From: Clostridia bacterium
Lineage (GTDB): Bacteria; Bacillota; Clostridia; Acetivibrionales; DSM-27016
DNA length: 64,000 bases
Assembly (NCBI GenBank): GCA_026414765.1
Contig: JAOAIJ010000021.1
Location: 186,001-250,000, forward strand
Direction: 5' to 3'
In this document: one piece after another, positions 1 through 64,000 of the stretch
Position numbering within the stretch: the first letter of the stretch is position 1
How the letters are laid out: each line of letters opens with the position of its first letter
The notes under the pieces: generated by a model
Told to the model about the DNA's origin: nothing
Seen by the model: the letters and a program-made list of their open reading frames with translations, nothing else
Database searches by the model: none
Program-made: the position numbers and the translations under genes

Positions 1-2
1 AA

Positions 3-443
3 ATTCAATATGATGTATACGAGGAAAACAACGTTCTCAGGCAGAAAAAGCAGCAGCGCAGTAGTAATAAAGTAAAAGTCAAAATGATACTCAACATATT
101 GTTTGTTTTTGCTCTGGGTGCCATAATAGCCCTTAGATATGCCATGATAACCGAAATAAGCTACAATATAGACAAAAAAACAAAAGAATACAATAAAATA
201 GTAAATGAGAATTCCAGATTAAAAGTAGCTATAGAGGAAAACATGAATATATCCAAGATAAAAGACATAGCTGAGGGAAAGCTTGGAATGCAGAAGCCTG
301 ATAAATATCAGATTGTATATGTGAATGTTCCAAGGAATGACTTCTCAATGGTGTCGGAAAAATATAAGGATTCTGACGAATCAAAAGGTGCAGTTGCAGC
401 AGTTATTGACAAGCTTGGTAAAATAACCGAGTTATTGTACTAG
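3..443 (+). CDS. ftsL: FtsL-like septum formation protein, 5'-truncated by window edge
   Basis: The reading frame is open from base 3, so the true start lies before the window; the first internal ATG is at 84. The visible protein has a short charged N-terminal stretch, one hydrophobic segment encoded around 84-150, then a Lys/Glu/Asn-rich coiled-coil region ending near 280. That is the layout of FtsL/DivIC bitopic division proteins, which assemble with FtsB/DivIB and the FtsW-PBP pair at the septum. The call rests on topology and on position directly before spoVD in a dcw cluster; there is no diagnostic motif. A long hairpin with a T-run follows, so this gene ends its own transcript. Confidence 0.7.
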   Translation: MQYDVYEENNVLRQKKQQRSSNKVKVKMILNILFVFALGAIIALRYAMITEISYNIDKKTKEYNKIVNENSRLKVAIEENMNISKIKDIAEGKLGMQKPDKYQIVYVNVPRNDFSMVSEKYKDSDESKGAVAAVIDKLGKITELLY

Positions 444-504
444 CAATAAAAATATACAAAGTACTGATATTTTAGTATAATGCATTAAAGTATCCAGGAA
501 TTGT

Positions 505-554
505 AGACTGTGGATAGTATAAAATTTATTTTTATACAGTCTATGGTCTTTTTT
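505..554 (+). terminator. Intrinsic terminator after ftsL-like gene
   Basis: A long imperfect hairpin with outer arms 505-523 and 531-549 (about 18 of 19 positions pair, including G-T wobbles) is followed by a run of six T. It separates the ftsL-like gene from spoVD, implying an independent promoter for the rest of the cluster. Confidence 0.75.
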
Positions 555-723
555 ATGTATTTAACTAAAATGCCTTGGATTTCAGGTTGTGTTTATTGCA
601 TATAGAAGGTAAACTTAGATATATTAATGAAATAAGTTGAATAAAATTAAATGACAGATGCGGTTGTTGATACATAATACTATGTGAAAACATGAATTTA
701 ATGTTTTATTGGGGGGACAAATT

Positions 724-2904
724 TTGGCTGGACCAAGTTTACTGATAAAAAAGAGGCTTATTATCTTACTTGTAAGTTTTTCTATTCTGATTACTGCGCT
801 AATAGTCAGACTGGCCTGGATTCAGATATTTAAAGGAGACTGGTATCAAAAGGAAGCATATCAGCAGCAAACAAGAGGACGTGACATCAGCCCCAAGCGG
901 GGAAAGATATATGACAGGAATGGCAAAGAACTGGCAATCAGTGCATCTGTAGAAAAGGTTATCATAAATCCGCAACAGGTGAGGGACTCGGACATGAGTG
1001 ATGAAGCAATTGCAGGAGATATGGCTGTAATGCTGGATATGGATAGTGAAACCATATTGAAAAAGGTAAAAAAGAGAAGCAGTTACGAGGTTATCAAGAG
1101 AAAGATTTCTAAAGATACCGGAGACAAGATAAGAGAATGGTGCAAGAAAAATGATATTGCCGGTGTTTATATAGATGAAGATACAAAACGCTTCTATCCT
1201 AACAGAAACCTCGCCGCGCATGTTTTGGGATTTACAGGTGATGATAATCAGGGGCTGGATGGAATTGAAGCTATAATGGACGCATATTTAAAGGGAATTC
1301 CCGGTAAGATTCTCAGCGAAACTGACGCAAGAGGCAGAGAGTTACCTATAAAAGAGGAAAAACATATAGGGGTGCAGGATGGAGCTAATGTTGTACTTAC
1401 AATAGACGAAACAATTCAGTACTTTGCTCAGAAAGCGCTGGAAAAGGCTATTGATGATAACAAGCTAATGAATGGTGCAAGTGCGATTGTCATGGATCCC
1501 AGAAATGGAGATATTCTTGCTTTGGTTTCAAAGCCGGATTTTGATTTGAATGACCCATGGGGTGCTCCTCCGGGGGAGGATCCGAATACATGGAATGGAA
1601 GGACTAAGGAAGGTATTCAGAAGCTTCAGAAGACAGTTTGGAGAAATAAAGCTGTTGTAGATACTTATGAGCCAGGATCTACATTTAAAGCTATTACCTC
1701 AGCTGCAGGCCTGGAAGAGGGTGCTGTAACCCCTGATACTCAAACCAGTGACTTTCCGATCAGTGTGCAGGGACACACAATATACTGCTGGAGAAGGGGA
1801 AGAGAGCATGGAAATGAAACATTCAGACAGGGTGTATATTTTTCCTGCAACCCTGTATTTGTAAAGGTGTCCCAAAGCCTGGGACCAAAGAAGTTTTTTG
1901 ACTATGTAAGAGCTTTCGGATTTTACGACAGGACAGAAATCAGCCTTCCGGGAGAAGCAAAGAGTATTATGTTCAAAAATCCTAAAGAAATCGATATGGC
2001 TGTATCGTCTTTTGGACAGAGATTTCAGATAACTCCCTTACAGTTAATCTCTTCATATACCGCTATAGCAAATGGTGGAAAGCTGATGAAACCTCGGATT
2101 GTTAAGGAAATTACCGATTCGGAAGGAAATATTATTGAACGTTTTGAACCTGAGGTTGTAAGGAATGTAATTTCCAAGAAGACATCCGATACTTTGAGAG
2201 AAATACTTGAAGGTGTTGTATCGGAAGGTACCGGAAAAAATGCATATATAAGCGGCTATCATGTTGCAGGTAAGACAGGAACTTCTGAAACTACGATTAA
2301 AGACAGATATATAGCTTCTTTTTCCTCGTTTGCACCTGCAGATAATCCCGTCATTTGTGTACTTGTAGTACTTGATTACCCTAAGGGGCCGTTTGGACAT
2401 CAAGGAGGGGTTATAGCTGCACCTGTGGCCAAATCAATACTGGAAGATACTCTGGAATACCTTGGCGTAGAGAAAAGGTATACGGAGAAGGACAAAGAAA
2501 TGATGACAGAACAGGTATTTGTGCCTGATATAAGAGGGAAAAGCATTGCCGAGGCAAGAAAGGTATTGTCGGCAGCCCAATTTGATCTTAAGTTTAAAGT
2601 TGAGGGTGAAGGTTATAATAATGATACGGTTGTTGTTGATCAGACGCCTAAACCGGGCATCAGTTTGAATAAAAAATCAGTTGTGATATTGTATACCTAT
2701 AAACCCAAGCAGCAAAAGATGATAAAAATACCGGATGTACGAAACAAAACTATAGATGAAGCTACACAGACCCTGAATAAACTTGGCCTGAATATAAAAG
2801 TAAATGGAGATGGGGTAGCATTCGGACAGGAATATGAGCCTGGTGCAGAGGTAGAAAAGGGCGATGTCATAAATGTTGATTTCAGACATCCTGATACGGA
2901 ATAG
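724..2904 (+). CDS. spoVD: Penicillin-binding protein 2 / stage V sporulation protein D
   Basis: Class B PBP (726 aa) that cross-links peptidoglycan as a transpeptidase. It has one N-terminal membrane anchor, a PBP dimerisation domain (about 45-225) and a transpeptidase domain with SxxK at Ser319-Lys322, SCN at 374-376 and KTGT at 517-520. Two C-terminal PASTA domains span about 598-726. I place the start at TTG 724 because a GGGGGGAC ribosome-binding sequence (711-718) sits at proper distance; TTG 709 would lie inside or before that site. PASTA domains at this locus are typical of SpoVD (spore cortex) but also occur in some FtsI proteins, so a vegetative division role is possible. Confidence 0.88.
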   Translation: MAGPSLLIKKRLIILLVSFSILITALIVRLAWIQIFKGDWYQKEAYQQQTRGRDISPKRGKIYDRNGKELAISASVEKVIINPQQVRDSDMSDEAIAGDMAVMLDMDSETILKKVKKRSSYEVIKRKISKDTGDKIREWCKKNDIAGVYIDEDTKRFYPNRNLAAHVLGFTGDDNQGLDGIEAIMDAYLKGIPGKILSETDARGRELPIKEEKHIGVQDGANVVLTIDETIQYFAQKALEKAIDDNKLMNGASAIVMDPRNGDILALVSKPDFDLNDPWGAPPGEDPNTWNGRTKEGIQKLQKTVWRNKAVVDTYEPGSTFKAITSAAGLEEGAVTPDTQTSDFPISVQGHTIYCWRRGREHGNETFRQGVYFSCNPVFVKVSQSLGPKKFFDYVRAFGFYDRTEISLPGEAKSIMFKNPKEIDMAVSSFGQRFQITPLQLISSYTAIANGGKLMKPRIVKEITDSEGNIIERFEPEVVRNVISKKTSDTLREILEGVVSEGTGKNAYISGYHVAGKTGTSETTIKDRYIASFSSFAPADNPVICVLVVLDYPKGPFGHQGGVIAAPVAKSILEDTLEYLGVEKRYTEKDKEMMTEQVFVPDIRGKSIAEARKVLSAAQFDLKFKVEGEGYNNDTVVVDQTPKPGISLNKKSVVILYTYKPKQQKMIKIPDVRNKTIDEATQTLNKLGLNIKVNGDGVAFGQEYEPGAEVEKGDVINVDFRHPDTE

Positions 2905-2964
2905 CCAGGCTGATATAAGCTTCTATAGCCATATTTATTTTGACTAGCAGAATGGAGGATATAT

Positions 2965-4425
2965 ATGTTACTGGAACAGTTAATAGACGGATTGGAAATA
3001 CTAGATTACAAAGGCAATATGAAAACAGAAGTCAGTGGAATTGCATATGATTCGAGAAAAGTAAAAATGGGGACTGCTTTTGTTTGTATAGAAGGATTTA
3101 ATGTTGATGGGCATGAGTATATTCCCGCTGCTGTTGAAAATGGAGCAAAAGTTCTTTTTGTACAAAAGCATGTAGATGTGTCTGATGAAATTACAGTTAT
3201 TAAGGTGAAAAATACCCGCTACGCACTGGCAAGAATTTCAGATGTTTTTTATGGGCATCCATCAGGCAGGTTTACACTAGTGGGTATTACCGGAACTAAA
3301 GGTAAAACAACAACTACTTTTATGATAAAATCTATCTTGGATAAAGCAAATCATAAAGTAGGTCTGGTAGGAACACTGGGGAGCCGTATAGGTGAAGAGG
3401 TGCTTGCTACAGAGAGAACCACCCCTGAATCCTATGATTTACAAGCATTATTTTCTGATATGGTAGAAAAAGATGTAAACAGTGTAATTATGGAGGTTTC
3501 CTCACAAGGTCTGGAACTCCATAGGGTAGGTGGGTGCGATTTTGACATAGGAGTGTTTACAAATATCTCACAAGATCATATAGGACCAAAGGAACATCCG
3601 GATTTTGAACATTATCTCAACGCAAAAATCAAGCTGTTCAGTATGTGTAAAATGGGTCTTGTGAATATAGACAGCAAATATGGGGAAGAGGTAATAAAAA
3701 GAGCGAAGTGTGAAGTTTTTACTTACGGTATCGATAAGGATGCTGATATCAGGGCTACAGATATAGCCACAAACCCGGACAATGTCGAATTCAAAGTGAA
3801 AACTCCATGGGGAGAAGGTAATATTAAAGTGAATATTCCAGGGAAATTTACCATATACAATTCCCTTGCTGCTATAGGGGTTTGTTTGAAGATGGGAATA
3901 CCTTTAGATATAATTGCTTCTGGACTTGAAAAGGTAAGTGTACCCGGTAGGGCTGAAATAGTTGAAACAGGCAGAAATTTTACAATTATGATTGACTATG
4001 CACATACACCGGATAGTCTGGAAAATATTCTGACTACAGTAAAAGGTTACACTCCTGGCAGGCTTGTATGCCTATTCGGGTGTGGAGGAGACCGTGATAG
4101 GTCAAAAAGGCCTGTAATGGGCGAAATATCCGGCAAGATTGCGGATTTTACTGTCATAACTTCCGATAATCCAAGAACCGAAGAACCTGTTGAAATCATA
4201 AATGATATTGAAGAAGGAATTAAAAAGACAAATGCTGAATATATAAAAATAGTAGACAGACGTCAGGCTATCAGCTACGCTATTGAAAATGCACAAATGA
4301 ATGACATAATAGTATTGGCAGGCAAAGGACATGAGACATATCAGATATTTAAAGATAAAACAATACATTTTGATGAAAGGGAAGTAGTACGGGAAATATT
4401 GGACCAATCTACTACCGGGAAATAA
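2965..4425 (+). CDS. murE: UDP-MurNAc-L-Ala-D-Glu:meso-DAP ligase
   Basis: Mur ligase (486 aa) that adds the third residue of the stem peptide in the cytoplasm, using ATP. The N-terminal UDP-binding domain is followed by the P-loop GTKGKTTTT at about 110-118 and the central ATPase and C-terminal domains. The motif DNPR at 401-404 is the established signature of meso-diaminopimelate rather than lysine specificity, so the cell wall should be mDAP type. It starts at an ATG after a GGAGG-type site and is 60 nt downstream of spoVD, in operon with murF. Confidence 0.95.
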   Translation: MLLEQLIDGLEILDYKGNMKTEVSGIAYDSRKVKMGTAFVCIEGFNVDGHEYIPAAVENGAKVLFVQKHVDVSDEITVIKVKNTRYALARISDVFYGHPSGRFTLVGITGTKGKTTTTFMIKSILDKANHKVGLVGTLGSRIGEEVLATERTTPESYDLQALFSDMVEKDVNSVIMEVSSQGLELHRVGGCDFDIGVFTNISQDHIGPKEHPDFEHYLNAKIKLFSMCKMGLVNIDSKYGEEVIKRAKCEVFTYGIDKDADIRATDIATNPDNVEFKVKTPWGEGNIKVNIPGKFTIYNSLAAIGVCLKMGIPLDIIASGLEKVSVPGRAEIVETGRNFTIMIDYAHTPDSLENILTTVKGYTPGRLVCLFGCGGDRDRSKRPVMGEISGKIADFTVITSDNPRTEEPVEIINDIEEGIKKTNAEYIKIVDRRQAISYAIENAQMNDIIVLAGKGHETYQIFKDKTIHFDEREVVREILDQSTTGK

Positions 4426-4485
4426 CAGAACAAGTTTGGTGTATTCGCTAATAAGAAAAAGTAACCGGCAACAGGAGGAAGGACA

Positions 4486-5862
4486 ATGCAAAAAATTACA
4501 TGCAGTCAAATACTTGAGGCAACTGGTGGAACTCTCTTATCAGGAAATAGCGGGACTGAGATAGACAGTATATCGACTGATTCAAGAAAAATCCAAAATG
4601 GAACCTTGTTCATTCCACTTGTAGGAGAGCGGTTTGACGGACACGACTATATTGCACAATCACTTGAGTCGGGTGCCGCTGCAGCCTTGACACAAAAAGA
4701 TATGATTCCCATAGGGGATAAGCTGATAATAAAGGTTGACGATACCTTAAAGGCTTTAGGCAGGATAGCTGCATATTACAGGGGAAGATTCAATATTCCT
4801 TTTGTGGGGGTAACTGGGAGTGTAGGCAAAACCAGTACAAAGGATATGGTAGCAACTGTCCTGGGTCAGAGCCTAAATATTTTGAAAACGGAAGGTAATT
4901 TTAATAATGAAATAGGACTTCCGTTAACAATTTTTAATCTTGACACTTTTCATGAAGCTGCAGTAATAGAAATGGGAATGAGTGGTTTTGGTGAGATAAG
5001 CAGGCTTACTTCAATAGTGAAACCCCATGTGGCTATCATTACCAATATAGGGATTTCACATATAGAGAAACTTGGCTCCAGGCAGAATATCCTGAAAGCA
5101 AAACTTGAAATCCTTGAAGGGTTAAGAGAAAATGGCCTTGTCATTCTAAACGGAGATGATAATCTTTTGTTTGGTGTTAAGGATATGTTAAAGCAGCGCA
5201 CGGTGCTGTATGGAATGGAAGAGGGCTTGGAATACCAGGCCTATAATATAAAAACATCAGGAGAACATGGTACTACCTTTGAAATAACCATAGGTAGTAA
5301 GGATTACGTTATACCTGTACCTGTACCTGGAGTGCACAATGTATATAATGCTCTGGCGGCAATTGCAGCAGGAGTTGAACTTAAAATACCGATGGAAGCA
5401 ATAATCAGAGGAATATCTGAATTTTCTCCAAGTAAAATGAGACTGAATATAGTTTCACATGGTGATATCAAGATTATAAATGATACATATAATGCCAGTC
5501 CACAGTCAATGGAGGCTGCTATAAATGTACTGAAAGATGTTGCCGGCAGCAAAAGGACCATAGCTGTTCTTGGAGATATGCTGGAAATAGGAGATTGGGC
5601 ATTTAAAGCACATATTGATGTTGGGAAATATGCTGTTTCTAAGGGGATTGACTGTATTTTTACAGTAGGTGAAGAAGCAAGGAATATTGCTAAAGGTGCC
5701 ATTGAAGCCGGTGCTGATTTTAGCAATGTCAAAACCTTTGACAATAACGGGGATATTGTAAAATTCTTAAAAGACTTCAAAAGACAAAATGATGTAATTT
5801 TGATAAAAGGATCAAGGGGCATGAAGATGGAGCAAATTGTAGAAAAACTCACAATTGATTAA
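4486..5862 (+). CDS. murF: UDP-MurNAc-tripeptide:D-Ala-D-Ala ligase
   Basis: Mur ligase (458 aa) that attaches the D-Ala-D-Ala dipeptide and completes the UDP-MurNAc-pentapeptide. It contains a P-loop around residues 108-118 (TGSVGKTSTKD) and the conserved NDTYNASP stretch of MurF in the C-terminal half. Length is normal for the family. The start ATG follows an AGGAGGAAGG site. It lies 60 nt after murE and about 180 nt before mraY, consistent with the dcw operon order. Confidence 0.95.
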   Translation: MQKITCSQILEATGGTLLSGNSGTEIDSISTDSRKIQNGTLFIPLVGERFDGHDYIAQSLESGAAAALTQKDMIPIGDKLIIKVDDTLKALGRIAAYYRGRFNIPFVGVTGSVGKTSTKDMVATVLGQSLNILKTEGNFNNEIGLPLTIFNLDTFHEAAVIEMGMSGFGEISRLTSIVKPHVAIITNIGISHIEKLGSRQNILKAKLEILEGLRENGLVILNGDDNLLFGVKDMLKQRTVLYGMEEGLEYQAYNIKTSGEHGTTFEITIGSKDYVIPVPVPGVHNVYNALAAIAAGVELKIPMEAIIRGISEFSPSKMRLNIVSHGDIKIINDTYNASPQSMEAAINVLKDVAGSKRTIAVLGDMLEIGDWAFKAHIDVGKYAVSKGIDCIFTVGEEARNIAKGAIEAGADFSNVKTFDNNGDIVKFLKDFKRQNDVILIKGSRGMKMEQIVEKLTID

Positions 5863-6043
5863 AATATCGTTTTACTTTTTCTACATTTGAAAAATATTCA
5901 GTAAAAGGGTAATATATATAAGTGCTTTAGAAATAAAACTGTAATCTTTTTCCGGACCCGAAAAAGAACTGTCAGACATATACTATAAAGAAATAGTAGA
6001 TACCAGAGGTCGCTAAATTATACTGTACGTGAGGTGGAAGGTT

Positions 6044-7027
6044 TTGAATATACCATTTTTAAATTCGCCGCAAGTAGTGGTTTTCATAATAACTTTTGTT
6101 ATGGTATTAATTGCAGGTCCTGTTTTTATCCCTGTATTAACCAGATTGAAATTCGGTCAGACCGTAAGGGACGATGGGCCTACAACCCACTTCAAAAAAA
6201 CAGGTACGCCAACTATGGGAGGCATAATATTTCTCGTACCTATTTTAATAGTTTCGGTATATTATTCAATCAAAGATCCAAGAATTCTACCTCTCACTTT
6301 TGCTACTTTTGGGTTCGGAGTAATCGGATTTATAGATGATTTCATTAAGGTTGTAAAGAAAAGAAAAGATGGACTATATGCAAAACAAAAAATGTTCGGA
6401 CTGATTCTTGTAGCAGTGATATTTTCGGTTTATACTGCATTTTATACAGATTTGGGCATAGATATAGATATACCTTTGATTGGTACAATCAGTTCTACAT
6501 GGTTTTTTATTGCATTTACAATTTTTGTTTTGATATCAATGACTAATGCTGTTAATTTTTCCGATGGACTGGATGGGCTCTGTGCAGGTATGACTCTTAT
6601 TGTCATGGTTTTCTTTACGGTTGTTGCCATGACCAATAGTGAATGGGATTATTTAAAGATATTCGCTGCTACCATAGCAGGGGGCTGCCTTGGATTCCTT
6701 ACATTCAACATTCATCCTGCCAGGGTATTTATGGGAGATACAGGTTCACTGGCTTTAGGCGGTGCTGTAACTGCAACTGCAATTATGATGAAGGAACCGT
6801 TTATTCTTTTGGTTGTAGGTGCTGTATATGTGATGGAAATGCTCTCAGTTGTAATACAGGTTGCTTCTTTTAAGCTCAGGGGCAAAAGGGTGTTTAAAAT
6901 GGCACCAATACACCATCATTTTGAGTTGCTTGGTTGGAAAGAAACAAAAGTGGTTGCAGTATTTTGGTCTGTAACTTTGATTTTATGCTTATTAGGATTT
7001 TTAGTAATGGGTCTCAGGTTTTTATAA
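6044..7027 (+). CDS. mraY: Phospho-MurNAc-pentapeptide translocase
   Basis: Integral membrane enzyme (327 aa) that transfers phospho-MurNAc-pentapeptide to undecaprenyl phosphate, making lipid I. About ten hydrophobic segments are visible. Conserved motifs include the DDG...HxxKxGTPTMGG stretch near the N terminus, the NFSDGLDGL aspartate motif, FMGDTGS, and the HHHFE histidine motif near the end. I choose TTG 6044 because AGGTGG at 6032-6037 is well spaced; GTG 6029 lies upstream of that site and would be poorly served. Confidence 0.95.
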   Translation: MNIPFLNSPQVVVFIITFVMVLIAGPVFIPVLTRLKFGQTVRDDGPTTHFKKTGTPTMGGIIFLVPILIVSVYYSIKDPRILPLTFATFGFGVIGFIDDFIKVVKKRKDGLYAKQKMFGLILVAVIFSVYTAFYTDLGIDIDIPLIGTISSTWFFIAFTIFVLISMTNAVNFSDGLDGLCAGMTLIVMVFFTVVAMTNSEWDYLKIFAATIAGGCLGFLTFNIHPARVFMGDTGSLALGGAVTATAIMMKEPFILLVVGAVYVMEMLSVVIQVASFKLRGKRVFKMAPIHHHFELLGWKETKVVAVFWSVTLILCLLGFLVMGLRFL

Positions 7028-7069
7028 AGACTATTATTAAGCTTTAATTGAGTCTTTTGGAGGATATTG

Positions 7070-8179
7070 ATGAAATCGAAAAAACCTTTTGATTTCTGGA
7101 TTTTTATGACAGTAATTATTTTACTGGCTTTAGGAACGATAATGGTGTTTAGTGCAAGTGCTCCATCAGCTTATAACTATGAGAATGATGCATACTATTT
7201 TCTGAAAAAGCAGTTGTTTGTATTGCCACCAGGTCTTTTTGCCATGTTTTTCATGATGAATTTCGACTACAGAAAACTGGGCAAATTATCACCGATAATT
7301 TTGGTGACATGTATAATATTCATACTGCTTGTTCCCTTGCCTGGAGTGGGGATGACAATCAATGGTGCGAGAAGATGGATTAATTTGCGTTTTACCAGCT
7401 TTCAGCCGTCAGAGTTTGCAAAGCTGGCAGTTATACTGTTTTTTTCATACAGCCTTTCAAAAAGAAAGGATCAGTTGCAGTCATTTTTCAAAGGTTTACT
7501 GCCGTATCTCTTTTTAATAGGGGTATTTGCAGCTATGCTTTTACTGCTTCAAAAACATTTGAGCGGTACTCTGGTAATTGTTATGATTGCTTGTGTTATA
7601 CTCTTTAGTGCGGGGGCAAAGATCAGTCACTTTGTTATGCTCACAGTTCCGGCAGTTTGTGGAGTAGCAGTTGCAATTATTATCGAGCCATTTAGAATGC
7701 AGAGACTGTACGCATTTCTCGATCCATTCAAATATAAACAGGACGAGGGCTGGCAGGCAATTAATTCACTCTATGCTATCGGGTCAGGAGGCTTGTTTGG
7801 TAAAGGCCTTGGAAAGAGTATGCAGAAGTATCTATACCTACCGGAGCCGCACAACGATTTCATACTTTCTGTTTTAGCAGAAGAACTGGGTTTTATAGGT
7901 GTGGTTGTTGTACTTACATTATTCCTGATTTTCATATGGAGGGGTATTAAAGTATCGATAAATGCACCGGATGTTTTTGGAAGTCTTACTGCTATCGGAA
8001 TTACATCACTTATTGCTGTCCAAGTGATAATAAATGTTGCTGTTGTTACATCATCTATGCCAACAACAGGAATGCCGCTGCCATTTTTCAGCTATGGGGG
8101 AACAAACCTTTTGTTTTTCATGTGTGAAGTAGGGATACTGCTGAATATTTCCAGATATGCAAACTATGAAAGAATATAA
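7070..8179 (+). CDS. ftsW: Peptidoglycan glycosyltransferase FtsW/SpoVE (SEDS family)
   Basis: SEDS polymerase (369 aa) with about ten membrane segments, acting with a class B PBP to polymerise lipid II. Family features visible are the GARRWI/QPSE region, the HNDFI stretch and the final GMPLPFFSYGG motif. The ATG at 7070 is preceded by GGAGG at 7059-7063. In clostridia the dcw copy may be called SpoVE or FtsW; the sequence does not decide between division and sporulation. Only 20 nt separate it from murG. Confidence 0.92.
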   Translation: MKSKKPFDFWIFMTVIILLALGTIMVFSASAPSAYNYENDAYYFLKKQLFVLPPGLFAMFFMMNFDYRKLGKLSPIILVTCIIFILLVPLPGVGMTINGARRWINLRFTSFQPSEFAKLAVILFFSYSLSKRKDQLQSFFKGLLPYLFLIGVFAAMLLLLQKHLSGTLVIVMIACVILFSAGAKISHFVMLTVPAVCGVAVAIIIEPFRMQRLYAFLDPFKYKQDEGWQAINSLYAIGSGGLFGKGLGKSMQKYLYLPEPHNDFILSVLAEELGFIGVVVVLTLFLIFIWRGIKVSINAPDVFGSLTAIGITSLIAVQVIINVAVVTSSMPTTGMPLPFFSYGGTNLLFFMCEVGILLNISRYANYERI

Positions 8180-8199
8180 ACTAATTGAGGTGAGAATTC

Positions 8200-9303
8200 T
8201 TGAAAGTATTAATAGCCGGTGGCGGAACTGCAGGACATATTAATCCGGGGATAGCCATAGCAAAATATATAAAGCAAAAGAATCCCGATGCAGATATTGT
8301 ATTTGTGGGTACACAGAAAGGGCTTGAAACAAAGCTGGTTCCCCGTGAGGGATTCGAGCTTAGGCTCATAACGGTAAGGGGTTTCAGAAGGAAGCTTTCT
8401 TCCGATACTTTCCTTGCAGTAAAAGAGCTTTTTCAGGGGATTTTTGAAGCGAGGAGAATAATAAAAGGCTATAAACCGGATATTGTAATCGGTACAGGAG
8501 GGTATGTTTGCGGTCCTGTTGTTTTTAATGCTTCCAGAATGAAAATTCCTACTCTAATACATGAACAGAATGCATACCCGGGTGTGACAAACAGGATACT
8601 TTCCAGGTTTGCTGATGCAGTAGCAATAAGCTTCAAGGAATCAAAAGAGTTTTTCAAAAAAGCCAAAATGCTTGTGCTGACAGGAAATCCTGTAAGGAGT
8701 GAAATGCTTGAGGCAGATAGGATAAAAGCCAGAAAAAAACTGGATATAGCTTTGGAACAACCGACAGTAGTCATTATGGGCGGAAGCAGGGGCGCAGAAA
8801 AAATTAATGAATCTGTAGTTGAAATGGCTGTTAAGTATCTAGGTGATGAGGACTATAAAATTATTTTTGCCACTGGAGAAGCTCAGTATGAGAAAATAAA
8901 GGCAAAAATGGGTGATAAAATTCCAAAATCAATTGAATTGGTACCATATATTTATGATATGGCAAATGTAATGGCTGCTGCAGATCTCGTCATTTGTCGT
9001 GCAGGTGCTATTACAACAAGTGAGCTTACAGTTATGGGGATACCTTCAATACTGGTTCCTTCGCCATATGTTACAGCAAACCATCAGGAGCATAACGCAA
9101 GAGCATTGGAAGAGCAGGGGGCTTCAGTAGTTATACTTGAAAAAGACTTAAATGGAAATATACTGTACAATCAGATGATAAGCCTGCTAAAAGATAAGGA
9201 ACAACTGGCAAAAATGTCACGAAACAGTAAGAAAACCGGTATTTCAAATGCGACAGAAAAAATATACTCAATGCTGTCAGAAATCATAAAGAAGAAAATA
9301 TAA
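8200..9303 (+). CDS. murG: UDP-GlcNAc:lipid I GlcNAc transferase
   Basis: Peripheral membrane GT-B glycosyltransferase (367 aa) that converts lipid I to lipid II. The N-terminal GGGTAGHINPG loop, the IGTGGYVCGP motif, the HEQNAYPG segment and the C-terminal GGSRGA, CRAGA and PYVTANHQEHNA stretches are all typical. The TTG start at 8200 is supported by a GAGGTGAG site just upstream. It is the last intact gene of this dcw segment; the expected next gene, murA, appears only as a fragment 6 kb further on. Confidence 0.95.
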   Translation: MKVLIAGGGTAGHINPGIAIAKYIKQKNPDADIVFVGTQKGLETKLVPREGFELRLITVRGFRRKLSSDTFLAVKELFQGIFEARRIIKGYKPDIVIGTGGYVCGPVVFNASRMKIPTLIHEQNAYPGVTNRILSRFADAVAISFKESKEFFKKAKMLVLTGNPVRSEMLEADRIKARKKLDIALEQPTVVIMGGSRGAEKINESVVEMAVKYLGDEDYKIIFATGEAQYEKIKAKMGDKIPKSIELVPYIYDMANVMAAADLVICRAGAITTSELTVMGIPSILVPSPYVTANHQEHNARALEEQGASVVILEKDLNGNILYNQMISLLKDKEQLAKMSRNSKKTGISNATEKIYSMLSEIIKKKI

Positions 9304-9737
9304 AATATATTTATGTTAGCAAAAGAGAACTCTTTATGTGTAACCCCCAAGTATTAGTTTTTGCCTAATATTTCGTGTGTACTTCAAATGTGGTTGGAAC
9401 CCTGTCCTGGCGGATAATATAGTTGTGGAAGTTCAATTTATACTAGATGTGTTTTATTGGTGAAAAAATAGGTAAAGTATCAGTAAACTGAACGTTATTA
9501 TCTGGTCACTATTTTGCTTTTATGTCTGAATGAAAAGGATCAACCAAAGAATAAGAGGCTCGGTTTGTCGCCCTGCCCGAAAAAGAAATTAACCACAGAT
9601 AGCGAGGGATTTTATGGAGTCAGACAATATTTTGTCTCAAATAATCTCTTTATTTTCAGCAGAGGATAAGGCTATTGCTATATTTAGCGGTGCTTTCGGT
9701 TATCAATAGATGCTTCATAAAAAACACCACATTCAGT
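9304..9737. other. Non-coding stretch between murG and the IS-end relic
   Basis: No convincing gene fills this stretch. The only notable item is a 31-codon ORF (listed separately) behind a GAGGGA site. The rest is AT-rich sequence without a clear terminator for murG. It marks the left flank of the inserted segment that splits murG from the murA fragment. Confidence 0.5.
9614..9709 (+). CDS. Possible 31-aa ORF or gene-start remnant
   Basis: An ATG at 9614 lies behind GAGGGA at suitable spacing and opens 31 codons ending at TAG 9707-9709. The peptide begins MESDNILSQIISLFS. The good ribosome-binding site and abrupt stop would fit the surviving N terminus of a longer gene, possibly a transposase, but I recognise no family. 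It sits 30 nt before an IS-like end. It may be non-functional. Confidence 0.25.
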   Translation: MESDNILSQIISLFSAEDKAIAIFSGAFGYQ

Positions 9738-9796
9738 TTGAACCGACCCCCAAAAGTTAGACCTAAAATCTAACGATTGGAGGTTGGTTTTTTATT
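9738..9796. mobile_element. Relic of an IS3/IS150-type insertion sequence end
   Basis: The sequence carries the GACCCCCAAAAGTTAGAC signature typical of the terminal inverted repeats of IS3-family (IS150 group) elements. A short inverted pair GTTAGA/TCTAAC and a GGAGGT stretch follow, which in intact elements precedes orfA. No orfA or orfB follows; instead a gene on the opposite strand begins its 3' end here. I read it as a solitary end left after deletion. The family assignment is from memory of such ends and needs a search. Confidence 0.5.
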
Positions 9797-9815
9797 TATT
9801 AAGTTGTTTTTATGA

Positions 9816-10880
9816 TTAAGCGTTATAATCCTTAATTTCAAAATCCTGAATCTTACTGAATATTATGTAGTCTATCCTGTTAAGAAAAGGCTTAACATTA
9901 TAATTCTTTTTAATTGGAAAATATGATTTTGTTCCAGCAACTCCATTTTCCTTATTGTCATACCAATTCAAGAATGCATCTATTTCAGCAGCAGACATGT
10001 CATACTCTTTTACGATTCCATTTGTCATTGTAATAACAAGGATTGCACGATTACCCTTGTTCGTCGGTGTGACACTTATTACATTAGAATTGGGACTTTC
10101 TCCTCCACTATTTACAGCTGTAACAACATAATAGTACGTTGTATCGTTTGTAACCGTTGTATCAGTATAGTTTGTGGTTGTGCTTGTTCCTATAGTAGTA
10201 AATTGCCCACTCGCTGATAGTGAACGCTTAATATTGTAACTTGTAGCTCCTGTTGATGCTGTCCATGAGAGATCAACTTTTGAGTTGCTGCCAACTGCTG
10301 TAAGGTTTGTGGGTGCATTGGGTGTTTGGATCTGTGATTCCATCATTTCCCACTCTGTAATAATTACATAATTATAGTTCCATGTAGCTGTGACATATAT
10401 TCTATAAAATCTATATGCAGTTGAAGGTGCATTAAACTCGAATGTTTGCCATGTGTTAACTTGATCTGTATTATTTGTTTTACTATATATATCTACCCAA
10501 GTTCCATTTTCTCCGTTTGTTGAGTCATTAGAAGCTTGCAGTTTAAAATCCTTCAGATTTCCTCCATAGCCTGGCGCTCCTGATAATAAATTAAGTTTTG
10601 AAATTTTCTTTGAATTAGTAGCTCCAAAGTCAATGGCAATCCACTGGCTTTGACCTGCATTACTATGCCACCAACCACCTGACGCTGGATCAGCTACAAA
10701 TAATGTGTAATCATTATCCGATGCATGATTTGCGGCTCCGCCTATAGTACTACTTGCGTAATGTGCATATGCTGAATTAGTTAAGTCATTTGCATCATAT
10801 GCGTAAGCATTAATACATAAAAGGGAAAATACCATTACTAAAACTATAGCTGAACTTACTATCTTTTTCAAATTTCTCAT
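9816..10880 (-). CDS. Secreted F5/8 type C plus fibronectin III protein
   Basis: 354 aa. An N-terminal signal peptide (Lys-rich start, hydrophobic core, Ala-Tyr-Ala near residue 27) directs export. Residues about 30-180 form a discoidin/F5-8C (carbohydrate-binding CBM32-like) domain with the WIAIDFG and FRIYVTATWN motifs. Residues about 185-272 form an FnIII domain with the YYYVVTAVN motif. The last 80 residues are a separate region (GNRAILVITMTNG...) of unknown role. No dockerin, SLH or catalytic domain is seen. Start ATG has AGGAGG upstream. It is a monocistronic gene inside the island, divergent from the nitroreductase. Likely a polysaccharide-binding secreted protein; the ligand is unknown. 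Confidence 0.8.
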   Translation of the reverse strand: MRNLKKIVSSAIVLVMVFSLLCINAYAYDANDLTNSAYAHYASSTIGGAANHASDNDYTLFVADPASGGWWHSNAGQSQWIAIDFGATNSKKISKLNLLSGAPGYGGNLKDFKLQASNDSTNGENGTWVDIYSKTNNTDQVNTWQTFEFNAPSTAYRFYRIYVTATWNYNYVIITEWEMMESQIQTPNAPTNLTAVGSNSKVDLSWTASTGATSYNIKRSLSASGQFTTIGTSTTTNYTDTTVTNDTTYYYVVTAVNSGGESPNSNVISVTPTNKGNRAILVITMTNGIVKEYDMSAAEIDAFLNWYDNKENGVAGTKSYFPIKKNYNVKPFLNRIDYIIFSKIQDFEIKDYNA

Positions 10881-11443
10881 TAATTTATCCTCCTTAATTA
10901 TATTAGATTAGATTTTATAGTAAAACATGGAATAAAAAAAGACTGTTATACTGTTCAGAAAAATGTTAGAATTAATTCTTTACAACATATATAATTATAA
11001 GAAAAAGTAGCGAAATATGGCTGAGGAGTTAGCTGTGAATATATGATAAAGAAAACATTCAAAGGGTTAGTACTATTCAGATGACAATCAAAATACTATA
11101 GCCTTTTACAATTAACATTAAACAAATTATTATCATAACTCAATTGTTTATAGCATATTATACAAAATTATAGCAAGTGTACAGTCAATATTAAGATTAA
11201 TGTTTATATTCCTTAATCCCTCGAGTGTACTTTTTTTATTTGCATGATTCAGTATATTTACGTTTTTATGGCATAAATGGTAGAATATAATTAATATATT
11301 TACGTTTACATGTACGAAATAATGGATGTTTGATCTATATTTATGGTTCTCTTGTACTTAATGATTATAAACTTGGCAAAGCTATCATACATAGTATGCA
11401 ATTGGTAATTTTTATGTCATGCAGTAGGAAGGAGTATAAGTAT
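10881..11443. promoter_or_regulatory. Divergent intergenic region with a 13-bp direct repeat
   Basis: This AT-rich region separates the secreted F5/8C gene from the nitroreductase. It holds TATATTTACGTTT twice, at 11253-11265 and 11295-11307, 42 bp apart (about four helical turns). A TATAAT at 11286-11291 lies just before the second copy. The repeats could be operator half sites for the nitroreductase promoter. No coding sequence is supported between 10881 and 11443. Confidence 0.4.
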
Positions 11444-11962
11444 ATGTTTTATGACCTGTTAAGAACCAGAAGAAGTATAAGGAAATTTTCTGATAAAGAA
11501 GTGGAAAAAGAGAAGATTGATACAATTCTAAGGAGTGCGTTGCTGTCTCCGTCGTCAAGATCAAGAAGACCTTGGGAATTCATTGTTGTCACTGACAAGG
11601 AATTACTGCTGAAGCTCTCTCAATGCAGGGAGCATAGCTCATTTTTTTTAGCAGGGGCTCCACTAGGGATAGTTGTGATTGCTGATCCGGAGGCAAGTGA
11701 CGTCTGGATAGAGGACGCGTCCTTATCTTCTATCATCATTCAGCTGTCCGCTCAATCACAGGGGCTGGGTTCATGCTGGATACAGGTGAGGCAAAGATTA
11801 CATAATAATAAAATAGTTGAAGACTATATCAAAGAAATTTTGAGAATACCTGAAAAGTATAGTGTTGAAAACATTATAGCAATAGGCTATCCGGGAGAAA
11901 TTAAGGAGCCTTATGATGAGAAAGAACTGCTTTATGATAAAATTCATTTTAACCGGTATTGA
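11444..11962 (+). CDS. Nitroreductase family protein
   Basis: 172-aa FMN-dependent nitroreductase-fold protein. The N terminus has the RTRRSIRKFSDKEV motif and the SPSSRSRRPWEF segment that binds FMN phosphate; the C-terminal GYPGE motif is present. Such enzymes use NAD(P)H to reduce nitro compounds, quinones or flavin-linked substrates; the substrate here is unknown. I choose ATG 11444 because AAGGAG lies just upstream; an upstream extension to 11330 adds 38 residues unlike the family. The gene stands alone in the island. Confidence 0.82.
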   Translation: MFYDLLRTRRSIRKFSDKEVEKEKIDTILRSALLSPSSRSRRPWEFIVVTDKELLLKLSQCREHSSFFLAGAPLGIVVIADPEASDVWIEDASLSSIIIQLSAQSQGLGSCWIQVRQRLHNNKIVEDYIKEILRIPEKYSVENIIAIGYPGEIKEPYDEKELLYDKIHFNRY

Positions 11963-12200
11963 TGTTACTTTCTGTTAAAGAGATTACACAATGTCCTGAG
12001 CAGAATTTGTAAATACAATAATATGGAAAATAATCCATTATTTGTTGAAATAAGTTTGAAGGAGAAGTATACTAATATTAGGACATGCAGCCTTACGGGA
12101 AAAGATATAACAATATTCGCTGATACTATACCAATTGTTTAAAGTATCCCTTTGTAGTAAAGTATTGTTTTATTTCACTTATAAAACTTGATTTTTTACA
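11963..12200. other. Intergenic sequence with a weak 39-codon ORF
   Basis: An ORF at 12023-12142 (39 codons, starting MENNPLFVEISLKEK) has plausible amino acid composition but no ribosome-binding site, so it may be the remnant of a larger gene. Nothing else is recognisable before the hairpin at 12201. Confidence 0.3.
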
Positions 12201-12235
12201 AGGACTACCTTTGCAGGTAGTCCTATATTTTTGAA
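12201..12235 (+). terminator. Intrinsic terminator-like hairpin
   Basis: Perfect 9-bp stem AGGACTACC (12201-12209) and GGTAGTCCT (12216-12224) with a 6-nt loop, followed by a T-rich stretch. It can end transcripts coming from the nitroreductase side. Confidence 0.65.
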
Positions 12236-12383
12236 TAAGAAAGGCGAAGGTTTTGGAGGAAGATAAGCACAAGTATCCAGAAGAAGAATAACAGGTCAAT
12301 GAGAGTTATTACAGTAAGGAGAAGTATTTATGAATTGCTAAAGAAAGTAAATACTTATATAAAAATCTCAAAGAGCTTATTGA
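12236..12383 (+). pseudogene. Short coding-like debris before second terminator
   Basis: Fragments in different frames read like protein: LEEDKHKYPEEE (near 12255) and, after a stop, IAKESKYLYKNLKELIES running into the hairpin at 12384. The pieces are broken by stops and end within a terminator, so they look like leftovers of decayed genes. No family is recognisable. Confidence 0.25.
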
Positions 12384-12410
12384 GTCCGCTCCTGAAGGCG
12401 GACTTTTTTT
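12384..12410 (+). terminator. Intrinsic terminator
   Basis: Stem GTCCGC (12384-12389) with GCGGAC (12398-12403), 8-nt loop, then seven T. This is a canonical rho-independent terminator, the second within 200 bases and with no intact gene between them. Confidence 0.75.
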
Positions 12411-12609
12411 ATAGTAAGGATTATTTAAAGCAAAAAGGATTGTTCAAAATCAGTTTTGACATTCTTCTACTTCAATGGGTAATAAGAGAATTGGTCTTTG
12501 ATAATTGAAAAATGCGGTATTCTTGGGAATTTCTATTGGTAAGCATAATGGAAAATGTTATCTCATTGTGATAAGATTATAATACATATTGATTGTTGTG
12601 AGGAATAAC

Positions 12610-14163
12610 ATGGCAGATGAATATAAAGTCAATGTATTAAGGCTAGGAAAGAAAGCTTGGAAAGAATGGATACAGATATACAATATGGATAATACTGATC
12701 CCAGCGGAGCAGATTTAAGCAAAGCAGATATCAGTGAAGTGTCGCTCAGAAGGGCAGACCTCAGTGGAGCAGATCTCAGAGATGCATGGATACAGATAAA
12801 CAATATGGAGAGTATTGACCTCAGCGGAGCAGATTTAGCAAAGGCAGACCTCAGTGAAGTGTCGCTCAGAAAGGCAGACCTCAGCAAGGCAAACCTCAGT
12901 GGAGCAGATCTCAAAGATGCAATGCTCTTCATGGCAAACCTAAATGATGGAAAGCTCAATAGAGCAAACCTCAGTGGAGCGAGAATTACAGAAGCAAATC
13001 TAAGTGAAGCAGATTTAAGTAATGCAATAATCATTGGTGCAGATCTTCGCTGGACAAACCTTAGTAAGGCAAACCTCTTTGGGGCAAACCTTGGATGGGC
13101 AAATCTAAGTGAAGCAGATCTCAGTGAAGCAAAGCTTAATGTGGCAAACCTCAGTGGAGCAAAACTCATTAAAGCAAAACTTAACAAGGCACACTTCTGT
13201 GGTGCAGACTTAAGCAGAGCAAATTTAAGAGGGGCAGACCTAAGAGAAACAGATTTCAGCAAAGCAGATCTCAGTGGTGCAGACTTCAGTGGAGCGGACC
13301 TAAGTGGGGCAAAACTTACAAAGGCATATCTCAGCGGTACAAATTTCTGTGATGCAAACCTCAGCAAGGTTGACCTAAGTGAAGAAAACCTGAGCAGAGC
13401 AAACCTAAACGGGGCAGACCTCAGTGGGTCAGACCTAAGCGGGGCAACGCTAAGTTGGGCCGATCTTACAAATGCAGACTGTAGTTTTGCAAACATAAAA
13501 GGGGCAGACCTCAGTTATTGCAGTGTTGTTAAAACTAAATTTGAAAATACTGATATAAGTGGGTGTAGAGTATACGGTATATCTGTCTGGGATGTCGAAA
13601 TGGGAGATAATGTATTATGTAATAATCTTATAATAACTCCGCATAAAGAATTGGAAATCACTGTTGATAATCTTGAAGTAGCACAGTTTATATATCTATT
13701 ACTTAATAATAATAAAATTAGGCATGTAATTGATACCATTACCTCAAAGTTAGTTTTGATACTAGGCAGATTTATAAAGGAGCGCAAGGAAGTACTTGAT
13801 GCTATAAGGGTTGAACTGAGAAACCACAACTATTTGCCTGTTATGTTTGATTTTGATGAATCCATTAATAGGGATGTTAAAGAAACTGTTTTTACCTTAG
13901 CGCATTTATCAAAATTTATTATAGCTGACTTAACTGAACCTAAAAGTATTCCCCTAGAACTGGCAACAATAATACCTGCCTTACCATCAGTACCCGTTGT
14001 TCCCATTATACAGCATGGTTTTGACGAATTTAGTATGTTTAAAAGTTTGAAAAGATACCCATGGGTACTCAAGACAAAGAGGTATAAGGATTGTAATGAA
14101 TTAATCTATTCTATTGATAAAAAAATAATTATTCCAGTAGAGAAAAAACTTAAAAAAGTATAA
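12610..14163 (+). CDS. Pentapeptide-repeat protein with C-terminal TIR-like domain
   Basis: 517 aa. After about 30 residues, the segment to residue about 310 is built of pentapeptide repeats of the A(D/N)LSx type, predicted to fold as a right-handed quadrilateral beta-helix. A second copy of the WIQI/NNME-type segment interrupts the array early. The C-terminal 150 residues contain LVLILGRF, a Lys/Glu-rich helix, LPVMFDFDES, LSKFIIADLTEP and a PSVPVVPIIQ strand, a pattern like Rossmann/TIR-type nucleotide-binding domains often fused to pentapeptide repeats. ATG 12610 follows GAGG at 12599-12602. Function unknown; a sensor-effector (for example defence) role is inference only. Confidence 0.75.
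   Translation: MADEYKVNVLRLGKKAWKEWIQIYNMDNTDPSGADLSKADISEVSLRRADLSGADLRDAWIQINNMESIDLSGADLAKADLSEVSLRKADLSKANLSGADLKDAMLFMANLNDGKLNRANLSGARITEANLSEADLSNAIIIGADLRWTNLSKANLFGANLGWANLSEADLSEAKLNVANLSGAKLIKAKLNKAHFCGADLSRANLRGADLRETDFSKADLSGADFSGADLSGAKLTKAYLSGTNFCDANLSKVDLSEENLSRANLNGADLSGSDLSGATLSWADLTNADCSFANIKGADLSYCSVVKTKFENTDISGCRVYGISVWDVEMGDNVLCNNLIITPHKELEITVDNLEVAQFIYLLLNNNKIRHVIDTITSKLVLILGRFIKERKEVLDAIRVELRNHNYLPVMFDFDESINRDVKETVFTLAHLSKFIIADLTEPKSIPLELATIIPALPSVPVVPIIQHGFDEFSMFKSLKRYPWVLKTKRYKDCNELIYSIDKKIIIPVEKKLKKV
12697..13530 (+). repeat. Tandem 15-bp coding repeats (pentapeptide array)
   Basis: The DNA repeats roughly every 15 bp with a GCAGACCTCAGT-like unit, each unit coding for one pentapeptide. 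It is a protein-coding repeat, not an RNA or CRISPR array. The repetition creates long open frames on the opposite strand as a by-product. Confidence 0.85.
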
Positions 14164-14210
14164 AATAACAAAATACAAATTAAGATGTTAAGATTTTAGT
14201 GAGGAACATA

Positions 14211-14663
14211 ATGAGAAAAAGTCGCTTATTTATAATATTTCTTATACCTTTAGTGAACGAATTTTATATTAAGCGTACCACCTGTTCTGGGGGGCAAAAA
14301 CAATATCTACTGCACCTTCTCGGATAATGATAATAATAATTTCTTTTTGGTTTCTACTATCGATGCAAATAGTTATTTACTCATAAACAAAAGCATTCCA
14401 ATAGATAAAAACAAAGATACGTTGGGAAAAAATATAGTAATCTAACTTACAGACCATTACAGCTAAAAAGCAAGAATAATGAATACCGGGCGGCAATTCC
14501 TGATTATAAGGGAAATAAAACTGATTTTGGCGTTTATAATGCCAAAATTTTTACATTTTCAAAATTATTTTCTTATGAGGGAATTAAATTTGATAGTATG
14601 GACATGTGGGTGGATTATGAATCAGCACATGTATATGTTGAAACAAATAATGATTTGTTATAA
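14211..14663 (+). pseudogene. Frameshifted gene of unknown function
   Basis: An ATG at 14211 behind GAGGAAC opens MRKSRLFIIFLIPLV, like the start of a signal peptide or membrane anchor, but the frame shifts between about 14245 and 14290. A second frame then reads PPVLGGKNNIYCTFSDN and continues to a stop at about 14444. A third frame takes over (NLTYRPLQLKSKNNEYR) and runs to TAA 14661-14663. Joined, the pieces would make a secreted protein of about 145 residues, Asn/Tyr/Lys-rich. At least two frameshifts make it a decayed gene. I do not recognise the family. Confidence 0.5.
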
Positions 14664-14687
14664 TCGCCATTAATTAACAAACAATAA

Positions 14688-14906
14688 ATGGATGAAAATT
14701 ATATTAGAATGATACGATCATGTCCCGAATTTCGTAAATTTGAATGTGGTACTCCTGACGATAGTTTTGTAAACTATTGCTGGGCAAACAGATTCTACGA
14801 AAGGAGCAACCACAATGGAATTGTACCATGCTGGGAAGGGAAAAGGAAAGGAATTAACAAAGCATCAGATAGAATTGAACGAAGCGCATGTTCTTGCAGA
14901 AGATGA
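14688..14906 (+). CDS. Hypothetical ORF, possibly broken
   Basis: 72 codons beginning MDENYIRMIRSCPEF, with several Cys and aromatic residues in the first half and a low-complexity basic tail where it overlaps the next ORF in another frame. There is no clear ribosome-binding site. The first 40 codons look more protein-like than the rest, suggesting a frameshift into the 14815 ORF. No function can be given. Confidence 0.25.
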   Translation: MDENYIRMIRSCPEFRKFECGTPDDSFVNYCWANRFYERSNHNGIVPCWEGKRKGINKASDRIERSACSCRR

Positions 14907-14967
14907 GCTTTTATCCCACTCTATTGCAGGCGGACTTAAAGTACTTAATGCAAGGTTGGCAGAGTAA
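14815..14967 (+). CDS. Hypothetical 50-aa protein or C-terminal fragment
   Basis: 50 codons from ATG 14815, preceded by AAGGAG at 14801-14806 with 8-nt spacing. The peptide is charged and helical (for example KELTKHQIELNEAH). It overlaps the preceding ORF in a different frame. It may be a genuine small gene or the 3' part of a frameshifted one. No family recognised. Confidence 0.3.
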   Translation: MELYHAGKGKGKELTKHQIELNEAHVLAEDELLSHSIAGGLKVLNARLAE

Positions 14968-15361
14968 GTTGACGTGAAGGTCGGAAAGATAATGAGAAAG
15001 ATTTTTAGTGCTTCTTGTTTATATTTATGCACGCTTGGTCTAAATTAATATTATGTAGTAGTATAAAACAATACTTAAGCAGTAATTTTTCTTTAAATTC
15101 TCTGGTTTAGTTCATAATTTTTCATCAGTTATTTTATGGGTAGGGCAATAAGTATATACTAATTAACTGGAGCGGAGGGTATCTTGCTTTTAGTAATTAT
15201 GAACTGATTACTTAAATCATATACGTTTTGACCTAGCCTACCAGATGTAAAGAGCTGTCAAAAGCAATATGGCAGTCAAAGTAACAATTTTATTTACACC
15301 GCATAAAATGATTATGTGGCTGCAAAACCACAATCCACCGTACATTATGGAGGTGAATTTC
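14968..15361. other. Non-coding junction before murA fragment
   Basis: No gene is supported here. An 11-bp inverted repeat (AGTTCATAATT at 15109-15119 and its complement at 15195-15205) brackets about 75 bases of AT-rich sequence. The last bases hold the murA ribosome-binding site GGAGGTGA (about 15349-15356), so the murA upstream region may survive here. Confidence 0.45.
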
Positions 15362-15742
15362 GTGAGCAGAATTATCATAACCGGTGGACAGAAATTGAAA
15401 GGTGAAATACCTGTTGAAGGCTCTAAAAATGCAGTACTTCCAATTTTAGCTGCAACAGTTTTAAACGGGGGTATAAACGTAATTAGAAACTGTCCAAGAT
15501 TAAGAGATGTAGAAATAATGCTGGAAATATTGGAAAAGGTCGGTTGCAAGGTTAACATGGAAGAAAATACTGTAATAGTTGATTCATCTGTTGTTAACAA
15601 TTTCGAAATTCCTGAAGAACTTGCTACTGAAATGAGATCTTCGGTTATTTTTATCGGACCTATGCTTGCGCGCTGTGGAAAAGTGACTATATGCTATCCT
15701 GGTGGTTGTGTTATATTATGGGCACACTTTTCTGTTTATTAG
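15362..15742 (+). pseudogene. murA: Truncated UDP-GlcNAc enolpyruvyl transferase (murA remnant)
   Basis: The GTG start at 15362 behind GGAGGTGA opens a clear MurA N terminus: IITGGQKLKGEIPVEGSKN, then LLEILEKVG-like and EMRSSVIFIGPMLAR segments. Homology stops after the conserved PGGC (15698-15709). The family continues with E-I-G-x-R-P, but here a short unrelated tail (VILWAHFSVY) reaches a stop. Only about 116 of about 420 residues remain, lacking most of both domains, so it cannot be active. Another murA must exist elsewhere, as many Firmicutes have two. The fragment shows that the island and a deletion broke the dcw cluster. Confidence 0.85.
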
Positions 15743-15792
15743 CTTTCAGGTGTGGTATTTTAAGAATATAAATCTGAATAGGAGTACATAAC

Positions 15793-16290
15793 ATGGAATT
15801 GAAAACTAAGGTAGTAGAAAAGATGAAAGAAGAGTTTGGAACTGATCAAAGGCGTATAAATCATGCCCTAAAGGTTTTGAATTTTGCAGAAAGGATAATC
15901 GAAGGTGAGGTGGGTGGTAGAGATAAAAAGGATGTTGTAATTTTGGCCGCAGTCTTGCATGATATTGGTATACGGGAAGCGGAGCGGAAACACAACTCCA
16001 ACTCCGGCAGGTATCAGGAAATAGAAGGTCCTCCGATAGCAAGAAGAATCATGGAGGAGATGGAAGTAGAAGAAAGCATGATTGAGCGCGTATGCTATAT
16101 AGTAGGTGGGCATCATACCAGCTCAAAAAATAATGGCCTGGATTTTCAGATTATATGGGAGGCTGATTTATTAGTAAATATCCAGGAGGAAGAGCTTGAT
16201 AAAACAGTAGAAAATCTCCAGGCAGTGATAGAAAAGAACTTCAAGACAAGTACAGGGAAAAAATTAGCTGAAAAATTGTATTTAGAATAA
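15793..16290 (+). CDS. HD-domain phosphohydrolase
   Basis: 165 aa with the HD-superfamily metal ligands His24, His56-Asp57 (VLHDIGI) and a later GGHH stretch (about residues 107-110), then an EADLLVN motif carrying the distal Asp. Such proteins hydrolyse phosphate esters or nucleotides; the substrate is not predictable. The start ATG follows AGGAG by about 8 nt. It lies directly after the murA break and ends at a hairpin terminator shared with the convergent small gene. Confidence 0.75.
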   Translation: MELKTKVVEKMKEEFGTDQRRINHALKVLNFAERIIEGEVGGRDKKDVVILAAVLHDIGIREAERKHNSNSGRYQEIEGPPIARRIMEEMEVEESMIERVCYIVGGHHTSSKNNGLDFQIIWEADLLVNIQEEELDKTVENLQAVIEKNFKTSTGKKLAEKLYLE

Positions 16291-16323
16291 TAAGAGGAGC
16301 ATAAGCTCCTCTTATACTTTTTA
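16291..16323. terminator. Bidirectional terminator
   Basis: TAAGAGGAGC (16291-16300) pairs with GCTCCTCTTA (16305-16314) around a 4-nt loop, with a T-run on the + strand. It lies between the convergent HD gene and the small membrane protein gene. Confidence 0.75.
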
Positions 16324-16329
16324 CCATTG

Positions 16330-16497
16330 TTATCTGGAACGATGCTCTACAAGGTCAATTGATCCCAGCACAATATGCGCCAGGCCAAAACCAGCTATGC
16401 CCCACGACAGAAACGGTGCTACTGGTTTGAGTGCTATACCGGTTGCTGTTACTACTGTTCCTAACACTGCAGGTACTAAGCCTTCGCGGACTTTCAT
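16330..16497 (-). CDS. Small hydrophobic protein
   Basis: 55 aa starting at ATG 16497, supported by GGGAGG on the minus strand. It has two hydrophobic stretches (VPAVLGTVVTATGIAL and FLSWGIAGFGLAHIVLG) and a charged end. Similar short two-helix proteins are common in clostridia without known function. The longer upstream frame to 16545 lacks a ribosome-binding site. Confidence 0.6.
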   Translation of the reverse strand: MKVREGLVPAVLGTVVTATGIALKPVAPFLSWGIAGFGLAHIVLGSIDLVEHRSR

Positions 16498-16574
16498 AAA
16501 AACAACCTCCCAGAATAATATAGTATTGCAAAAAACGCAACACAATTAGTTTGTATCTTTATCAAGAAAAATAA

Positions 16575-17015
16575 TCATTTCTCTGAGTCAGATTTTTCGA
16601 TTTCCTTTTGTAATTTCTGCATCTCTAATAAATTATTCCTGTGATTAATTGCATTTTTTATCTTATTTACCAGTATCAGCCTATTTATATGATCCAGAGG
16701 CTTGATTATATAGTCATAGATATTATAGCTGAGTATTTGCTCTATTTCTTTGGTATCATCCAAACCTGAGGAAACAATTATAGGGATTTCATTATAAAAT
16801 TTGGTTTTCGAAAACAGCTTTAAAAACTCAAAACCATCCATTACAGGCATTACAAGATCCAGCATAATAAGATCCACATTACGGCTTTCTAAAAGCTCCA
16901 GAGCTTCGCGACCATTTAATGCGGAAATCACATTAAACCTTTCTTTGTATAAATAGTTTCTTAATATTGCATTATCCAATACATTATCATCTGTTACAAG
17001 AATAGTATTTATCAT
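16575..17015 (-). CDS. Stand-alone response regulator (CheY-like)
   Basis: 146 aa. The receiver domain has the acidic pair Asp9-Asp10, phosphoacceptor Asp53 (MLDLVMP), a Ser near 83 and the Lys of IIKPLD. After the receiver (about 120 residues) there is only a short Lys/Glu-rich helical tail, so no DNA-binding output is present. The start has GGAGG 6 nt upstream. No kinase is adjacent. It may act through protein contacts, perhaps with the divergent pilus-like genes, but nothing proves this. Confidence 0.85.
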   Translation of the reverse strand: MINTILVTDDNVLDNAILRNYLYKERFNVISALNGREALELLESRNVDLIMLDLVMPVMDGFEFLKLFSKTKFYNEIPIIVSSGLDDTKEIEQILSYNIYDYIIKPLDHINRLILVNKIKNAINHRNNLLEMQKLQKEIEKSDSEK

Positions 17016-17356
17016 ATCAAACCTCCACGCCGTACGGCAGTTGTATATTAGCTTCCCAAGCTATAGTGTCATGTTTGGAACACTTATTATCTGCAAATAA
17101 AAATTATTCAGGAAAAAATATTTCCTGTAAAGCACATGTGAATAATCCTTAAGTCTGCAGTTTAAGTAATTTTATTGCATACTATTCTTTATTATTCTAC
17201 GCTAAATACAAAAAACCTTTGGGAAAAAAAGGATTTGTTGCGTATTTTGAACTTCCTTAGGCAATATTGACAATAAATGTAAGTGGAGTATATAATTTAC
17301 TTATAATACAGAGAATATTTAGTACTACTATTTTTGTAGAGGGAATTGATAAGGAA
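17016..17356. other. Divergent intergenic region
   Basis: Upstream region of both the response regulator (minus) and the pilus ATPase-like gene (plus). The + strand frame of the ATPase is open back to TTG 17267, but that extension is AT-rich and unlike the family. No clear operator or RNA structure is seen. Confidence 0.4.
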
Positions 17357-19084
17357 ATGCAGGGAAAAGAGCAGAAAAAAACAGAAGACATTCTTCTGGA
17401 AGCAGGTCTGATAAGCCCTCAGAAGCTTAAGGAAATTAAGGATATTGCACTAAGAACAGGTGAAAAAATTGAGAGGATATTACTGTCAGAGGGAGTAATC
17501 AACTATAAAGAAATACTGGAAATAACCGCAAAAAAAATGGGTGTTGAGTATATTGACCTGGAAAATGTAATTGTAAGTAAAGATGCAGTTTTTATGCTAA
17601 GTGCCAAAATAGCAGTAAAATATAATGTTTTTCCGTTTAATATAAAAAACAATCTTCTGTTTCTTGCCATGCAGAATCCCGATGACATATTTCTTATTGA
17701 TGAAATAAAAGTCTTTACTCAGATGGAAATAAAGCCATTCCTAGCTGACAATAGGCTCCTGAGCAGAGCGATCATGTACTTTTATGGCGATGGAAATGTA
17801 GAGAGCCGAATAGAAGATAGTGATGAAGGAAAAGTGAAGACGGAAAGAGGAAACGAGAAGAAAGAAGAGTTTAAGTCCAATACTATCAGTATCTTGAGCG
17901 ATGACTCAACAGAAAGTGTAGATGAGCTTTTCAGGTTTATTATATTGAAGGCTCTTAAAATTAATTGCTTTGATATACATATAGATTCACTGAATAAAAA
18001 ACTGAGAATAAGGTATAGAGTGGACGGTTCTTTGCTGGAGGAAGACAGCAGGCATAACGTAGGCTACGAAGAGCTGATAGTAAAGGTAAAGGTAATGGCA
18101 GGATTATTTACCTGTGACCGTAATGCGCCTCAGAAAGGATTTATAAACTATGCGGTGAATGAAAAGGAAAAAGTAAATCTGGAGGTACTCGTTCTTCCTG
18201 TGGTTGGCGGGGAAAAAATTCTGATTAAGCTTCAAAACTGTTCCTGCCACCATGTTTTGGAAGATATCGGAATATCTGAAAAAGAGATGGAGCTTATTTC
18301 CGGAATGCTGGCTAAAAGGACCGGAATGATAGTAGTAAGCGGGTTGGGTGGAAGCGGTAAAACAACTACATGCTATGCCATGATAAAAAGAATTGTAGCA
18401 AAAGAGCTAAACATCATAACTATAGAGAAAAGGAATACAATAAAAATTGAGGGGATTAGCCAGATACAGCTTTATAGTAAAAAGGATAGTGCCGAACAGG
18501 AATTCATTGAGTCCGTATTAGCCCACGACCCTGATGTCATAGTAGCAGACCTTAATATAGATGGAACTTCGGGACGGAGCCTTGATATACTTAAGCAGCT
18601 TATGAATACTGCAATCAGTGGTAAACTGGTTATAGTTACCATGGATTTCCCAAGTGTGTTTGAGACAATTTCCGGATTGCTTAACATGGGGGTTGAGCGT
18701 TATCTGGTTTCTACTTCTATTGAAGGGATAATTGCTCAGCACTTGGTAAGAAAAGTTTGTACTTCTTGTCAAAATAGCAAACAAGCTATAGCATATTTGG
18801 ATTTGCAAAGTGAAATTGGCAAGAATGCTGCTTATGTCGAACAATGCAGTATATGCAATAATGTAGGATATAAAGGGAAGATAGGAATTTTTGAAGTGTT
18901 CCATATGGACAGTGAGTATAGAAGGCTGATAAATAAGGGGGATAATCCTGAAATTATTGAACACAGGATGCAAAAGGAAAGCAGCAGTTTTAAGAATAAC
19001 TGCATAAGACTGATCAAAGATAAAATAACAACTGTTGAAGAAGTCGTAAGACTTGGAATAGGAAAGGATATATTTAGCAATTAA
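17357..19084 (+). CDS. GspE/PilB-like ATPase with eroded catalytic motifs
   Basis: 575 aa from ATG 17357 (TTG 17267 is an alternative). An N-terminal T2SSE_N-type domain (about 10-150), a linker rich in Lys/Glu, then the secretion ATPase domain. The Asp-box-like DIHIDSLNKK, Walker A GLGGSGKTTT (329-338, Lys335) and the four-Cys zinc motif (CTSC and CSIC) are kept. However, the family's EDPVE is EKRNT, the Walker B GEIRD is ADLNID (391-402 region) and the His box TLHT is TMDF. Loss of the Walker B Glu and His suggests weak or no ATPase activity. pilM follows. Normal PilB powers type IV pilus assembly. Confidence 0.75.
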   Translation: MQGKEQKKTEDILLEAGLISPQKLKEIKDIALRTGEKIERILLSEGVINYKEILEITAKKMGVEYIDLENVIVSKDAVFMLSAKIAVKYNVFPFNIKNNLLFLAMQNPDDIFLIDEIKVFTQMEIKPFLADNRLLSRAIMYFYGDGNVESRIEDSDEGKVKTERGNEKKEEFKSNTISILSDDSTESVDELFRFIILKALKINCFDIHIDSLNKKLRIRYRVDGSLLEEDSRHNVGYEELIVKVKVMAGLFTCDRNAPQKGFINYAVNEKEKVNLEVLVLPVVGGEKILIKLQNCSCHHVLEDIGISEKEMELISGMLAKRTGMIVVSGLGGSGKTTTCYAMIKRIVAKELNIITIEKRNTIKIEGISQIQLYSKKDSAEQEFIESVLAHDPDVIVADLNIDGTSGRSLDILKQLMNTAISGKLVIVTMDFPSVFETISGLLNMGVERYLVSTSIEGIIAQHLVRKVCTSCQNSKQAIAYLDLQSEIGKNAAYVEQCSICNNVGYKGKIGIFEVFHMDSEYRRLINKGDNPEIIEHRMQKESSSFKNNCIRLIKDKITTVEEVVRLGIGKDIFSN

Positions 19085-19220
19085 GCCTTTGAAGATCAAA
19101 TTATTATATTATGACAACCAGCATTACAGGGTAATTGATGTAAAATATTAGACGGATGCTTTATCCGTACAAGCTGCAAACATGTACAAAAGGCTAATTT
19201 GGTGGGGGTGGAAAAGCGTG

Positions 19221-20348
19221 ATGCTGCCATCGTTTATAAGTGACTTGGGAAGAGGATTTTTAAATAACGATATATTAAGCATAGATATCGGCTTTACTAA
19301 TATAAAAGTAGTACACAGCAGAAAAAAAAACGGGAATCAATTGAAAATTATCAATTTTGGCATAGGCAGCACACCTAATGGCTGTATAAAAAACGGAATA
19401 ATCTCCAATCTGGATGGAGTCGCAGACAACCTGAAAAAAGTGATAAATGAGCACCGTATAAATGAGAGAAATGTGAAATTTGTAATATCTGCGGGTTCAA
19501 ACATTATTTCTAAAATTATATTTATACCAAAAGATGACTCAAAAAAGGTTGAGGATAAAATCAGAAATGAAATAATGAAACATAGTCTGGTAGACATTAA
19601 TACACAAAAGTTGTTTTACAGGGTTACAGGTGAGACAGAAAGGGAAGGTGAGAAGTGTTTAAGAGCACTTGTTACAATTGTACCAAATACAACTATTGAA
19701 AATTACGTCAAGCTCATAAAACTATTGAACTTTAAGCCTATTGCAATAGAAATACCTTTCAGCAGTGTAGCACGCTTTTTTAGTAAAGGTGTAAATGTGA
19801 TTGATAGGGAAAGCAGGGGCGTTCACAATATGTTTTATCATATAGACAGTGGTGCTACTGCAGTTATTGATCTTGGTTCGGAAACTACAAATTTGAGTAT
19901 TTTGAATGCGGGAGCACTTGAGTTTAACAGAGTGATACTTTCAGGCGGAAGAAGCCTTGATGAAATAATAGGTAAAAAACTTGGTGTGAGGCATGACATA
20001 GCAGAACGTTATAAGAAGATGCATGGTATCGTAAGTGAAAGACATATGGGGGATGAAATAGAAAATATAGTAGATACGTGTATAAGAGAATACATAGGAG
20101 AAATTATGAATAATGTTAAAAGGAGTATTGAATTTTACGTAAACAAGTGTGATGGACAAGCAGTAGAGAGGATTTTCTTTATCGGTGGAGGTTCAGAAAT
20201 GAAAGGTTTGAGGGGATTTGCAAGGGATATAATGCAGAAACCCGTATTTTCTGTAGAAAATATGAACTTCAATAGTATTGAGTTTGGGAATAATCTTGAT
20301 AAGGATAAAATAAGGTATCTTGTAAATGCTGTCGGTCTGGCAATGTAA
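19221..20348 (+). CDS. pilM: Type IV pilus assembly protein PilM
   Basis: 375 aa actin-like ATPase fold. Phosphate-1-like motif ILSIDIGFTNIKV near residue 22, an internal AVIDLGSETTNLSI segment and a late FFIGGGSEMKGL motif match PilM/FtsA-like proteins. PilM normally binds PilN under the inner membrane and links to the PilB motor. Start at ATG 19221 or GTG 19218, both after GGGGGTGG. The usual pilN, pilO and pilC genes do not follow; a terminator ends the pair. It probably works with the preceding divergent GspE-like protein. Confidence 0.75.
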   Translation: MLPSFISDLGRGFLNNDILSIDIGFTNIKVVHSRKKNGNQLKIINFGIGSTPNGCIKNGIISNLDGVADNLKKVINEHRINERNVKFVISAGSNIISKIIFIPKDDSKKVEDKIRNEIMKHSLVDINTQKLFYRVTGETEREGEKCLRALVTIVPNTTIENYVKLIKLLNFKPIAIEIPFSSVARFFSKGVNVIDRESRGVHNMFYHIDSGATAVIDLGSETTNLSILNAGALEFNRVILSGGRSLDEIIGKKLGVRHDIAERYKKMHGIVSERHMGDEIENIVDTCIREYIGEIMNNVKRSIEFYVNKCDGQAVERIFFIGGGSEMKGLRGFARDIMQKPVFSVENMNFNSIEFGNNLDKDKIRYLVNAVGLAM

Positions 20349-20371
20349 ATAATAAAACTGAAACACTGATA

Positions 20372-20404
20372 AAAATCAGGTGTAGGCTGCATCTGATTTT
20401 TTTT
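20372..20404 (+). terminator. Intrinsic terminator after pilM
   Basis: ATCAGGTG pairs with CATCTGAT (8 bp with one wobble) around a short loop, followed by eight T. The 286 bases from here to the sigma factor gene hold no recognisable gene. Confidence 0.75.
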
Positions 20405-20690
20405 ATGCAAATAAAACTGGATTCTAAGGATGATGTATTTCATTTCTATTTAGCAAATATATAAAATGGAAAAATAAACCTGGATTTTTACTCTTCAAGA
20501 TATGCTAAAATTTATGATAAGAGTTTAAATACACAAATAAAAAATGTATAATTATTTTGTTGCTTATTAATATGCCTGTTCATAAACTCATTGAGCTGGC
20601 CTGAGGGAATAAGTGACTTATTAAACAATAGACATGTTTGGCCGTTTGTTGTGCATTTGATGGTTTGACTTCAAGGGGGGATTCAAATAT

Positions 20691-21305
20691 ATGAGCGAGA
20701 ATGAGAAGATTCTTCTCGAAAAGGCCAAAAATGGTGACTTAAAGGCTTTTGAACTGTTAATAGAGGGATATCAGAAGAAAGTATATAATATAGCGCTTAG
20801 AATGATAGGAAACCATGATGATGCAAATGAACTTGCTCAGGAGGTCTTTATCAGGATACTTAAGTCAATAAAGAACTTCAAGGAGGAATCGACTTTCTCA
20901 ACATGGGTATATAGGATTACCACTAATATTTGTCTGGATGAATTGAGAAAAAGAAAAAACAGAAAGACAGTTTCCATAGATGAAGAGATGAAACTGGAAG
21001 ATGGCGAAGTTGCAAGACAAATAGAAGATATCAAGCCGCTTCCAGATATAATAGCTGAAAGGAACGAGCTGAAAAAAATTGTAACGGAAGCCATACAATT
21101 ACTGTCAGAAGAGCATAAGTTGGTGATTGTTATGAGGGATATACAAGGTTTTAGCTATGAAGAGATTGCAAAGGTAACCAAGATCCCTGAGGGGACGGTA
21201 AAATCTAGAATAAACAGAGCCAGGCTGGCATTGAAGGAAATACTCAAAAGTAAACGGGAACTTTTTAGCGATGAATACGTCAAACAATATGGAAAGGAGG
21301 GGTGA
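20691..21305 (+). CDS. RNA polymerase ECF-type sigma factor
   Basis: 204 aa sigma-70 family group IV protein. Region 2 shows ALRMIGNHDDANELAQEVFIR and STWVYRITTN; region 4 shows the FSYEEIAKVTKIPEGTVKSRINRAR helix-turn-helix, and region 3 is absent. ECF factors redirect RNA polymerase in response to envelope signals. ATG 20691 follows AAGGGGGG. The stop is 2 nt before the start of a zinc-finger anti-sigma gene, so the pair is co-translated. The overall resemblance is to the SigW type. Confidence 0.92.
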   Translation: MSENEKILLEKAKNGDLKAFELLIEGYQKKVYNIALRMIGNHDDANELAQEVFIRILKSIKNFKEESTFSTWVYRITTNICLDELRKRKNRKTVSIDEEMKLEDGEVARQIEDIKPLPDIIAERNELKKIVTEAIQLLSEEHKLVIVMRDIQGFSYEEIAKVTKIPEGTVKSRINRARLALKEILKSKRELFSDEYVKQYGKEG

Positions 21306-21307
21306 AG

Positions 21308-22513
21308 ATGAAAAACTGTAATGAGGTAATAGAAATATTATCGTTATATATAGAAAATGAGTTGAATGAAGAGCTATGTATAGAGCTTGAAGAACATATT
21401 GACGTATGTTCTGAATGCAGGAAGGAACTTCAGGAGTTGCAGCAGATTGCCAATTTGTGCAAGAGTATCACGGAAGAAGAATTGCCTGAGAATTTCAAAC
21501 AGCAGTTGCATGAAAAGCTGGTACTTGTAAATGGAAGTGAAAATGCAACCAAAGCGTTAATAAAACCGTTTAAAAAGATACTACCTCAAAACTATATAAG
21601 AATTTGCGCATCAATTGCGGCTGTTTTTATAATAGCTGTAATGATAAAAGTACTTTTCCCTTTAAGCAGTGTTTCCGATAAAACAACAGAGAGCAGCCCA
21701 ACAAAAAATTTCACTACAGAATCTGCACAAGCACCAGCTGCAGCTGAAAGCAAGATTGCTAATGGGACTGCCAGTTCAGAGAATATACAAGCGGCTGATG
21801 AATATGGAACAGTAGTTGATGGCAGTGCTGATACTGCAAAAAGCATAAACCCACAAACTACTATGAAGGAAAAAAACGGGAATAGTACTGATGATGTTAA
21901 GTTATTTTCTAGTGAACAGCCCGATCTGAAGGCATCTGAAAATGAGGCAGAAATAAAAAGTGACGGAGAAGAAAAACAAATGGTAGTATTTGATGCAGTG
22001 CCTACTACCAAACGGATTGATGCTTTTTCTGCATCAGCAAGCAACGTAATAAGAGATACCGATATTACAGTTAGAGTCGAAAACCCTGATATAGAATTAG
22101 AAAAAATAAGGCTTAAAGCTGTAGAGTTCGGAGCGGAATTCGATGAAAGGAAAGCAATGGATGGAGCCGGTGGAGAGAATACAGGTGAGTCCGGGAAAAT
22201 CAGAGTTACACTCCGTATGCCGTACACACAGTACAATCCATTTGTAAGTTCGTTAAAGGCAGTTTTAGGTGAGTCTTTTGTGGTAACAGCAAGTATTAAT
22301 TCAATAGATATGAATGAAAATATAAACACATTACAAACTCAAATCAGCAGTTTGGACAAAAAAATAAGCGAACTTGCTGCAATGAATCAGACCGCGGCAA
22401 ATGAAGAACTGGAAAAACTGAAAACGGAACGTGAAAATATGCAAAGGGAATTAAGCAACCTTAAGAGGGATGTACAATACATTTCGGTTTGCCTTGATAT
22501 TATCAGGAAGTAA
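21308..22513 (+). CDS. Anti-sigma factor with zinc-finger and DUF4349-like domain
   Basis: 401 aa. The cytoplasmic N terminus has an HxxxCxxC zinc-finger anti-sigma motif (HIDVCSEC), which in this family clamps the ECF sigma factor. A single membrane segment lies near residues 98-118. The extracellular part has a Ser/Thr/Ala-rich linker, then a DUF4349-like domain with the ITVRVENPD and RVTLRMPY motifs and a long coiled coil (NTLQTQISSLDKK onward). ATG 21308 fits AAGGAGG better than GTG 21302. Release of the sigma factor probably follows signal sensing outside the membrane. Confidence 0.85.
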   Translation: MKNCNEVIEILSLYIENELNEELCIELEEHIDVCSECRKELQELQQIANLCKSITEEELPENFKQQLHEKLVLVNGSENATKALIKPFKKILPQNYIRICASIAAVFIIAVMIKVLFPLSSVSDKTTESSPTKNFTTESAQAPAAAESKIANGTASSENIQAADEYGTVVDGSADTAKSINPQTTMKEKNGNSTDDVKLFSSEQPDLKASENEAEIKSDGEEKQMVVFDAVPTTKRIDAFSASASNVIRDTDITVRVENPDIELEKIRLKAVEFGAEFDERKAMDGAGGENTGESGKIRVTLRMPYTQYNPFVSSLKAVLGESFVVTASINSIDMNENINTLQTQISSLDKKISELAAMNQTAANEELEKLKTERENMQRELSNLKRDVQYISVCLDIIRK

Positions 22514-22527
22514 AAGTATAGTAAGAT

Positions 22528-22579
22528 AAAGGTAATAAGCTTTATAGTATGAAACAGTACTATAAAGTTTATTACCTTT
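22528..22579 (+). terminator. Long hairpin ending the sigma/anti-sigma operon
   Basis: A 22-bp stem (22528-22549 with 22558-22579) has a single G-T wobble and an 8-nt loop. It lacks a strong T-run, ending AATAATTATT, but its position just after the operon suggests termination or mRNA 3' protection. Confidence 0.6.
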
Positions 22580-22703
22580 AATAATTATTGGTGCTCAAAT
22601 AAAAGAGGAAATTAAATATTTTTGTCGAATATTAGTATATATAATAAGTAATTCTGGTTGTAATTCCAAATTTATTCTGAAACCAGATATCCGGAGGAAA
22701 GAG

Positions 22704-23390
22704 ATGGTTCCTGTTAATAAAAATTTTGCACAGAATAACAAAGTGTTTACCGGGAATACCCCGTGCAGTATTAATATTACCAAAGGGACTGTTATCAGTA
22801 TAAAACATCCGCTGCTTTTTGAGCCTGTATTGACTGTAGTTCAAAAAACAGAGGGCAATAATGTTTTTTTCAGGATTCCTGACACATTTTTAAAGTATAA
22901 CATTTTTAAAGGTGATCAGATTACAATTCAGACTCTTCAGGATAATTATGAATATGTCATACAAGGTATGATAAGTGATATAGAATTGCAGTACCCCAGG
23001 CAGGTTCAGGTATCTATTGATAAAGTCGACAGATATAAAAACAAAAGAAAATCAAAGCGTTACTTGACAAACCTTCAGGCAAATATAAGCAGTGCAGATA
23101 TCAGCAGAAATTTGTATGCAATAGTTAAGAACATAAGCGATTCAGGAGTATCAGCGGTTATACGGGAACAGTTGGATACTGACAGTATTGTAGTTATGAG
23201 TATTTGTATTCCGGATAACGGACTTTTGGAGTTTAAGGCAAAAATCATAAGAAATACAAGGAAAGCAAACTATTATGAATATGGCATGGAGATTATTAAA
23301 ATAGATGAGGGGAATAAAAGTCTGCTTAGTAAGTTAATAGCCTCTTTAAATAAAAATGAAAAGGAATATATATCTGAATGCCTCAGGTAG
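22704..23390 (+). CDS. PilZ-domain c-di-GMP-binding protein (YcgR-like)
   Basis: 228 aa. The N-terminal half resembles the YcgR/YpfA N-terminal beta-barrel; the C-terminal PilZ domain carries the basic KRKSKRY motif and NISDSGV (N-x-S-x-x-G), the two parts that bind c-di-GMP. Such proteins act as flagellar brakes or regulate exopolysaccharide and pilus functions. The ATG follows GGAGGAAAG. It is alone between two terminators. A GGDEF protein is encoded 7 kb away. Confidence 0.8.
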   Translation: MVPVNKNFAQNNKVFTGNTPCSINITKGTVISIKHPLLFEPVLTVVQKTEGNNVFFRIPDTFLKYNIFKGDQITIQTLQDNYEYVIQGMISDIELQYPRQVQVSIDKVDRYKNKRKSKRYLTNLQANISSADISRNLYAIVKNISDSGVSAVIREQLDTDSIVVMSICIPDNGLLEFKAKIIRNTRKANYYEYGMEIIKIDEGNKSLLSKLIASLNKNEKEYISECLR

Positions 23391-23413
23391 TCAGTTAATT
23401 AGTAAAAAATACT

Positions 23414-23442
23414 CAACAGCCGTTTACGGTTGTTGTTTTTTT
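23414..23442 (+). terminator. Intrinsic terminator after PilZ gene
   Basis: CAACAGCCG pairs with CGGTTGTTG (9 bp, one wobble) with a 4-nt loop and seven T. Confidence 0.8.
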
Positions 23443-23497
23443 GTGTAAAATGGTTTTGTACTAAATATTATTACAAATAATAGTTATAGGTGGATAA

Positions 23498-23665
23498 ATG
23501 TTAATTGAAACAATTTTGGATAGGTTCGAAAATGGCTGTGCCATCCTGCTTTCGGACGAGATGGGAATAGAGATAGATATTCCTGATGAAAAAATAAAGG
23601 GCACATATAAAGAAGGCGAGACAGTATACCTGACATTGGATAAAGCCGGGAATCCAAATCTGTAA
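23498..23665 (+). CDS. DUF3006-type small protein
   Basis: 55 aa from ATG 23498 with AGGTGG upstream. The pattern ILDRFENGCAILLSDEMG, then IPDEKIKGTYKEGETV and a final hydrophobic strand, matches the short DUF3006 family, whose members begin with a DRFE motif. Function is unknown. It lies 36 nt before polA and may be co-transcribed. Confidence 0.7.
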   Translation: MLIETILDRFENGCAILLSDEMGIEIDIPDEKIKGTYKEGETVYLTLDKAGNPNL

Positions 23666-23701
23666 TTCAAGGTATCAGTTTTCGTAGAATGGAGAAATCA
23701 A

Positions 23702-26410
23702 ATGAGCAATCGAAAATTAATGATTATTGATGGGAACAGTATTTTAAATAGAGCATTCTATGGGCTTCAGGGGAAGCAATTGCTTGCAACATCTGAGGGG
23801 CTATACACCAATGCCGTATATGGGTTTCTAAATATTCTATATAAATATCTTGATGAAGAAAACCCGGGATACCTTTGTGTTGCTTTTGACCTTAAAGCGC
23901 CTACATTCAGGCATAAAGAGTATGACGGATATAAGGCTAACAGAAAAGGCATGCCTCAGGAGCTTGCAGTGCAGGTACCTGTGATAAAGGACGTACTTGA
24001 TGCAATGAATATCAAAAGGCTTGAAGTAGAAGGCTATGAAGCAGATGATATTATAGGCTCCATATCCTTATGTGCAGAAAAGGATGGTCTTGAAGTAGTT
24101 GTTGTAACAGGAGACAGGGACTCTTTTCAACTTGCCAGCAAAACAACACGTATAAAAATGCCTACTACCAAAGCAGGAAAAACAGAAACTGAGGAGTACG
24201 ACTACGACAGGGTGATGGGAAAGTATGGTGTTACCCCTGACGAGTTCATTGATGTAAAAGGTCTTATGGGTGATACATCCGACAATATCCCGGGGGTGCC
24301 TGGAATCGGAGAAAAAACTGCCCTGGAGCTGATTAAAAAATTCAGTAAAATTGAAAACCTCTATGAAAACATTGATCAGGTTGAGAAAAAAGGTGTAAAA
24401 GAAAAGCTGGAAGCAAACAAAGAACTGGCATTCCTAAGTAAAAGGCTTGCTACTATCAATAGATTCGTTCCCGGCTTATGTGGTGTTGATGAATTGAAAA
24501 GAACAGAGTTTGACGGTGAAAGGTTATATGAAATATTTAAAAGGCTTGAATTCAGAAGTCTGATAGAAAAGCTGAAGCTTGGACAAACTGCACCTGTTTC
24601 TGCTGCAATATCAAAAGAAATAACATGCATATTTAGTGTGGAGAAACTTAGGATAATAAGGGAGAACATTTCTTCTTCAAAAGAGTGCGCAATATTCTAT
24701 TTGATGGATAAAAACGTTGCATTTTCTGAAAGGCTTTCAGGTGTGGCTGTTTCCTGGGCTAAGGATGTAAGTTGTTATATTGGATTTAGAGATGTTTGTG
24801 GAAAATCTTGTCTTACTCAGGAAGAGTTTTTAAATGAATTCCGACTCGTTTTTGAAGACGAAAGTATCAAAAAATACGGTCATGATTTGAAGAGTTTAAT
24901 TGTATACCTGAAGAAAAATGGAATCGAATTCAAGGGACTTGCATTCGATACAATGATCGGCGCATACCTGATTAATCCTTCAAGGGAGACTTACAGAGTT
25001 GCTGAGCTTTCTGAAGAATATCTGAAGATTAATATAGAACCTATCGAAGAGTTGTCTGGAAAAGGCAAAAATTTTGTTCCGTTTAGTGAAATGCCCGTAG
25101 AAAAGCTTTCGGCCGTAGCTGGTATACATTCGGAGGTAGTTTTCAATTCTGTAAAAGTGCTGAACGGGCTGATTGTCGAAAATGGACAAGAAAAGTTGTA
25201 TTATGATATAGAACTGCCACTGGTAGAAGTATTGGCTGATATGGAATACTGGGGATTCAGAATCGATAAGAAAGGATTAAAGGAATTTGCAGTAGAGCTT
25301 GAAGAAAAAATCAATTTGCTGACATCAGATATTTTCAGACTTGCAGGTGAAGAATTCAACATAAACTCTACTAAGCAGTTGGGAGTTATACTGTTTGAAA
25401 AAATCGGGCTGCCTATAATAAAGAAAACAAAAACCGGATATTCTACAGACGCAGAAGTATTAGAGCAGTTGGCAGAAAAGCATGAAATTGTTTCAAAAAT
25501 TCTGGAATACCGGCAGATGGTCAAGCTTAAATCGACTTATGTTGAGGGGCTTTTGAATGTCATAAATACTGAAACGGGCAAAATACATTCAAGCTTTAAT
25601 CAGACGGTTACTGTTACCGGAAGAATCAGCAGTACTGAACCTAATTTGCAGAATATACCCATAAAACTTGAAATGGGAAGAAAGATACGTAAGGTATTTG
25701 TTCCGAGCAGTGAAAGTTATATACTTTCCGACGCAGATTATTCCCAAATAGAGTTAAGAGTACTGGCGCATATAACAAGCGATGAAAATATGATATATGC
25801 TTTTAAAAATAACGAGGATATTCATACAACTACAGCATCACAGGTTTTTGGAGTTCCAAAGTCAGAAGTGACTTCATTGATGCGAAGCAGGGCTAAGGCT
25901 GTTAATTTTGGCATTGTATACGGGATTGGAGACTTCAGTCTTTCAAAAGATCTGGGTATTACGAGAAAAGAAGCCAGAAGATATATAGACGGTTATCTTG
26001 ATAAATACCCTAATGTCAGACAATATATGCATGATATAGTTGAGCAGGGTAAACAATTTGGCTTTGTAAACACTCTCTTCGGCAGAAGAAGATATTTGCC
26101 GGAGCTGCAATCCAGTAATTTCAATATCAGATCCTTCGGTGAGCGTATAGCAATGAATACTCCAATACAGGGCAGTGCTGCTGATATTATCAAGATTGCC
26201 ATGGTAAAGGTATATAAAGAATTGAGAAAAAGAGAACTAAACTCGAGACTTATACTTCAGGTACATGATGAATTGATAATAGAAACCCATAAAGATGAAA
26301 AAGAGGAGGTAGCTGCCATATTAAAGGAAAGTATGGAGAGTGCCGCTGATTTGCAGGTACCATTAAGTGTGGATGTGAAATTTGGCAGCAACTGGTATGA
26401 AACAAAATAA
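23702..26410 (+). CDS. polA: DNA polymerase I
   Basis: 902 aa. N-terminal 5'-3' exonuclease/flap domain (about 1-290, with the EADD and GDTSDNIPG motifs), a central 3'-5' exonuclease fold and a C-terminal family A polymerase. Polymerase motifs A (DADYSQIELR), B (RAKAVNFG) and C (QVHDE) are intact. The central domain lacks the DTE and other acidic metal ligands, as in Bacillus-type PolA, so no proofreading is expected. The enzyme fills gaps and removes RNA primers. ATG 23702 has a GGAG site. coaE and a transglycosylase follow closely. Confidence 0.96.
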   Translation: MSNRKLMIIDGNSILNRAFYGLQGKQLLATSEGLYTNAVYGFLNILYKYLDEENPGYLCVAFDLKAPTFRHKEYDGYKANRKGMPQELAVQVPVIKDVLDAMNIKRLEVEGYEADDIIGSISLCAEKDGLEVVVVTGDRDSFQLASKTTRIKMPTTKAGKTETEEYDYDRVMGKYGVTPDEFIDVKGLMGDTSDNIPGVPGIGEKTALELIKKFSKIENLYENIDQVEKKGVKEKLEANKELAFLSKRLATINRFVPGLCGVDELKRTEFDGERLYEIFKRLEFRSLIEKLKLGQTAPVSAAISKEITCIFSVEKLRIIRENISSSKECAIFYLMDKNVAFSERLSGVAVSWAKDVSCYIGFRDVCGKSCLTQEEFLNEFRLVFEDESIKKYGHDLKSLIVYLKKNGIEFKGLAFDTMIGAYLINPSRETYRVAELSEEYLKINIEPIEELSGKGKNFVPFSEMPVEKLSAVAGIHSEVVFNSVKVLNGLIVENGQEKLYYDIELPLVEVLADMEYWGFRIDKKGLKEFAVELEEKINLLTSDIFRLAGEEFNINSTKQLGVILFEKIGLPIIKKTKTGYSTDAEVLEQLAEKHEIVSKILEYRQMVKLKSTYVEGLLNVINTETGKIHSSFNQTVTVTGRISSTEPNLQNIPIKLEMGRKIRKVFVPSSESYILSDADYSQIELRVLAHITSDENMIYAFKNNEDIHTTTASQVFGVPKSEVTSLMRSRAKAVNFGIVYGIGDFSLSKDLGITRKEARRYIDGYLDKYPNVRQYMHDIVEQGKQFGFVNTLFGRRRYLPELQSSNFNIRSFGERIAMNTPIQGSAADIIKIAMVKVYKELRKRELNSRLILQVHDELIIETHKDEKEEVAAILKESMESAADLQVPLSVDVKFGSNWYETK

Positions 26411-26441
26411 GGATTTTAGTCGGTAAATTTAGGAGGCAATA

Positions 26442-27023
26442 ATGAAGGTTATTGGAGTAACAGGAGGTATAGGGAGCGGTAAAAGTACTGTAACAAAAAT
26501 ACTTTCTGACTTCGGTGCGGAAGTTATAGATGCAGATATCATAGCATGGAAGATAGTTGAAAAAGGACAAGAGGCGTTGCAGGAAATAGTTAAGCACTTT
26601 GGGGAAGAAATACTTACTGAAAGCGGCGAACTGAACCGTAAAAAACTTGGAAATATTGTTTTTAGTGAAAATGATAAACTGGAAAGTCTGAATAGAATTA
26701 CACATAAGTATATAATAGAGAGAATAATTGATAGAATCAATTCATTAAGGGCTAGCGAAGCAGGCCTGGTAGTGGTGGATGCAGCTATTCCTTTCAGGCA
26801 TGGATTTTTGGATGTGGTTCAGGAAGTGTGGGTTGTTATTGCTGATATGGAACTCAGAATAAAAAGGGTTATGGATAGAAACGGACTGACATATAATGAG
26901 GTGCATGATAGGATTATGTCTCAAAAAAGCGATGAAGAATATATGAAATTAGCGGATAAAGTGATTATCAACAACGGAAGTGCGGAAGATCTGGTTATCC
27001 AGGTAAAAAATTACCTGGATTAA
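26442..27023 (+). CDS. coaE: Dephospho-CoA kinase
   Basis: 193 aa P-loop kinase for the last step of coenzyme A synthesis (phosphorylation of the 3'-OH of dephospho-CoA). The Walker A motif GGIGSGKST is near the N terminus, followed by the DADIIAW motif and the late R-x-x-x-R region (MDRNGLT, RIMSQ). ATG 26442 follows AGGAGG. It sits 31 nt after polA, an arrangement common in Firmicutes. Confidence 0.95.
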   Translation: MKVIGVTGGIGSGKSTVTKILSDFGAEVIDADIIAWKIVEKGQEALQEIVKHFGEEILTESGELNRKKLGNIVFSENDKLESLNRITHKYIIERIIDRINSLRASEAGLVVVDAAIPFRHGFLDVVQEVWVVIADMELRIKRVMDRNGLTYNEVHDRIMSQKSDEEYMKLADKVIINNGSAEDLVIQVKNYLD

Positions 27024-27057
27024 GATTTGTAAAGTCTTTCAGCGTGGAGGGTTATGT

Positions 27058-27633
27058 TTGTATAAAAAAAGCAATAAAGGCTTTAAGTATATATTACTGT
27101 TTGTTACAGCCGTTTTAGTCATTGTGGTTGTTATAAACGGAAAGTCTCAGGTTTTAAAATTGTCTTACCCCATGAAATATCAGGAATTGGTTAATAAGTA
27201 TGCAGCGGAAAATGATATTGATCCATTTCTGGTATATGCAATAATTAAAGCGGAAAGTGGATTTGATTCCGACGCTACATCTAAAAAAGAAGCAAGGGGA
27301 TTGATGCAGGTAACGGATGAAACGGGGCAATGGGGTGCCAAGCATTTGAAAATCAAGAAATTCAATAAAAAAGACCTGTATGATCCTGATACAAATATTA
27401 AAATTGGCTGCTGGTATATTGGATGGCTGATGAAACAGTTTGATTATGAGCTTGATCTTGTAATTGCTGCATATAATTCAGGAAACGGTAATGTAAGCAA
27501 ATGGCTAAAAAACAAGGAGTACAGCAAGTCTGGGAATTCACTGGAGAAGATTCCTTTTAAAGAAACCGATAATTACCTGAAAAAAGTGAAAAACTATTAC
27601 AATGTATATAAAAAACTGTATGAACAGGCTTAA
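27058..27633 (+). CDS. Lytic transglycosylase (SLT domain)
   Basis: 191 aa. One N-terminal membrane or signal segment (about 9-25), then a Slt70-type catalytic domain. The catalytic Glu is in AIIKAESGF; the ARGLMQVT and AAYNSGNGNV motifs follow. It cleaves peptidoglycan to 1,6-anhydro-MurNAc products outside the membrane. TTG 27058 is chosen because GGAGGG lies 6 nt upstream and the nearby ATG runs into a stop. It is in the polA-coaE transcription unit, as in many clostridia. Confidence 0.88.
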   Translation: MYKKSNKGFKYILLFVTAVLVIVVVINGKSQVLKLSYPMKYQELVNKYAAENDIDPFLVYAIIKAESGFDSDATSKKEARGLMQVTDETGQWGAKHLKIKKFNKKDLYDPDTNIKIGCWYIGWLMKQFDYELDLVIAAYNSGNGNVSKWLKNKEYSKSGNSLEKIPFKETDNYLKKVKNYYNVYKKLYEQA

Positions 27634-27727
27634 ATTATGTTGAAATAATCCATGATTAATAATAAAATAGTTATGTGCTTTATGGAAAATATGCCAAACG
27701 ATAGAATAAAAGCGGGGGGAATAAACA

Positions 27728-28075
27728 ATGGACAAAAATATTGTGTATGAGAGAGACTTGCTTTATCCGACAGAGAATATGTTTGAACCAGGAAGCATAC
27801 ATGTTGAACTTTTAAGTCCTAACAAAAAAGGCAGTATGCCTGTTCTGATTGAAGGAAAGACTTCACATTCTCCTGCAAAGTATATAGATTCAATAATCAG
27901 GATAATGCAGAGTGATATTTTCGACAGGATTCATATAGATGTGAAACATAACATCAACCTCTATATAAAAGGAAATGAACTTATGAAGCAGGAATCAGCA
28001 GGTAAGAGATACGTTTCTGTTATGTTTAACGGCGAAAGGATAGAGTTTAAAGGTGTAGATGATATTGAAGTATAG
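27728..28075 (+). CDS. Conserved hypothetical protein
   Basis: 115 aa, no membrane segment or signal peptide. The start follows a GCGGGGGG site. Notable stretches are EPGSIHVELLSPNKKG and SPAKYIDSIIRIMQSDIFDRI. The composition looks like a small soluble alpha/beta protein. I do not recognise a family and cannot assign a role. A terminator follows. Confidence 0.6.
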   Translation: MDKNIVYERDLLYPTENMFEPGSIHVELLSPNKKGSMPVLIEGKTSHSPAKYIDSIIRIMQSDIFDRIHIDVKHNINLYIKGNELMKQESAGKRYVSVMFNGERIEFKGVDDIEV

Positions 28076-28109
28076 CTGTTGAAAATAAAGCTTAGGCGGT
28101 AATATTAAT

Positions 28110-28149
28110 AAACCTTTGCAGACGGAAAACCCTGAAGCAAAGGTTTTTT
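28110..28149 (+). terminator. Intrinsic terminator
   Basis: AAACCTTTGC (28110-28119) pairs with GCAAAGGTTT (28137-28146), followed by further T. It lies between the convergent 115-aa gene and the zinc-ribbon regulator. Confidence 0.75.
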
Positions 28150-28161
28150 GTCAGTTACAGT

Positions 28162-28578
28162 TCAATAATGCTTTTTTGCCGGAGATTTCTTTTTTTGCAG
28201 ATAGTTTACCTTGTGCGGGGCTCTAAGGGGATCACTGCCCATGTATACGGATTTAAAGTTTTGAGATGTCTTCCTGCCGCACTCATCACAATACAAACCT
28301 GAACAGATAGAACATCCGCATAGTTCGCATTTAAGGAATTGGTTGTCTTTTTCCACTATTTCCATACGGCCTTCACGCAGGTATCTCTTAATTTTATTAA
28401 TAGAAATATCGAGATTGATAGAGACCTCAAAAATTTTCGCATAGGGATGCAGATACAAGTATTCCTTGATTCTACTAAAATCCTTTTCGTCTTTTTGAAT
28501 ACAGTCAAAACAGTATTCGGTATCCGTATTTATTTCATAAATTCTTCCGCACCTTTTACAATTCTTAATACCTACCAT
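28162..28578 (-). CDS. Flagellar-operon-type zinc-ribbon protein (YvyF/TIGR03826-like)
   Basis: 138 aa from ATG 28578, with GGAG 6 nt upstream. An N-terminal CKRCGRIY...CFDC zinc ribbon is followed by a helix-turn-helix-like region (ISINKIKRYLREGRMEI) and a second Cys cluster (CELCGCSICSGLYCDECG). This layout matches the small regulator found beside flgM in Bacillus and clostridial flagellar loci. Here no flagellar gene is adjacent, so the role is inferred from family only. The longer frame to 28665 has no ribosome-binding site. Confidence 0.7.
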   Translation of the reverse strand: MVGIKNCKRCGRIYEINTDTEYCFDCIQKDEKDFSRIKEYLYLHPYAKIFEVSINLDISINKIKRYLREGRMEIVEKDNQFLKCELCGCSICSGLYCDECGRKTSQNFKSVYMGSDPLRAPHKVNYLQKKKSPAKKHY

Positions 28579-28960
28579 TTTTATCTCCATTTCTGCCATG
28601 GGCAGATAAATTATCCCATTTTTGAACCAGAGCTTTCTGCAAAAACATTTATGGGATATAATCAATTGGTTGCCCTGGCTATTTATTTCAGTACCTGAAA
28701 AACCGGTACAGCAGCAAAGTCTTTTAAACTCTTCAATTTCCTTAAGACTTATGCCCTAACCAAGGAATGGGAGATTATCTATAGGTGTCTTGATTTTATT
28801 ATAGTCTCTTTATTGAAATATGTTAATAAACTAAGGGTCTTATTTTTAGAATGGACTGACCCAAGGGTGTGGGACTTGTGAACTATAGTTATTTGTATAC
28901 CGGGGCGTCTTGTTATATGTTATAATTAACAGATGAATTGTAATAACAGGAGGAAATAAG
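28579..28960. other. Intergenic region with a possible HTH remnant
   Basis: No intact gene. On the minus strand near 28720-28756 a short open stretch reads GISLKEIEEFKRL, which resembles the second helix region of MerR-type DNA-binding domains but is cut off by a stop at about 28758. It may be the trace of a lost regulator or a coincidence. A TATAAT at about 28920 could serve the transporter gene. Confidence 0.3.
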
Positions 28961-29893
28961 TTGAAAACCGAAAAGAACGGATATTTATATCTGCTGATAA
29001 CCGTAATGCTGTTCAGTACATATGAGGCTGTTGTAAAAACACTGGTTAACAAAATTGATCCTTTCCAAATCAATTTCATCCGCTTTTTAGTAGGTGGACT
29101 CATCTTGTTTGTTTTTTTACTGGTCAAATCAGATATTAAGATAAGTATGAATGATTTTTTCTGGCTGGTTGGTGTAGGAATAATAAATGTTGTCCTTAGT
29201 ATGAGTCTTATGCAGCTAAGCCTTTATATGAAGGGGGCTCAAGCATCGGTATCTGCTGTTGTATTCAGCAGCAATCCGATATTTGTGGCTGTATTTGCTG
29301 CAATTATGGACAGGGAAAAGCTAAGCGTTAATAAGATTGCCGGACTCTTCATTGGCCTGATTGGTATATTGGTAATATTTGAGGATAAATTCATAACAGG
29401 TTTTTCTGATTTTAAAAGTCCATTCTTTGCACTCTTATCAGCTGTCTTTTACGGCTTATATACTGTGCTGGGAAGGAGACTTTCCATACGGCTCGGAAGT
29501 CTTAAAATGAACGCCTATTCCTTTATATTCGGAAGTGTTGCATTGTTGCCGTTACTCTTATTTTTCAGAATACCTGTTGTCAGATTTGACTATTCCGGCC
29601 TCTGGCAGGTTGTTTATTTATCGGTATTTGTCACAGGACTGGCATATCTTAGTTACTTTAAGGGCCTATCTATTGCAGGAGCAAGCAAAGGATCGCTTGT
29701 TTTCTTTGTAAAGCCTGCATTGGCGAGTGCTATAGCCGTAATATTCCTGAAGGAGCAAATGACTGTTAACCTGGTAATAGGTACTGTATTAGTAATATTG
29801 GGAATCACAACGGTGATTTACTGGAATGGTTTTAAGGAAAAAATAGCAAGTAATTTAAAGGATTTTTGCATAAAATGGAGAATTAATAAATAA
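28961..29893 (+). CDS. DMT-family (EamA) transporter
   Basis: 310 aa integral membrane protein with about ten hydrophobic segments in two EamA repeats of about 140 residues each. The second repeat has the FVKPALASAIAVIFLKEQ stretch typical of the drug/metabolite transporter superfamily. It likely exports a metabolite; the substrate cannot be read from the sequence. The TTG start follows AGGAGG. Confidence 0.85.
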   Translation: MKTEKNGYLYLLITVMLFSTYEAVVKTLVNKIDPFQINFIRFLVGGLILFVFLLVKSDIKISMNDFFWLVGVGIINVVLSMSLMQLSLYMKGAQASVSAVVFSSNPIFVAVFAAIMDREKLSVNKIAGLFIGLIGILVIFEDKFITGFSDFKSPFFALLSAVFYGLYTVLGRRLSIRLGSLKMNAYSFIFGSVALLPLLLFFRIPVVRFDYSGLWQVVYLSVFVTGLAYLSYFKGLSIAGASKGSLVFFVKPALASAIAVIFLKEQMTVNLVIGTVLVILGITTVIYWNGFKEKIASNLKDFCIKWRINK

Positions 29894-29958
29894 TATATCG
29901 AATAACCTTACATGGCTTCCCTAAACCATCCTATGGATGAACAAAGAAGAGGATTAAT

Positions 29959-31065
29959 GTGAGTAGCATGGATAAGGTAAAAAAGGACAGTTCAGACGAA
30001 AAATCACTAAAGAATAAAAAAAATAGAATACTAATAATCAGTTTCAGGTGGTTCGCCCTGGCATCCATTACAGCCTATGCTCTTCTTGCATGTGATGATA
30101 CGGCAGGGTGTGAGTACTTCTTTGTGTTTTTTTCACTAGCATTGATCTATAATATATTAATTACAGCATTTGTTATTAAGAGCAGGCATAAAAGCAAATT
30201 CAATTCAAAACCTATTATTTATGCAGACACCATTATTATTTCTCTATTTACAACCCAATCAGGCGGCATCGATTCTGATATGTATATCCTCCTTTTCTTT
30301 ATATTGGGATATTGTGGTATTTACAAAGAAAAAGTATTTACACTTAAAGTAGGTATACTTAGTGTAGCTTCATATACACTGTTTAGTTTGTATATGGCTG
30401 GAAAAAGCGTTGACGAAATAAATCACTGGAGACTTGTCATAAGAGATGTATATTTAGTTCTTGCTACCTGTGGAATTACCATGATAAATAACGAAGTGAA
30501 AAAATATGGAGAATTACATAAAAAGGAATTCAAACTAGCCAGAACAGATAAGCTTACAGGGCTTGCAAACAGGCATTACTTTGATCAGAAGCTGGTTGAG
30601 GAGGCAGATTACGCTGTTAATTCGAGCAAACCTCTTAATATTTTAATATTTGATCTTGATAATTTTAAAAAGTTTAATGATACTTACGGACATGTCTGGG
30701 GAGACAAGCTTCTCACTCTGTTTTCCGATATTATAAAACAGAACATCAGGAAAACAGATATTCCAGTCAGATACGGAGGAGAGGAATTTCTTATACTTAT
30801 AAGAGATCTTGATGCTGCTACTGCTAAGAGTGTAGGTGACAGGATAAGGCGGCAGCTTGAAAAACAACGGATTTACGTGGGCGATGATGATAACAGAAAG
30901 AAAGTTACGGTCAGCTGCGGCGTAGCTCAGTTTCCTACTCATTCCGGCAACATCAAGGAAGCAATTGACCTGGCTGATAAAGCATTGTACTTTGCAAAGG
31001 AAAACGGTAAAAATATTGTTATCTCATATGAGGATATGATCAAATCACATGGAAGGATTGTATAA
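29959..31065 (+). CDS. Membrane-bound diguanylate cyclase (GGDEF)
   Basis: 368 aa. Five or six membrane segments (about 22-170) form a sensor region, followed by a short linker and a GGDEF domain. The active site reads RYGGEEF, and an RxxD inhibitory site (RKTD) lies five residues before it, so it should make c-di-GMP from two GTP with product inhibition. The FDLDNFKKFND metal-binding motif is intact. Start GTG 29959 after AGAGGA; ATG 29968 is also possible. The PilZ protein at 22.7 kb is a candidate receptor. Confidence 0.88.
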   Translation: MSSMDKVKKDSSDEKSLKNKKNRILIISFRWFALASITAYALLACDDTAGCEYFFVFFSLALIYNILITAFVIKSRHKSKFNSKPIIYADTIIISLFTTQSGGIDSDMYILLFFILGYCGIYKEKVFTLKVGILSVASYTLFSLYMAGKSVDEINHWRLVIRDVYLVLATCGITMINNEVKKYGELHKKEFKLARTDKLTGLANRHYFDQKLVEEADYAVNSSKPLNILIFDLDNFKKFNDTYGHVWGDKLLTLFSDIIKQNIRKTDIPVRYGGEEFLILIRDLDAATAKSVGDRIRRQLEKQRIYVGDDDNRKKVTVSCGVAQFPTHSGNIKEAIDLADKALYFAKENGKNIVISYEDMIKSHGRIV

Positions 31066-31100
31066 ACGGATATAGAAAAAAATCCATACCCGTTTATATT
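31063..31100 (+). terminator. Terminator-like hairpin between convergent genes
   Basis: TAAACGG-A-TAT pairs with ATA-C-CCGTTTA, overlapping the stop codon of the GGDEF gene. The T-run is weak, so confidence is limited. Confidence 0.45.
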
Positions 31101-31121
31101 TAAGAGGTTGACACTATATCT

Positions 31122-32135
31122 TTAAATTGTTCTATCTACTGCTGCCGCAACCTTTCTGAATTCTTTCATTAACTGTGCAAATTTCGACGGACGTAATGAC
31201 TGAGGTCCATCACAAAGGGCCGTACTTGGGTCCGAATGCACTTCGATAATCAACCCGTCTGCACCTGTTGCTATTGCACCTTTTGCCAGTGAACCGACAT
31301 ATTTCCACGCACCTGTTGCATGACTGGGGTCAACAAATATCGGAAGATGTGAATTTTCTTTTACTACAGGTATCGCACTTAAATCCAGCGTATTCCTTGT
31401 TGCTGTTTCAAAAGTCCGTACACCCCTTTCGCAAAGTATAACATCCGGGTTGCCGGAGGATATTATATATTCTGATGCCATAAGCCATTCTTCTATTGTT
31501 GCAGATAAGCCTCTTTTAAGAAGTACCGGCTTTTTACACATACCCACCTCCTGGAGGAGTCTGAAATTCTGCATATTCCTTGCACCTATCTGGATTATGT
31601 CTGCATATGAATTTACCAATTCCACATCACGTGTATCTACGACCTCAGTAACTATTTTCATGCCAGTTGCTTCTCTGGCTGCTGCCATAATCTTTAACCC
31701 GTCTTCTTCTAGTCCCTGGAAAGCATAAGGGGACGTACGGGGTTTAAAAGCTCCTCCTCTAAGTATTTTTGCACCTGCCTCTTTTACTTTAATAGCAGTT
31801 TCTATAAAAGTTTCTTCGCTCTCAATGGCACAGGGGCCTGCCATCACAACTATTTCATCCCCGCCAATCTTAATATCTCCCACCTCAATAATGGTAGGAA
31901 CCTGTTTAAGCTCACGGCTTGCAAGCTTGTAAGGTTTCATAATCGGTACAAGGTTTTCTACACCAGGCATTGATATGATAGAATGTGTATTAAGCAGTCT
32001 TTTATCTCCAATTGCTCCTATAACTGTTTTGATTTCCCCAAAAATGGGATGAGTTCTAAAACCCAGATCCGATAACTTCCGTTCTACATTGTCGATTTCT
32101 TCCCTTGTAGCTGTTGAGCTCATTACAATAATCAT
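31122..32135 (-). CDS. aroF: 3-deoxy-7-phosphoheptulonate synthase
   Basis: 337 aa DAHP synthase of the AroAI-beta (AroF) type: an N-terminal ferredoxin-like regulatory domain (about 1-75) and a TIM barrel. Motifs include [34 protein letters not shown] and [11 protein letters not shown], with the metal-binding Cys, His, Glu and Asp set. It condenses PEP and erythrose 4-phosphate, the entry step to all aromatic amino acids. I use ATG 32135, which has GGAGG 7 nt upstream. A T-box riboswitch leader precedes it. Confidence 0.94.
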
Positions 32136-32216
32136 AACATAACCTCCCATAATACTAATCTCGATTAAAGTTTTTTGAATTTAAGGGACAGTATCCCCGG
32201 TTTTTGATAAATTATA

Positions 32217-32589
32217 AAATAAAAACTCCTCGTCTCAAACAAGTCATTGACCTGTCTGGGACGAGGAGTATATTCTCCACGCGGTACCACCCATATTGGA
32301 CTACTCAGAAATATGTAATCCCTCTTTAATGTACGGGAAAATAAGAATCCGATACATTTCTTCTCTTAACGGTGAAGAATCCGGTTTAGCCTACTCGATA
32401 AAAATCTTTATTCTATCATAGGGAAACATGGTTTCCGCTAATGGTTCAGCCAACAGCTCAAAGGAGAACTTCGGTTACTTTTACTTTTCCGGACTTTCAC
32501 CATCTCCGGATCGCTTTAAAAGTATATATACACTTGATTAAGTGGATAAGTAACTTACTTTTCCTTATCATTGCTTTTAAATTTTTATT
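32217..32589 (-). promoter_or_regulatory. T-box riboswitch controlling aroF, specifier UUC (Phe)
   Basis: On the minus strand a T-box core TGGGTGGTACCGCG (32294 to 32281) precedes a terminator whose arms are 32257-32269 and 32225-32237, followed by T-rich sequence. Upstream is a Stem I in which AAGGA pairs with TCCTT and GTTACTT with AAGTAAC. The specifier loop between them reads CGAAG-UUC; alignment with the GAA-xxx-xCC-TxTGAG pattern of known leaders gives UUC at 32468-32466. Uncharged tRNA-Phe should then stabilise the antiterminator and switch on aroF. Phe is inferred by alignment, not proven. Confidence 0.88.
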
Positions 32590-32595
32590 TGGTTA

Positions 32596-32624
32596 ATGAT
32601 AACACGTTTTTTTATGGCTGTCAA
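32596..32624 (-). promoter_or_regulatory. Sigma-A type promoter for aroF leader
   Basis: Minus strand: -35 TTGACA at 32624-32619, 17-nt spacer, -10 TATCAT at 32601-32596. This places the transcript start near 32589, just before the T-box Stem I. Confidence 0.7.
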
Positions 32625-32952
32625 TATATAGACAAACAACTTTTTACGAAATTCCGGAGAGCTGCTTGGCTAAAATAGCATGAAAAAAGTATATGTTTGT
32701 ATTTATTAGGCATGCGAAAAATTTGCAAAAAAATATCATTTTATGGTATTATAATATTATGATTTTATGTGATCAATATTTTGATTAGGGTAATTGTCTA
32801 TTCATTTTCACTTAGTGCCATTAATTTATTAACTGCTATGATGTTTTAGTTTACTAAATTCTTACGGCTTTTGAAGGATAATAGTGCTTTGTAAGTTTTA
32901 CTCAGACAATTCCAAGTGTTTTACCGATCAATTAACAGGGGGTAGTGGTGGT
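32625..32952. other. Upstream region of cheW
   Basis: AT-rich non-coding DNA between the divergent aroF promoter and cheW. A candidate + strand promoter is TTGCAA (32723-32728) with TATTAT or TATAAT at 32747-32755. The cheW frame is open to 32884, but that extension lacks a ribosome-binding site. Nothing else is recognised. Confidence 0.4.
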
Positions 32953-33399
32953 ATGGCTGAATTACAGGTAGTTGTATTTAGTCTAAATAACGACATGTGT
33001 GGGGCTGATACTTTACAGGTTAAGCAGATAGTAAAATATCAGAATGTTACAAAAGTACCCCAAATGCCTAAATTTGTAGAAGGCATGATTAATCTTAGAG
33101 GGAGTGTAATACCATTAATCAATTTAAACAAAAGATTTGATTACGGAGAGACTGAAATTAACAAAAAAACGAAGGTGCTTATATCCGAAATTAATGGCAA
33201 GCTTGTCGGATATATTGTAAATGATGTAATAGAATTAATAAAGCTTTCTAATGAAGAAATAGAAGTTTTACCAGAAATACTTGTTAGGACAGGAAATACA
33301 TACTTGAAATGTATAGGGAAAAAAGGGGACAGGATAATATCTGTACTGGATTTGGCAGGTATTCTGACCGAAACTGAGGTTAAGAAAATAAAAAACTAA
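32953..33399 (+). CDS. cheW: CheW-like chemotaxis coupling protein
   Basis: 148 aa CheW-domain protein that couples chemoreceptors to CheA. The fold is recognisable from QVVVFSLNN, the KVPQMPKFVEGMINLRGSVIPLINL motif (typical V-x-x-M-x-x-x-R-G) and the late ISVLDLAGIL. ATG 32953 follows a G-rich GGGGGTAGTGGTGG stretch. No cheA, cheY or receptor gene is near, so it is an orphan copy that may serve another locus. Confidence 0.85.
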   Translation: MAELQVVVFSLNNDMCGADTLQVKQIVKYQNVTKVPQMPKFVEGMINLRGSVIPLINLNKRFDYGETEINKKTKVLISEINGKLVGYIVNDVIELIKLSNEEIEVLPEILVRTGNTYLKCIGKKGDRIISVLDLAGILTETEVKKIKN

Positions 33400-33411
33400 A
33401 CAGGATAAAAT

Positions 33412-33438
33412 AAAAGCGGGGTTTTAGCCCCGCTTTTT
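33412..33438. terminator. Bidirectional terminator between cheW and ychF
   Basis: AAAAGCGGGG (33412-33421) pairs with CCCCGCTTTT around a 6-nt loop, with T-runs on both strands. Confidence 0.85.
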
Positions 33439-33441
33439 GCA

Positions 33442-34536
33442 TTAAACGTTAAATCTGAACAGTGTAACATCTCCATCATGCATCACGTATTCCTTGCCTT
33501 CAGACCTTACAAGTCCTTTCTCCTTTGCAACTGTGTATGAGCCACAGGCCATCAGGTCATTATAAGCTACTATTTCCGCACGTATAAATCCTCTCTCAAA
33601 GTCACTGTGAATCTTACCGGCAGCTTGAGGGGCTTTTGTACCGGTTACTATTGTCCAGGCCCTTACTTCTTGAGGCCCTGCTGTGAGGTAGCTAATAAGT
33701 CCTAAAAGCTTGTAGCTGGATTTTATCAGTTTATCCAGACCGGATTCAGATAACCCTAACTCAACAAGAAATTCTTCTCTTTCCTCATCCTGCAACTGTG
33801 CTATTTCCTCTTCTATTTTTGCACATATGATCATTACCTCGGAGCCTTCTTTTGCAGCATATTCCTTTAGCTCTGCTACAAAGGCATTGTCGCCGCTTGA
33901 TTGGAGATCGTCTTCAGACACATTTGCGGCATAAAGTACTGGTTTGGAGGTAAGAAGCAGCAACTGGTCTACTAGTGTCTGCTGATCTGTATCAAATTTC
34001 ATCATTCTGACGGAGTTGCCTTTTTCCAGATTGTCTCTGATACTTTCATAGAGTTCAAGTTCTACCTGGAATTTCTTATCCCCGGACTTAAGCATTTTCC
34101 TTGTTCTGTCTATCCTTCTTTCCATTACTTCCATATCAGCAAAAATCAGTTCCAGGTTTATTGTTTCGATATCGCGGACGGGTCCTATAGAACCGTCAAC
34201 ATGTACTATATTCCCATCTTCAAAACACCTTACAACGTGAACTATGGCATCAACTTCACGGATATGGGATAAGAATTTGTTCCCTAAACCTTCACCTTTA
34301 CTTGCGCCCCTTACCAAACCTGCAATATCAACAAACTCTACTGTAGTGGGGGTAACCTTCTCCGGATTGTACATCTGGGCAAGTTTGTCAAGTCTTTCAT
34401 CAGGAACGGCAACTATTCCTACATTGGGTTCAATAGTACAAAAGGGATAATTGGCACATTCAGCTCCTGCTTTGGTAATAGCATTGAAAAGTGTACTTTT
34501 TCCTACGTTCGGCAAACCAACAATTCCGAGTCTCAT
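33442..34536 (-). CDS. ychF: Redox-regulated ATPase/GTPase YchF
   Basis: 364 aa Obg-family P-loop protein. GIVGLPNVGKSTLFNAIT (G1) at the N terminus, VEFVDIAGLV (G3) and a C-terminal TGS domain are present. The G4 position reads NVSED rather than NKxD, the feature by which YchF proteins prefer ATP over GTP. It associates with ribosomes and affects stress responses. It is transcribed alone. Confidence 0.94.
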   Translation of the reverse strand: MRLGIVGLPNVGKSTLFNAITKAGAECANYPFCTIEPNVGIVAVPDERLDKLAQMYNPEKVTPTTVEFVDIAGLVRGASKGEGLGNKFLSHIREVDAIVHVVRCFEDGNIVHVDGSIGPVRDIETINLELIFADMEVMERRIDRTRKMLKSGDKKFQVELELYESIRDNLEKGNSVRMMKFDTDQQTLVDQLLLLTSKPVLYAANVSEDDLQSSGDNAFVAELKEYAAKEGSEVMIICAKIEEEIAQLQDEEREEFLVELGLSESGLDKLIKSSYKLLGLISYLTAGPQEVRAWTIVTGTKAPQAAGKIHSDFERGFIRAEIVAYNDLMACGSYTVAKEKGLVRSEGKEYVMHDGDVTLFRFNV

Positions 34537-34853
34537 CTATATCATCTGTCCTTTCGTATTCTATACAATTTTAGTTTATTCCACTTATTCCGGATTTAAA
34601 TAATCAGTTCAAATTTATCAGGGTTTAGCAACAAAAATAAGCTGTTGCATATTGCCTATAAAATTATATATGATATAACTTTCTAATGCAATAAAATAAT
34701 ATGCGGGTAATACTAAGGTTCTCTAAATCATAAAGGATTTTTGTGATTTATGCAGAATAACATGTATTGAATATTAACTTTAGAATCATATATTATTAGA
34801 TCAATGGGGATTATTGCAGCAAAGTCCAAATTGCACAATGAGGTGGAAGAGAT
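34537..34853. other. Divergent intergenic region ychF / P-II
   Basis: About 317 AT-rich bases containing the upstream regions of ychF (minus) and the P-II gene (plus). I see no RNA motif, repeat or clear operator. Confidence 0.4.
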
Positions 34854-35195
34854 ATGAAGAAAATAGAGGCTATTATACGGCCTGGCAAGCTTAATGATGT
34901 ACTTGATGAGCTTAATCGCCATCAGATTTTCGGGATAACGGTTACCCAGGTTATGGGTTGTGGATTGCAGGGAGGAAGGACACAATATTACAGAGGCAAT
35001 AAATACTCAATCAACCTATTGCCGAAAACAAAGATTGAAACTATTGTCAAGGATTCATGGGTAGATGAGATTGTGCAGGCGATAATAAAAGTAGCCAGAA
35101 CCGGTGAGATTGGGGATGGCAAAGTATTCATCTACGATGTTGAAGATGCGTACAGAATCAGAACCGACCAGAGAGGTGAAGCTGCTATTACGTAA
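34854..35195 (+). CDS. P-II family nitrogen regulatory protein
   Basis: 113 aa trimeric P-II signalling protein. The T-loop GGRTQYYRGNKY includes Tyr51, the residue uridylylated in GlnB/GlnK proteins, and the B- and C-loop motifs TGEIGDGK and YRIRTDQRGEAA are present. It senses ATP/ADP and 2-oxoglutarate and controls a partner. The expected amtB or nif partner is not adjacent, so the target is open. ATG 34854 has a GAGGTGGAAGAG site. Confidence 0.9.
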   Translation: MKKIEAIIRPGKLNDVLDELNRHQIFGITVTQVMGCGLQGGRTQYYRGNKYSINLLPKTKIETIVKDSWVDEIVQAIIKVARTGEIGDGKVFIYDVEDAYRIRTDQRGEAAIT

Positions 35196-35230
35196 GAAAA
35201 CGCATGCATATACATGCGCTTTCTTATTTT
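35196..35230. terminator. Hairpin between convergent P-II and ecfT genes
   Basis: GCATG/CATGC core hairpin flanked by AAAACG and CGCTTTCTT, giving A/T-rich tails on both sides. It is a plausible shared terminator. Confidence 0.55.
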
Positions 35231-35237
35231 ATATGTT

Positions 35238-36017
35238 TTAAATCATTGTCGATAATATAAATGAAGAAATAATTGTAATGGTGAAAAAAACAAGTACGAA
35301 GTAGTCCATACTTTGCATCTTAATCTCCTTGTAGTGAGTACGTTTTCCAGACCCAAAACCCCGCACTTCCATGGAAATTGCCATTTTCTCAGTCTTTTTT
35401 ACCGATGAAACCAGCAAGGGGACGGCAAGAGGGATTACGATTACAAGCTTCTTAAAAGGGTTTCTTGTATCAGAGTGATAGCCCCTTGACATCTGTGCTT
35501 GCAGTATCTGTTCCATTTCACCCATAAATGTGGGTATGAAACGGAGTGCTGTAATAAACATAAATGAATACTTAAAAGGAACTTTTAGTTTCTCAACCAT
35601 AACTACTACTATATCGGTCATTGGTGTAGTCATTATCATGATAGGAATGGCAGAGACTGTAGAAAGCATCCTCAGAGCCATTGTGAGGCTGAGGATGAGA
35701 CCTGTATCTGTAATTCTTCCTTTATTAAAATAGGGTATAGCATAAAACAATGTGTTTCCATCTGTGACAAAGAAAATCTGACATAGAACCAGAAAAAGAG
35801 AAAATATAAACAATCCTTTGACTATTGGCAAAATTTGTTTAAATACACCACTTACAGCCGCAACTAAAAGATTTGTTACAAATATGACCAGGATTATCAA
35901 TGGTTGGCTAAACATGAAACTAAGCGCTAAAACAACAAACGTCCAAATGATCTTAGTAATAGGGTTTAGCCTGTGTACAAACGAATCTTTAGCTATATAT
36001 TCAACCATTGCAGGCAT
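35238..36017 (-). CDS. ecfT: ECF transporter transmembrane subunit EcfT
   Basis: 259 aa from ATG 36017 with GGTGAG upstream. It has about five membrane segments and two cytoplasmic coupling-helix motifs of the A-R-G type: MSRGYHSDTRNPFKK and MEVRGFGSGKRTHYKE. EcfT joins the two ATPases to a substrate-binding S protein. It is the last gene of a minus-strand cluster S-A-A-T and overlaps the preceding ATPase gene by 17 nt. Confidence 0.88.
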   Translation of the reverse strand: MPAMVEYIAKDSFVHRLNPITKIIWTFVVLALSFMFSQPLIILVIFVTNLLVAAVSGVFKQILPIVKGLFIFSLFLVLCQIFFVTDGNTLFYAIPYFNKGRITDTGLILSLTMALRMLSTVSAIPIMIMTTPMTDIVVVMVEKLKVPFKYSFMFITALRFIPTFMGEMEQILQAQMSRGYHSDTRNPFKKLVIVIPLAVPLLVSSVKKTEKMAISMEVRGFGSGKRTHYKEIKMQSMDYFVLVFFTITIISSFILSTMI

Positions 36018-36837
36018 TTTTCTCACCACCCGTAAGTAATAATATTTCATTAAACATATCTTCTACTGTATATGCGTTTTTAAAGAGGCCTTGCTTGTGG
36101 AATTTTCTGGCCAACAGGTATATCTGAGGTGAGTGAAGCTTTGCAAGTGAAAGACTTTCTGTCTTGCCAAGAACTGTCTCAGCAGGTCCATCTTCGAGTA
36201 TCTGTCCTTTATACAGAATAATAACCCGTTTAGCATATCTGGACACAAGCTCCATATCATGTGTTACGAATATGATTGTTTTTCCGGACATATTAAGCAG
36301 CTTTATTATCTCCATTATCTCTATGCTTTCCTGATAGTCCTGTCCTGTAGTAGGCTCGTCGAGTACTATGACTTCCGTTTCCATTGCTAATACTGAAGCC
36401 AGGGCAATACGCTGGCGCTGACCTTTACTGAGTGAAAACGGATCTGATCCGAGGTGGCCGGATAGGCCTACATTTTCTGCAGCAAGCCGTACGTGCTTAT
36501 CAATATACTCCTGGCTTTTTCCTAAATTTTTAAGTCCGAAAGCTATTTCATCAAATACAGTACTGCAAAAAATCTGGTGATCCGGATTCTGAAAAAGAAA
36601 TCCTATATGCTGTGCCAACGAACTGGTTTTAGCAGAACAGACATCCACACCATTTACCGTTATTTTACCTTTTGTGGGCTTAAGAAGGCCGTTGAACTGC
36701 TTGAGCAATGTAGTTTTTCCTGCACCATTCTGGCCGATTATGGCGGCAAACTCTCCCGTCTTAATTGAGAGATTCAAATCTCTCAATACCTGGATTCCGT
36801 TTGTATATTCATAGCTAAGATGTTCTATATGAATCAT
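36001..36837 (-). CDS. ecfA: ECF transporter ATP-binding subunit (EcfA)
   Basis: 278 aa ABC ATPase. Walker A IIGQNGAGKTT near residues 35-45, Q-loop LFQNPDHQ, signature LSKGQRQR (Lys in place of the usual second Gly) and Walker B VIVLDEPTTGQD. Energises substrate uptake with EcfT and the S subunit. ATG 36837 follows GGAGG; the frame is open further upstream but that extension is not ABC-like. Separated by about 200 nt from the other ATPase gene. Confidence 0.88.
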   Translation of the reverse strand: MIHIEHLSYEYTNGIQVLRDLNLSIKTGEFAAIIGQNGAGKTTLLKQFNGLLKPTKGKITVNGVDVCSAKTSSLAQHIGFLFQNPDHQIFCSTVFDEIAFGLKNLGKSQEYIDKHVRLAAENVGLSGHLGSDPFSLSKGQRQRIALASVLAMETEVIVLDEPTTGQDYQESIEIMEIIKLLNMSGKTIIFVTHDMELVSRYAKRVIILYKGQILEDGPAETVLGKTESLSLAKLHSPQIYLLARKFHKQGLFKNAYTVEDMFNEILLLTGGEKNACNG

Positions 36838-37034
36838 TTTTTTCCTCCAAAGCTTTTTAAGGGCTAAACAATATACTTCAGTGACTAAGTAATGACACCC
36901 GGTAGTGAAGATAGCAGCAGACAACATAATAAAGTTGGCCTGTGTGACCAACCCTATCATTTAGATGTATCGATAATTGTATATCTATTGTAAAAGAACC
37001 TGCATATATGTCATAAGGGTAATAAGTTCTCTGC

Positions 37035-37883
37035 TTACGATAAATTTTTTAACACCTTGCTTATAGCCATAAATGCTTCTGCTACATCCACAGGTATTTC
37101 ACCGTTGTAAAGTCCTTCATTTTTCAGCATTGAAACCAACCTTGTCACGGGTGCACAGCTTACACCCAGTTCCTGCAAAATATCCTGCCGGGAAAGTACA
37201 TTTCGGGTCGGACCGTCTATAATAATACTTCCCTTGTTCATAACAACCAAACGGGAGCAGTATTCTGAAACAAGCTGCATTTTTTGCTCGACAACTACTA
37301 CTGTGATATTAAATTCGGTATTTAACTTTTTAAGAGTTTCAAATACATCAAGGCTTCCCAGAGGGTCAAGTTCGGATGTTGGTTCATCCAAAACCAATAC
37401 TTTTGGTCTTAGTGCTATTGCAGCAGCTATTGCGACTCTTTGCTTCTGGCCACCCGAAAGCCTCACTGTTGATGAGTGTCTGAGGTGGGATATCCCTGCG
37501 AGTCTCAGGCTTTCTTCTATACGATTCTCCATTTCTGGTTTTGGTATACCCATGTTTTCCAAACCAAAAGCTATCTCTTCTTCTACAATAGAAGATACTA
37601 TCTGAGCCTCCGGATCCTGAAACACACTTCCGATTGAATAAGCAAGGACAGCACAGGTATTATCCACTGTATCCCTGCCATCTATAATTACATGACCGTA
37701 ATAGTCGCCATTCTGAAAGTGAGGTACTACTCCGTTAAGACAAAGAGTAAGGGTTGATTTTCCTGCACCTGTAGGGCCTATTATGCCTACGAACTCACCT
37801 TCCGAAATATTCAGGTCTATATTTTTTAGCGCAGCTTCTGCCGAGCCTGTATAGTTGAATGTAAGATTTTTGATATCAATCAT
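37035..37883 (-). CDS. ecfA: ECF transporter ATP-binding subunit (EcfA, second copy)
   Basis: 282 aa ABC ATPase with Walker A IIGPTGAGKST, Q-loop VFQDPEAQ, signature LSGGQKQR and Walker B VLVLDEPTSELD. It would form the heterodimer with the other ATPase. It starts 12 nt after the S-component gene ends, so the two are co-transcribed. Having a complete private A-A-T set suggests a dedicated (group I) ECF transporter for the neighbouring S protein. Confidence 0.88.
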   Translation of the reverse strand: MIDIKNLTFNYTGSAEAALKNIDLNISEGEFVGIIGPTGAGKSTLTLCLNGVVPHFQNGDYYGHVIIDGRDTVDNTCAVLAYSIGSVFQDPEAQIVSSIVEEEIAFGLENMGIPKPEMENRIEESLRLAGISHLRHSSTVRLSGGQKQRVAIAAAIALRPKVLVLDEPTSELDPLGSLDVFETLKKLNTEFNITVVVVEQKMQLVSEYCSRLVVMNKGSIIIDGPTRNVLSRQDILQELGVSCAPVTRLVSMLKNEGLYNGEIPVDVAEAFMAISKVLKNLS

Positions 37884-37895
37884 TATAGCCTCTTA

Positions 37896-38462
37896 TCAAT
37901 CTTTTTTTCCTAAAGCGGTTTTAATAGGATAGTATAAAACCTGTGCAATTATAGTGTTTACTACGGCCGTTACTATGACTACAGTCAGCAGGTAAGTAAA
38001 TGTAGGATTTTTTTTCACTTCCACAAACAGAATAAGGAATTTTAGTGTAGTGATATAAGTAAGTCCACTTGCCAGAGTACCAATGAAAGTAACTAAGGCC
38101 GGCTTAAGTGAAAATTTCTTTACAGACGGTTTGAAAGGAAGCATTGTAAGCCCATATGCCACCAGTAGTCCTACAGGTTCGCTCAGAAAATTAATGTAGG
38201 GGATAAGTGATTTTGTTGTGAAATGGCACACAGCAGCTGCAACTAAACTGATACCTACAGCTTCAAGGAATTTTGGTCTGATAAGAATAATTGCAAGACA
38301 GTACATACCGATGACAAAGTTTGGCGTTATACCGAATACCTGTGGTGCATATAGTCTTAGTACTGCTCCTGCTGCGAGTAAAATTCCTACTAATACTACA
38401 TCGACTGCCTGCATACCTTTCTTTGCTGAAACTTCTCTTTTTTGCATTGCTACATTTTCCAT
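37896..38462 (-). CDS. ECF substrate-binding (S) component, probable tryptophan transporter
   Basis: 188 aa with about six hydrophobic segments, small size and position at the head of an ecfAAT cluster: the properties of an S component. The N-terminal tail is charged, followed by VVLVGILLAAGAVLRLYAP, reminiscent of TrpP-like S proteins. The leader carries a GAG-repeat array like that of the trp operon, the reason to suggest tryptophan as substrate. That is inference from regulation; the sequence alone does not fix the ligand. Start ATG 38462 lies 10 nt after GGAGG. Confidence 0.7.
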   Translation of the reverse strand: MENVAMQKREVSAKKGMQAVDVVLVGILLAAGAVLRLYAPQVFGITPNFVIGMYCLAIILIRPKFLEAVGISLVAAAVCHFTTKSLIPYINFLSEPVGLLVAYGLTMLPFKPSVKKFSLKPALVTFIGTLASGLTYITTLKFLILFVEVKKNPTFTYLLTVVIVTAVVNTIIAQVLYYPIKTALGKKD

Positions 38463-38560
38463 AAAAATACAACCTCCTTAATATACTGTTGAGTTCTGTG
38501 AGAAGAAGGTTGAGATTTGCACATTAATCAATTATTTATACTATCTGAAATAATTTCTGA

Positions 38561-38589
38561 TAATAAAAATAGCCAGGATAAACCCGACT
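38561..38589 (-). terminator. Attenuator terminator in ECF leader
   Basis: Minus strand stem AGTCGGG with CCTGGCT (7 bp with two wobbles), 5-nt loop, then ATTTTTATT. It lies about 25 nt after the GAG array and about 100 nt before the S-component start, so it would stop transcription inside the leader. Confidence 0.65.
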
Positions 38590-38613
38590 ATGTAACATCA
38601 TATTGATAGTAGG

Positions 38614-38656
38614 CTCATCTCGTCTCATCTCGTCTTAAATTTTCTCATCTCTTCTC
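38614..38656 (-). promoter_or_regulatory. GAG-triplet array, candidate TRAP site in ECF leader
   Basis: On the minus strand GAG occurs at plus positions 38654, 38649, 38644, then 38629, 38624, 38619 and 38614, every one on the same 5-nt register. The two in-phase positions between them (38639 and 38634) read AAT and AAG. Seven intact triplets of nine in phase match the (G/U)AG-NN pattern bound by the 11-subunit TRAP protein. A terminator follows. MtrB binding is inferred. Confidence 0.7.
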
Positions 38657-38669
38657 AAAACCAATTAAC

Positions 38670-38701
38670 ATTATAGTAACATTAAAGATTTCAAATGTCA
38701 A
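38670..38701 (-). promoter_or_regulatory. Promoter of the ECF transporter operon
   Basis: Minus strand: TTGACA at 38701-38696; TACTAT at 17-nt spacing (38678-38673) or TATAAT at 38675-38670 with a longer spacer. The transcript would begin just before the GAG array. Confidence 0.55.
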
Positions 38702-38745
38702 TTCAAATCCTATCAAAAAGCTTTGATGCTGATTACTTACAGTAA

Positions 38746-39981
38746 TCAGCTTTCACGGTAATCAAGAATTCTTTTACTTTTCTTTTCACTTCTGGGAAGT
38801 TCCCCAATATTATATGCTTCTGCACTTATGAGAATGCCTATGCGCTTTTTGAATAGGTCGGTTACATTTTTTTCTACTGCTTCTTTATCAGCAGCATATT
38901 CTTTTTCAACCTTAAGGGTCATCATATCTTTTCCATCCAAATGACTGATTACTACCTGATACTCACTGCTTGCCCCAGCTGCTTCCTTCAGAAGTTCGTC
39001 AATCTGTCCGGGATAAATATTAACCCCTTTTACCTTAACCATATCATCGGTCCTTCCAATGATTCTGTCATGACGGGGATAGGGTAGACCACACGGACAG
39101 GTACCGGGGATTATCCGGGTCAAATCACGTGTTCTGTACCTTAAAAGGGGAGCGCCCTCTTTTTTCAGTGTAGTAATGACAAGTTCCCCATATTCACCGT
39201 CATTAAGGGGATTACCTGTAACAGGGTCAATTATTTCAAAATAAAGGTAATCATTCCAGTAATGCATCCCCGTATGATAATCACAATCTATGGAAATACC
39301 CGGCCCGTATATTTCAGTAAGGCCGTATATATCATAGATTTCTATGCCCAGTTCATTCTTGATTCTTGAACGCATTTTTTCGCCCCAGCGTTCCGAACCT
39401 ATAATTCCTTTTTTTAGTTGAATGCTTTCTCTAATCTTTCTTTTCTCTACCTCTTCTGCCAGAACAAGAGCATAGGAGGATGTAGCTACAAATGCAGTAG
39501 ATTTCAGGTCGATCATCATCTGGAGCTGTTTGTCTGTATTTCCCGGTCCCATTGGAATAGCCATAGCTCCGAGCTTTTCAACACCTGCCTGAAAACCTAT
39601 GCCAGCCGTCCATAATCCATAACCAGGGGTAATCTGTACTCTATCGACAGAAGTAACTCCGGCAGTTTTAAAACACCTGGCCATCATTTCTGCCCAGTCA
39701 CTGACATCATTGGCGGTATAGGGAATTATTACAGGCCTACCTGTAGTTCCTGAAGAAGAATGAATCCTCACAATTTCTTCGTCATGTACTGCCTGCAGCC
39801 CAAGGGGGTAGGCATCACGCAGCTCATCCTTTGTAGTAAAGGGAAGCTTTTGTATGTCTTCAGAGGTTTTTATATCCTCAATGCTGATTCCGCAAGAAGA
39901 AAACTTCTGTTTATAAAATGGACTGTTTACTGATATTCTTTCCAAAAGATGTTTTAGTTGATTGAACTGAGTGTCTCTCAT
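38746..39981 (-). CDS. paaK: Phenylacetate-CoA ligase-like enzyme
   Basis: 411 aa AMP-forming CoA ligase. Motifs: SSGTTGRPVIIPYT (ATP binding), YGLTEIYGPG, YRTRDL and the C-terminal GRTDDMVKVKGVNIYP region. It activates phenylacetate or other arylacetates to the CoA thioester. It lies just downstream of iorA-iorB on the same strand, the usual clostridial partner of IOR. Start ATG 39981 is embedded in GAG triplets; an upstream in-frame ATG at 40032 is possible but lacks a site. In this setting it may activate indole-3-acetate and phenylacetate for reductive carboxylation by IOR; inference. Confidence 0.85.
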   Translation of the reverse strand: MRDTQFNQLKHLLERISVNSPFYKQKFSSCGISIEDIKTSEDIQKLPFTTKDELRDAYPLGLQAVHDEEIVRIHSSSGTTGRPVIIPYTANDVSDWAEMMARCFKTAGVTSVDRVQITPGYGLWTAGIGFQAGVEKLGAMAIPMGPGNTDKQLQMMIDLKSTAFVATSSYALVLAEEVEKRKIRESIQLKKGIIGSERWGEKMRSRIKNELGIEIYDIYGLTEIYGPGISIDCDYHTGMHYWNDYLYFEIIDPVTGNPLNDGEYGELVITTLKKEGAPLLRYRTRDLTRIIPGTCPCGLPYPRHDRIIGRTDDMVKVKGVNIYPGQIDELLKEAAGASSEYQVVISHLDGKDMMTLKVEKEYAADKEAVEKNVTDLFKKRIGILISAEAYNIGELPRSEKKSKRILDYRES

Positions 39982-39996
39982 CTCGTCTCTCTCCTC
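39975..39996 (-). promoter_or_regulatory. GAG-triplet cluster over the paaK-like start codon
   Basis: Minus strand GAG at plus positions 39994, 39991, 39987, 39982 and 39977, mostly spaced by two bases, spanning the ribosome-binding site and ATG (39981). Such clusters at starts are how TRAP blocks translation in Bacillus. Only about five triplets are present, so the site would be weaker than the trpE array, and part of it is coding. Confidence 0.4.
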
Positions 39997-40156
39997 ACAG
40001 GCAGACACCATATCTATTTCGAAACTGCACAAACTTTTTGCAGCTATCCCTCAGCAGGCATCTCCTTCTAATCTGTTTATAGTTGTATTCCGGATATATA
40101 TGGCATAATCTCCGGCCTTAATGTTTGACAAAATAAACCATGTGGGCAAATATGAA

Positions 40157-40747
40157 CTAAAGATTATTAACTGAATCATAGCCTGAGTTTAAGGCCTTTA
40201 TATTTAAATTCAGATATTTTTCAGGTACATTTTCTTTTATAGCTTTCTCAAGGCTTTCTTTTGAAAAGGGCAGCATTCCTGCGGCGCAGGCAGCACCTAA
40301 CAGAACGATATTAACCGCTTTAACAGAGCCGGCCTTTTCTGCCAGGGAATAACCGTCAATAAAAACAGCTTTTGGAACGTTTTTCTTAATAAAACCGATT
40401 ATTTCATCCGAATCATAAGCGGAGTTTCCCAGGGAAGCCGTCACTGGTTTGATAATCTGAGTATTAATAATGCACTTGCCGCCTTTTTTTAATCTGGGAA
40501 GGCTGCGTGCCGCTTCAGCCAACTCAAAGGCTATAATAACGTCGGAAGTACTCATGGGAATTATAGGACTCGAAGCACTGCTGTCTACCCTTACATGGCT
40601 GACAACGGAACCTCCTCTTTGAGCCATACCTATAGTTTCTGAAGTTCTGGTAAACAAACCTGCATCTATAGCAGCCAGAGCAATCATTCTTGAGGCCAGT
40701 ACAGTACCTTGTCCGCCAACTCCTGCGATCAATACGTCATATTTCAT
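40157..40747 (-). CDS. iorB: Indolepyruvate:ferredoxin oxidoreductase, beta subunit
   Basis: 196 aa gamma-domain type subunit of the 2-oxoacid:ferredoxin oxidoreductases. The N terminus GVGGQGTVLASRMIALAA and the later RTSETIGMAQRGGSVVSHVR are diagnostic. With IorA it interconverts aryl pyruvates and aryl-acetyl-CoA plus reduced ferredoxin. It overlaps the end of iorA by 4 nt, showing translational coupling. Confidence 0.93.
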   Translation of the reverse strand: MKYDVLIAGVGGQGTVLASRMIALAAIDAGLFTRTSETIGMAQRGGSVVSHVRVDSSASSPIIPMSTSDVIIAFELAEAARSLPRLKKGGKCIINTQIIKPVTASLGNSAYDSDEIIGFIKKNVPKAVFIDGYSLAEKAGSVKAVNIVLLGAACAAGMLPFSKESLEKAIKENVPEKYLNLNIKALNSGYDSVNNL

Positions 40748-42537
40748 TTATCAGCACCCCCTACAGCATCAAATGGACAAATTTGTGAACATAAGGTACA
40801 TCCGTAGCACAAGGAAGGTTCGATGGAAACCTTGCCTTCCATAAAAGACATGGCCGGGCAACCGATCTCTTTTATACATTTTTTGCATGAGGTGCATTTT
40901 TCATTTATATGCAATTTCTTTGAAGGCTTAAATAAAGAAATGCAAGGAGCTTCAAATATCACTACTGAAGGTCCTTTAAAATTAACAGCTTCACGGACAG
41001 CTTCTACCGCATCCTGCAATTCAAACGGATTTACCTTCGATACATATTTTACCCCGCATGCAGATACAAGCGCGAAGATGTCTATTTTTCCGGACTCTGT
41101 ACCCATCATTGTTTTGCCGATTCCAGGGTGCGGTTGATGACCTGTCATTGCTGTCGTACTGTTGTCAAGAATAACAACAGTAATATCCGTATTGTTATAT
41201 ACCGCATTGATTATTCCTGGTATTCCTGTGTGGAAGAAAGTGGAATCGCCTATAAAAGCGATATGGTCTGCATCAGGCTCTGAACGGTGCAGTCCCTGAG
41301 CTATAGTAATTCCAGCACCCATGCACAAACAGGTATCCACCATTTCCAGGGGTTTGGCATTACCCAAGGTATAGCAGCCGATATCTCCGGTGAATACTGC
41401 TTTTTTTTTCTTCATAGCCATCTTTACAGAATAAAAAGCACCTCTATGAGGACAGCCAGCACAAAGAACGGGAGGTCTTACAGGTAGCTGAGGAACCTGT
41501 AAAGAAGCTTCTGCTGTTTCTCCTGACTCTAATCCAGAAAATTTCATGATTGCTGACTTAACCAACTCAAGACTATACTCACCCGCAAAAGGCAGGTCTT
41601 TGGATTTCTTTCCTGATATTTCTGGTTTACCGTTATTTCCGGCACTAAGAAGCAAAAGTTCTTCTTCAATCACAGGATCGAGCTCTTCCAGCACCAATAC
41701 CTTATCCAGGCCATCTATAAATTCTTTTGCCAGCTGTGTGGGAAGCGGATAAGGCGTACCGACTTTTAGCACCTTTATATCCAGTTTCAGCATAGATAAT
41801 GCCTCAACTGCATATGAGTATGCAATACCTGATGCTGCAATGCCGATTTTTCCGAAACCTGTTATTCCGTTATATTTACTTGATGAGAAAATCTCGCTTA
41901 ATTTTTCTTGCAGACTTTCTATATGAATATGCTTTTTGTAGGAAAGGCTGGGGAAAATCACCCAGCGGGGATCTTTTTCAAAACCCTCTATTTTGTGGCA
42001 GACGGCAGTATTAGTAATATCAATTGTACTGCATGAATGGCAAATTCTTGTTGTAGGCCTCAAGAATACAGGAAGCTGAGTCTGCTCGGAAAGCTCGAAA
42101 GCAGACTGTATCATTTCATAAGCCTCTTCTGGTGAAGAGGGATCAAAAACCGGCAGATTGGAAAAACGCGCAAAATGTCTTGTATCCTGTTCTGTCTGGG
42201 AAGAAAACGGTCCCGGATCATCTGCGACAAGCACTACCAGTCCACCCTTTACACCAATATATGCAAGGCTCATCAATGGATCGGACGCTACATTCAGCCC
42301 TACCTGTTTCATGGTTACAAGTGCTCTCGCTCCTGCATATGATGCTCCTGCAGCTATTTCCATTGCTACTTTTTCATTTACGGACCATTCTACATATATA
42401 TCCCCGGGATTATTTTCGGCTATTGTTTCAAGTACCTCGGTAGATGGTGTTCCAGGGTAACCTGACACAACATTTACACCTGCTTTTATGGCACCCAAGG
42501 CAATAGCTTCATTACCCATCAGCAGTTTCTTTGACAT
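40744..42537 (-). CDS. iorA: Indolepyruvate:ferredoxin oxidoreductase, alpha subunit
   Basis: 597 aa TPP enzyme. N-terminal pyrimidine-binding domain with GYPGTPSTEV, central region, C-terminal PP domain with GDIGCYTLG and the GDSTFFHTG...N TPP motif, and a final 4Fe-4S ferredoxin domain with CTSCKKC..C and CYGCTLCSQIC clusters. It handles phenyl-, hydroxyphenyl- and indole-pyruvate, and runs in either direction depending on ferredoxin. The gene heads the minus-strand iorA-iorB-paaK group next to the divergent trp operon. Confidence 0.94.
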   Translation of the reverse strand: MSKKLLMGNEAIALGAIKAGVNVVSGYPGTPSTEVLETIAENNPGDIYVEWSVNEKVAMEIAAGASYAGARALVTMKQVGLNVASDPLMSLAYIGVKGGLVVLVADDPGPFSSQTEQDTRHFARFSNLPVFDPSSPEEAYEMIQSAFELSEQTQLPVFLRPTTRICHSCSTIDITNTAVCHKIEGFEKDPRWVIFPSLSYKKHIHIESLQEKLSEIFSSSKYNGITGFGKIGIAASGIAYSYAVEALSMLKLDIKVLKVGTPYPLPTQLAKEFIDGLDKVLVLEELDPVIEEELLLLSAGNNGKPEISGKKSKDLPFAGEYSLELVKSAIMKFSGLESGETAEASLQVPQLPVRPPVLCAGCPHRGAFYSVKMAMKKKKAVFTGDIGCYTLGNAKPLEMVDTCLCMGAGITIAQGLHRSEPDADHIAFIGDSTFFHTGIPGIINAVYNNTDITVVILDNSTTAMTGHQPHPGIGKTMMGTESGKIDIFALVSACGVKYVSKVNPFELQDAVEAVREAVNFKGPSVVIFEAPCISLFKPSKKLHINEKCTSCKKCIKEIGCPAMSFMEGKVSIEPSLCYGCTLCSQICPFDAVGGADK

Positions 42538-42837
42538 ATTGACCCTCCAAGATAAAAATGCAACTTAAAAGCTGCATAAAGTTAATTAATGTACGTATAA
42601 GGTTAAGATCCAGATAAAAAAATAAAAAGCAGTATGATTGTCTTTAAAGTATGATCTGATCTTAGTCTTGATTCGTGCAAGGTAGTACACTTTTTTATTA
42701 TAGTTTATATTTTTATTGGAGTAAAGTTAATCGTACACATTTTCCGGTTACTCGGGTAGGCTGAATGAGATGAAGAAATATGGCAGACATTAACAATGTT
42801 TTGTTGGCACAAAATTCCTATTTTTGCTAATTAGCTA

Positions 42838-42866
42838 TTGCATATGATATCTTATCATGCTATAAT
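42838..42866 (+). promoter_or_regulatory. Sigma-A promoter of the trp operon
   Basis: TTGCAT at 42838-42843 and a perfect TATAAT at 42861-42866 with a 17-nt spacer. The start point would be near 42873, so the whole triplet array and terminator lie in the leader RNA. Confidence 0.8.
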
Positions 42867-42889
42867 TCCAATAAGTAGACTTGAAAGAT

Positions 42890-42944
42890 TAGTTTAGAGT
42901 TTAGATGAGTTTAGTGAGTTTGAGAAGAGATGAGAAGAGACGAG
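42890..42944 (+). promoter_or_regulatory. TRAP-type binding site: 11 (G/U)AG triplets in trpE leader
   Basis: Triplets are TAG at 42890, 42895, 42902, GAG 42907, TAG 42912, GAG 42916, 42922, 42927, 42932, 42937 and 42942: eleven, nearly all with two-base spacers (5-nt period). Eleven matches the number of subunits of the TRAP ring. The 3' end of the array can pair in part with the terminator's 5' side (GGCG with CGCC and AGAAG with CTTCT), giving a possible antiterminator. By the Bacillus model, tryptophan-loaded TRAP would free the terminator. Confidence 0.82.
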
Positions 42945-42974
42945 GCGGATACTTTAGATAATTGTTGCTTTCAC

Positions 42975-43003
42975 GCCGGGTAGCTTCTTACCCGGCTTTT
43001 ATT
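42975..43003 (+). terminator. trp leader attenuator terminator
   Basis: Perfect 8-bp stem GCCGGGTA (42975-42982) and TACCCGGC (42989-42996) with a 6-nt loop and TTTTATT. It lies 30 nt after the last GAG triplet and about 90 nt before trpE. Transcription must read through it to express the operon. Confidence 0.85.
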
Positions 43004-43089
43004 ATGCTTAAGTATCATTACTTGAGCTGACTTAAAGAATTTTTATTTTCGTCATTTCTCATGTCTTCCTTTAAAAAGGGGGCGTCGTA

Positions 43090-44574
43090 GTGTTTTATCC
43101 TACTCTTGATGAAGTAAAGGTTTTAGCAGAGAACCACAATTTAATACCGGTTACCATGGAAGTTTATGCCGATATGGAGACTCCCATCAGTCTGTTTAAA
43201 AGATTTGAAGACTGTAGCTATTGCTTCCTGCTTGAAAGTGTGGAAGGAGGAGAAAAATGGGCAAGATTTTCTTTTATTGGCAGAAATCCTTTCATAACTC
43301 TGAAATGCATTAACAATTCAGTGATTATCGAGGATAGCAATGGTCATGTTACGGAAAATAGCGGTAACCCTATAGAAGTATTAAGAGACTTGATGGGGAA
43401 ATACAAGGCTGCGGACTTGACAGGTACACCCAGGTTTAATGGTGGGGCTGTAGGTTTTTTTGGTTATGACCTTATCAGGTATTATGAGAACCTGCCCAAT
43501 ACGGCATGTGATGAATTGAAACTTCCCGACTGCCATTTCATGTTTACAGACGAAGTGCTGGTTTTTGACCATCTGAAGCAGAAGATACACATTGTTGTCA
43601 ATCTCCATGTTAACGGAAATATAGAAAGGGCTTACAACAGCACTGTAGAAAAAATCAAGGGAATATATAGGGAAATTCTTTCAACAAGATGGAAAATAGC
43701 CGATAATTTTAAACCTGATTTCGGAAGGGCTAAAAGTAAATTCGTATATACCAGCAATATTGATAAGGAAACATACTGCAGCAATGTTAGAAGGGCAAAG
43801 CAGTATATTAAGGACGGAGATATATTTCAGGTTGTTTTGTCGCAAAGGTTGTGCGTAGAAACCAAACAGGATCCCTTTAACGTATATAGGGTGCTGAGAG
43901 TAATAAATCCTTCGCCGTATATGTATTATCTGAAATTCAAGGATTACAGGGTAGTGGGCTCTTCACCGGAAATGCTTTGCCGTGTGGAAGACGGCTTGGT
44001 TGAGACATGTCCTATTGCGGGTACTAGGAAGAGAGGAAAGACCTTGCAGGAAGATGAAGCCCTGGAAAGGGATCTGCTGAGTGATGAAAAAGAACTGGCA
44101 GAACATACTATGCTCGTAGATCTGGCCAGGAATGATGTAGGTAAGGTATCAAAGTACGGTACTGTAGAAGTGAAAAATCTGATGCATATAGAGAAATACT
44201 CCCATGTAATGCACATTGTCACAAACGTTCAGGGTGTAATCAGCGACAATAAAACAGCTTTTGATGCACTTATGTCAATACTGCCTGCAGGTACATTATC
44301 AGGAGCGCCAAAGGTCAGGGCTATGGAGATAATTGATGAGCTAGAAACTGTTAAGAGGGGAACGTATGGAGGCGCAATAGGATACTTGAGTTTCAACGGC
44401 AATCTTGACAGCTGTATTACTATAAGAACCATGGTATTCAAAGACAGTAAGGCTTATGTACAGGCCGGAGCAGGAATAGTAGCAGATTCTGACCCAGAAA
44501 AGGAATATGAAGAATCAATAAACAAGGCTACAGCATTGCTTAAGGCACTTGAGGAAGTAGGTGAAATAAGATGA
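43090..44574 (+). CDS. trpE: Anthranilate synthase component I
   Basis: 494 aa. Converts chorismate and glutamine-derived ammonia to anthranilate. The feedback (tryptophan) site motif LLESVEGGEKW near the N terminus and the catalytic C-terminal motifs (SPEMLCRVEDG, PIAGTRKRG, GAPKVRAMEIIDELE, GGAIGYLSF, QAGAGIVADS) are all intact. GTG 43090 follows AGGGGG. First gene of a complete trp operon, with trpG overlapping its stop by 4 nt. Confidence 0.96.
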   Translation: MFYPTLDEVKVLAENHNLIPVTMEVYADMETPISLFKRFEDCSYCFLLESVEGGEKWARFSFIGRNPFITLKCINNSVIIEDSNGHVTENSGNPIEVLRDLMGKYKAADLTGTPRFNGGAVGFFGYDLIRYYENLPNTACDELKLPDCHFMFTDEVLVFDHLKQKIHIVVNLHVNGNIERAYNSTVEKIKGIYREILSTRWKIADNFKPDFGRAKSKFVYTSNIDKETYCSNVRRAKQYIKDGDIFQVVLSQRLCVETKQDPFNVYRVLRVINPSPYMYYLKFKDYRVVGSSPEMLCRVEDGLVETCPIAGTRKRGKTLQEDEALERDLLSDEKELAEHTMLVDLARNDVGKVSKYGTVEVKNLMHIEKYSHVMHIVTNVQGVISDNKTAFDALMSILPAGTLSGAPKVRAMEIIDELETVKRGTYGGAIGYLSFNGNLDSCITIRTMVFKDSKAYVQAGAGIVADSDPEKEYEESINKATALLKALEEVGEIR

Positions 44575-45173
44575 TGGAAAGTAGAGGAAAAATACTTATT
44601 ATAGATAACTATGACTCATTTACTTATAACTTATATCAGTATATTGGTGAAATAAATCCGGATATTGAGGTTTTCAGAAATGACAAAATATCTATTGATG
44701 AAATAGAAGAAAAAAATCCGGACTATATAATAATATCTCCCGGACCAGGATTTCCTAAAGATGCAGGAATATCAATAGATTTAATCAGAAGGCTTGGACC
44801 CCAAATTCCCATATTAGGGGTATGCCTGGGTCATCAGGCTATAGGTGAGGCTTTTGGCGGCAAGGTGATACATGCACGGGAACTGATGCATGGAAAGGCT
44901 TCTGAGGTGATAGTAGAGCAGGATTGCAGGTTGTTTTCAGGACTGGAGAACAGGATTACAGTCGGAAGATATCATTCTCTTATAGTAAGTGGCGACGCTC
45001 TTCCGGAAAGTCTGGTGGTAACAGCAAAAACTATAAATGGGGAAATCATGGGGCTGAAACATGCTGAATACTCTGTGTATGGCATACAATTTCACCCTGA
45101 ATCCATACTGACTCCAAAAGGTAAACATATCTTGAGAAACTTCCTGAGTATAAAAAAGGCGGAGGAAATATGA
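44571..45173 (+). CDS. trpG: Anthranilate synthase component II (glutamine amidotransferase)
   Basis: 200 aa class I glutamine amidotransferase providing ammonia to TrpE. Catalytic Cys85 (GVCLGHQ), His175 and Glu177 (FHPES), and SPGPGFP are present. It overlaps trpE by 4 nt (ATGA) and the next gene by 4 nt. It may also serve p-aminobenzoate synthesis, as in Bacillus, if no other amidotransferase exists. Confidence 0.95.
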   Translation: MMESRGKILIIDNYDSFTYNLYQYIGEINPDIEVFRNDKISIDEIEEKNPDYIIISPGPGFPKDAGISIDLIRRLGPQIPILGVCLGHQAIGEAFGGKVIHARELMHGKASEVIVEQDCRLFSGLENRITVGRYHSLIVSGDALPESLVVTAKTINGEIMGLKHAEYSVYGIQFHPESILTPKGKHILRNFLSIKKAEEI

Positions 45174-45457
45174 AGACGGCTGATGAGTGTTTGAATATAG
45201 AAGAAATTCGTAGTGAAATTGATAGAATTGACATGAGAATAATATCAGAAATCAGCAGCAGGTATAAGTATGTAAAGGCAGCTGCCAGGTACAAAAAAGA
45301 TGAGGAAAGCGTAAAGGCGACTGACAGGGTAAAGAAGATGATGGAGGCAAGAAGGCAGTGGGCTTTGGAGGAAGGTCTTGACCCAGATGTGATAGAGAAG
45401 CTGTTTACTTGCCTGGTCAATTATTTTATAGGTGAGGAGCTAAAACAAATCAGATAG
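45170..45457 (+). CDS. AroQ/PchB-like chorismate mutase family protein
   Basis: 95 aa all-helical AroQ-fold protein. The first helix has IRSEIDRIDMRI and the next region ISSRYKYVKAAARYK, giving Arg14, Arg31 and Lys42, spaced like the active-site residues of AroQ/PchB enzymes. It could make prephenate from chorismate, or act on isochorismate. It overlaps trpG by 4 nt, so it is a true member of the trp operon. A chorismate mutase here is unusual because it competes with TrpE for chorismate. Confidence 0.75.
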   Translation: MKTADECLNIEEIRSEIDRIDMRIISEISSRYKYVKAAARYKKDEESVKATDRVKKMMEARRQWALEEGLDPDVIEKLFTCLVNYFIGEELKQIR

Positions 45458-45468
45458 AAATGTGAAAT

Positions 45469-45495
45469 AGATGAGATTTGATGAGAGGAGAGAGT
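45469..45495 (+). promoter_or_regulatory. GAG-triplet cluster over the trpD ribosome-binding site
   Basis: TAG 45469, GAG 45474, then GAG 45484 and 45489 lie on one 5-nt register, with extra overlapping GAG at 45486, 45491 and 45493. The last ones form the trpD Shine-Dalgarno. A bound TRAP protein could block trpD translation, but purine-rich ribosome-binding sites contain GAG by nature. Confidence 0.35.
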
Positions 45496-45500
45496 AAGTT

Positions 45501-46535
45501 ATGATAAAAAGTGCAATCCGGAAGCTTGCAGAAGGTCAGGACCTGACTGAAACTGAAATTATGGAGGCTATGAACTGTATCATGGAGGGCGAGGCAACTC
45601 AGGCACAAATAGGCAGTTTCATTACTGCTCTGAGGATAAAAGGCGAGTCTATAGAGGAAATAACGGGATGTGCAAGGGTAATGAGAGAAAAAGCAGACAG
45701 GATTCAGCCTGATGTTCCTTATTATATTGATACATGTGGTACAGGCGGCGATGGTGCAAATACATTTAACATATCTACCGCTTCTGCATTTGTTGCAGCT
45801 GCGGGAGGGGTAGTAGTCGCAAAGCATGGAAACCGGTCAATTTCGAGTAAATGCGGGTGCGCTGATGTACTTGAGGCTTTTGGAATAAATATTTCACTGA
45901 CTCCTGAACAGGTTAAGTGCTGTATAGAAAAAGTGGGTATAGGCTTCATGTTTGCACCTGCATTCCATAAGTCTATGAAGCATGCTGCAGGGCCTAGGCG
46001 TGAGCTTGGAATAAGGACGATATTCAATATCCTCGGGCCATTAACAAACCCTGCAAATGCCAACGGGCAGGTACTGGGGGTATTTGACGGCAGGCTTACA
46101 GAACCTGTGGCAAATGTCCTGCTGAATCTGGGTGTGGAAAAAGCAATGATAATACACGGGAACGATGGGCTGGATGAAATAACCGTTGCTGACGAGACCA
46201 TGGTTTCGGAGGTAAAAGACGGAAAAGTAACAAGCTATAGGATAAGTCCTGAAGAGTATGGTATAAGAAGAGCAGCAGCAGACGAACTTAAGGGTGGGGA
46301 TGCACAGCATAATGCAAAAATCATCACTGATATTTTTAGCGGAGAAAAAGGAGCAAGGCGTGATATAGTGCTGCTTAATGCTTCCGCTGCTCTATATATA
46401 GGAAAATTGGCCGGTAGCATAAAGGACGGAATCGAATTAGCCGCAGATATTATTGATTCCGGAAAGGCGATAAAAAAGATAAATGAGTTGAGAGAATACA
46501 CGCAAAGTTTCGTACAAGGTGAAAAGGTTGGTTGA
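45501..46535 (+). CDS. trpD: Anthranilate phosphoribosyltransferase
   Basis: 344 aa. Transfers the phosphoribosyl group of PRPP to anthranilate. Motifs DTCGTGGDGANTFNIST, KHGNRSISSKCGCADVLEA and the HGNDGLDEIT region bind PRPP-Mg and anthranilate. It is not fused to trpG. The start follows the purine-rich GAGGAGAGAG stretch after a 43-nt gap from the chorismate mutase gene. Confidence 0.96.
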   Translation: MIKSAIRKLAEGQDLTETEIMEAMNCIMEGEATQAQIGSFITALRIKGESIEEITGCARVMREKADRIQPDVPYYIDTCGTGGDGANTFNISTASAFVAAAGGVVVAKHGNRSISSKCGCADVLEAFGINISLTPEQVKCCIEKVGIGFMFAPAFHKSMKHAAGPRRELGIRTIFNILGPLTNPANANGQVLGVFDGRLTEPVANVLLNLGVEKAMIIHGNDGLDEITVADETMVSEVKDGKVTSYRISPEEYGIRRAAADELKGGDAQHNAKIITDIFSGEKGARRDIVLLNASAALYIGKLAGSIKDGIELAADIIDSGKAIKKINELREYTQSFVQGEKVG

Positions 46536-46562
46536 ACAAAGAATTGTATGGGAGAGGGTCAA

Positions 46563-47345
46563 ATGATATTAGATAGGATAGTAGAACAGAAAAAACTCCA
46601 GTTGAATGAAGAAATGAAGCATCTTTCAATTGAAGGCTGGAAACAAAGGGTAAAGAGGTCGGGCCTGCATGCTGCACAGGACTTTTATAAAGCCATAAAA
46701 CGTAAAGGTGAAATTTCTATTATAGCTGAAGTCAAAAAGGCATCACCTTCAAAAGGGGTTATCAAAGAGGATTTTGATCCAATAAAAATAGCCAAAGAAT
46801 ACAGTAATTCAAATGTCCAGGCAATATCGGTGCTGACGGAAAAGAATTTTTTCATGGGCAGTGATGACTATCTTGTAAAGATAAGACAGAATATTCCTGT
46901 ACCGGTACTCAGAAAGGATTTCATTATTGACTTGTGGCAGGTGTATCAATCCAGATGCCTCGGTGCTGATGCAATATTGCTGATTGTTTCTATTCTCTCC
47001 GATGAAGAGTTAAAGAAATTTCAGCTTGTGGCAGGGATACTCGGTATGCAGTGCCTGGTTGAAGTGCATGACAGGGAAGAGCTTGACAGGGCTCTGGAAG
47101 CGGGTGCGAAAATTATAGGTATTAATAACAGGGATTTAAAGACCTTTAATGTGGACCTGAAAACGACAGAAAAGCTTATGAATTTTATTCCTCACGACAG
47201 GGCAGTAGTAAGTGAAAGCGGAATAAAAACTCCTGAGGATATGAGATACCTTAAAGAGCTTGGAGTTGATGCGGTGCTTATTGGTGAGACATTTATGCGT
47301 GCCGGGTCAATAAGTGATAAAATCAACGAACTGAGAGCGGTGTAG
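46563..47345 (+). CDS. trpC: Indole-3-glycerol-phosphate synthase
   Basis: 260 aa TIM barrel that closes the indole ring with loss of CO2. Motifs IIAEVKKASPSKG, VLRKDFIID, LVEVHD, GINNRDLKTF and SESGIK carry the catalytic Lys and Glu residues. ATG 46563 follows GGGAGAGG; the upstream ATG 46548 would place that site inside the gene. Only 2 nt separate it from trpF. Confidence 0.95.
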   Translation: MILDRIVEQKKLQLNEEMKHLSIEGWKQRVKRSGLHAAQDFYKAIKRKGEISIIAEVKKASPSKGVIKEDFDPIKIAKEYSNSNVQAISVLTEKNFFMGSDDYLVKIRQNIPVPVLRKDFIIDLWQVYQSRCLGADAILLIVSILSDEELKKFQLVAGILGMQCLVEVHDREELDRALEAGAKIIGINNRDLKTFNVDLKTTEKLMNFIPHDRAVVSESGIKTPEDMRYLKELGVDAVLIGETFMRAGSISDKINELRAV

Positions 47346-47347
47346 CC

Positions 47348-47998
47348 ATGGTAAGAGTAAAGATATGCGGTCTGAAAAGACAGGAAGACATACTGTATGT
47401 TAACAAGTACAAGCCTGATTATGTAGGATTTGTTTTTGCTGAAAGTAAGCGCAGGTTAGGGATAGAAGCTGTCAAGAATCTGGCAGGTTTGTTAGATGGA
47501 GGAATAAAAAAGGCAGGTATTTTTGTCGATGAAAGTATGGAAAACGTAGTACATACAGTAGCGGAATGCAGTCTTGATATTGTCCAGATACATGGAAATG
47601 AGCCTCCGGAATATATCTATGGTTTAAAAGAAAAGCTTAAAAACTGTAGATTGATTTCTCGACCAGAAGATATACAGGTTTGGAAAGCGATCAGGGTAAA
47701 GGATTTGGAATCTGTCGGACAAATGAAGTATTATGATGCAGACGCTTTTGTCCTTGATGCTTTTGCTGAAAAGGCATACGGGGGAATAGGAAAAACATTT
47801 GACTGGAAGCTTGCCATAAAGGCTAAAAGCTATGGAAGAATTATTTTGGCTGGCGGACTAAATCCCGGAAATATTAAAGAAGCTATGAATATGGTAGAGC
47901 CTTTTGGGGTAGATGTCAGTAGTGGTGTTGAAACTGAAGGCTATAAAGATGAAGAAAAAATAAGGGATTTTATAGATGTTGTAAAAGAGTGGAGGTAA
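47348..47998 (+). CDS. trpF: Phosphoribosylanthranilate isomerase
   Basis: 216 aa TIM barrel performing the Amadori rearrangement. KICGLKR with the catalytic Cys near residue 7, [15 protein letters not shown], the LDAF aspartate and the GGLNPGN phosphate loop are present. The middle carries a slightly longer segment ([13 protein letters not shown]) than in many homologues. It sits between trpC and trpB. Confidence 0.95.
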
Positions 47999-48002
47999 AA
48001 TT

Positions 48003-49205
48003 ATGGCTGTAAATAAAAAGGGGCGTTTTGGAGAGTTTGGAGGTCAGTATGTTCCGGAAACGCTTATGAATGCGTTGATAGAGTTGGAATCAGAATATGA
48101 AAAGCTGAAAAACGATCCTGAATTCATAAAGGAATTAGAATTCTATTTCAAGGAGTATGCAGGAAGACCATCACTTTTGTACTATGCAGAAAAAATGACA
48201 AAAGATCTTGGCGGAGCAAAGATTTATCTTAAGAGGGAAGATCTAAACCACACAGGCTCACATAAGGTAAATAACGTACTAGGGCAGGTTCTTGTTGCTA
48301 AAAGGATGGGAAAGAAAAGGGTTATAGCTGAAACAGGAGCAGGTCAGCATGGTGTAGCAACTGCAACGGCTGCTGCATTGTTCGGATTGGAATGCGAAGT
48401 ATTTATGGGTAGAGAAGACATGGAACGGCAGGCGCTTAATGTCTTCCGCATGAGGCTGCTTGGGGCTGAAGTGCGTCAGGTGCTTTCAGGAACCTGTACT
48501 TTAAAGGATGCTTGTAATGAAGCTATGCGGGAGTGGGCATCAAGAGTAAATGATACATTTTATGTACTTGGATCAGTAATGGGACCTCACCCGTATCCAA
48601 TGATGGTTCGTGATTTTCAAAGCGTTATCGGGAAGGAAGTAAAGGAACAGATTATAGAGAAGGAAGGCAGGTATCCGGATTACCTCCTTGCATGTGTGGG
48701 TGGAGGCAGTAATGCCATGGGGTTGTTTTATCCGTTTATCAGAGAGGAAGAAGTGAAGCTTATAGGAGCTGAAGCTGCAGGCGAAGGTATTGATACCAAT
48801 ATGCATGCAGCGACTTTGACTAAAGGAAGCGTAGGCGTTTTGCACGGGATGAAATCTTACTTCCTTCAGGATAAGGATGGACAGATCAACCCTGTTTATT
48901 CTATTTCTGCTGGCCTGGATTATCCTGGTATAGGACCTGAACATGCCTATCTGTACAGCAGTGGCCGCGCACAATACGTACCTGTTACAGATAGAGAGGC
49001 TGTAGAAGCATTCAGATACCTTACAAGGACAGAGGGTATTATTCCGGCTATTGAGAGTGCCCATGCTGTAGCATATGCTATGAAGATAGCCCCCGAACTT
49101 CCAAAAAGCAAAATAATCGTTGTAAACTTGTCGGGCAGAGGGGACAAGGATGTCTATTCCATAGCGAAGTATATGGGAGAGAATATTTCGGAAGATAATT
49201 TATAA
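48003..49205 (+). CDS. trpB: Tryptophan synthase beta chain
   Basis: 400 aa PLP enzyme that joins indole and serine. The [15 protein letters not shown] motif holds the PLP lysine, [10 protein letters not shown] the catalytic Glu, and GGGSNAMG binds the PLP phosphate. This is the TrpB1 type, pairing with TrpA. It starts 4 nt after trpF stops, with GGAGG overlapping the trpF end. Confidence 0.97.
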
Positions 49206-49288
49206 GAGTGTTTTTTTTCTAATATTGACAGGTATATTGCTATTACGTGTGTTCTATGTATTGATTTTAATAGTTACGGAGGTTTTTT

Positions 49289-50083
49289 ATGAACAGGATA
49301 GATCAAAGGTTTGCAGAGTTAAGAAAACAAAACAGAAAAGCCCTGATAACCTTTATTACAGCCGGAGACCCGGATTTAAACACAACAAGAAGGCTGGTAA
49401 AAGAGATGGAAGAAAAGGGAGCAGATATCATAGAGCTTGGAATACCTTATTCAGATCCTATAGCTGAAGGACCTGTGATTCAGAGGGCAAATGCAAGGGC
49501 TCTTGGCAATGGAATCAAAATAAAGGATATTATGGAAACGGTTAGAGAAATCAGAAGGGATGTAAAAGTTCCCATACTCTATCTGCTTTATTTTAACTGC
49601 ATTTTTCAATACGGTCCTGAAAAATTCTTTACGGACTGCCGGTCTTGCGGGGTAGACGGCTTGATTATTCCGGATCTGCCTTATGAGGAACAAGGTGAGT
49701 TAGATGATCTTGCAGTCATGTATAATGTTCACCTGATAACGTTGGTTACTCCGACTTCAAAAGACAGGATAGAAAAAATATCAAAAAACTCCAAAGGTTT
49801 TTTGTACTGTGTGTCTTCACTTGGGGTTACCGGCATAAGAAGTGAATTTGGTACTGATTTTGATGAATTCTTTTCGTATGTGAACAGGGTTGCAGAAATA
49901 CCGAAAGCAATCGGTTTTGGAATATCAAATGCAGAGCATATCAGAAAGCTTAAGAACTACTGTGATGGCTTGATTATAGGAAGTGCCATTGTCAAGCTGG
50001 TAGAGAACGGTAAAAATGCAGATCAAGCTGTAAATAATGTAGGTTCGTTCGTTCAGGAACTGCGTAGTGCTATGGATGAATGA
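49289..50083 (+). CDS. trpA: Tryptophan synthase alpha chain
   Basis: 264 aa TIM barrel cleaving indole-3-glycerol phosphate. ITAGDPD, ELGIPYSDPIAEGPVIQ (catalytic Glu and Asp), GLIIPDLPYEE and GFGISN are intact. ATG 49289 has GGAGG. An 83-nt gap separates it from trpB. It is the last gene of the operon. Confidence 0.96.
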   Translation: MNRIDQRFAELRKQNRKALITFITAGDPDLNTTRRLVKEMEEKGADIIELGIPYSDPIAEGPVIQRANARALGNGIKIKDIMETVREIRRDVKVPILYLLYFNCIFQYGPEKFFTDCRSCGVDGLIIPDLPYEEQGELDDLAVMYNVHLITLVTPTSKDRIEKISKNSKGFLYCVSSLGVTGIRSEFGTDFDEFFSYVNRVAEIPKAIGFGISNAEHIRKLKNYCDGLIIGSAIVKLVENGKNADQAVNNVGSFVQELRSAMDE

Positions 50084-50161
50084 AACAAATAAATACTTCC
50101 CAAAGTATACCGTTTGTGGTAGAATTTTTTTGACATAATACTACATTTTTAGGGAGGAAAC

Positions 50162-51457
50162 GTGAAAAAGATGAAAAAATGTTTGAGCTTAGTTCTGATT
50201 GTATTTGTAGTTATGAATTTACTTACGGCAACTGTTTTTGCCGCCAAACCACTCACATATAAAGACTATATGAAGCAGGGAAACACACTGATGACACAGG
50301 GAAAATACCAGGAAGCTGTACAAGCTTATGATAAAGCAATAAAACTCAATTCGAAATATGCTGAAGCATATTTGAAAAAAGGAATATGCCTTGATTACCT
50401 GGAGAAATATGCGGATGCGATAAAAGCTCTTGACATGGCAATAAAACTGAATGTTAAGTATGCGGAAGCTTACTTTTACAAAGCTGACGTATTGTCCTGC
50501 CAGGGAAAATATGCTGAAGCAGTAAAACAGTATGATCTTGCAATCAAATACAATTCAAAATATGCTGATGCCTACTGCGATAAAGGGCATGCATTATTTG
50601 TTCTAGAAAAATATGATGACGCTCTTAAGGCTTTTGATATGGCGATAAAACTGGCACCAAAGCATTCTGTTGCATATATGAATAAGGGTTCTGTGCTAAA
50701 TAGGCTTGGAAAAACTGAAGAGGCAATTGCTGCTTATGACAAGGCAATACAGTATAATCCCAAATATGTAGATGCTTATGTTAATAAAAGCATGGTTTTA
50801 CATGATACAGGTAAGTATGAGGAAGCGATAGTTGTATGCGACAAAGCTATAAAGCTTGATCCTGAAAACGTTGATGCATACTTTTATAAAGGACTGTCAC
50901 TAAACTCTCTGGAGAAATATGAGGATGCACTGACTGCACTTAACCGTGTTTTGGAGCTCGATCCCGAGCATACTGGGGCTTATGCAAATGCAGTAATTTC
51001 ACTTTATTACTTAAAGAGTTATGAAGAGGCTGTAGAGGTTGCAGATTACTTGATAAGCGTGGACTCAAAAGATGTATTTGCATATTACTATAAAGGAATA
51101 AGTCTGGCAGATATGGGAAAGGATGCAGATGCCATAGCTGCACTGGATAAAGCAATTGAATTGATGCCGGAAGTCATAGCAGCGTATCACAAGAAAGGCA
51201 GTATATTATATAAACAGGGAAAATACGAAGAAGCTATAAATGTTCTAGAAAGTGCACTTAAAATAGCACCTGATGATCCTACATTATACTATAATATTGC
51301 ATGCTCATACTCCCTGCTGAATAAGCCTAAAGAAGCGTTGGAAAACCTGAAAAAAGCTGTTGAACTTGATGAAAGTTTTAAGGAAACAGCAAAGGCTGAC
51401 AAGGATTTTGACAATATCCGCAATACAGACGATTATAAAGCATTCATAGGCGGTTGA
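50162..51457 (+). CDS. Secreted tetratricopeptide-repeat protein
   Basis: 431 aa. An N-terminal signal peptide (LSLVLIVFVVMNLLTATVFA, cleavage near residue 28) is followed by about eleven TPR units of 34 residues (pattern AYxxKGxxLxxxGKYEEAIxxYDKAI) filling the protein, then a short tail. It is a protein-interaction scaffold outside the membrane. GTG 50162 is favoured because GGGAGG lies 4 nt upstream. Function and partner unknown; such repeats are prone to expansion. Confidence 0.85.
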   Translation: MKKMKKCLSLVLIVFVVMNLLTATVFAAKPLTYKDYMKQGNTLMTQGKYQEAVQAYDKAIKLNSKYAEAYLKKGICLDYLEKYADAIKALDMAIKLNVKYAEAYFYKADVLSCQGKYAEAVKQYDLAIKYNSKYADAYCDKGHALFVLEKYDDALKAFDMAIKLAPKHSVAYMNKGSVLNRLGKTEEAIAAYDKAIQYNPKYVDAYVNKSMVLHDTGKYEEAIVVCDKAIKLDPENVDAYFYKGLSLNSLEKYEDALTALNRVLELDPEHTGAYANAVISLYYLKSYEEAVEVADYLISVDSKDVFAYYYKGISLADMGKDADAIAALDKAIELMPEVIAAYHKKGSILYKQGKYEEAINVLESALKIAPDDPTLYYNIACSYSLLNKPKEALENLKKAVELDESFKETAKADKDFDNIRNTDDYKAFIGG

Positions 51458-51476
51458 TGACAGGAAAAATTTAAAA

Positions 51477-51512
51477 AAGGAATTTCAAGGGTTTCCTTGG
51501 AATTCTTTTTTA
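51477..51512 (+). terminator. Intrinsic terminator after TPR gene
   Basis: About 14 bp hairpin (AAGGAATTTCAAGG with CCTTGGAATTCTT, some wobbles), 4-nt loop, followed by TTTTTTATT. Confidence 0.75.
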
Positions 51513-51691
51513 TTGTATATAATCAACAAAAATATTCTGTAATTTTATACTAAAAGCATGTTTTCAAAAATCAAAAATATGATAAAATAGAGAAAAATCA
51601 AGACAAGCTGTAGAAGAAAAACTAATTTATTCCTATATAAATTGATGTTAGTTTGCTTTATTAAGTTGTCAAGGTAATCAGGAGGGATGAA

Positions 51692-51877
51692 ATGAGTGAG
51701 GAAAACAAAACACTGATAGAGATATATGAAATGCTGAAGATGCTTGTTGACGGTCAGAAACAGCTTATTGAAAGTATAAATGAAATTAAAGCGGAACAGA
51801 AAAAGATGCATGAAGAGATCAAGCTTAATAACTTTGTACTTAACAATATTACTATGCGCAATGAAATACTAAACTAA
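51692..51877 (+). CDS. Small coiled-coil protein
   Basis: 61 aa behind an AGGAGGG site. Leu/Ile heptads with Glu/Lys (IYEMLKMLVDGQKQLIESI) predict a coiled coil. No signal or motif is seen. A terminator follows. It resembles the 37-aa protein at 56362 in style, both with MSxxNxxxLExI starts. Confidence 0.6.
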   Translation: MSEENKTLIEIYEMLKMLVDGQKQLIESINEIKAEQKKMHEEIKLNNFVLNNITMRNEILN

Positions 51878-51894
51878 CAATCAAAGAAAGTTTG

Positions 51895-51926
51895 AAGCTA
51901 TCCTCATTTATATAGGGTAGCTTTTT
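51895..51926 (+). terminator. Intrinsic terminator
   Basis: AAGCTATCCT (51895-51904) pairs with AGGGTAGCTT (10 bp, one wobble) and is followed by T5. Confidence 0.8.
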
Positions 51927-51975
51927 GTTATTAATAATGTTTCAGTTTTATATTTTGTTCAAATATTGTTTACAT

Positions 51976-52025
51976 TTTATACATTGTTGGAACAATACAT
52001 AAATGGTATTATTTATTTGTATAAT
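51976..52025 (+). promoter_or_regulatory. Palindrome and promoter before the two-component operon
   Basis: A 28-bp near-palindrome (51976-52003, core ATTGTTGGAACAAT) has 11 of 14 symmetric positions. A perfect TATAAT at 52020-52025 follows, and the palindrome covers the -35 area, which itself is poor. This suggests an activator or autoregulatory operator. Confidence 0.5.
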
Positions 52026-52081
52026 TTGATTATCGCTTCTTTACACGAAATCCTCTAAAATAATTTGAAGGTGACATAAAC

Positions 52082-52768
52082 ATGAATAATAAATTGAAAG
52101 TATTGGTTATAGATGATGATATCAATATTTGTGAGCTGATCCGGCTATATCTTGAGAAGGAAGGTTATGAAGTTCAACCGGTATATAACGGAATAAAGGG
52201 TCTGGAATTATTTAAGGAATTTACGCCGAACATTGTCGTTTTGGATATTATGCTTCCGGGTATCGATGGCTGGCAGGTTTGCAGGGAAATCAGAAAAATC
52301 AGCAGCATACCGATAATCATGCTGACAGCAAAGGGGGAAACCTTTGACAAGGTTTTGGGTCTGGAGCTTGGTGCTGATGATTATATGGTGAAGCCTTTTG
52401 AGCCGAAGGAGCTGGTAGCAAGAGTAAAGGCTGTATTGAGACGGTATGAACACAAGGAAGCTGATATGCAGGAGATAGTATACCCAAACCTTGTTGTTAA
52501 CAAATCAAACTATACCGTTAAGCTTAGTGGAAGAAATATAGAATTGCCCCCAAAAGAGCTGGAACTTTTATTCTTTCTGGCATCAAACCCAAACAAGGTA
52601 TTTACAAGAGAGCAGCTTTTGGAACATGTCTGGGGTTTCGATTTTTATGGGGATTCAAGGACCGTAGATGTCCATGTAAAAAGATTAAGAGAAAAAATAG
52701 AGACGGAAAACCAGAAGTGGCAGCTGAAGACTGTATGGGGTGTAGGATATAAGTTTGAGGTGAAATGA
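52082..52768 (+). CDS. OmpR-family response regulator
   Basis: 228 aa. Receiver domain with Asp-Asp-Asp near residues 11-13, phosphoacceptor in VVLDIMLPG and Lys in MVKPFEP, then a winged-helix DNA-binding domain (about 130-228, ending RTVDVHVKRLREK and GVGYKFE). It binds DNA as a phosphorylated dimer. It overlaps the kinase gene by 4 nt. The target may include htrA just downstream, but that is inference. Confidence 0.93.
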   Translation: MNNKLKVLVIDDDINICELIRLYLEKEGYEVQPVYNGIKGLELFKEFTPNIVVLDIMLPGIDGWQVCREIRKISSIPIIMLTAKGETFDKVLGLELGADDYMVKPFEPKELVARVKAVLRRYEHKEADMQEIVYPNLVVNKSNYTVKLSGRNIELPPKELELLFFLASNPNKVFTREQLLEHVWGFDFYGDSRTVDVHVKRLREKIETENQKWQLKTVWGVGYKFEVK

Positions 52769-54282
52769 GGTTGCAAACCATGTTTAAAACCATATTCAGC
52801 AAGCTTATTGCCATATTTGTTGCAATACTGCTTGTGAGTTTTTCTGTTGCAGGGGTAATGCTTTACTATTTTCTTAGTGATTTTGTACTGAAGGAAAAGG
52901 TAAGTGTACTGGACAAAAGCGCTGAGAAATTAAATTCATTCCTGAAAATATATGTCGAAAATCAGAATAATCAGCTTACGGCCGTTATTTTCAATGAAAT
53001 TCTGGAATCATACAGTTCAAGTACCTTATCACTGATTTGGGTAGTAAATGCTGAAGGAAAATTGATTTTTAATGTTTCAGGCGTATTTGGACAGACTATC
53101 GAAAATCATGTAAAAAAGCAGATTACTGACCAGTCCGGGATACTGAGGCTTCCGGATGAAAGGCAGTATAAGGAAGTAATGGCGGGTAAGAAGGAATATA
53201 TTCAGGAAAACGGTGATTTTTACGGGCTCTTCAAGGATACTCAAGTACCGTGGCTGACTATAGAAAAACCATTTAAGTATATTGACAATAACGGTAAGGA
53301 AAAAGTACTGGGTGCCGTATACTTAAGCACCCCGATACCGGAAGTTCTCGGTGTGAGGACTTCAGTGATAAAGCTGTTCCTCATTTCCGTATCTATTGCC
53401 ATATTGGTTTCTATAATATTGGTTTATATTTTTTCAAGAAGAATTTCCAAACCTCTTAAACAAATAAGAAATGCAGCCAAAATAATTGCGGGCGGTGAAT
53501 TTCACGAAAGACTGGATATCAAATCGCAGGATGAAGTCGGAGAACTTGCCAGGAGCTTTAATCAGATGGCGGTTGCATTGCAGAATCTTGAGGAGATGCG
53601 TAGAGGCTTTATTGCAAATGTTTCGCATGAATTAAGAACACCAATGACCTCTATAAGAGGCTTTATTGACGGTATACTTGATGGAGTAATACCACCGGAA
53701 AAACATGCTGATTATCTGAAAATTGTAAGAGATGAAACAAGCAGGTTGAACAGGCTGGTAAATGACTTGCTTGATCTTGCAAGAATGGAGGCAGGAGAAA
53801 CAAAGCTGACACTTAAAAACTTTGATATAAATGAACTCATAAGAAGATGCATTATTAAGCTTGAAGCCATAATTGAACGAAAAGGCATACTGGTTGAAGC
53901 CAGCTTTGAGGAAGAAGACATGTTGGTAAACGCTGATGCTGATGCTATCGAAAGAGTGATAATAAATCTTGTGCATAATGCAATCAAGTTTACTGATGAA
54001 AAAGGAAAGATATCTCTTAGCACTTATTCGCAGAAAGGTAAAATATATGTATCTGTTCAAGATACGGGAATCGGCATTGAAAAAGATGAGCTGAACCTGA
54101 TATGGGACAGATTCTACAAATCCGATAAGTCTAGAGGAAAGGATAAGACCGGCACCGGATTGGGACTTGCTATTATTAAAAACATAGTAAATGAGCATAA
54201 ACAGGAAATATGGGTTGAAAGTGAAGTAGGTGAAGGGACCAGGTTTACGTTTACACTGGATAAACGTGTGGATTCGGAATAA
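52765..54282 (+). CDS. Membrane sensor histidine kinase
   Basis: 505 aa. Two membrane segments (about 12-34 and 195-217) flank an extracellular sensor of about 160 residues, then HAMP (about 218-270), HisKA with the phosphorylated His in NVSHELRTPM, and HATPase with NLVHNAIKFT, DTGIGI and GTGLGLAI. It phosphorylates the regulator encoded just upstream. The extracellular domain is not recognised, so the signal is unknown. Confidence 0.93.
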   Translation: MRLQTMFKTIFSKLIAIFVAILLVSFSVAGVMLYYFLSDFVLKEKVSVLDKSAEKLNSFLKIYVENQNNQLTAVIFNEILESYSSSTLSLIWVVNAEGKLIFNVSGVFGQTIENHVKKQITDQSGILRLPDERQYKEVMAGKKEYIQENGDFYGLFKDTQVPWLTIEKPFKYIDNNGKEKVLGAVYLSTPIPEVLGVRTSVIKLFLISVSIAILVSIILVYIFSRRISKPLKQIRNAAKIIAGGEFHERLDIKSQDEVGELARSFNQMAVALQNLEEMRRGFIANVSHELRTPMTSIRGFIDGILDGVIPPEKHADYLKIVRDETSRLNRLVNDLLDLARMEAGETKLTLKNFDINELIRRCIIKLEAIIERKGILVEASFEEEDMLVNADADAIERVIINLVHNAIKFTDEKGKISLSTYSQKGKIYVSVQDTGIGIEKDELNLIWDRFYKSDKSRGKDKTGTGLGLAIIKNIVNEHKQEIWVESEVGEGTRFTFTLDKRVDSE

Positions 54283-54437
54283 TTTATTTTAGTATATTAT
54301 TGTTAACAATTTAGTCATAGTTTTTTCAAAATAGTTTTTTAGAATGAAACATAGCATAGATTTGCATTTGAATTGACAGAGGAACGTCAGCTATATAAAG
54401 TAATTAAAGTCAGTATGTATAAAGGAGATGACCTGGT

Positions 54438-55871
54438 ATGGAAAATTTTGAAAAGAATGAAAACGTAATTAGTGATGCAAATATTGACAGCGATACCATC
54501 AGTTATAACTCAAAGGGTGAGAATCTAGGCACAGAAAACACAGCTGCTGGCACAAATCAGGGCAGTTATTTCCAGCAGAATGCTGCTTTTGCAAATAATT
54601 CATATTCTAGTGGCAGCAATGACAGGAATGATAGTTACAAAACTCCATCTTTCTATACGGAGAGGTATAAAAAAACAAATGGGAAGAAAGGAATCAGCCT
54701 GCTTCAGTTAATACTGGCATCCTTGATGAGTGCAATTTTGGGAGGGGCACTAGTGGGGGTAGTTCTGGTGTTTGTACCTTCAGCTGTACAGCCTACAGTA
54801 AAAAGCTATTTTGGAAATTTCATCCCTGGTAAGCAAACTGCTGCACAGAATAATTCCAGTGTACTGAAAAAAGTTGAAATTGAAAAAACCGATTCACCTG
54901 TTTCTGCTATAGCAGAAAAAGTAAGCCCTTCAATAGTAGGTATCAGGGTAGAATCAGGCAGAGTTCAGGATTTCTTTGGATTTGGTGCGCAACAGCCTGC
55001 TTCCGAGGGGTCAGGAATAATTATAAAAAGTGACGGATATATAATGACAAATAACCATGTTGTTGCAGGAGCTATAGATTCTTCTACGGGTACACTTAAT
55101 AAAGGAGCTAAAATCGAGGTAATTCTTCCAAATCAGATAAACAAACCGTACATTGCACAGGTTGTAGGGCGTGATGCAAAAACCGACCTCGCTGTTCTAA
55201 AAATAAATGCTACAGGTTTGCCTGCGGCAGAGTTGGGCAACTCGGATGAGTTGAAAGTCGGGGAGCTTGCTGTTGCTATCGGTAATCCCGGTGGTTTGGA
55301 GTTTATGGGTTCTGTAACGGTAGGAGTTATCAGTGGAGTGAATAGAACAATTTCTGCTGAGGATAACAGTGAGCTAAAACTAATTCAGACTGATGCATCC
55401 ATTAATCCCGGAAACAGCGGCGGAGCACTTGTAAACTCAAAGGGACAGATTGTAGGTGTGAATAGCTCAAAGATCGTCGCACAGGGCTTTGAGGGGTTAG
55501 GATTTGCAATTCCCATCAACAAGGCAAAGGAAATTACAGACAGCCTGATTGAGTTTAAATATGTAAAAGGAAGACCATTACTTGGAGTGACTATAGACCA
55601 GGAATTCACTGAAGAAATGGCAAAGCAGTATAATGTTCCTTTTGGTCTGCTGGTTAGCGGCGTAACGCCTTTTAGTGGTGCAAACAAGGCTGGGGTGCAA
55701 AAAAATGATATTATAGTAAAATTTGACGGGAAAAAGATTACTACTTTCAATGAACTTGAAAACCTGAAGAATAAACACAAACCAGGGGAAGAAGTAGAAA
55801 TGGAAGTATACAGGTATTCCGACGAAAAATATCATAAGCTGAAGATAGTGCTTGGTGAGAACAAGAATTAA
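54438..55871 (+). CDS. htrA: HtrA/DegP-type serine protease with PDZ domain
   Basis: 477 aa. A long Asn/Ser-rich cytoplasmic tail (about 85 residues), one membrane segment, a trypsin-like domain with His (TNNHVV), Asp (TDLAVLKI) and Ser (NPGNSGGAL), and a C-terminal PDZ domain (about 385-475). It degrades or refolds misfolded exported proteins at the outer membrane face. ATG 54438 has AAGGAGAT. Its position after the two-component genes parallels envelope-stress systems of other Firmicutes. Confidence 0.93.
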   Translation: MENFEKNENVISDANIDSDTISYNSKGENLGTENTAAGTNQGSYFQQNAAFANNSYSSGSNDRNDSYKTPSFYTERYKKTNGKKGISLLQLILASLMSAILGGALVGVVLVFVPSAVQPTVKSYFGNFIPGKQTAAQNNSSVLKKVEIEKTDSPVSAIAEKVSPSIVGIRVESGRVQDFFGFGAQQPASEGSGIIIKSDGYIMTNNHVVAGAIDSSTGTLNKGAKIEVILPNQINKPYIAQVVGRDAKTDLAVLKINATGLPAAELGNSDELKVGELAVAIGNPGGLEFMGSVTVGVISGVNRTISAEDNSELKLIQTDASINPGNSGGALVNSKGQIVGVNSSKIVAQGFEGLGFAIPINKAKEITDSLIEFKYVKGRPLLGVTIDQEFTEEMAKQYNVPFGLLVSGVTPFSGANKAGVQKNDIIVKFDGKKITTFNELENLKNKHKPGEEVEMEVYRYSDEKYHKLKIVLGENKN

Positions 55872-55972
55872 CGTAATATAATTGAAACATAGTTGTAAGT
55901 GCCATGTAATGGAAATCTTACCATCCAACATTTATAATATTTATTGTAGTAGAAGAATAGCGGGTGGTTTTA

Positions 55973-56131
55973 ATGATGGCAGTGTTAAGGATTATTCCGG
56001 TTGTTTTAAGATTATTGATTTTAAGTGTATTATGGGTTGTCTATCTTCCCATTAACATAATGGATTATTTATGGGTACGTTTTGTTGACCCGGGCGAAGT
56101 AAATAGTAGTCAAGAAGTAATTATTAGCTGA
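55973..56131 (+). CDS. Small membrane protein
   Basis: 52 aa, ATG 55973 (or 55976) after GGGTGG. Residues about 3-30 form one hydrophobic helix, followed by a short polar tail (VDPGEVNSSQEV). A terminator lies 14 nt after the stop, supporting a real gene. Function unknown. Confidence 0.55.
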   Translation: MMAVLRIIPVVLRLLILSVLWVVYLPINIMDYLWVRFVDPGEVNSSQEVIIS

Positions 56132-56144
56132 TTATTTTTAGTTT

Positions 56145-56172
56145 AGAGAGTCTGAGCAAGACTCTCTTTTTA
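56145..56172 (+). terminator. Intrinsic terminator
   Basis: AGAGAGTCT (56145-56153) pairs perfectly with AGACTCTCT (56159-56167), followed by T-rich sequence. Confidence 0.85.
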
Positions 56173-56361
56173 TATGAATATATATTTGTTTATACAATCG
56201 ATTAGCTCGTTGCACTAATTCCTTGAAACGCTTATGTACCGGCTTAGAGCATATTGACGGAACTTGCAATAGGATTCATTCAGCACAACAGATTGATTTA
56301 AGTATAAAGTATGTATATAATAATCTGGTAACAAATAATACTAAAAAATGCGGGGTAATTT

Positions 56362-56475
56362 ATGTCTACCAGTAATGAAGAGATACTTGAGAGGATAAAT
56401 GAATTGGAAAACATGTTTGGCAAAAAGCTGGACGAGATTATAGAGCTGCTTAAAGAGCTTAAGAATGACAAGTAA
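56362..56475 (+). CDS. 37-aa coiled-coil peptide
   Basis: ATG 56362 with a GGGG site upstream. The peptide has Leu/Ile heptads (ILERINELENMFGKKL). No known family; probably a small structural or regulatory protein if expressed. Confidence 0.45.
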   Translation: MSTSNEEILERINELENMFGKKLDEIIELLKELKNDK

Positions 56476-56551
56476 AAGACTGGATAATATAAATCCGTTA
56501 TAATTATTGTACTTGGAGCTTTAGCTGATAACTGCTGAAGGAGGGGGAAGG

Positions 56552-56692
56552 ATGTATACCTGCTGTAGCCTTTGCCATAAGCAAACTGAGGAAATTGACC
56601 CTATAACAGGTGTTTGCCTTGAATGCATGGACGCGACGGATGAGATAACGCCTGAATATGATGATGAGCTGGATGATGAAGCTATGGTATAA
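56552..56692 (+). CDS. 46-aa zinc-ribbon-like protein
   Basis: ATG 56552 after a strong AAGGAGGGGG site. Cysteines at residues 4, 5, 8, 22 and 25 (CCSLC and CLEC) form a likely treble-clef or zinc ribbon, followed by an acidic tail (YDDELDDE). Very short and acidic; may bind a protein partner. No family recognised. Confidence 0.5.
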   Translation: MYTCCSLCHKQTEEIDPITGVCLECMDATDEITPEYDDELDDEAMV

Positions 56693-56767
56693 CCTTTAGT
56701 TTTGATTAACTGATTTTGATTTACATAAAAATAGAGGATTTCAAATTTGAAATCCTCTATTTTGCTT

Positions 56768-56845
56768 TGGTCGGAATGACGTGACTTGAACACGCGACCC
56801 CTTGCACCCCAAGCAAGTACTCTAGCCAAACTGAGCTACATCCCG
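56768..56845 (-). tRNA. tRNA-Pro (anticodon GGG)
   Basis: Minus strand folds as a tRNA: acceptor CGGGATG pairs with CATTCCG, D-arm GTAGCTCAGTTTGGCTAGAGTAC, anticodon stem CTTGC/GCAAG with loop TTGGGGT (GGG at 34-36), T-arm with GTTCAAGTC, discriminator A and encoded CCA. G34 reads CCC and CCU proline codons. Confidence 0.93.
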
Positions 56846-56989
56846 ATAACGCTTAATAATTATAGCATATAAGTTTTTAAAAGGCAATATTTAAATAAAC
56901 TTTTTCAATATGAATAAATGTTTAAATATGTGGAAAATAATAAAAAACAGGCTTAATAAAGCAAAAAATAAACCAAGGAGTTGAAATAT

Positions 56990-57826
56990 ATGAGTGACGA
57001 TGAGGCCTCAGAAACATGCAAGCCTCAAGGAAGTAAAGGAAAGTATAAACGAAAGTCGTTAAGAAGAATCATAAACGCATATTTTTTTGTAGTATGTGTT
57101 CTTTTTATGCTATTGGCGGCCATGTGCTACAACAACCTCTCATTGTACAACAAATATGCAAGCATGGAATTGCAGTATACAGGGGTATTCAATAATGTGA
57201 AGGCGATAAAGGATGACAGGCATGCTCTTGATATGAAAAGAAAGGAACTTGTAGAAGAGAATGAACACTTGGAAGAAAAGTATGAAAGAATAAGCAGAGA
57301 AAACCAGGAAATTTTAAAATCGATAGAAGAAATAAAACGTAAAAATGCAGAGCTTATGAAGAAAAATAAAGAGCTTATGGATGATAATATCGCTCTGCAA
57401 AACACTCTAAAAATGGCTGCTTCAGTAGGAATAAAGCCTCAAAGCTTTACCAAATTTACCGGATTTTCATCCAGGGGTGAAGTCGAAAGGGGAACTTATG
57501 TAGGTAAATTTACCGGTACTGCGTATACACCAAGCAGGAAAGAATGTGGAAATAATAATGGTATTACCAATTCAGGAAAGCCGATTATACCGGGAATATC
57601 TCTTGCTATCGACGGAAAACACTGGCCTTTTGGAACGATATTTTATATCAAGGGACTGGGTTATGCGGTTGCCATGGATTCAGGAAGTGCTATAAAAGGG
57701 AAGCACAGGTTTGACTTTGCGGTATTTGATAAAAAGTTTGCAAAAATGCTTGGTGTAAGAAAATGGGATGTATATCTTGTAAAGCTGGGAAATGGAAAAG
57801 TAGATAAAATAGATTTCTTAACCTGA
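56990..57826 (+). CDS. Membrane-anchored 3D-domain protein with coiled coil
   Basis: 278 aa from ATG 56990 (AAGGAG upstream). A basic N-terminal tail and one membrane helix (about 27-50) are followed by a long Lys/Glu coiled coil (about 60-145) and a C-terminal 3D domain (FTGTAYTPSRKECG, then MDSGSAIKG and RFDFAVFD with the three Asp). 3D domains occur in MltA and in YabE/YocH-type cell wall hydrolases. It likely acts on peptidoglycan outside the membrane, perhaps in spores given the gerK neighbours. Confidence 0.82.
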   Translation: MSDDEASETCKPQGSKGKYKRKSLRRIINAYFFVVCVLFMLLAAMCYNNLSLYNKYASMELQYTGVFNNVKAIKDDRHALDMKRKELVEENEHLEEKYERISRENQEILKSIEEIKRKNAELMKKNKELMDDNIALQNTLKMAASVGIKPQSFTKFTGFSSRGEVERGTYVGKFTGTAYTPSRKECGNNNGITNSGKPIIPGISLAIDGKHWPFGTIFYIKGLGYAVAMDSGSAIKGKHRFDFAVFDKKFAKMLGVRKWDVYLVKLGNGKVDKIDFLT

Positions 57827-57855
57827 CATAAATTGGCTTGATAAAAGAAAAACAA

Positions 57856-57880
57856 AGTATGGTATCATATAGACCATACT
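57856..57880. repeat. Perfect 8-bp inverted repeat
   Basis: AGTATGGT (57856-57863) and ACCATACT (57873-57880) are separated by 9 bases in the gap before the small secreted gene. There is no T-run, so it may be an operator rather than a terminator. Confidence 0.4.
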
Positions 57881-57927
57881 CAGCTTTCGGTACTTACATG
57901 ATGAAAATAAAAGTTTTGGGGGTACAG

Positions 57928-58389
57928 ATGAAAAAGTTGAAAAAGTCTTATGCTGCTATTATGGCGGCAATAGTATTAAGTTTTTTTCTGGGCCAAATCG
58001 TACAGGCTGTCACTGAAACACCTGCTGCAGAACCCGGATCTGACGGTGATCCTTTAGTAACTCAGGGCTACGTGGATAAAAAAGATAACGGACTCAAAAG
58101 CAGTATAGATAAACTAAACAAACAATCCAAATTTATAGTACTTGAAGTAGGTGCAGGAAAGCAGCTGATTACAGGTGCAGGCACAGAAATAGTCTTAAGA
58201 GCCGGAAAAGCTGCAGCAATCAGGGGAAGCTATGGAGGACTTTCTGACGTAACTGCAGGCAAGGATATATCATCGGGTGTGGCTATACCTTACAACCACC
58301 TGTTAATATCTTCAAGGGACGATGGCAGAGGAATAAAGATTACGGCAAAGGTATGGGTACTTGTAAGGGGTTCTTATAAAATCAAATAA
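57928..58389 (+). CDS. Small secreted protein of unknown function
   Basis: 153 aa from ATG 57928 with GGGGG upstream. Signal peptide at residues 1-27 (basic start, hydrophobic core, VQA). The mature part has VTQGYVDKK, a VLEVGAGKQLITGAGTEIVL stretch and Gly-rich beta segments. I do not recognise the family, though VGAGK/AGT repeats suggest a beta-rich fold. A terminator follows. It lies between the 3D-domain gene and the gerK operon, suggesting a spore-related role; inference. Confidence 0.6.
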   Translation: MKKLKKSYAAIMAAIVLSFFLGQIVQAVTETPAAEPGSDGDPLVTQGYVDKKDNGLKSSIDKLNKQSKFIVLEVGAGKQLITGAGTEIVLRAGKAAAIRGSYGGLSDVTAGKDISSGVAIPYNHLLISSRDDGRGIKITAKVWVLVRGSYKIK

Positions 58390-58408
58390 TGGAAACAATT
58401 TTTTAAAA

Positions 58409-58441
58409 GGGCAGTCCGTATGTAATACGGTTGCCTTTTTT
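58409..58441 (+). terminator. Intrinsic terminator
   Basis: GGCA-GT-CCGTAT pairs with ATACGG-T-TGCC and is followed by six T. Confidence 0.75.
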
Positions 58442-58519
58442 GTATATTTGTGCCTAAATACACTAATACTAAACTCGAATGTTTTGGCATGGATATTTCC
58501 TTTAAAAGGAGTGAATTTA

Positions 58520-60328
58520 GTGCAGAATTTTAAAAAGATTTTGGCCAGCATGCTTTTATTTGAAGAACCTAAAAAAGTTGAGAAATTCATACTAAAAGAG
58601 AATGAGCTCATACAGGAAGAAGATGAAAAAACTGAGGTGAAAGCAAAAAATGACAAGGAAAGCAAAAAGAAGGAGCCGGCAAAAATAAAAAAACTCATTG
58701 ACGACGATGAAAACTCATCGGATATGCAGGATAAAAAAGGTATCAAAGTGAGGGGTGAAGATAATATAGAGAAGGAAGAGACAGAGGAAAAAGCTTCAGA
58801 AATAAGCAAGAAGCTTTCTGAAAACCTGACCTATATGAAGAGGGTATATAATGTTCCTACGAATGGGGATATCATCATAAGAGAATTTGACATTACTGTA
58901 AAGGATAGGTCTATAAGCGCATTTATGATATTCATCGATGGGATGACCGACAGGAAAGTCATAAACGATAATATCCTTCAGCCTTTAATGCTGCTTTCGA
59001 ATTTAGAAACCAAAGGAGATCTGAAAAGTATTTCTGAATACATAAGAAAGAACATAATGCCTTTTAATCAGGTAAAGGAAGTAAAGCAATACCAAAAAAT
59101 TGTTGATGATGTAAATTTCGGTGGATGCGGTATCTTTGTCGATGGTATGGACAGTGCATTAACTGCTGATGTCAAGGGGTGGGGAGCCAGAGGCATAGAA
59201 AGGCCTAACACCGAGTTAGTGATAAGGGGGCCTCAGGAAGGCTTTAACGAAACTTTAAGGACAAGTACTGCACTTGTGAGAAAGCGCTTGAAGGATGAAG
59301 ACCTGATAGTAGAAAACATGGAAATAGGAAAGAGAAGCAAAACTCCTATTTCCATGATGTATATAAAGGATATTGCAAACAAATCTCTTGTCGATGAGGT
59401 ACGGCGGAGACTAAAAAGTATAAAAGTAGACTATATTAACGAATCCGGTGAGCTTGAACAGTTCATTGAAGATAATACCCTTCTTCCATCTCCACAGATT
59501 ATTTCTACCGAGAGACCGGACAGGGTAGCTACAATGCTTATAGACGGCAAAGTGGCTGTAGCTGTTCATGGCAGCCCGTTTGTACTGGTAATGCCTACTA
59601 CAGTGCACACACTTATACAGTCTCCAGAAGATGCATATCTGAGATTTCCATATGGAACAATGCTAAGATTTATCAGGTTGCTTGGCATATTGCTCTCTCT
59701 TCTGCTTCCTGGAATATATGTAGCTATTACAAATTATCATCACGAGATGATACCTACGGATTTGCTGTTTGCTATAGAAGCTGCAAGGGAAAAGGTGCCT
59801 TTCCCTTCTGTAGTAGAGATACTTATAATGGAAATTGCCTTTGAGCTTATTCGTGAAGCAGGTATTAGGATTCCGGGTCCCATAGGCCCTACACTGGGCA
59901 TAATCGGTGCTCTGATATTGGGACAGGCGGCTGTTGAGGCAAACATTGTAAGTCCGATTCTCATAATTGTGGTTGCTGTTACAGGAATAGGTTCCTTTGC
60001 TATACCAAATTTTTCGCTGGCCTTCGGCTTCAGGATAGTAAGGTTTGCTTATATATTCCTTGGAGCATTAGCAGGTTTTCTTGGAATTACTACGGGATTA
60101 TTTCTCCAGGGAATGTGGTTTGTAAGCGCAAAATCCTTTGGTATCCCGTTTCTGGCACCTTTTGGCCCGAGGACAAACGGTACTGTTTTTGATACACTTC
60201 TCAGACTGCCGATCTGGAAGCAGGAATACAGGCCTGACTATATAAGTCCTAAAGCTAAAAGAAAGCAGCCACATATTAGCAGAGAGTGGAAAGATGACGG
60301 CAACAGGGAGGGTAAAGAGAATGAGTAA
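58520..60328 (+). CDS. gerKA: Spore germination receptor subunit GerA/GerKA
   Basis: 602 aa. N-terminal hydrophilic region with a very charged Lys/Glu insert (about 20-100), a globular GerA domain (NGDIIIREF onward), and five or so membrane segments in the C-terminal 250 residues including the family segment FPYGTMLRFIRLLGI. With B and C subunits it forms a nutrient germinant receptor in the spore inner membrane. GTG 58520 follows AAGGAG by 8 nt; the frame continues upstream but lacks a site. Confidence 0.92.
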   Translation: MQNFKKILASMLLFEEPKKVEKFILKENELIQEEDEKTEVKAKNDKESKKKEPAKIKKLIDDDENSSDMQDKKGIKVRGEDNIEKEETEEKASEISKKLSENLTYMKRVYNVPTNGDIIIREFDITVKDRSISAFMIFIDGMTDRKVINDNILQPLMLLSNLETKGDLKSISEYIRKNIMPFNQVKEVKQYQKIVDDVNFGGCGIFVDGMDSALTADVKGWGARGIERPNTELVIRGPQEGFNETLRTSTALVRKRLKDEDLIVENMEIGKRSKTPISMMYIKDIANKSLVDEVRRRLKSIKVDYINESGELEQFIEDNTLLPSPQIISTERPDRVATMLIDGKVAVAVHGSPFVLVMPTTVHTLIQSPEDAYLRFPYGTMLRFIRLLGILLSLLLPGIYVAITNYHHEMIPTDLLFAIEAAREKVPFPSVVEILIMEIAFELIREAGIRIPGPIGPTLGIIGALILGQAAVEANIVSPILIIVVAVTGIGSFAIPNFSLAFGFRIVRFAYIFLGALAGFLGITTGLFLQGMWFVSAKSFGIPFLAPFGPRTNGTVFDTLLRLPIWKQEYRPDYISPKAKRKQPHISREWKDDGNREGKENE

Positions 60329-61427
60329 TAATATTACATTTGGGAGATGGGAGGCTGTAGCCATCCTTGTAAATCTTATAATAACACAGATAGTACTGGG
60401 TTTTCCAAGGTCAATGGTTGAGACGGCAGGAACAGCGGGGTGGATGGTGCCTGTATACGTGACTGCCATTGCTTTGATATCTTTTGCAATAATTTCGAAG
60501 CTTTATTCCCGGTTTGAAGGCAAGGATTTAATAGATATTGCCGAGGAGACAGGCGGAAATATTTTAAGAATTATTATAGGATTAATATTTGCCTCATACA
60601 TAGCCTTTGCTATTACGGTTGTACTCAGAGAGTTTTGTGAGGATATGAAGATAGTGGCCCTTCCTGTTTCACCTATAAGCTTTGTCACACTTTTTTTTGT
60701 AACAGGGATGATAGCAGCGGCTTACCTGGGTATCGAGCCTATAGTCAGATTCAGTTCGATTATTATCCCGGTAATAATAGGAGGTTTGCTTATTATTCTG
60801 ATAGGTGTTGCGCCTGCATTTGATATACTAAATCTCACACCGGTATTAGGTACTGGACCTGTTGACATATTTGGCAAGGGTTTTCTTAAACTTTCGATAT
60901 TTTCTGCTGTATCCCTGATATTTTTTATTGCACCCTTTATAAAAACCAAAAAGAATTTTAGATCAGTAGGATATATAACTATTATAATTTCCGGTATCCT
61001 GTTTCTCATAACAACAGTTGTCTACATACTCGTATATCCCTTTCCAATAGGTGTCGAAAGGTTTTTACCCATATACCAGCTGGCAAGACTGATAAATTAC
61101 GGCAGATTTTTTCAAAGGATTGAGTCGGTATTTGTACTGATATGGGCAACCTCTGCATTTATTTATTTGGGCATGGGCTTCTTCCTGATACTTCATATAT
61201 TGAGAAAAACCTTTAAACTGGAGTATTACAAGCCATTAATCATTCCTATGGCTATACTTGTATTTACATGCAGTCTCCTTCCCCCAAACCTCATGACAGC
61301 ATTGGAACTTGAGCATGCCTATTTCAGAAACTATATCTGGATTGTTACATTTGCTATTCCTATTTTACTGCTTTATTCAGCCGGTTTGGTGAAGAAATCC
61401 AGGAAGAGGAAGGAGGCAGGAAAATGA
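60321..61427 (+). CDS. gerKB: Spore germination receptor subunit GerKB (APC-type permease fold)
   Basis: 368 aa with ten hydrophobic segments of the amino acid permease-like fold found in GerB-type subunits, which bind the germinant. The ATG at 60321 overlaps the gerKA end by 8 nt; ATG 60294 is an alternative. The 3' end overlaps gerKC by 4 nt, so the three subunits are translationally coupled. Confidence 0.9.
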   Translation: MSNNITFGRWEAVAILVNLIITQIVLGFPRSMVETAGTAGWMVPVYVTAIALISFAIISKLYSRFEGKDLIDIAEETGGNILRIIIGLIFASYIAFAITVVLREFCEDMKIVALPVSPISFVTLFFVTGMIAAAYLGIEPIVRFSSIIIPVIIGGLLIILIGVAPAFDILNLTPVLGTGPVDIFGKGFLKLSIFSAVSLIFFIAPFIKTKKNFRSVGYITIIISGILFLITTVVYILVYPFPIGVERFLPIYQLARLINYGRFFQRIESVFVLIWATSAFIYLGMGFFLILHILRKTFKLEYYKPLIIPMAILVFTCSLLPPNLMTALELEHAYFRNYIWIVTFAIPILLLYSAGLVKKSRKRKEAGK

Positions 61428-62704
61428 TCAGGTTTAATAGGATGATTTCAATACTGATTATTACACTGTTTTTGGGAGGTATACTTTCAAGCTGCTATGA
61501 TCGCAGAGAGATAGATGATTTGGCATATATCATATCTATAGGCATTGATAAAGGGAAAACCAACAAGCTGAAAATGACTCTGCAAATAGCTGTTCCTAAA
61601 GCTATTGGTGGCAATGGAGGAGGCGGGGGCGAAGGTGGGAATGAAGCCGTAGAAATGGTCACTTTGGAGACTCCTACCATTTATTCTGGAATGAATATGG
61701 CTAATAACCTTGTCAGCAGACAGCTTAATATTTCCCATACCAAGTTGATGGTTTTTTCAAAGGAGTTTGCAAAGGAGGGGATGCAGGACATTATCAATGC
61801 CTTGCCAAGAGGCAGAGAAGCCAGACCTAGTCTCTATATAGCGGTTTCCAAAGGATCAGCAGAAGAATTTATTAAGGCCGTTAATCCAAAGATAGAGGTA
61901 AACCCGGCAAAATACTATGAACTGATGTTTCAATCCCATAAATATACTGCTTTTACTGCACGTTCTGACTTTTACAGATTTTATACCGGTATGAAGGCTC
62001 TGTATACACAACCTGTTGCAATACTTGCAGGCGTAAACAGGTATGAATCCTCAGGTGATTTTGATGTCGCACATTCGTCAGCCGGTGAAAAGGGCAGAGT
62101 TCAGCCCCTGGAAGGAGATTTTAAGGCTGGGAGCATTCCAAGAGAAAGCAAGCTTAAGTCTGAAATTATGGGACTGGCTGTATTCAAAGGCGGAAAAATG
62201 GTAGGTGAACTGGATGGCGAGGAAACCACCTTTTATACTATGGTCACTGGTGAGTTTAACAGAGCGTTTATTACAATACATGATCCTATAGAAAAAGAAA
62301 AATTTGTAATACTTGATACTAAAAAGAGCAGAAGACCTCAATACAAAGTGGAAGTAAAAGACAATAAACCTCACATCACTGTAAGGATAAAGCTGGAAGC
62401 AGATATACAGGTCATACAGAGCGGAAGAAACTACGAAGATACTGAAAATACAGGTATACTCGAGGAGGCTTATGAGGGTTATGTCAGAGAAGGAGTAGCC
62501 AGATTCCTTAACAGGACAGCCAAAGAGTTTGAAAGTGATATTTGTGGTTTTGGAAAAGAAGTAAAAGCAAAAATGCTTACATGGGAGCAATGGCATGACT
62601 ACAGATGGCTGGAAAAATACAAGGATTCCTCGTTTGAAGTTGAGGTGGACCTGAAAATAAGAAGACCCGGGCTTGTTATACGTTCTTCACCGATAGAAAA
62701 ATAG
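61424..62704 (+). CDS. gerKC: Spore germination receptor lipoprotein GerKC
   Basis: 426 aa with a lipobox LSSC (Cys24) behind a hydrophobic signal peptide, then the GerC domain starting YDRREIDDLAYIISIGIDKG. It is lipid-anchored on the spore inner membrane. A Gly-rich insertion (about residues 64-76) interrupts the first domain. ATG 61424 overlaps gerKB. The set is a complete A-B-C receptor; germinant specificity cannot be told. Confidence 0.92.
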   Translation: MIRFNRMISILIITLFLGGILSSCYDRREIDDLAYIISIGIDKGKTNKLKMTLQIAVPKAIGGNGGGGGEGGNEAVEMVTLETPTIYSGMNMANNLVSRQLNISHTKLMVFSKEFAKEGMQDIINALPRGREARPSLYIAVSKGSAEEFIKAVNPKIEVNPAKYYELMFQSHKYTAFTARSDFYRFYTGMKALYTQPVAILAGVNRYESSGDFDVAHSSAGEKGRVQPLEGDFKAGSIPRESKLKSEIMGLAVFKGGKMVGELDGEETTFYTMVTGEFNRAFITIHDPIEKEKFVILDTKKSRRPQYKVEVKDNKPHITVRIKLEADIQVIQSGRNYEDTENTGILEEAYEGYVREGVARFLNRTAKEFESDICGFGKEVKAKMLTWEQWHDYRWLEKYKDSSFEVEVDLKIRRPGLVIRSSPIEK

Positions 62705-62720
62705 GAGGGTGGGATAAGTA

Positions 62721-62897
62721 ATGTTATCATTAGAAAAATTAGTAGTGATTATTGTACTGATTTGGGTAGCTTTATATACAGGAAGCTTTGGAGTGTGGAC
62801 CTGGAGAAAGAAAAACAAGGCAGGTGCCGTTATGGTTTTTCTAATTACAGCAGCAGTTTTGATTCTTCCGGCATATACATTATTTTTTAGACAATAA
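62721..62897 (+). CDS. Small membrane protein at the end of the gerK operon
   Basis: 58 aa, ATG 62721 with AGGAGGG 10 nt upstream and only 16 nt after gerKC. Two hydrophobic helices (about 6-26 and 34-56) are joined by a basic loop WTWRKKNKAG. It resembles the short D-type subunits that accompany some Ger receptors and modulate them. A terminator follows. It was missed by length-limited gene finding. Confidence 0.65.
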   Translation: MLSLEKLVVIIVLIWVALYTGSFGVWTWRKKNKAGAVMVFLITAAVLILPAYTLFFRQ

Positions 62898-62956
62898 ATA
62901 AAAGATATTAATTTTATACTAAATTATTATACTGTTTATGATTTACTAAAACATGT

Positions 62957-62986
62957 AAGCTGCGCTTTTCCTTAGTGCAGCTTTTT
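62957..62986 (+). terminator. Terminator of the gerK operon
   Basis: AAGCTGCGC pairs with GTGCAGCTT (9 bp, one wobble) followed by T5. Confidence 0.8.
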
Positions 62987-63051
62987 CATATCATTAACAA
63001 AAATACGTATGGATACATATTATTTACTATGAATAAAAGGAGATAGTAAAT

Positions 63052-64000
63052 ATGAGTATCGTTCAGTATTTGGAAAATCCCCCTTTACAACCCAATAACC
63101 CAACGGATATTCAGAGGCATCTGCTGGAGAGATATGCACTTATACAAAGGGGCAGGCCTGAGGACTTTGAGTATATACTCAAACTGACATTGCCTCCTCC
63201 TGACATAAATTCTATTCTCAGGCCTGGGGCATTGAAAGGGATAAGGATAGGGATAATAGGTGCCGGCCTGGCTGGCCTGGCTGCAGCCTTTGAACTTAGA
63301 AAAACAGGAGCCGATATCACAGTTTTTGAAGCAGAAGAAGCACGAATCGGGGGAAGGGTATATACATATTACTTTGATAAAAAGAATTCACTATATGGTG
63401 AGCTGGGAGCAATGAGAATCCCTGTATCGCACGAAACGGTATGGCATTACATTAATCTATTCAAGCTTCCTACTAGGCCATTTATACAGACTAATGAAAA
63501 TGCCTTTATATATCTAAGAAATGTAAGAGTAAGAAATGACGCTGAAGGTAAAAATGTAATGAAATACATATACCCCAAATACTGTCTGAAAGAATGGGAA
63601 AGGAAAACGCCTTGGCAGCAGTTGGTTTATTATGGACTTGAGAGTCATCTGCTTTATGCAGATCCGGAGCAGAGAAGCGAGCTCCTGCAGACAAAACCCT
63701 GCTATAACCCTTTTATACAGTATTGGGATTTTCAAAGTAACAGAAAGATAATGGAGACAACCCAGCTCAGTCAGGATGGAATCAACCTTATTTCCAGCAT
63801 GTCACCACTGGCAGGAGAAAATTTGTATAATAGCTATATAGATATAGCACAGGCCAATTATCCCGCTAATCTGTCGTTCTTGTATGAAATTCCCGGTGGT
63901 ACGTCCCAGATTGCATATGCACTTTATAATTCATTGACTGCCAGAAGTCCTGCAAAGGATTATCCCGGTATTCCAACGGAAAACATCGGTAAAGTTGCAA
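63052..64000 (+). CDS. Flavin-containing amine oxidase, 3'-truncated by window edge
   Basis: ATG 63052 follows AAAGGAGAT; the frame stays open to the window end (316 codons). After about 60 residues, the FAD-binding motif IGIIGAGLAGLAAAFELRK is followed by VFEAEEARIGGRVYTY, the GG-x-R motif of monoamine/amino acid oxidases, and GELGAMRIP. It likely oxidises an amine or amino acid to an imine. The N-terminal extension before the FAD motif is longer than in many homologues. The substrate domain is cut off. Confidence 0.8.
   Translation, partial: MSIVQYLENPPLQPNNPTDIQRHLLERYALIQRGRPEDFEYILKLTLPPPDINSILRPGALKGIRIGIIGAGLAGLAAAFELRKTGADITVFEAEEARIGGRVYTYYFDKKNSLYGELGAMRIPVSHETVWHYINLFKLPTRPFIQTNENAFIYLRNVRVRNDAEGKNVMKYIYPKYCLKEWERKTPWQQLVYYGLESHLLYADPEQRSELLQTKPCYNPFIQYWDFQSNRKIMETTQLSQDGINLISSMSPLAGENLYNSYIDIAQANYPANLSFLYEIPGGTSQIAYALYNSLTARSPAKDYPGIPTENIGKVA

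Follow-up and report, generated by a model that had tools for sequence, protein, structure and literature searches.

What controls an ECF transporter operon whose leader carries a regular row of GAG triplets, and what does the encoded importer carry? This question is raised by the DNA analyzed here, which we refer to as the window (64,000 nt; assembly GCA_026414765.1, contig JAOAIJ010000021.1, positions 186,001-250,000, forward strand). Such triplets bring to mind TRAP, a regulator familiar from textbooks and characterized chiefly in B. subtilis, and a first-pass annotation of the window had proposed a dedicated tryptophan importer under transcription attenuation. The array and its conservation, its co-occurrence with mtrB, the terminator-like hairpin, the TrpP family match and fold, and the gene order are, very probably, best explained by the leader of a trpP-ecfA-ecfA'-ecfT operon encoding a TRAP-controlled tryptophan importer. 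The array and genes concerned, together with a second array in the window, are:

38614..38656, minus strand: candidate TRAP-binding array (from its sequence, its chain score and its retention in relatives)
37896..38462, minus strand: trpP, ECF S component of 188 residues (PF17099; AlphaFold model; structural matches)
37035..37883, minus strand: ecfA, ATPase of the dedicated module (family matches)
36001..36837, minus strand: ecfA', second ATPase (family matches; the ORF opens at 36960, and a start near 36837 is likely since homology to ECF ATPases begins at residue 43 of the ORF)
35238..36050, minus strand: ecfT, CbiQ-type transmembrane coupling protein (PF02361, 138 bits)
42897..42944, plus strand: array of the trp operon leader, a sister element (score 25.8; terminator stem from 42975; trpE at 43090)

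The names of trp and other enzymes in the window are readings of the ORFs unless a family match is cited.

On the minus strand, positions 38656-38614 read GAG AA GAG AT GAG AA AAT TT AAG AC GAG AT GAG AC GAG AT GAG, i.e. nine in-phase positions on an exact 5-nt register, comprising seven GAG, one AAG and one AAT. The seven GAG triplets reported at first pass are thus borne out, AAG and AAT being the two in-phase positions described as degenerate. Counted as the NAG repeats of a TRAP target RNA, there are eight in nine positions, with 2-nt spacers and one gap at AAT; this falls slightly short of the 9-11 repeats that the excerpts of PMC4347634 cite for TRAP, and the arrays of relatives are both longer and shorter. 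The commonest repeat spacing over arrays scoring at least 13 is 5 nt. The chain score of the array is 19.5, compared with a maximum of 13.6 in 80 first-order Markov-shuffled 64-kb strands, and the sole higher array in the window is that of the trp leader. A pattern search of the window's own genome (six repeats, two mismatches) returned seven matches, both arrays included, and 11 with the pattern reversed; at least four in-phase GAG triplets occur in just two of the seven, i.e. the trpP-leader and trp-leader arrays. Backward reading of the arrays is an uninformative control because GAG is the same in both directions.

The trpP product matches the TrpP family (PF17099) over residues 22-184 with 34 bits, the cut-off being 27.2, and a TrpP match at E <= 0.01 is likewise obtained for each of the 18 aligned relatives; the NCBIfam search gave no name for the trpP product. 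A search of solved structures with the TrpP profile returned no sequence relative at E <= 1, and the predicted fold was therefore used. The trpP product is predicted to have an S-component fold, its AlphaFold model (pLDDT 88.6, 32 sequences) showing the expected six helices. The best 22 VIA-align rows for this model are ECF S components, with Z from 14.8 to 7.7 and the next row at 6.3, although values under about 13 may reflect a common helical arrangement; two of the 22 rows, 4m5b and 4m58, we take to be ECF S components. The best Foldseek E value was 0.026. Helix 1 contains G26xxxA30, an instance of the small-xxx-A motif described for ECF S components in PMC5037267, with G or A followed by A at these positions in 18/18 aligned rows.

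The S, A, A' and T genes stand in one row in a predicted operon, which is the gene order of Group I ECF importers, and the family match, predicted fold and downstream EcfA, EcfA' and EcfT genes agree with the earlier description of an S component with its own A, A and T genes. Homologues of both EcfA and EcfA' follow trpP at 29/29 strong loci of the phylum, at 15/15 loci of the order (L003-L017), and at 7/7 loci of a named set, three of these seven duplicating L003, L005 and L007. The window's own genome has four CbiQ-type genes, including that of the trpP operon; one of the others (contig C40) is accompanied by EcfA but by no S gene within the inspected stretch, and two lie beside CbiM-like genes, a label read from the sequences.

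A search with the S protein gave a match in 17 of the 60 nearest genomes, a set that includes the window's own; one match (L018) is spurious, having 23% identity and an unrelated place. An array scoring at least 18.8 precedes trpP in the other 16. The phasing of the GAG triplets is kept in the leaders of relatives, the comparison which the first-pass annotation had offered as a check on its reading; a loss of phasing, which it had named as refuting, was not observed. The named set includes Petroclostridium sp. X23 and Pseudobacteroides cellulosolvens; L024, from the same set, has a leader score of 8.4, a short run of 11 over the start, and a strong terminator.

The genome of the window has one mtrB gene, on the same contig (E 3.2e-40), whose product can be aligned to solved TRAP chains along 63-69 residues. 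In one alignment to solved TRAP it retains the KLDKGEV and KIRG segments, which we take to include RNA-contacting lysines and an arginine of TRAP. Within the order, mtrB is present in 53/58 genomes, own included; anti-TRAP (PF15777), sought in the window's own genome, gave no match. At the level of the phylum, 398 genomes were searched by alignment; 73 have a TrpP homologue, and 200 of the 398 are mtrB positive. Arrays were scored at 73 loci from 72 genomes, the own genome and the order's relatives standing outside this table, and an array was counted when it scored at least 10 within 450 nt upstream of, or over, the trpP start. By this measure arrays are present in 44/44 mtrB-positive vs 1/28 mtrB-negative genomes (Fisher 6e-19, genomes being treated as independent); tabulated by genus, which is safer as genomes share kinship, the counts are 32/32 vs 1/19. 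The threshold of 10 was picked after the scores had been seen; at 13, the first threshold used, the counts are 42/44 vs 1/28 genomes. The mtrB-negative exception, G142, is a 450-contig assembly, and in the window's own order G005 has an array with no mtrB match; both may reflect assembly gaps. A control over 93 loci gave scores of at least 10 in 66 sense upstream regions, no antisense region and one region within the gene. Both this and the leader analyses described below were done without L018 and without the duplicates L002, L021, L022 and L023 (which repeat the DNA of the window, L003, L005 and L007, respectively). The co-occurrence and the 93-locus control together indicate that the array tracks TRAP and not the gene alone, and they argue strongly, from comparative sequence, that the trpP operon acts under TRAP, which would bind the array.

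These results bear on a reading in which the array is a product of chance or of coding and the operon is not controlled by TRAP. Purine-rich DNA can give GAG repeats, and two positions of the register are degenerate, as such a reading would allow; however, the array lies in a non-coding place, outscores 80/80 shuffled strands, is kept in relatives and is divided between mtrB-positive and mtrB-negative genomes as described above, such that we regard this reading as highly improbable. A chance origin of the array was rejected on the basis of the shuffled strands, the mtrB co-occurrence and the antisense and within-gene controls.

If control is by TRAP, the question becomes at which level it operates. 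The leader contains, in order of transcription, the following elements:

38673..38701, minus strand: promoter-like TTGACA-17-TACTAT of the trpP operon (10/12 matches in a consensus scan)
38606..38619, minus strand: predicted antiterminator 5' strand GAUGAGCCUACUAU, including the last GAG (MFE of the free leader)
38562..38591, minus strand: intrinsic terminator with a stem-loop at 38591-38569 and a U-rich tail at 38568-38562 (-10.7 kcal/mol; terminator scan)
38503..38512, minus strand: anti-Shine-Dalgarno (anti-SD) strand CAACCUUCUU (folding with the array blocked; duplex energy)
38470..38479, minus strand: Shine-Dalgarno (SD) helix strand AAGGAGGUUG of trpP (leader folding)

The TTGACA-type promoter proposed at first pass corresponds to this near-consensus site, but the scan is weak evidence alone, with two promoter-like sites compared with 1.7 in shuffles. 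A perfect TATAAT at 38675-38670 is an alternative -10 element with an unfavorable 20-nt spacing, and TTGAC(A/T) stands, by eye, at the same place in many of the relatives' leaders. The Rfam scan returned no element at gathering score in the trpP leader, the two matches in the window being a T-box elsewhere and a tRNA. That T-box leader (32254-32580, minus strand; 106 bits) lies before a gene at 31122-32150 read as DAHP synthase.

The terminator stem has nine pairs, a loop of 5 nt and the tail TTTTATT (one found vs 0.1 in shuffles); it begins 22 nt after the last GAG and not 25 nt as previously noted. The strongest hairpin of ten shuffled window leaders reaches -11.0 kcal/mol, compared with -10.7 for the real terminator. 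In the MFE structure of the free leader, GAUGAGCCUACUAU pairs with the 5' arm and loop of the terminator; the free RNA is predicted to adopt the antiterminator (-18.9 kcal/mol), with the terminator loop base-paired to the last repeat, GAUGAG. By equilibrium folding, the probability of the terminator in the window leader rises from 0.02 when free to 0.98 when the array plus 5 nt is blocked, a free value as low being found with 3% of 200 shuffled upstream sequences. For a truncated window transcript, the terminator-arm value is 0.82 when free, 0.81 with the array blocked, 0.42 with a further 3 nt blocked and 0.33 with a further 5 nt; since blocking the array alone does not free the terminator arm, a small overhang of the TRAP footprint (3-5 nt) was assumed. 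Further downstream, CAACCUUCUU pairs with AAGGAGGUUG once the array is blocked, giving a duplex of -13.0 kcal/mol (0/50 shuffles as low), and pairing of the SD rises from 0.24 in the free RNA to 0.99 upon blocking of the array; the distance from the end of the array to the trpP start is 151 nt. Because the leader also holds this SD-sequestering hairpin, control is probably dual, i.e. transcriptional and translational, rather than transcriptional alone. The attenuation initially proposed is supported with this amendment; the antiterminator and SD switches, and the split between the two levels of control, are predictions from folding.

In the mechanism we propose, tryptophan would be the signal and TRAP the binder of the leader RNA. 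When tryptophan is plentiful, the tryptophan-loaded TRAP ring would wrap the GAG array of the nascent RNA; occupying the last repeat, which also belongs to the antiterminator 5' strand, it would allow the terminator to form, and transcription would stop before trpP. Should a transcript escape termination, its array, being occupied, could not pair with the anti-SD strand, which would then fold onto the ribosome-binding site and block translation. When tryptophan is scarce, release of TRAP would restore the antiterminator and an open ribosome-binding site, and the importer would be made.

Leaders with arrays, 44 in total including that of the window, were compared. Loci under the array threshold (L024, L051, L054, L055 and L068, the last of which passes with a longer region) were left out of the leader set, and L007, L077 and the ten loci of genus g5 (L008-L017) were left out of the switch and swap folding. 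Outside genus g5, a hairpin of -10 kcal/mol or lower with a U-rich tail follows the array in 32/34 leaders, the two misses being L007, with a truncated gene and a terminator visible by eye, and the GC-rich L077; in 3/32 cases (the window, L061 and L074) the strongest of ten shuffled leaders matches the real terminator. The ten g5 loci keep the array, and their terminators are weak, unclear or have a poor tail. Their arrays begin with AAGUAGAG in 10/10 cases, and the anti-SD strand holds the complement CUCUAC in 9/10 (by eye); in the nine g5 leaders that were folded, the SD is closed with or without TRAP. The terminator of L008-L017 looks eroded, and in several of these loci a U-run follows the SD hairpin, which could thus double as a terminator. 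Over all leaders, the SD duplex lies at or below 4% of shuffles in 17/44.

Folding comparisons gave a mixed picture. A terminator switch appears at equilibrium in 8/32 leaders, the window included, and is absent in the trp leader of the same genome; equilibrium folding was rejected as a general proof of the switch, failing for most relatives as well as for that trp leader. The antiterminator duplexes of leaders are stronger with their own sequences, at -11.25 vs -10.02 when swapped between species (0.001 of 5000 permutations), a gap to which composition shared within lineages could contribute; the window duplex ranks fourth of 32.

It could be argued that TRAP acts at translation alone, as for Bacillus trpP, the terminator-like hairpin being weak and without a role. 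The strength of the SD duplex and its closure on array blocking are in accord with this proposal, as are the g5 leaders, which keep the array and SD hairpin with unclear terminators, the shuffled leaders that equal the window hairpin, and the translational control of B. subtilis trpP by TRAP reported in the excerpts of PMC13170310. However, the terminator and its U-rich tail recur in nearly all leaders outside g5, most of which are without an SD hairpin, and in the window the terminator lies close behind the array and is predicted to compete with an antiterminator in which the last repeat takes part. We therefore consider control at translation alone unlikely, and favor attenuation combined with SD closure.

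The position of the array differs between two sets of TrpP homologues. For strong homologues (26 mtrB-positive loci of L049-L077), the array lies 52-320 nt upstream of the match, the array at 52 nt, in L068, reaching the ribosome-binding site; for weaker homologues, 18 mtrB-positive loci have an array over or adjoining the start, as in B. subtilis. This suggests that the TRAP-importer link has been kept across the sampled phylum in two architectures, one being an ECF operon under attenuation and the other a ribosome-binding site that is covered. By eye, a second NAG cluster lies near the trpP start of L064, L066, L070, L073 and L074, suggesting two TRAP sites per mRNA. Four mtrB-negative genomes (L079-L082) have a TrpP homologue within open frames of 431-495 residues and no arrays; in three of them an EcfT match precedes the TrpP homologue, suggesting an EcfT-TrpP fusion.

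With respect to the substrate, TRAP might bind as proposed while the importer takes up a different pathway compound, such as indole, indoleacetate, anthranilate or another aromatic. The absence of an NCBIfam name, the modest Pfam TrpP match, and the neighboring iorAB-paaK genes, which handle arylacetates, leave room for this. On the other hand, every aligned relative matches TrpP, loss of the B. subtilis member gives 5-fluorotryptophan resistance according to the excerpts of PMC13170310, and tryptophan itself is the simplest substrate for an importer repressed by tryptophan-loaded TRAP; a different ligand is thus quite improbable, and we infer that tryptophan is the likely ligand of the importer.

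The neighboring genes are themselves of interest in this regard. An iorA-iorB-paaK group lies upstream of the trpP operon on the same strand, and its features are:

40744..42537, minus strand: iorA, indolepyruvate:ferredoxin oxidoreductase (IOR) alpha (TIGR03336, 786.9 bits, cut-off 650.9)
40157..40747, minus strand: iorB, indolepyruvate:ferredoxin oxidoreductase beta (PF01558; NCBIfam IOR beta below cut-offs)
39977..39996, minus strand: short NAG array with four in-phase GAG over the paaK ribosome-binding site and start, a proposed TRAP translational site (score 10.5; orthologue conservation)
38746..39984, minus strand: paaK-like AMP-forming aryl-CoA ligase (Pfam AMP-binding domains; start ATG 39984 inferred)

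The best NCBIfam match of the ligase is PaaK, below its cut-off, and its specificity is presumed to be for indoleacetate. Because the repeats are partly coding (MRREQ-like starts), the paaK array of the window alone would be weak; in most g5 loci, and likewise in L133, further repeats precede the start. A NAG array covers the start region in 18/20 orthologues (66-100% identity, own genome included), with scores from 9.0 to 23.1, of which 16/18 are at or below 0.005 against 200 shuffles, L127 and L139 being at 0.04 and 0.07. The two orthologues with no array (66-67% identity; G001 and G041) score 5.5 and 5.3; G001 has mtrB, and G041 is without an mtrB match. None of the ten paaK paralogues with a fetched locus scores above 6. 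These sequence comparisons make the paaK start array (L122-L139 and the window) a candidate new TRAP target; no TRAP site was seen by eye before iorA in the window and the relatives inspected. A ligase repressed by tryptophan would fit tryptophan synthesis from indoleacetate, not breakdown. In L019, L020 and L024, iorA-iorB-paaK follow ecfT on the same strand, and import and salvage may there share one operon. Elsewhere in the window, the plus strand at 45468-45494 reads TAG GAG TTG GAG GAG GAG (score 10.5) before a trpD-like ORF at 45501, a possible further TRAP site.

Comparison with characterized systems helps to define what is distinctive. In the B. subtilis trpEDCFBA leader, as in the window leader, G/UAG repeats are separated by 2-3 nt; its antiterminator, which competes with a terminator, and its SD hairpin, formed further down the RNA when TRAP binds, have counterparts in the window leader that are predicted from folding (excerpts of PMC3913778 and PMC11255114). 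The B. subtilis leader, which also has a 5' stem-loop, has eleven repeats and precedes biosynthetic genes, whereas the window leader has nine positions and serves a transporter operon. B. subtilis trpP (yhaG) likewise has a TRAP array on a gene for a TrpP-family tryptophan transporter. There, TRAP covers the translation initiation region and control is translational, as the first-pass annotation had correctly stated (PMC13170310 and PMC11255114, in excerpts); in the window, by contrast, the array ends well before the start, a terminator intervenes, and trpP heads an ecfA-ecfA'-ecfT operon. Since B. subtilis TrpP is itself counted among six ECF S proteins in the excerpts of PMC11487621, what sets the window system apart is its leader together with its dedicated A-A'-T module, not S-protein status. 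Group I ECF systems such as YkoEDC and BioMNY similarly have an operon in which the S component is encoded alongside dedicated A and T genes (PMC5037267, in part); YkoEDC, however, imports thiamine under the control of a THI-box riboswitch, in place of the presumed tryptophan ligand and TRAP control of the window importer. In Bacteroides, an AMP-forming arylacetate-CoA ligase adjoins IOR genes, as here, and the excerpts of PMC13285125 suggest that the pair makes aromatic amino acids from arylacetates, as in methanogens; unlike that ligase, the window ligase has a TRAP-like array at its start codon, pointing to repression by tryptophan.

Previous work has thus established TRAP and the code of its arrays, the control of the trp leader in B. 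subtilis at both levels, and the translational control of trpP (PMC3913778, PMC4347634, PMC11255114 and PMC13170310, in excerpts). Among the literature matches listed (titles and starts of abstracts), there was no TRAP-attenuated ECF trpP operon, an earlier mention being possible as key older papers fall outside that scope, nor any TRAP site at paaK, for which an earlier mention is likewise possible. As far as searched, TRAP, TrpP and their link are known, and the form with an attenuator and a dedicated ECF module is new.

The overall results lead us to propose, with about even confidence, that outside Bacillus TRAP runs a full tryptophan supply regulon, comprising trp synthesis, trpP-ECF import (by attenuation and SD closure) and iorAB-paaK indoleacetate salvage (where TRAP would prevent the ligase from being translated). 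The TRAP-TrpP link would then be old, and the site on Bacillus trpP would represent one of its two architectures. The link between TRAP and the importer makes tryptophan the likely ligand of a dedicated ECF module and, if the ligase is repressed by tryptophan, the IOR pathway would run towards tryptophan synthesis. The correlation of mtrB with the array also provides a ready means of annotating such importers.
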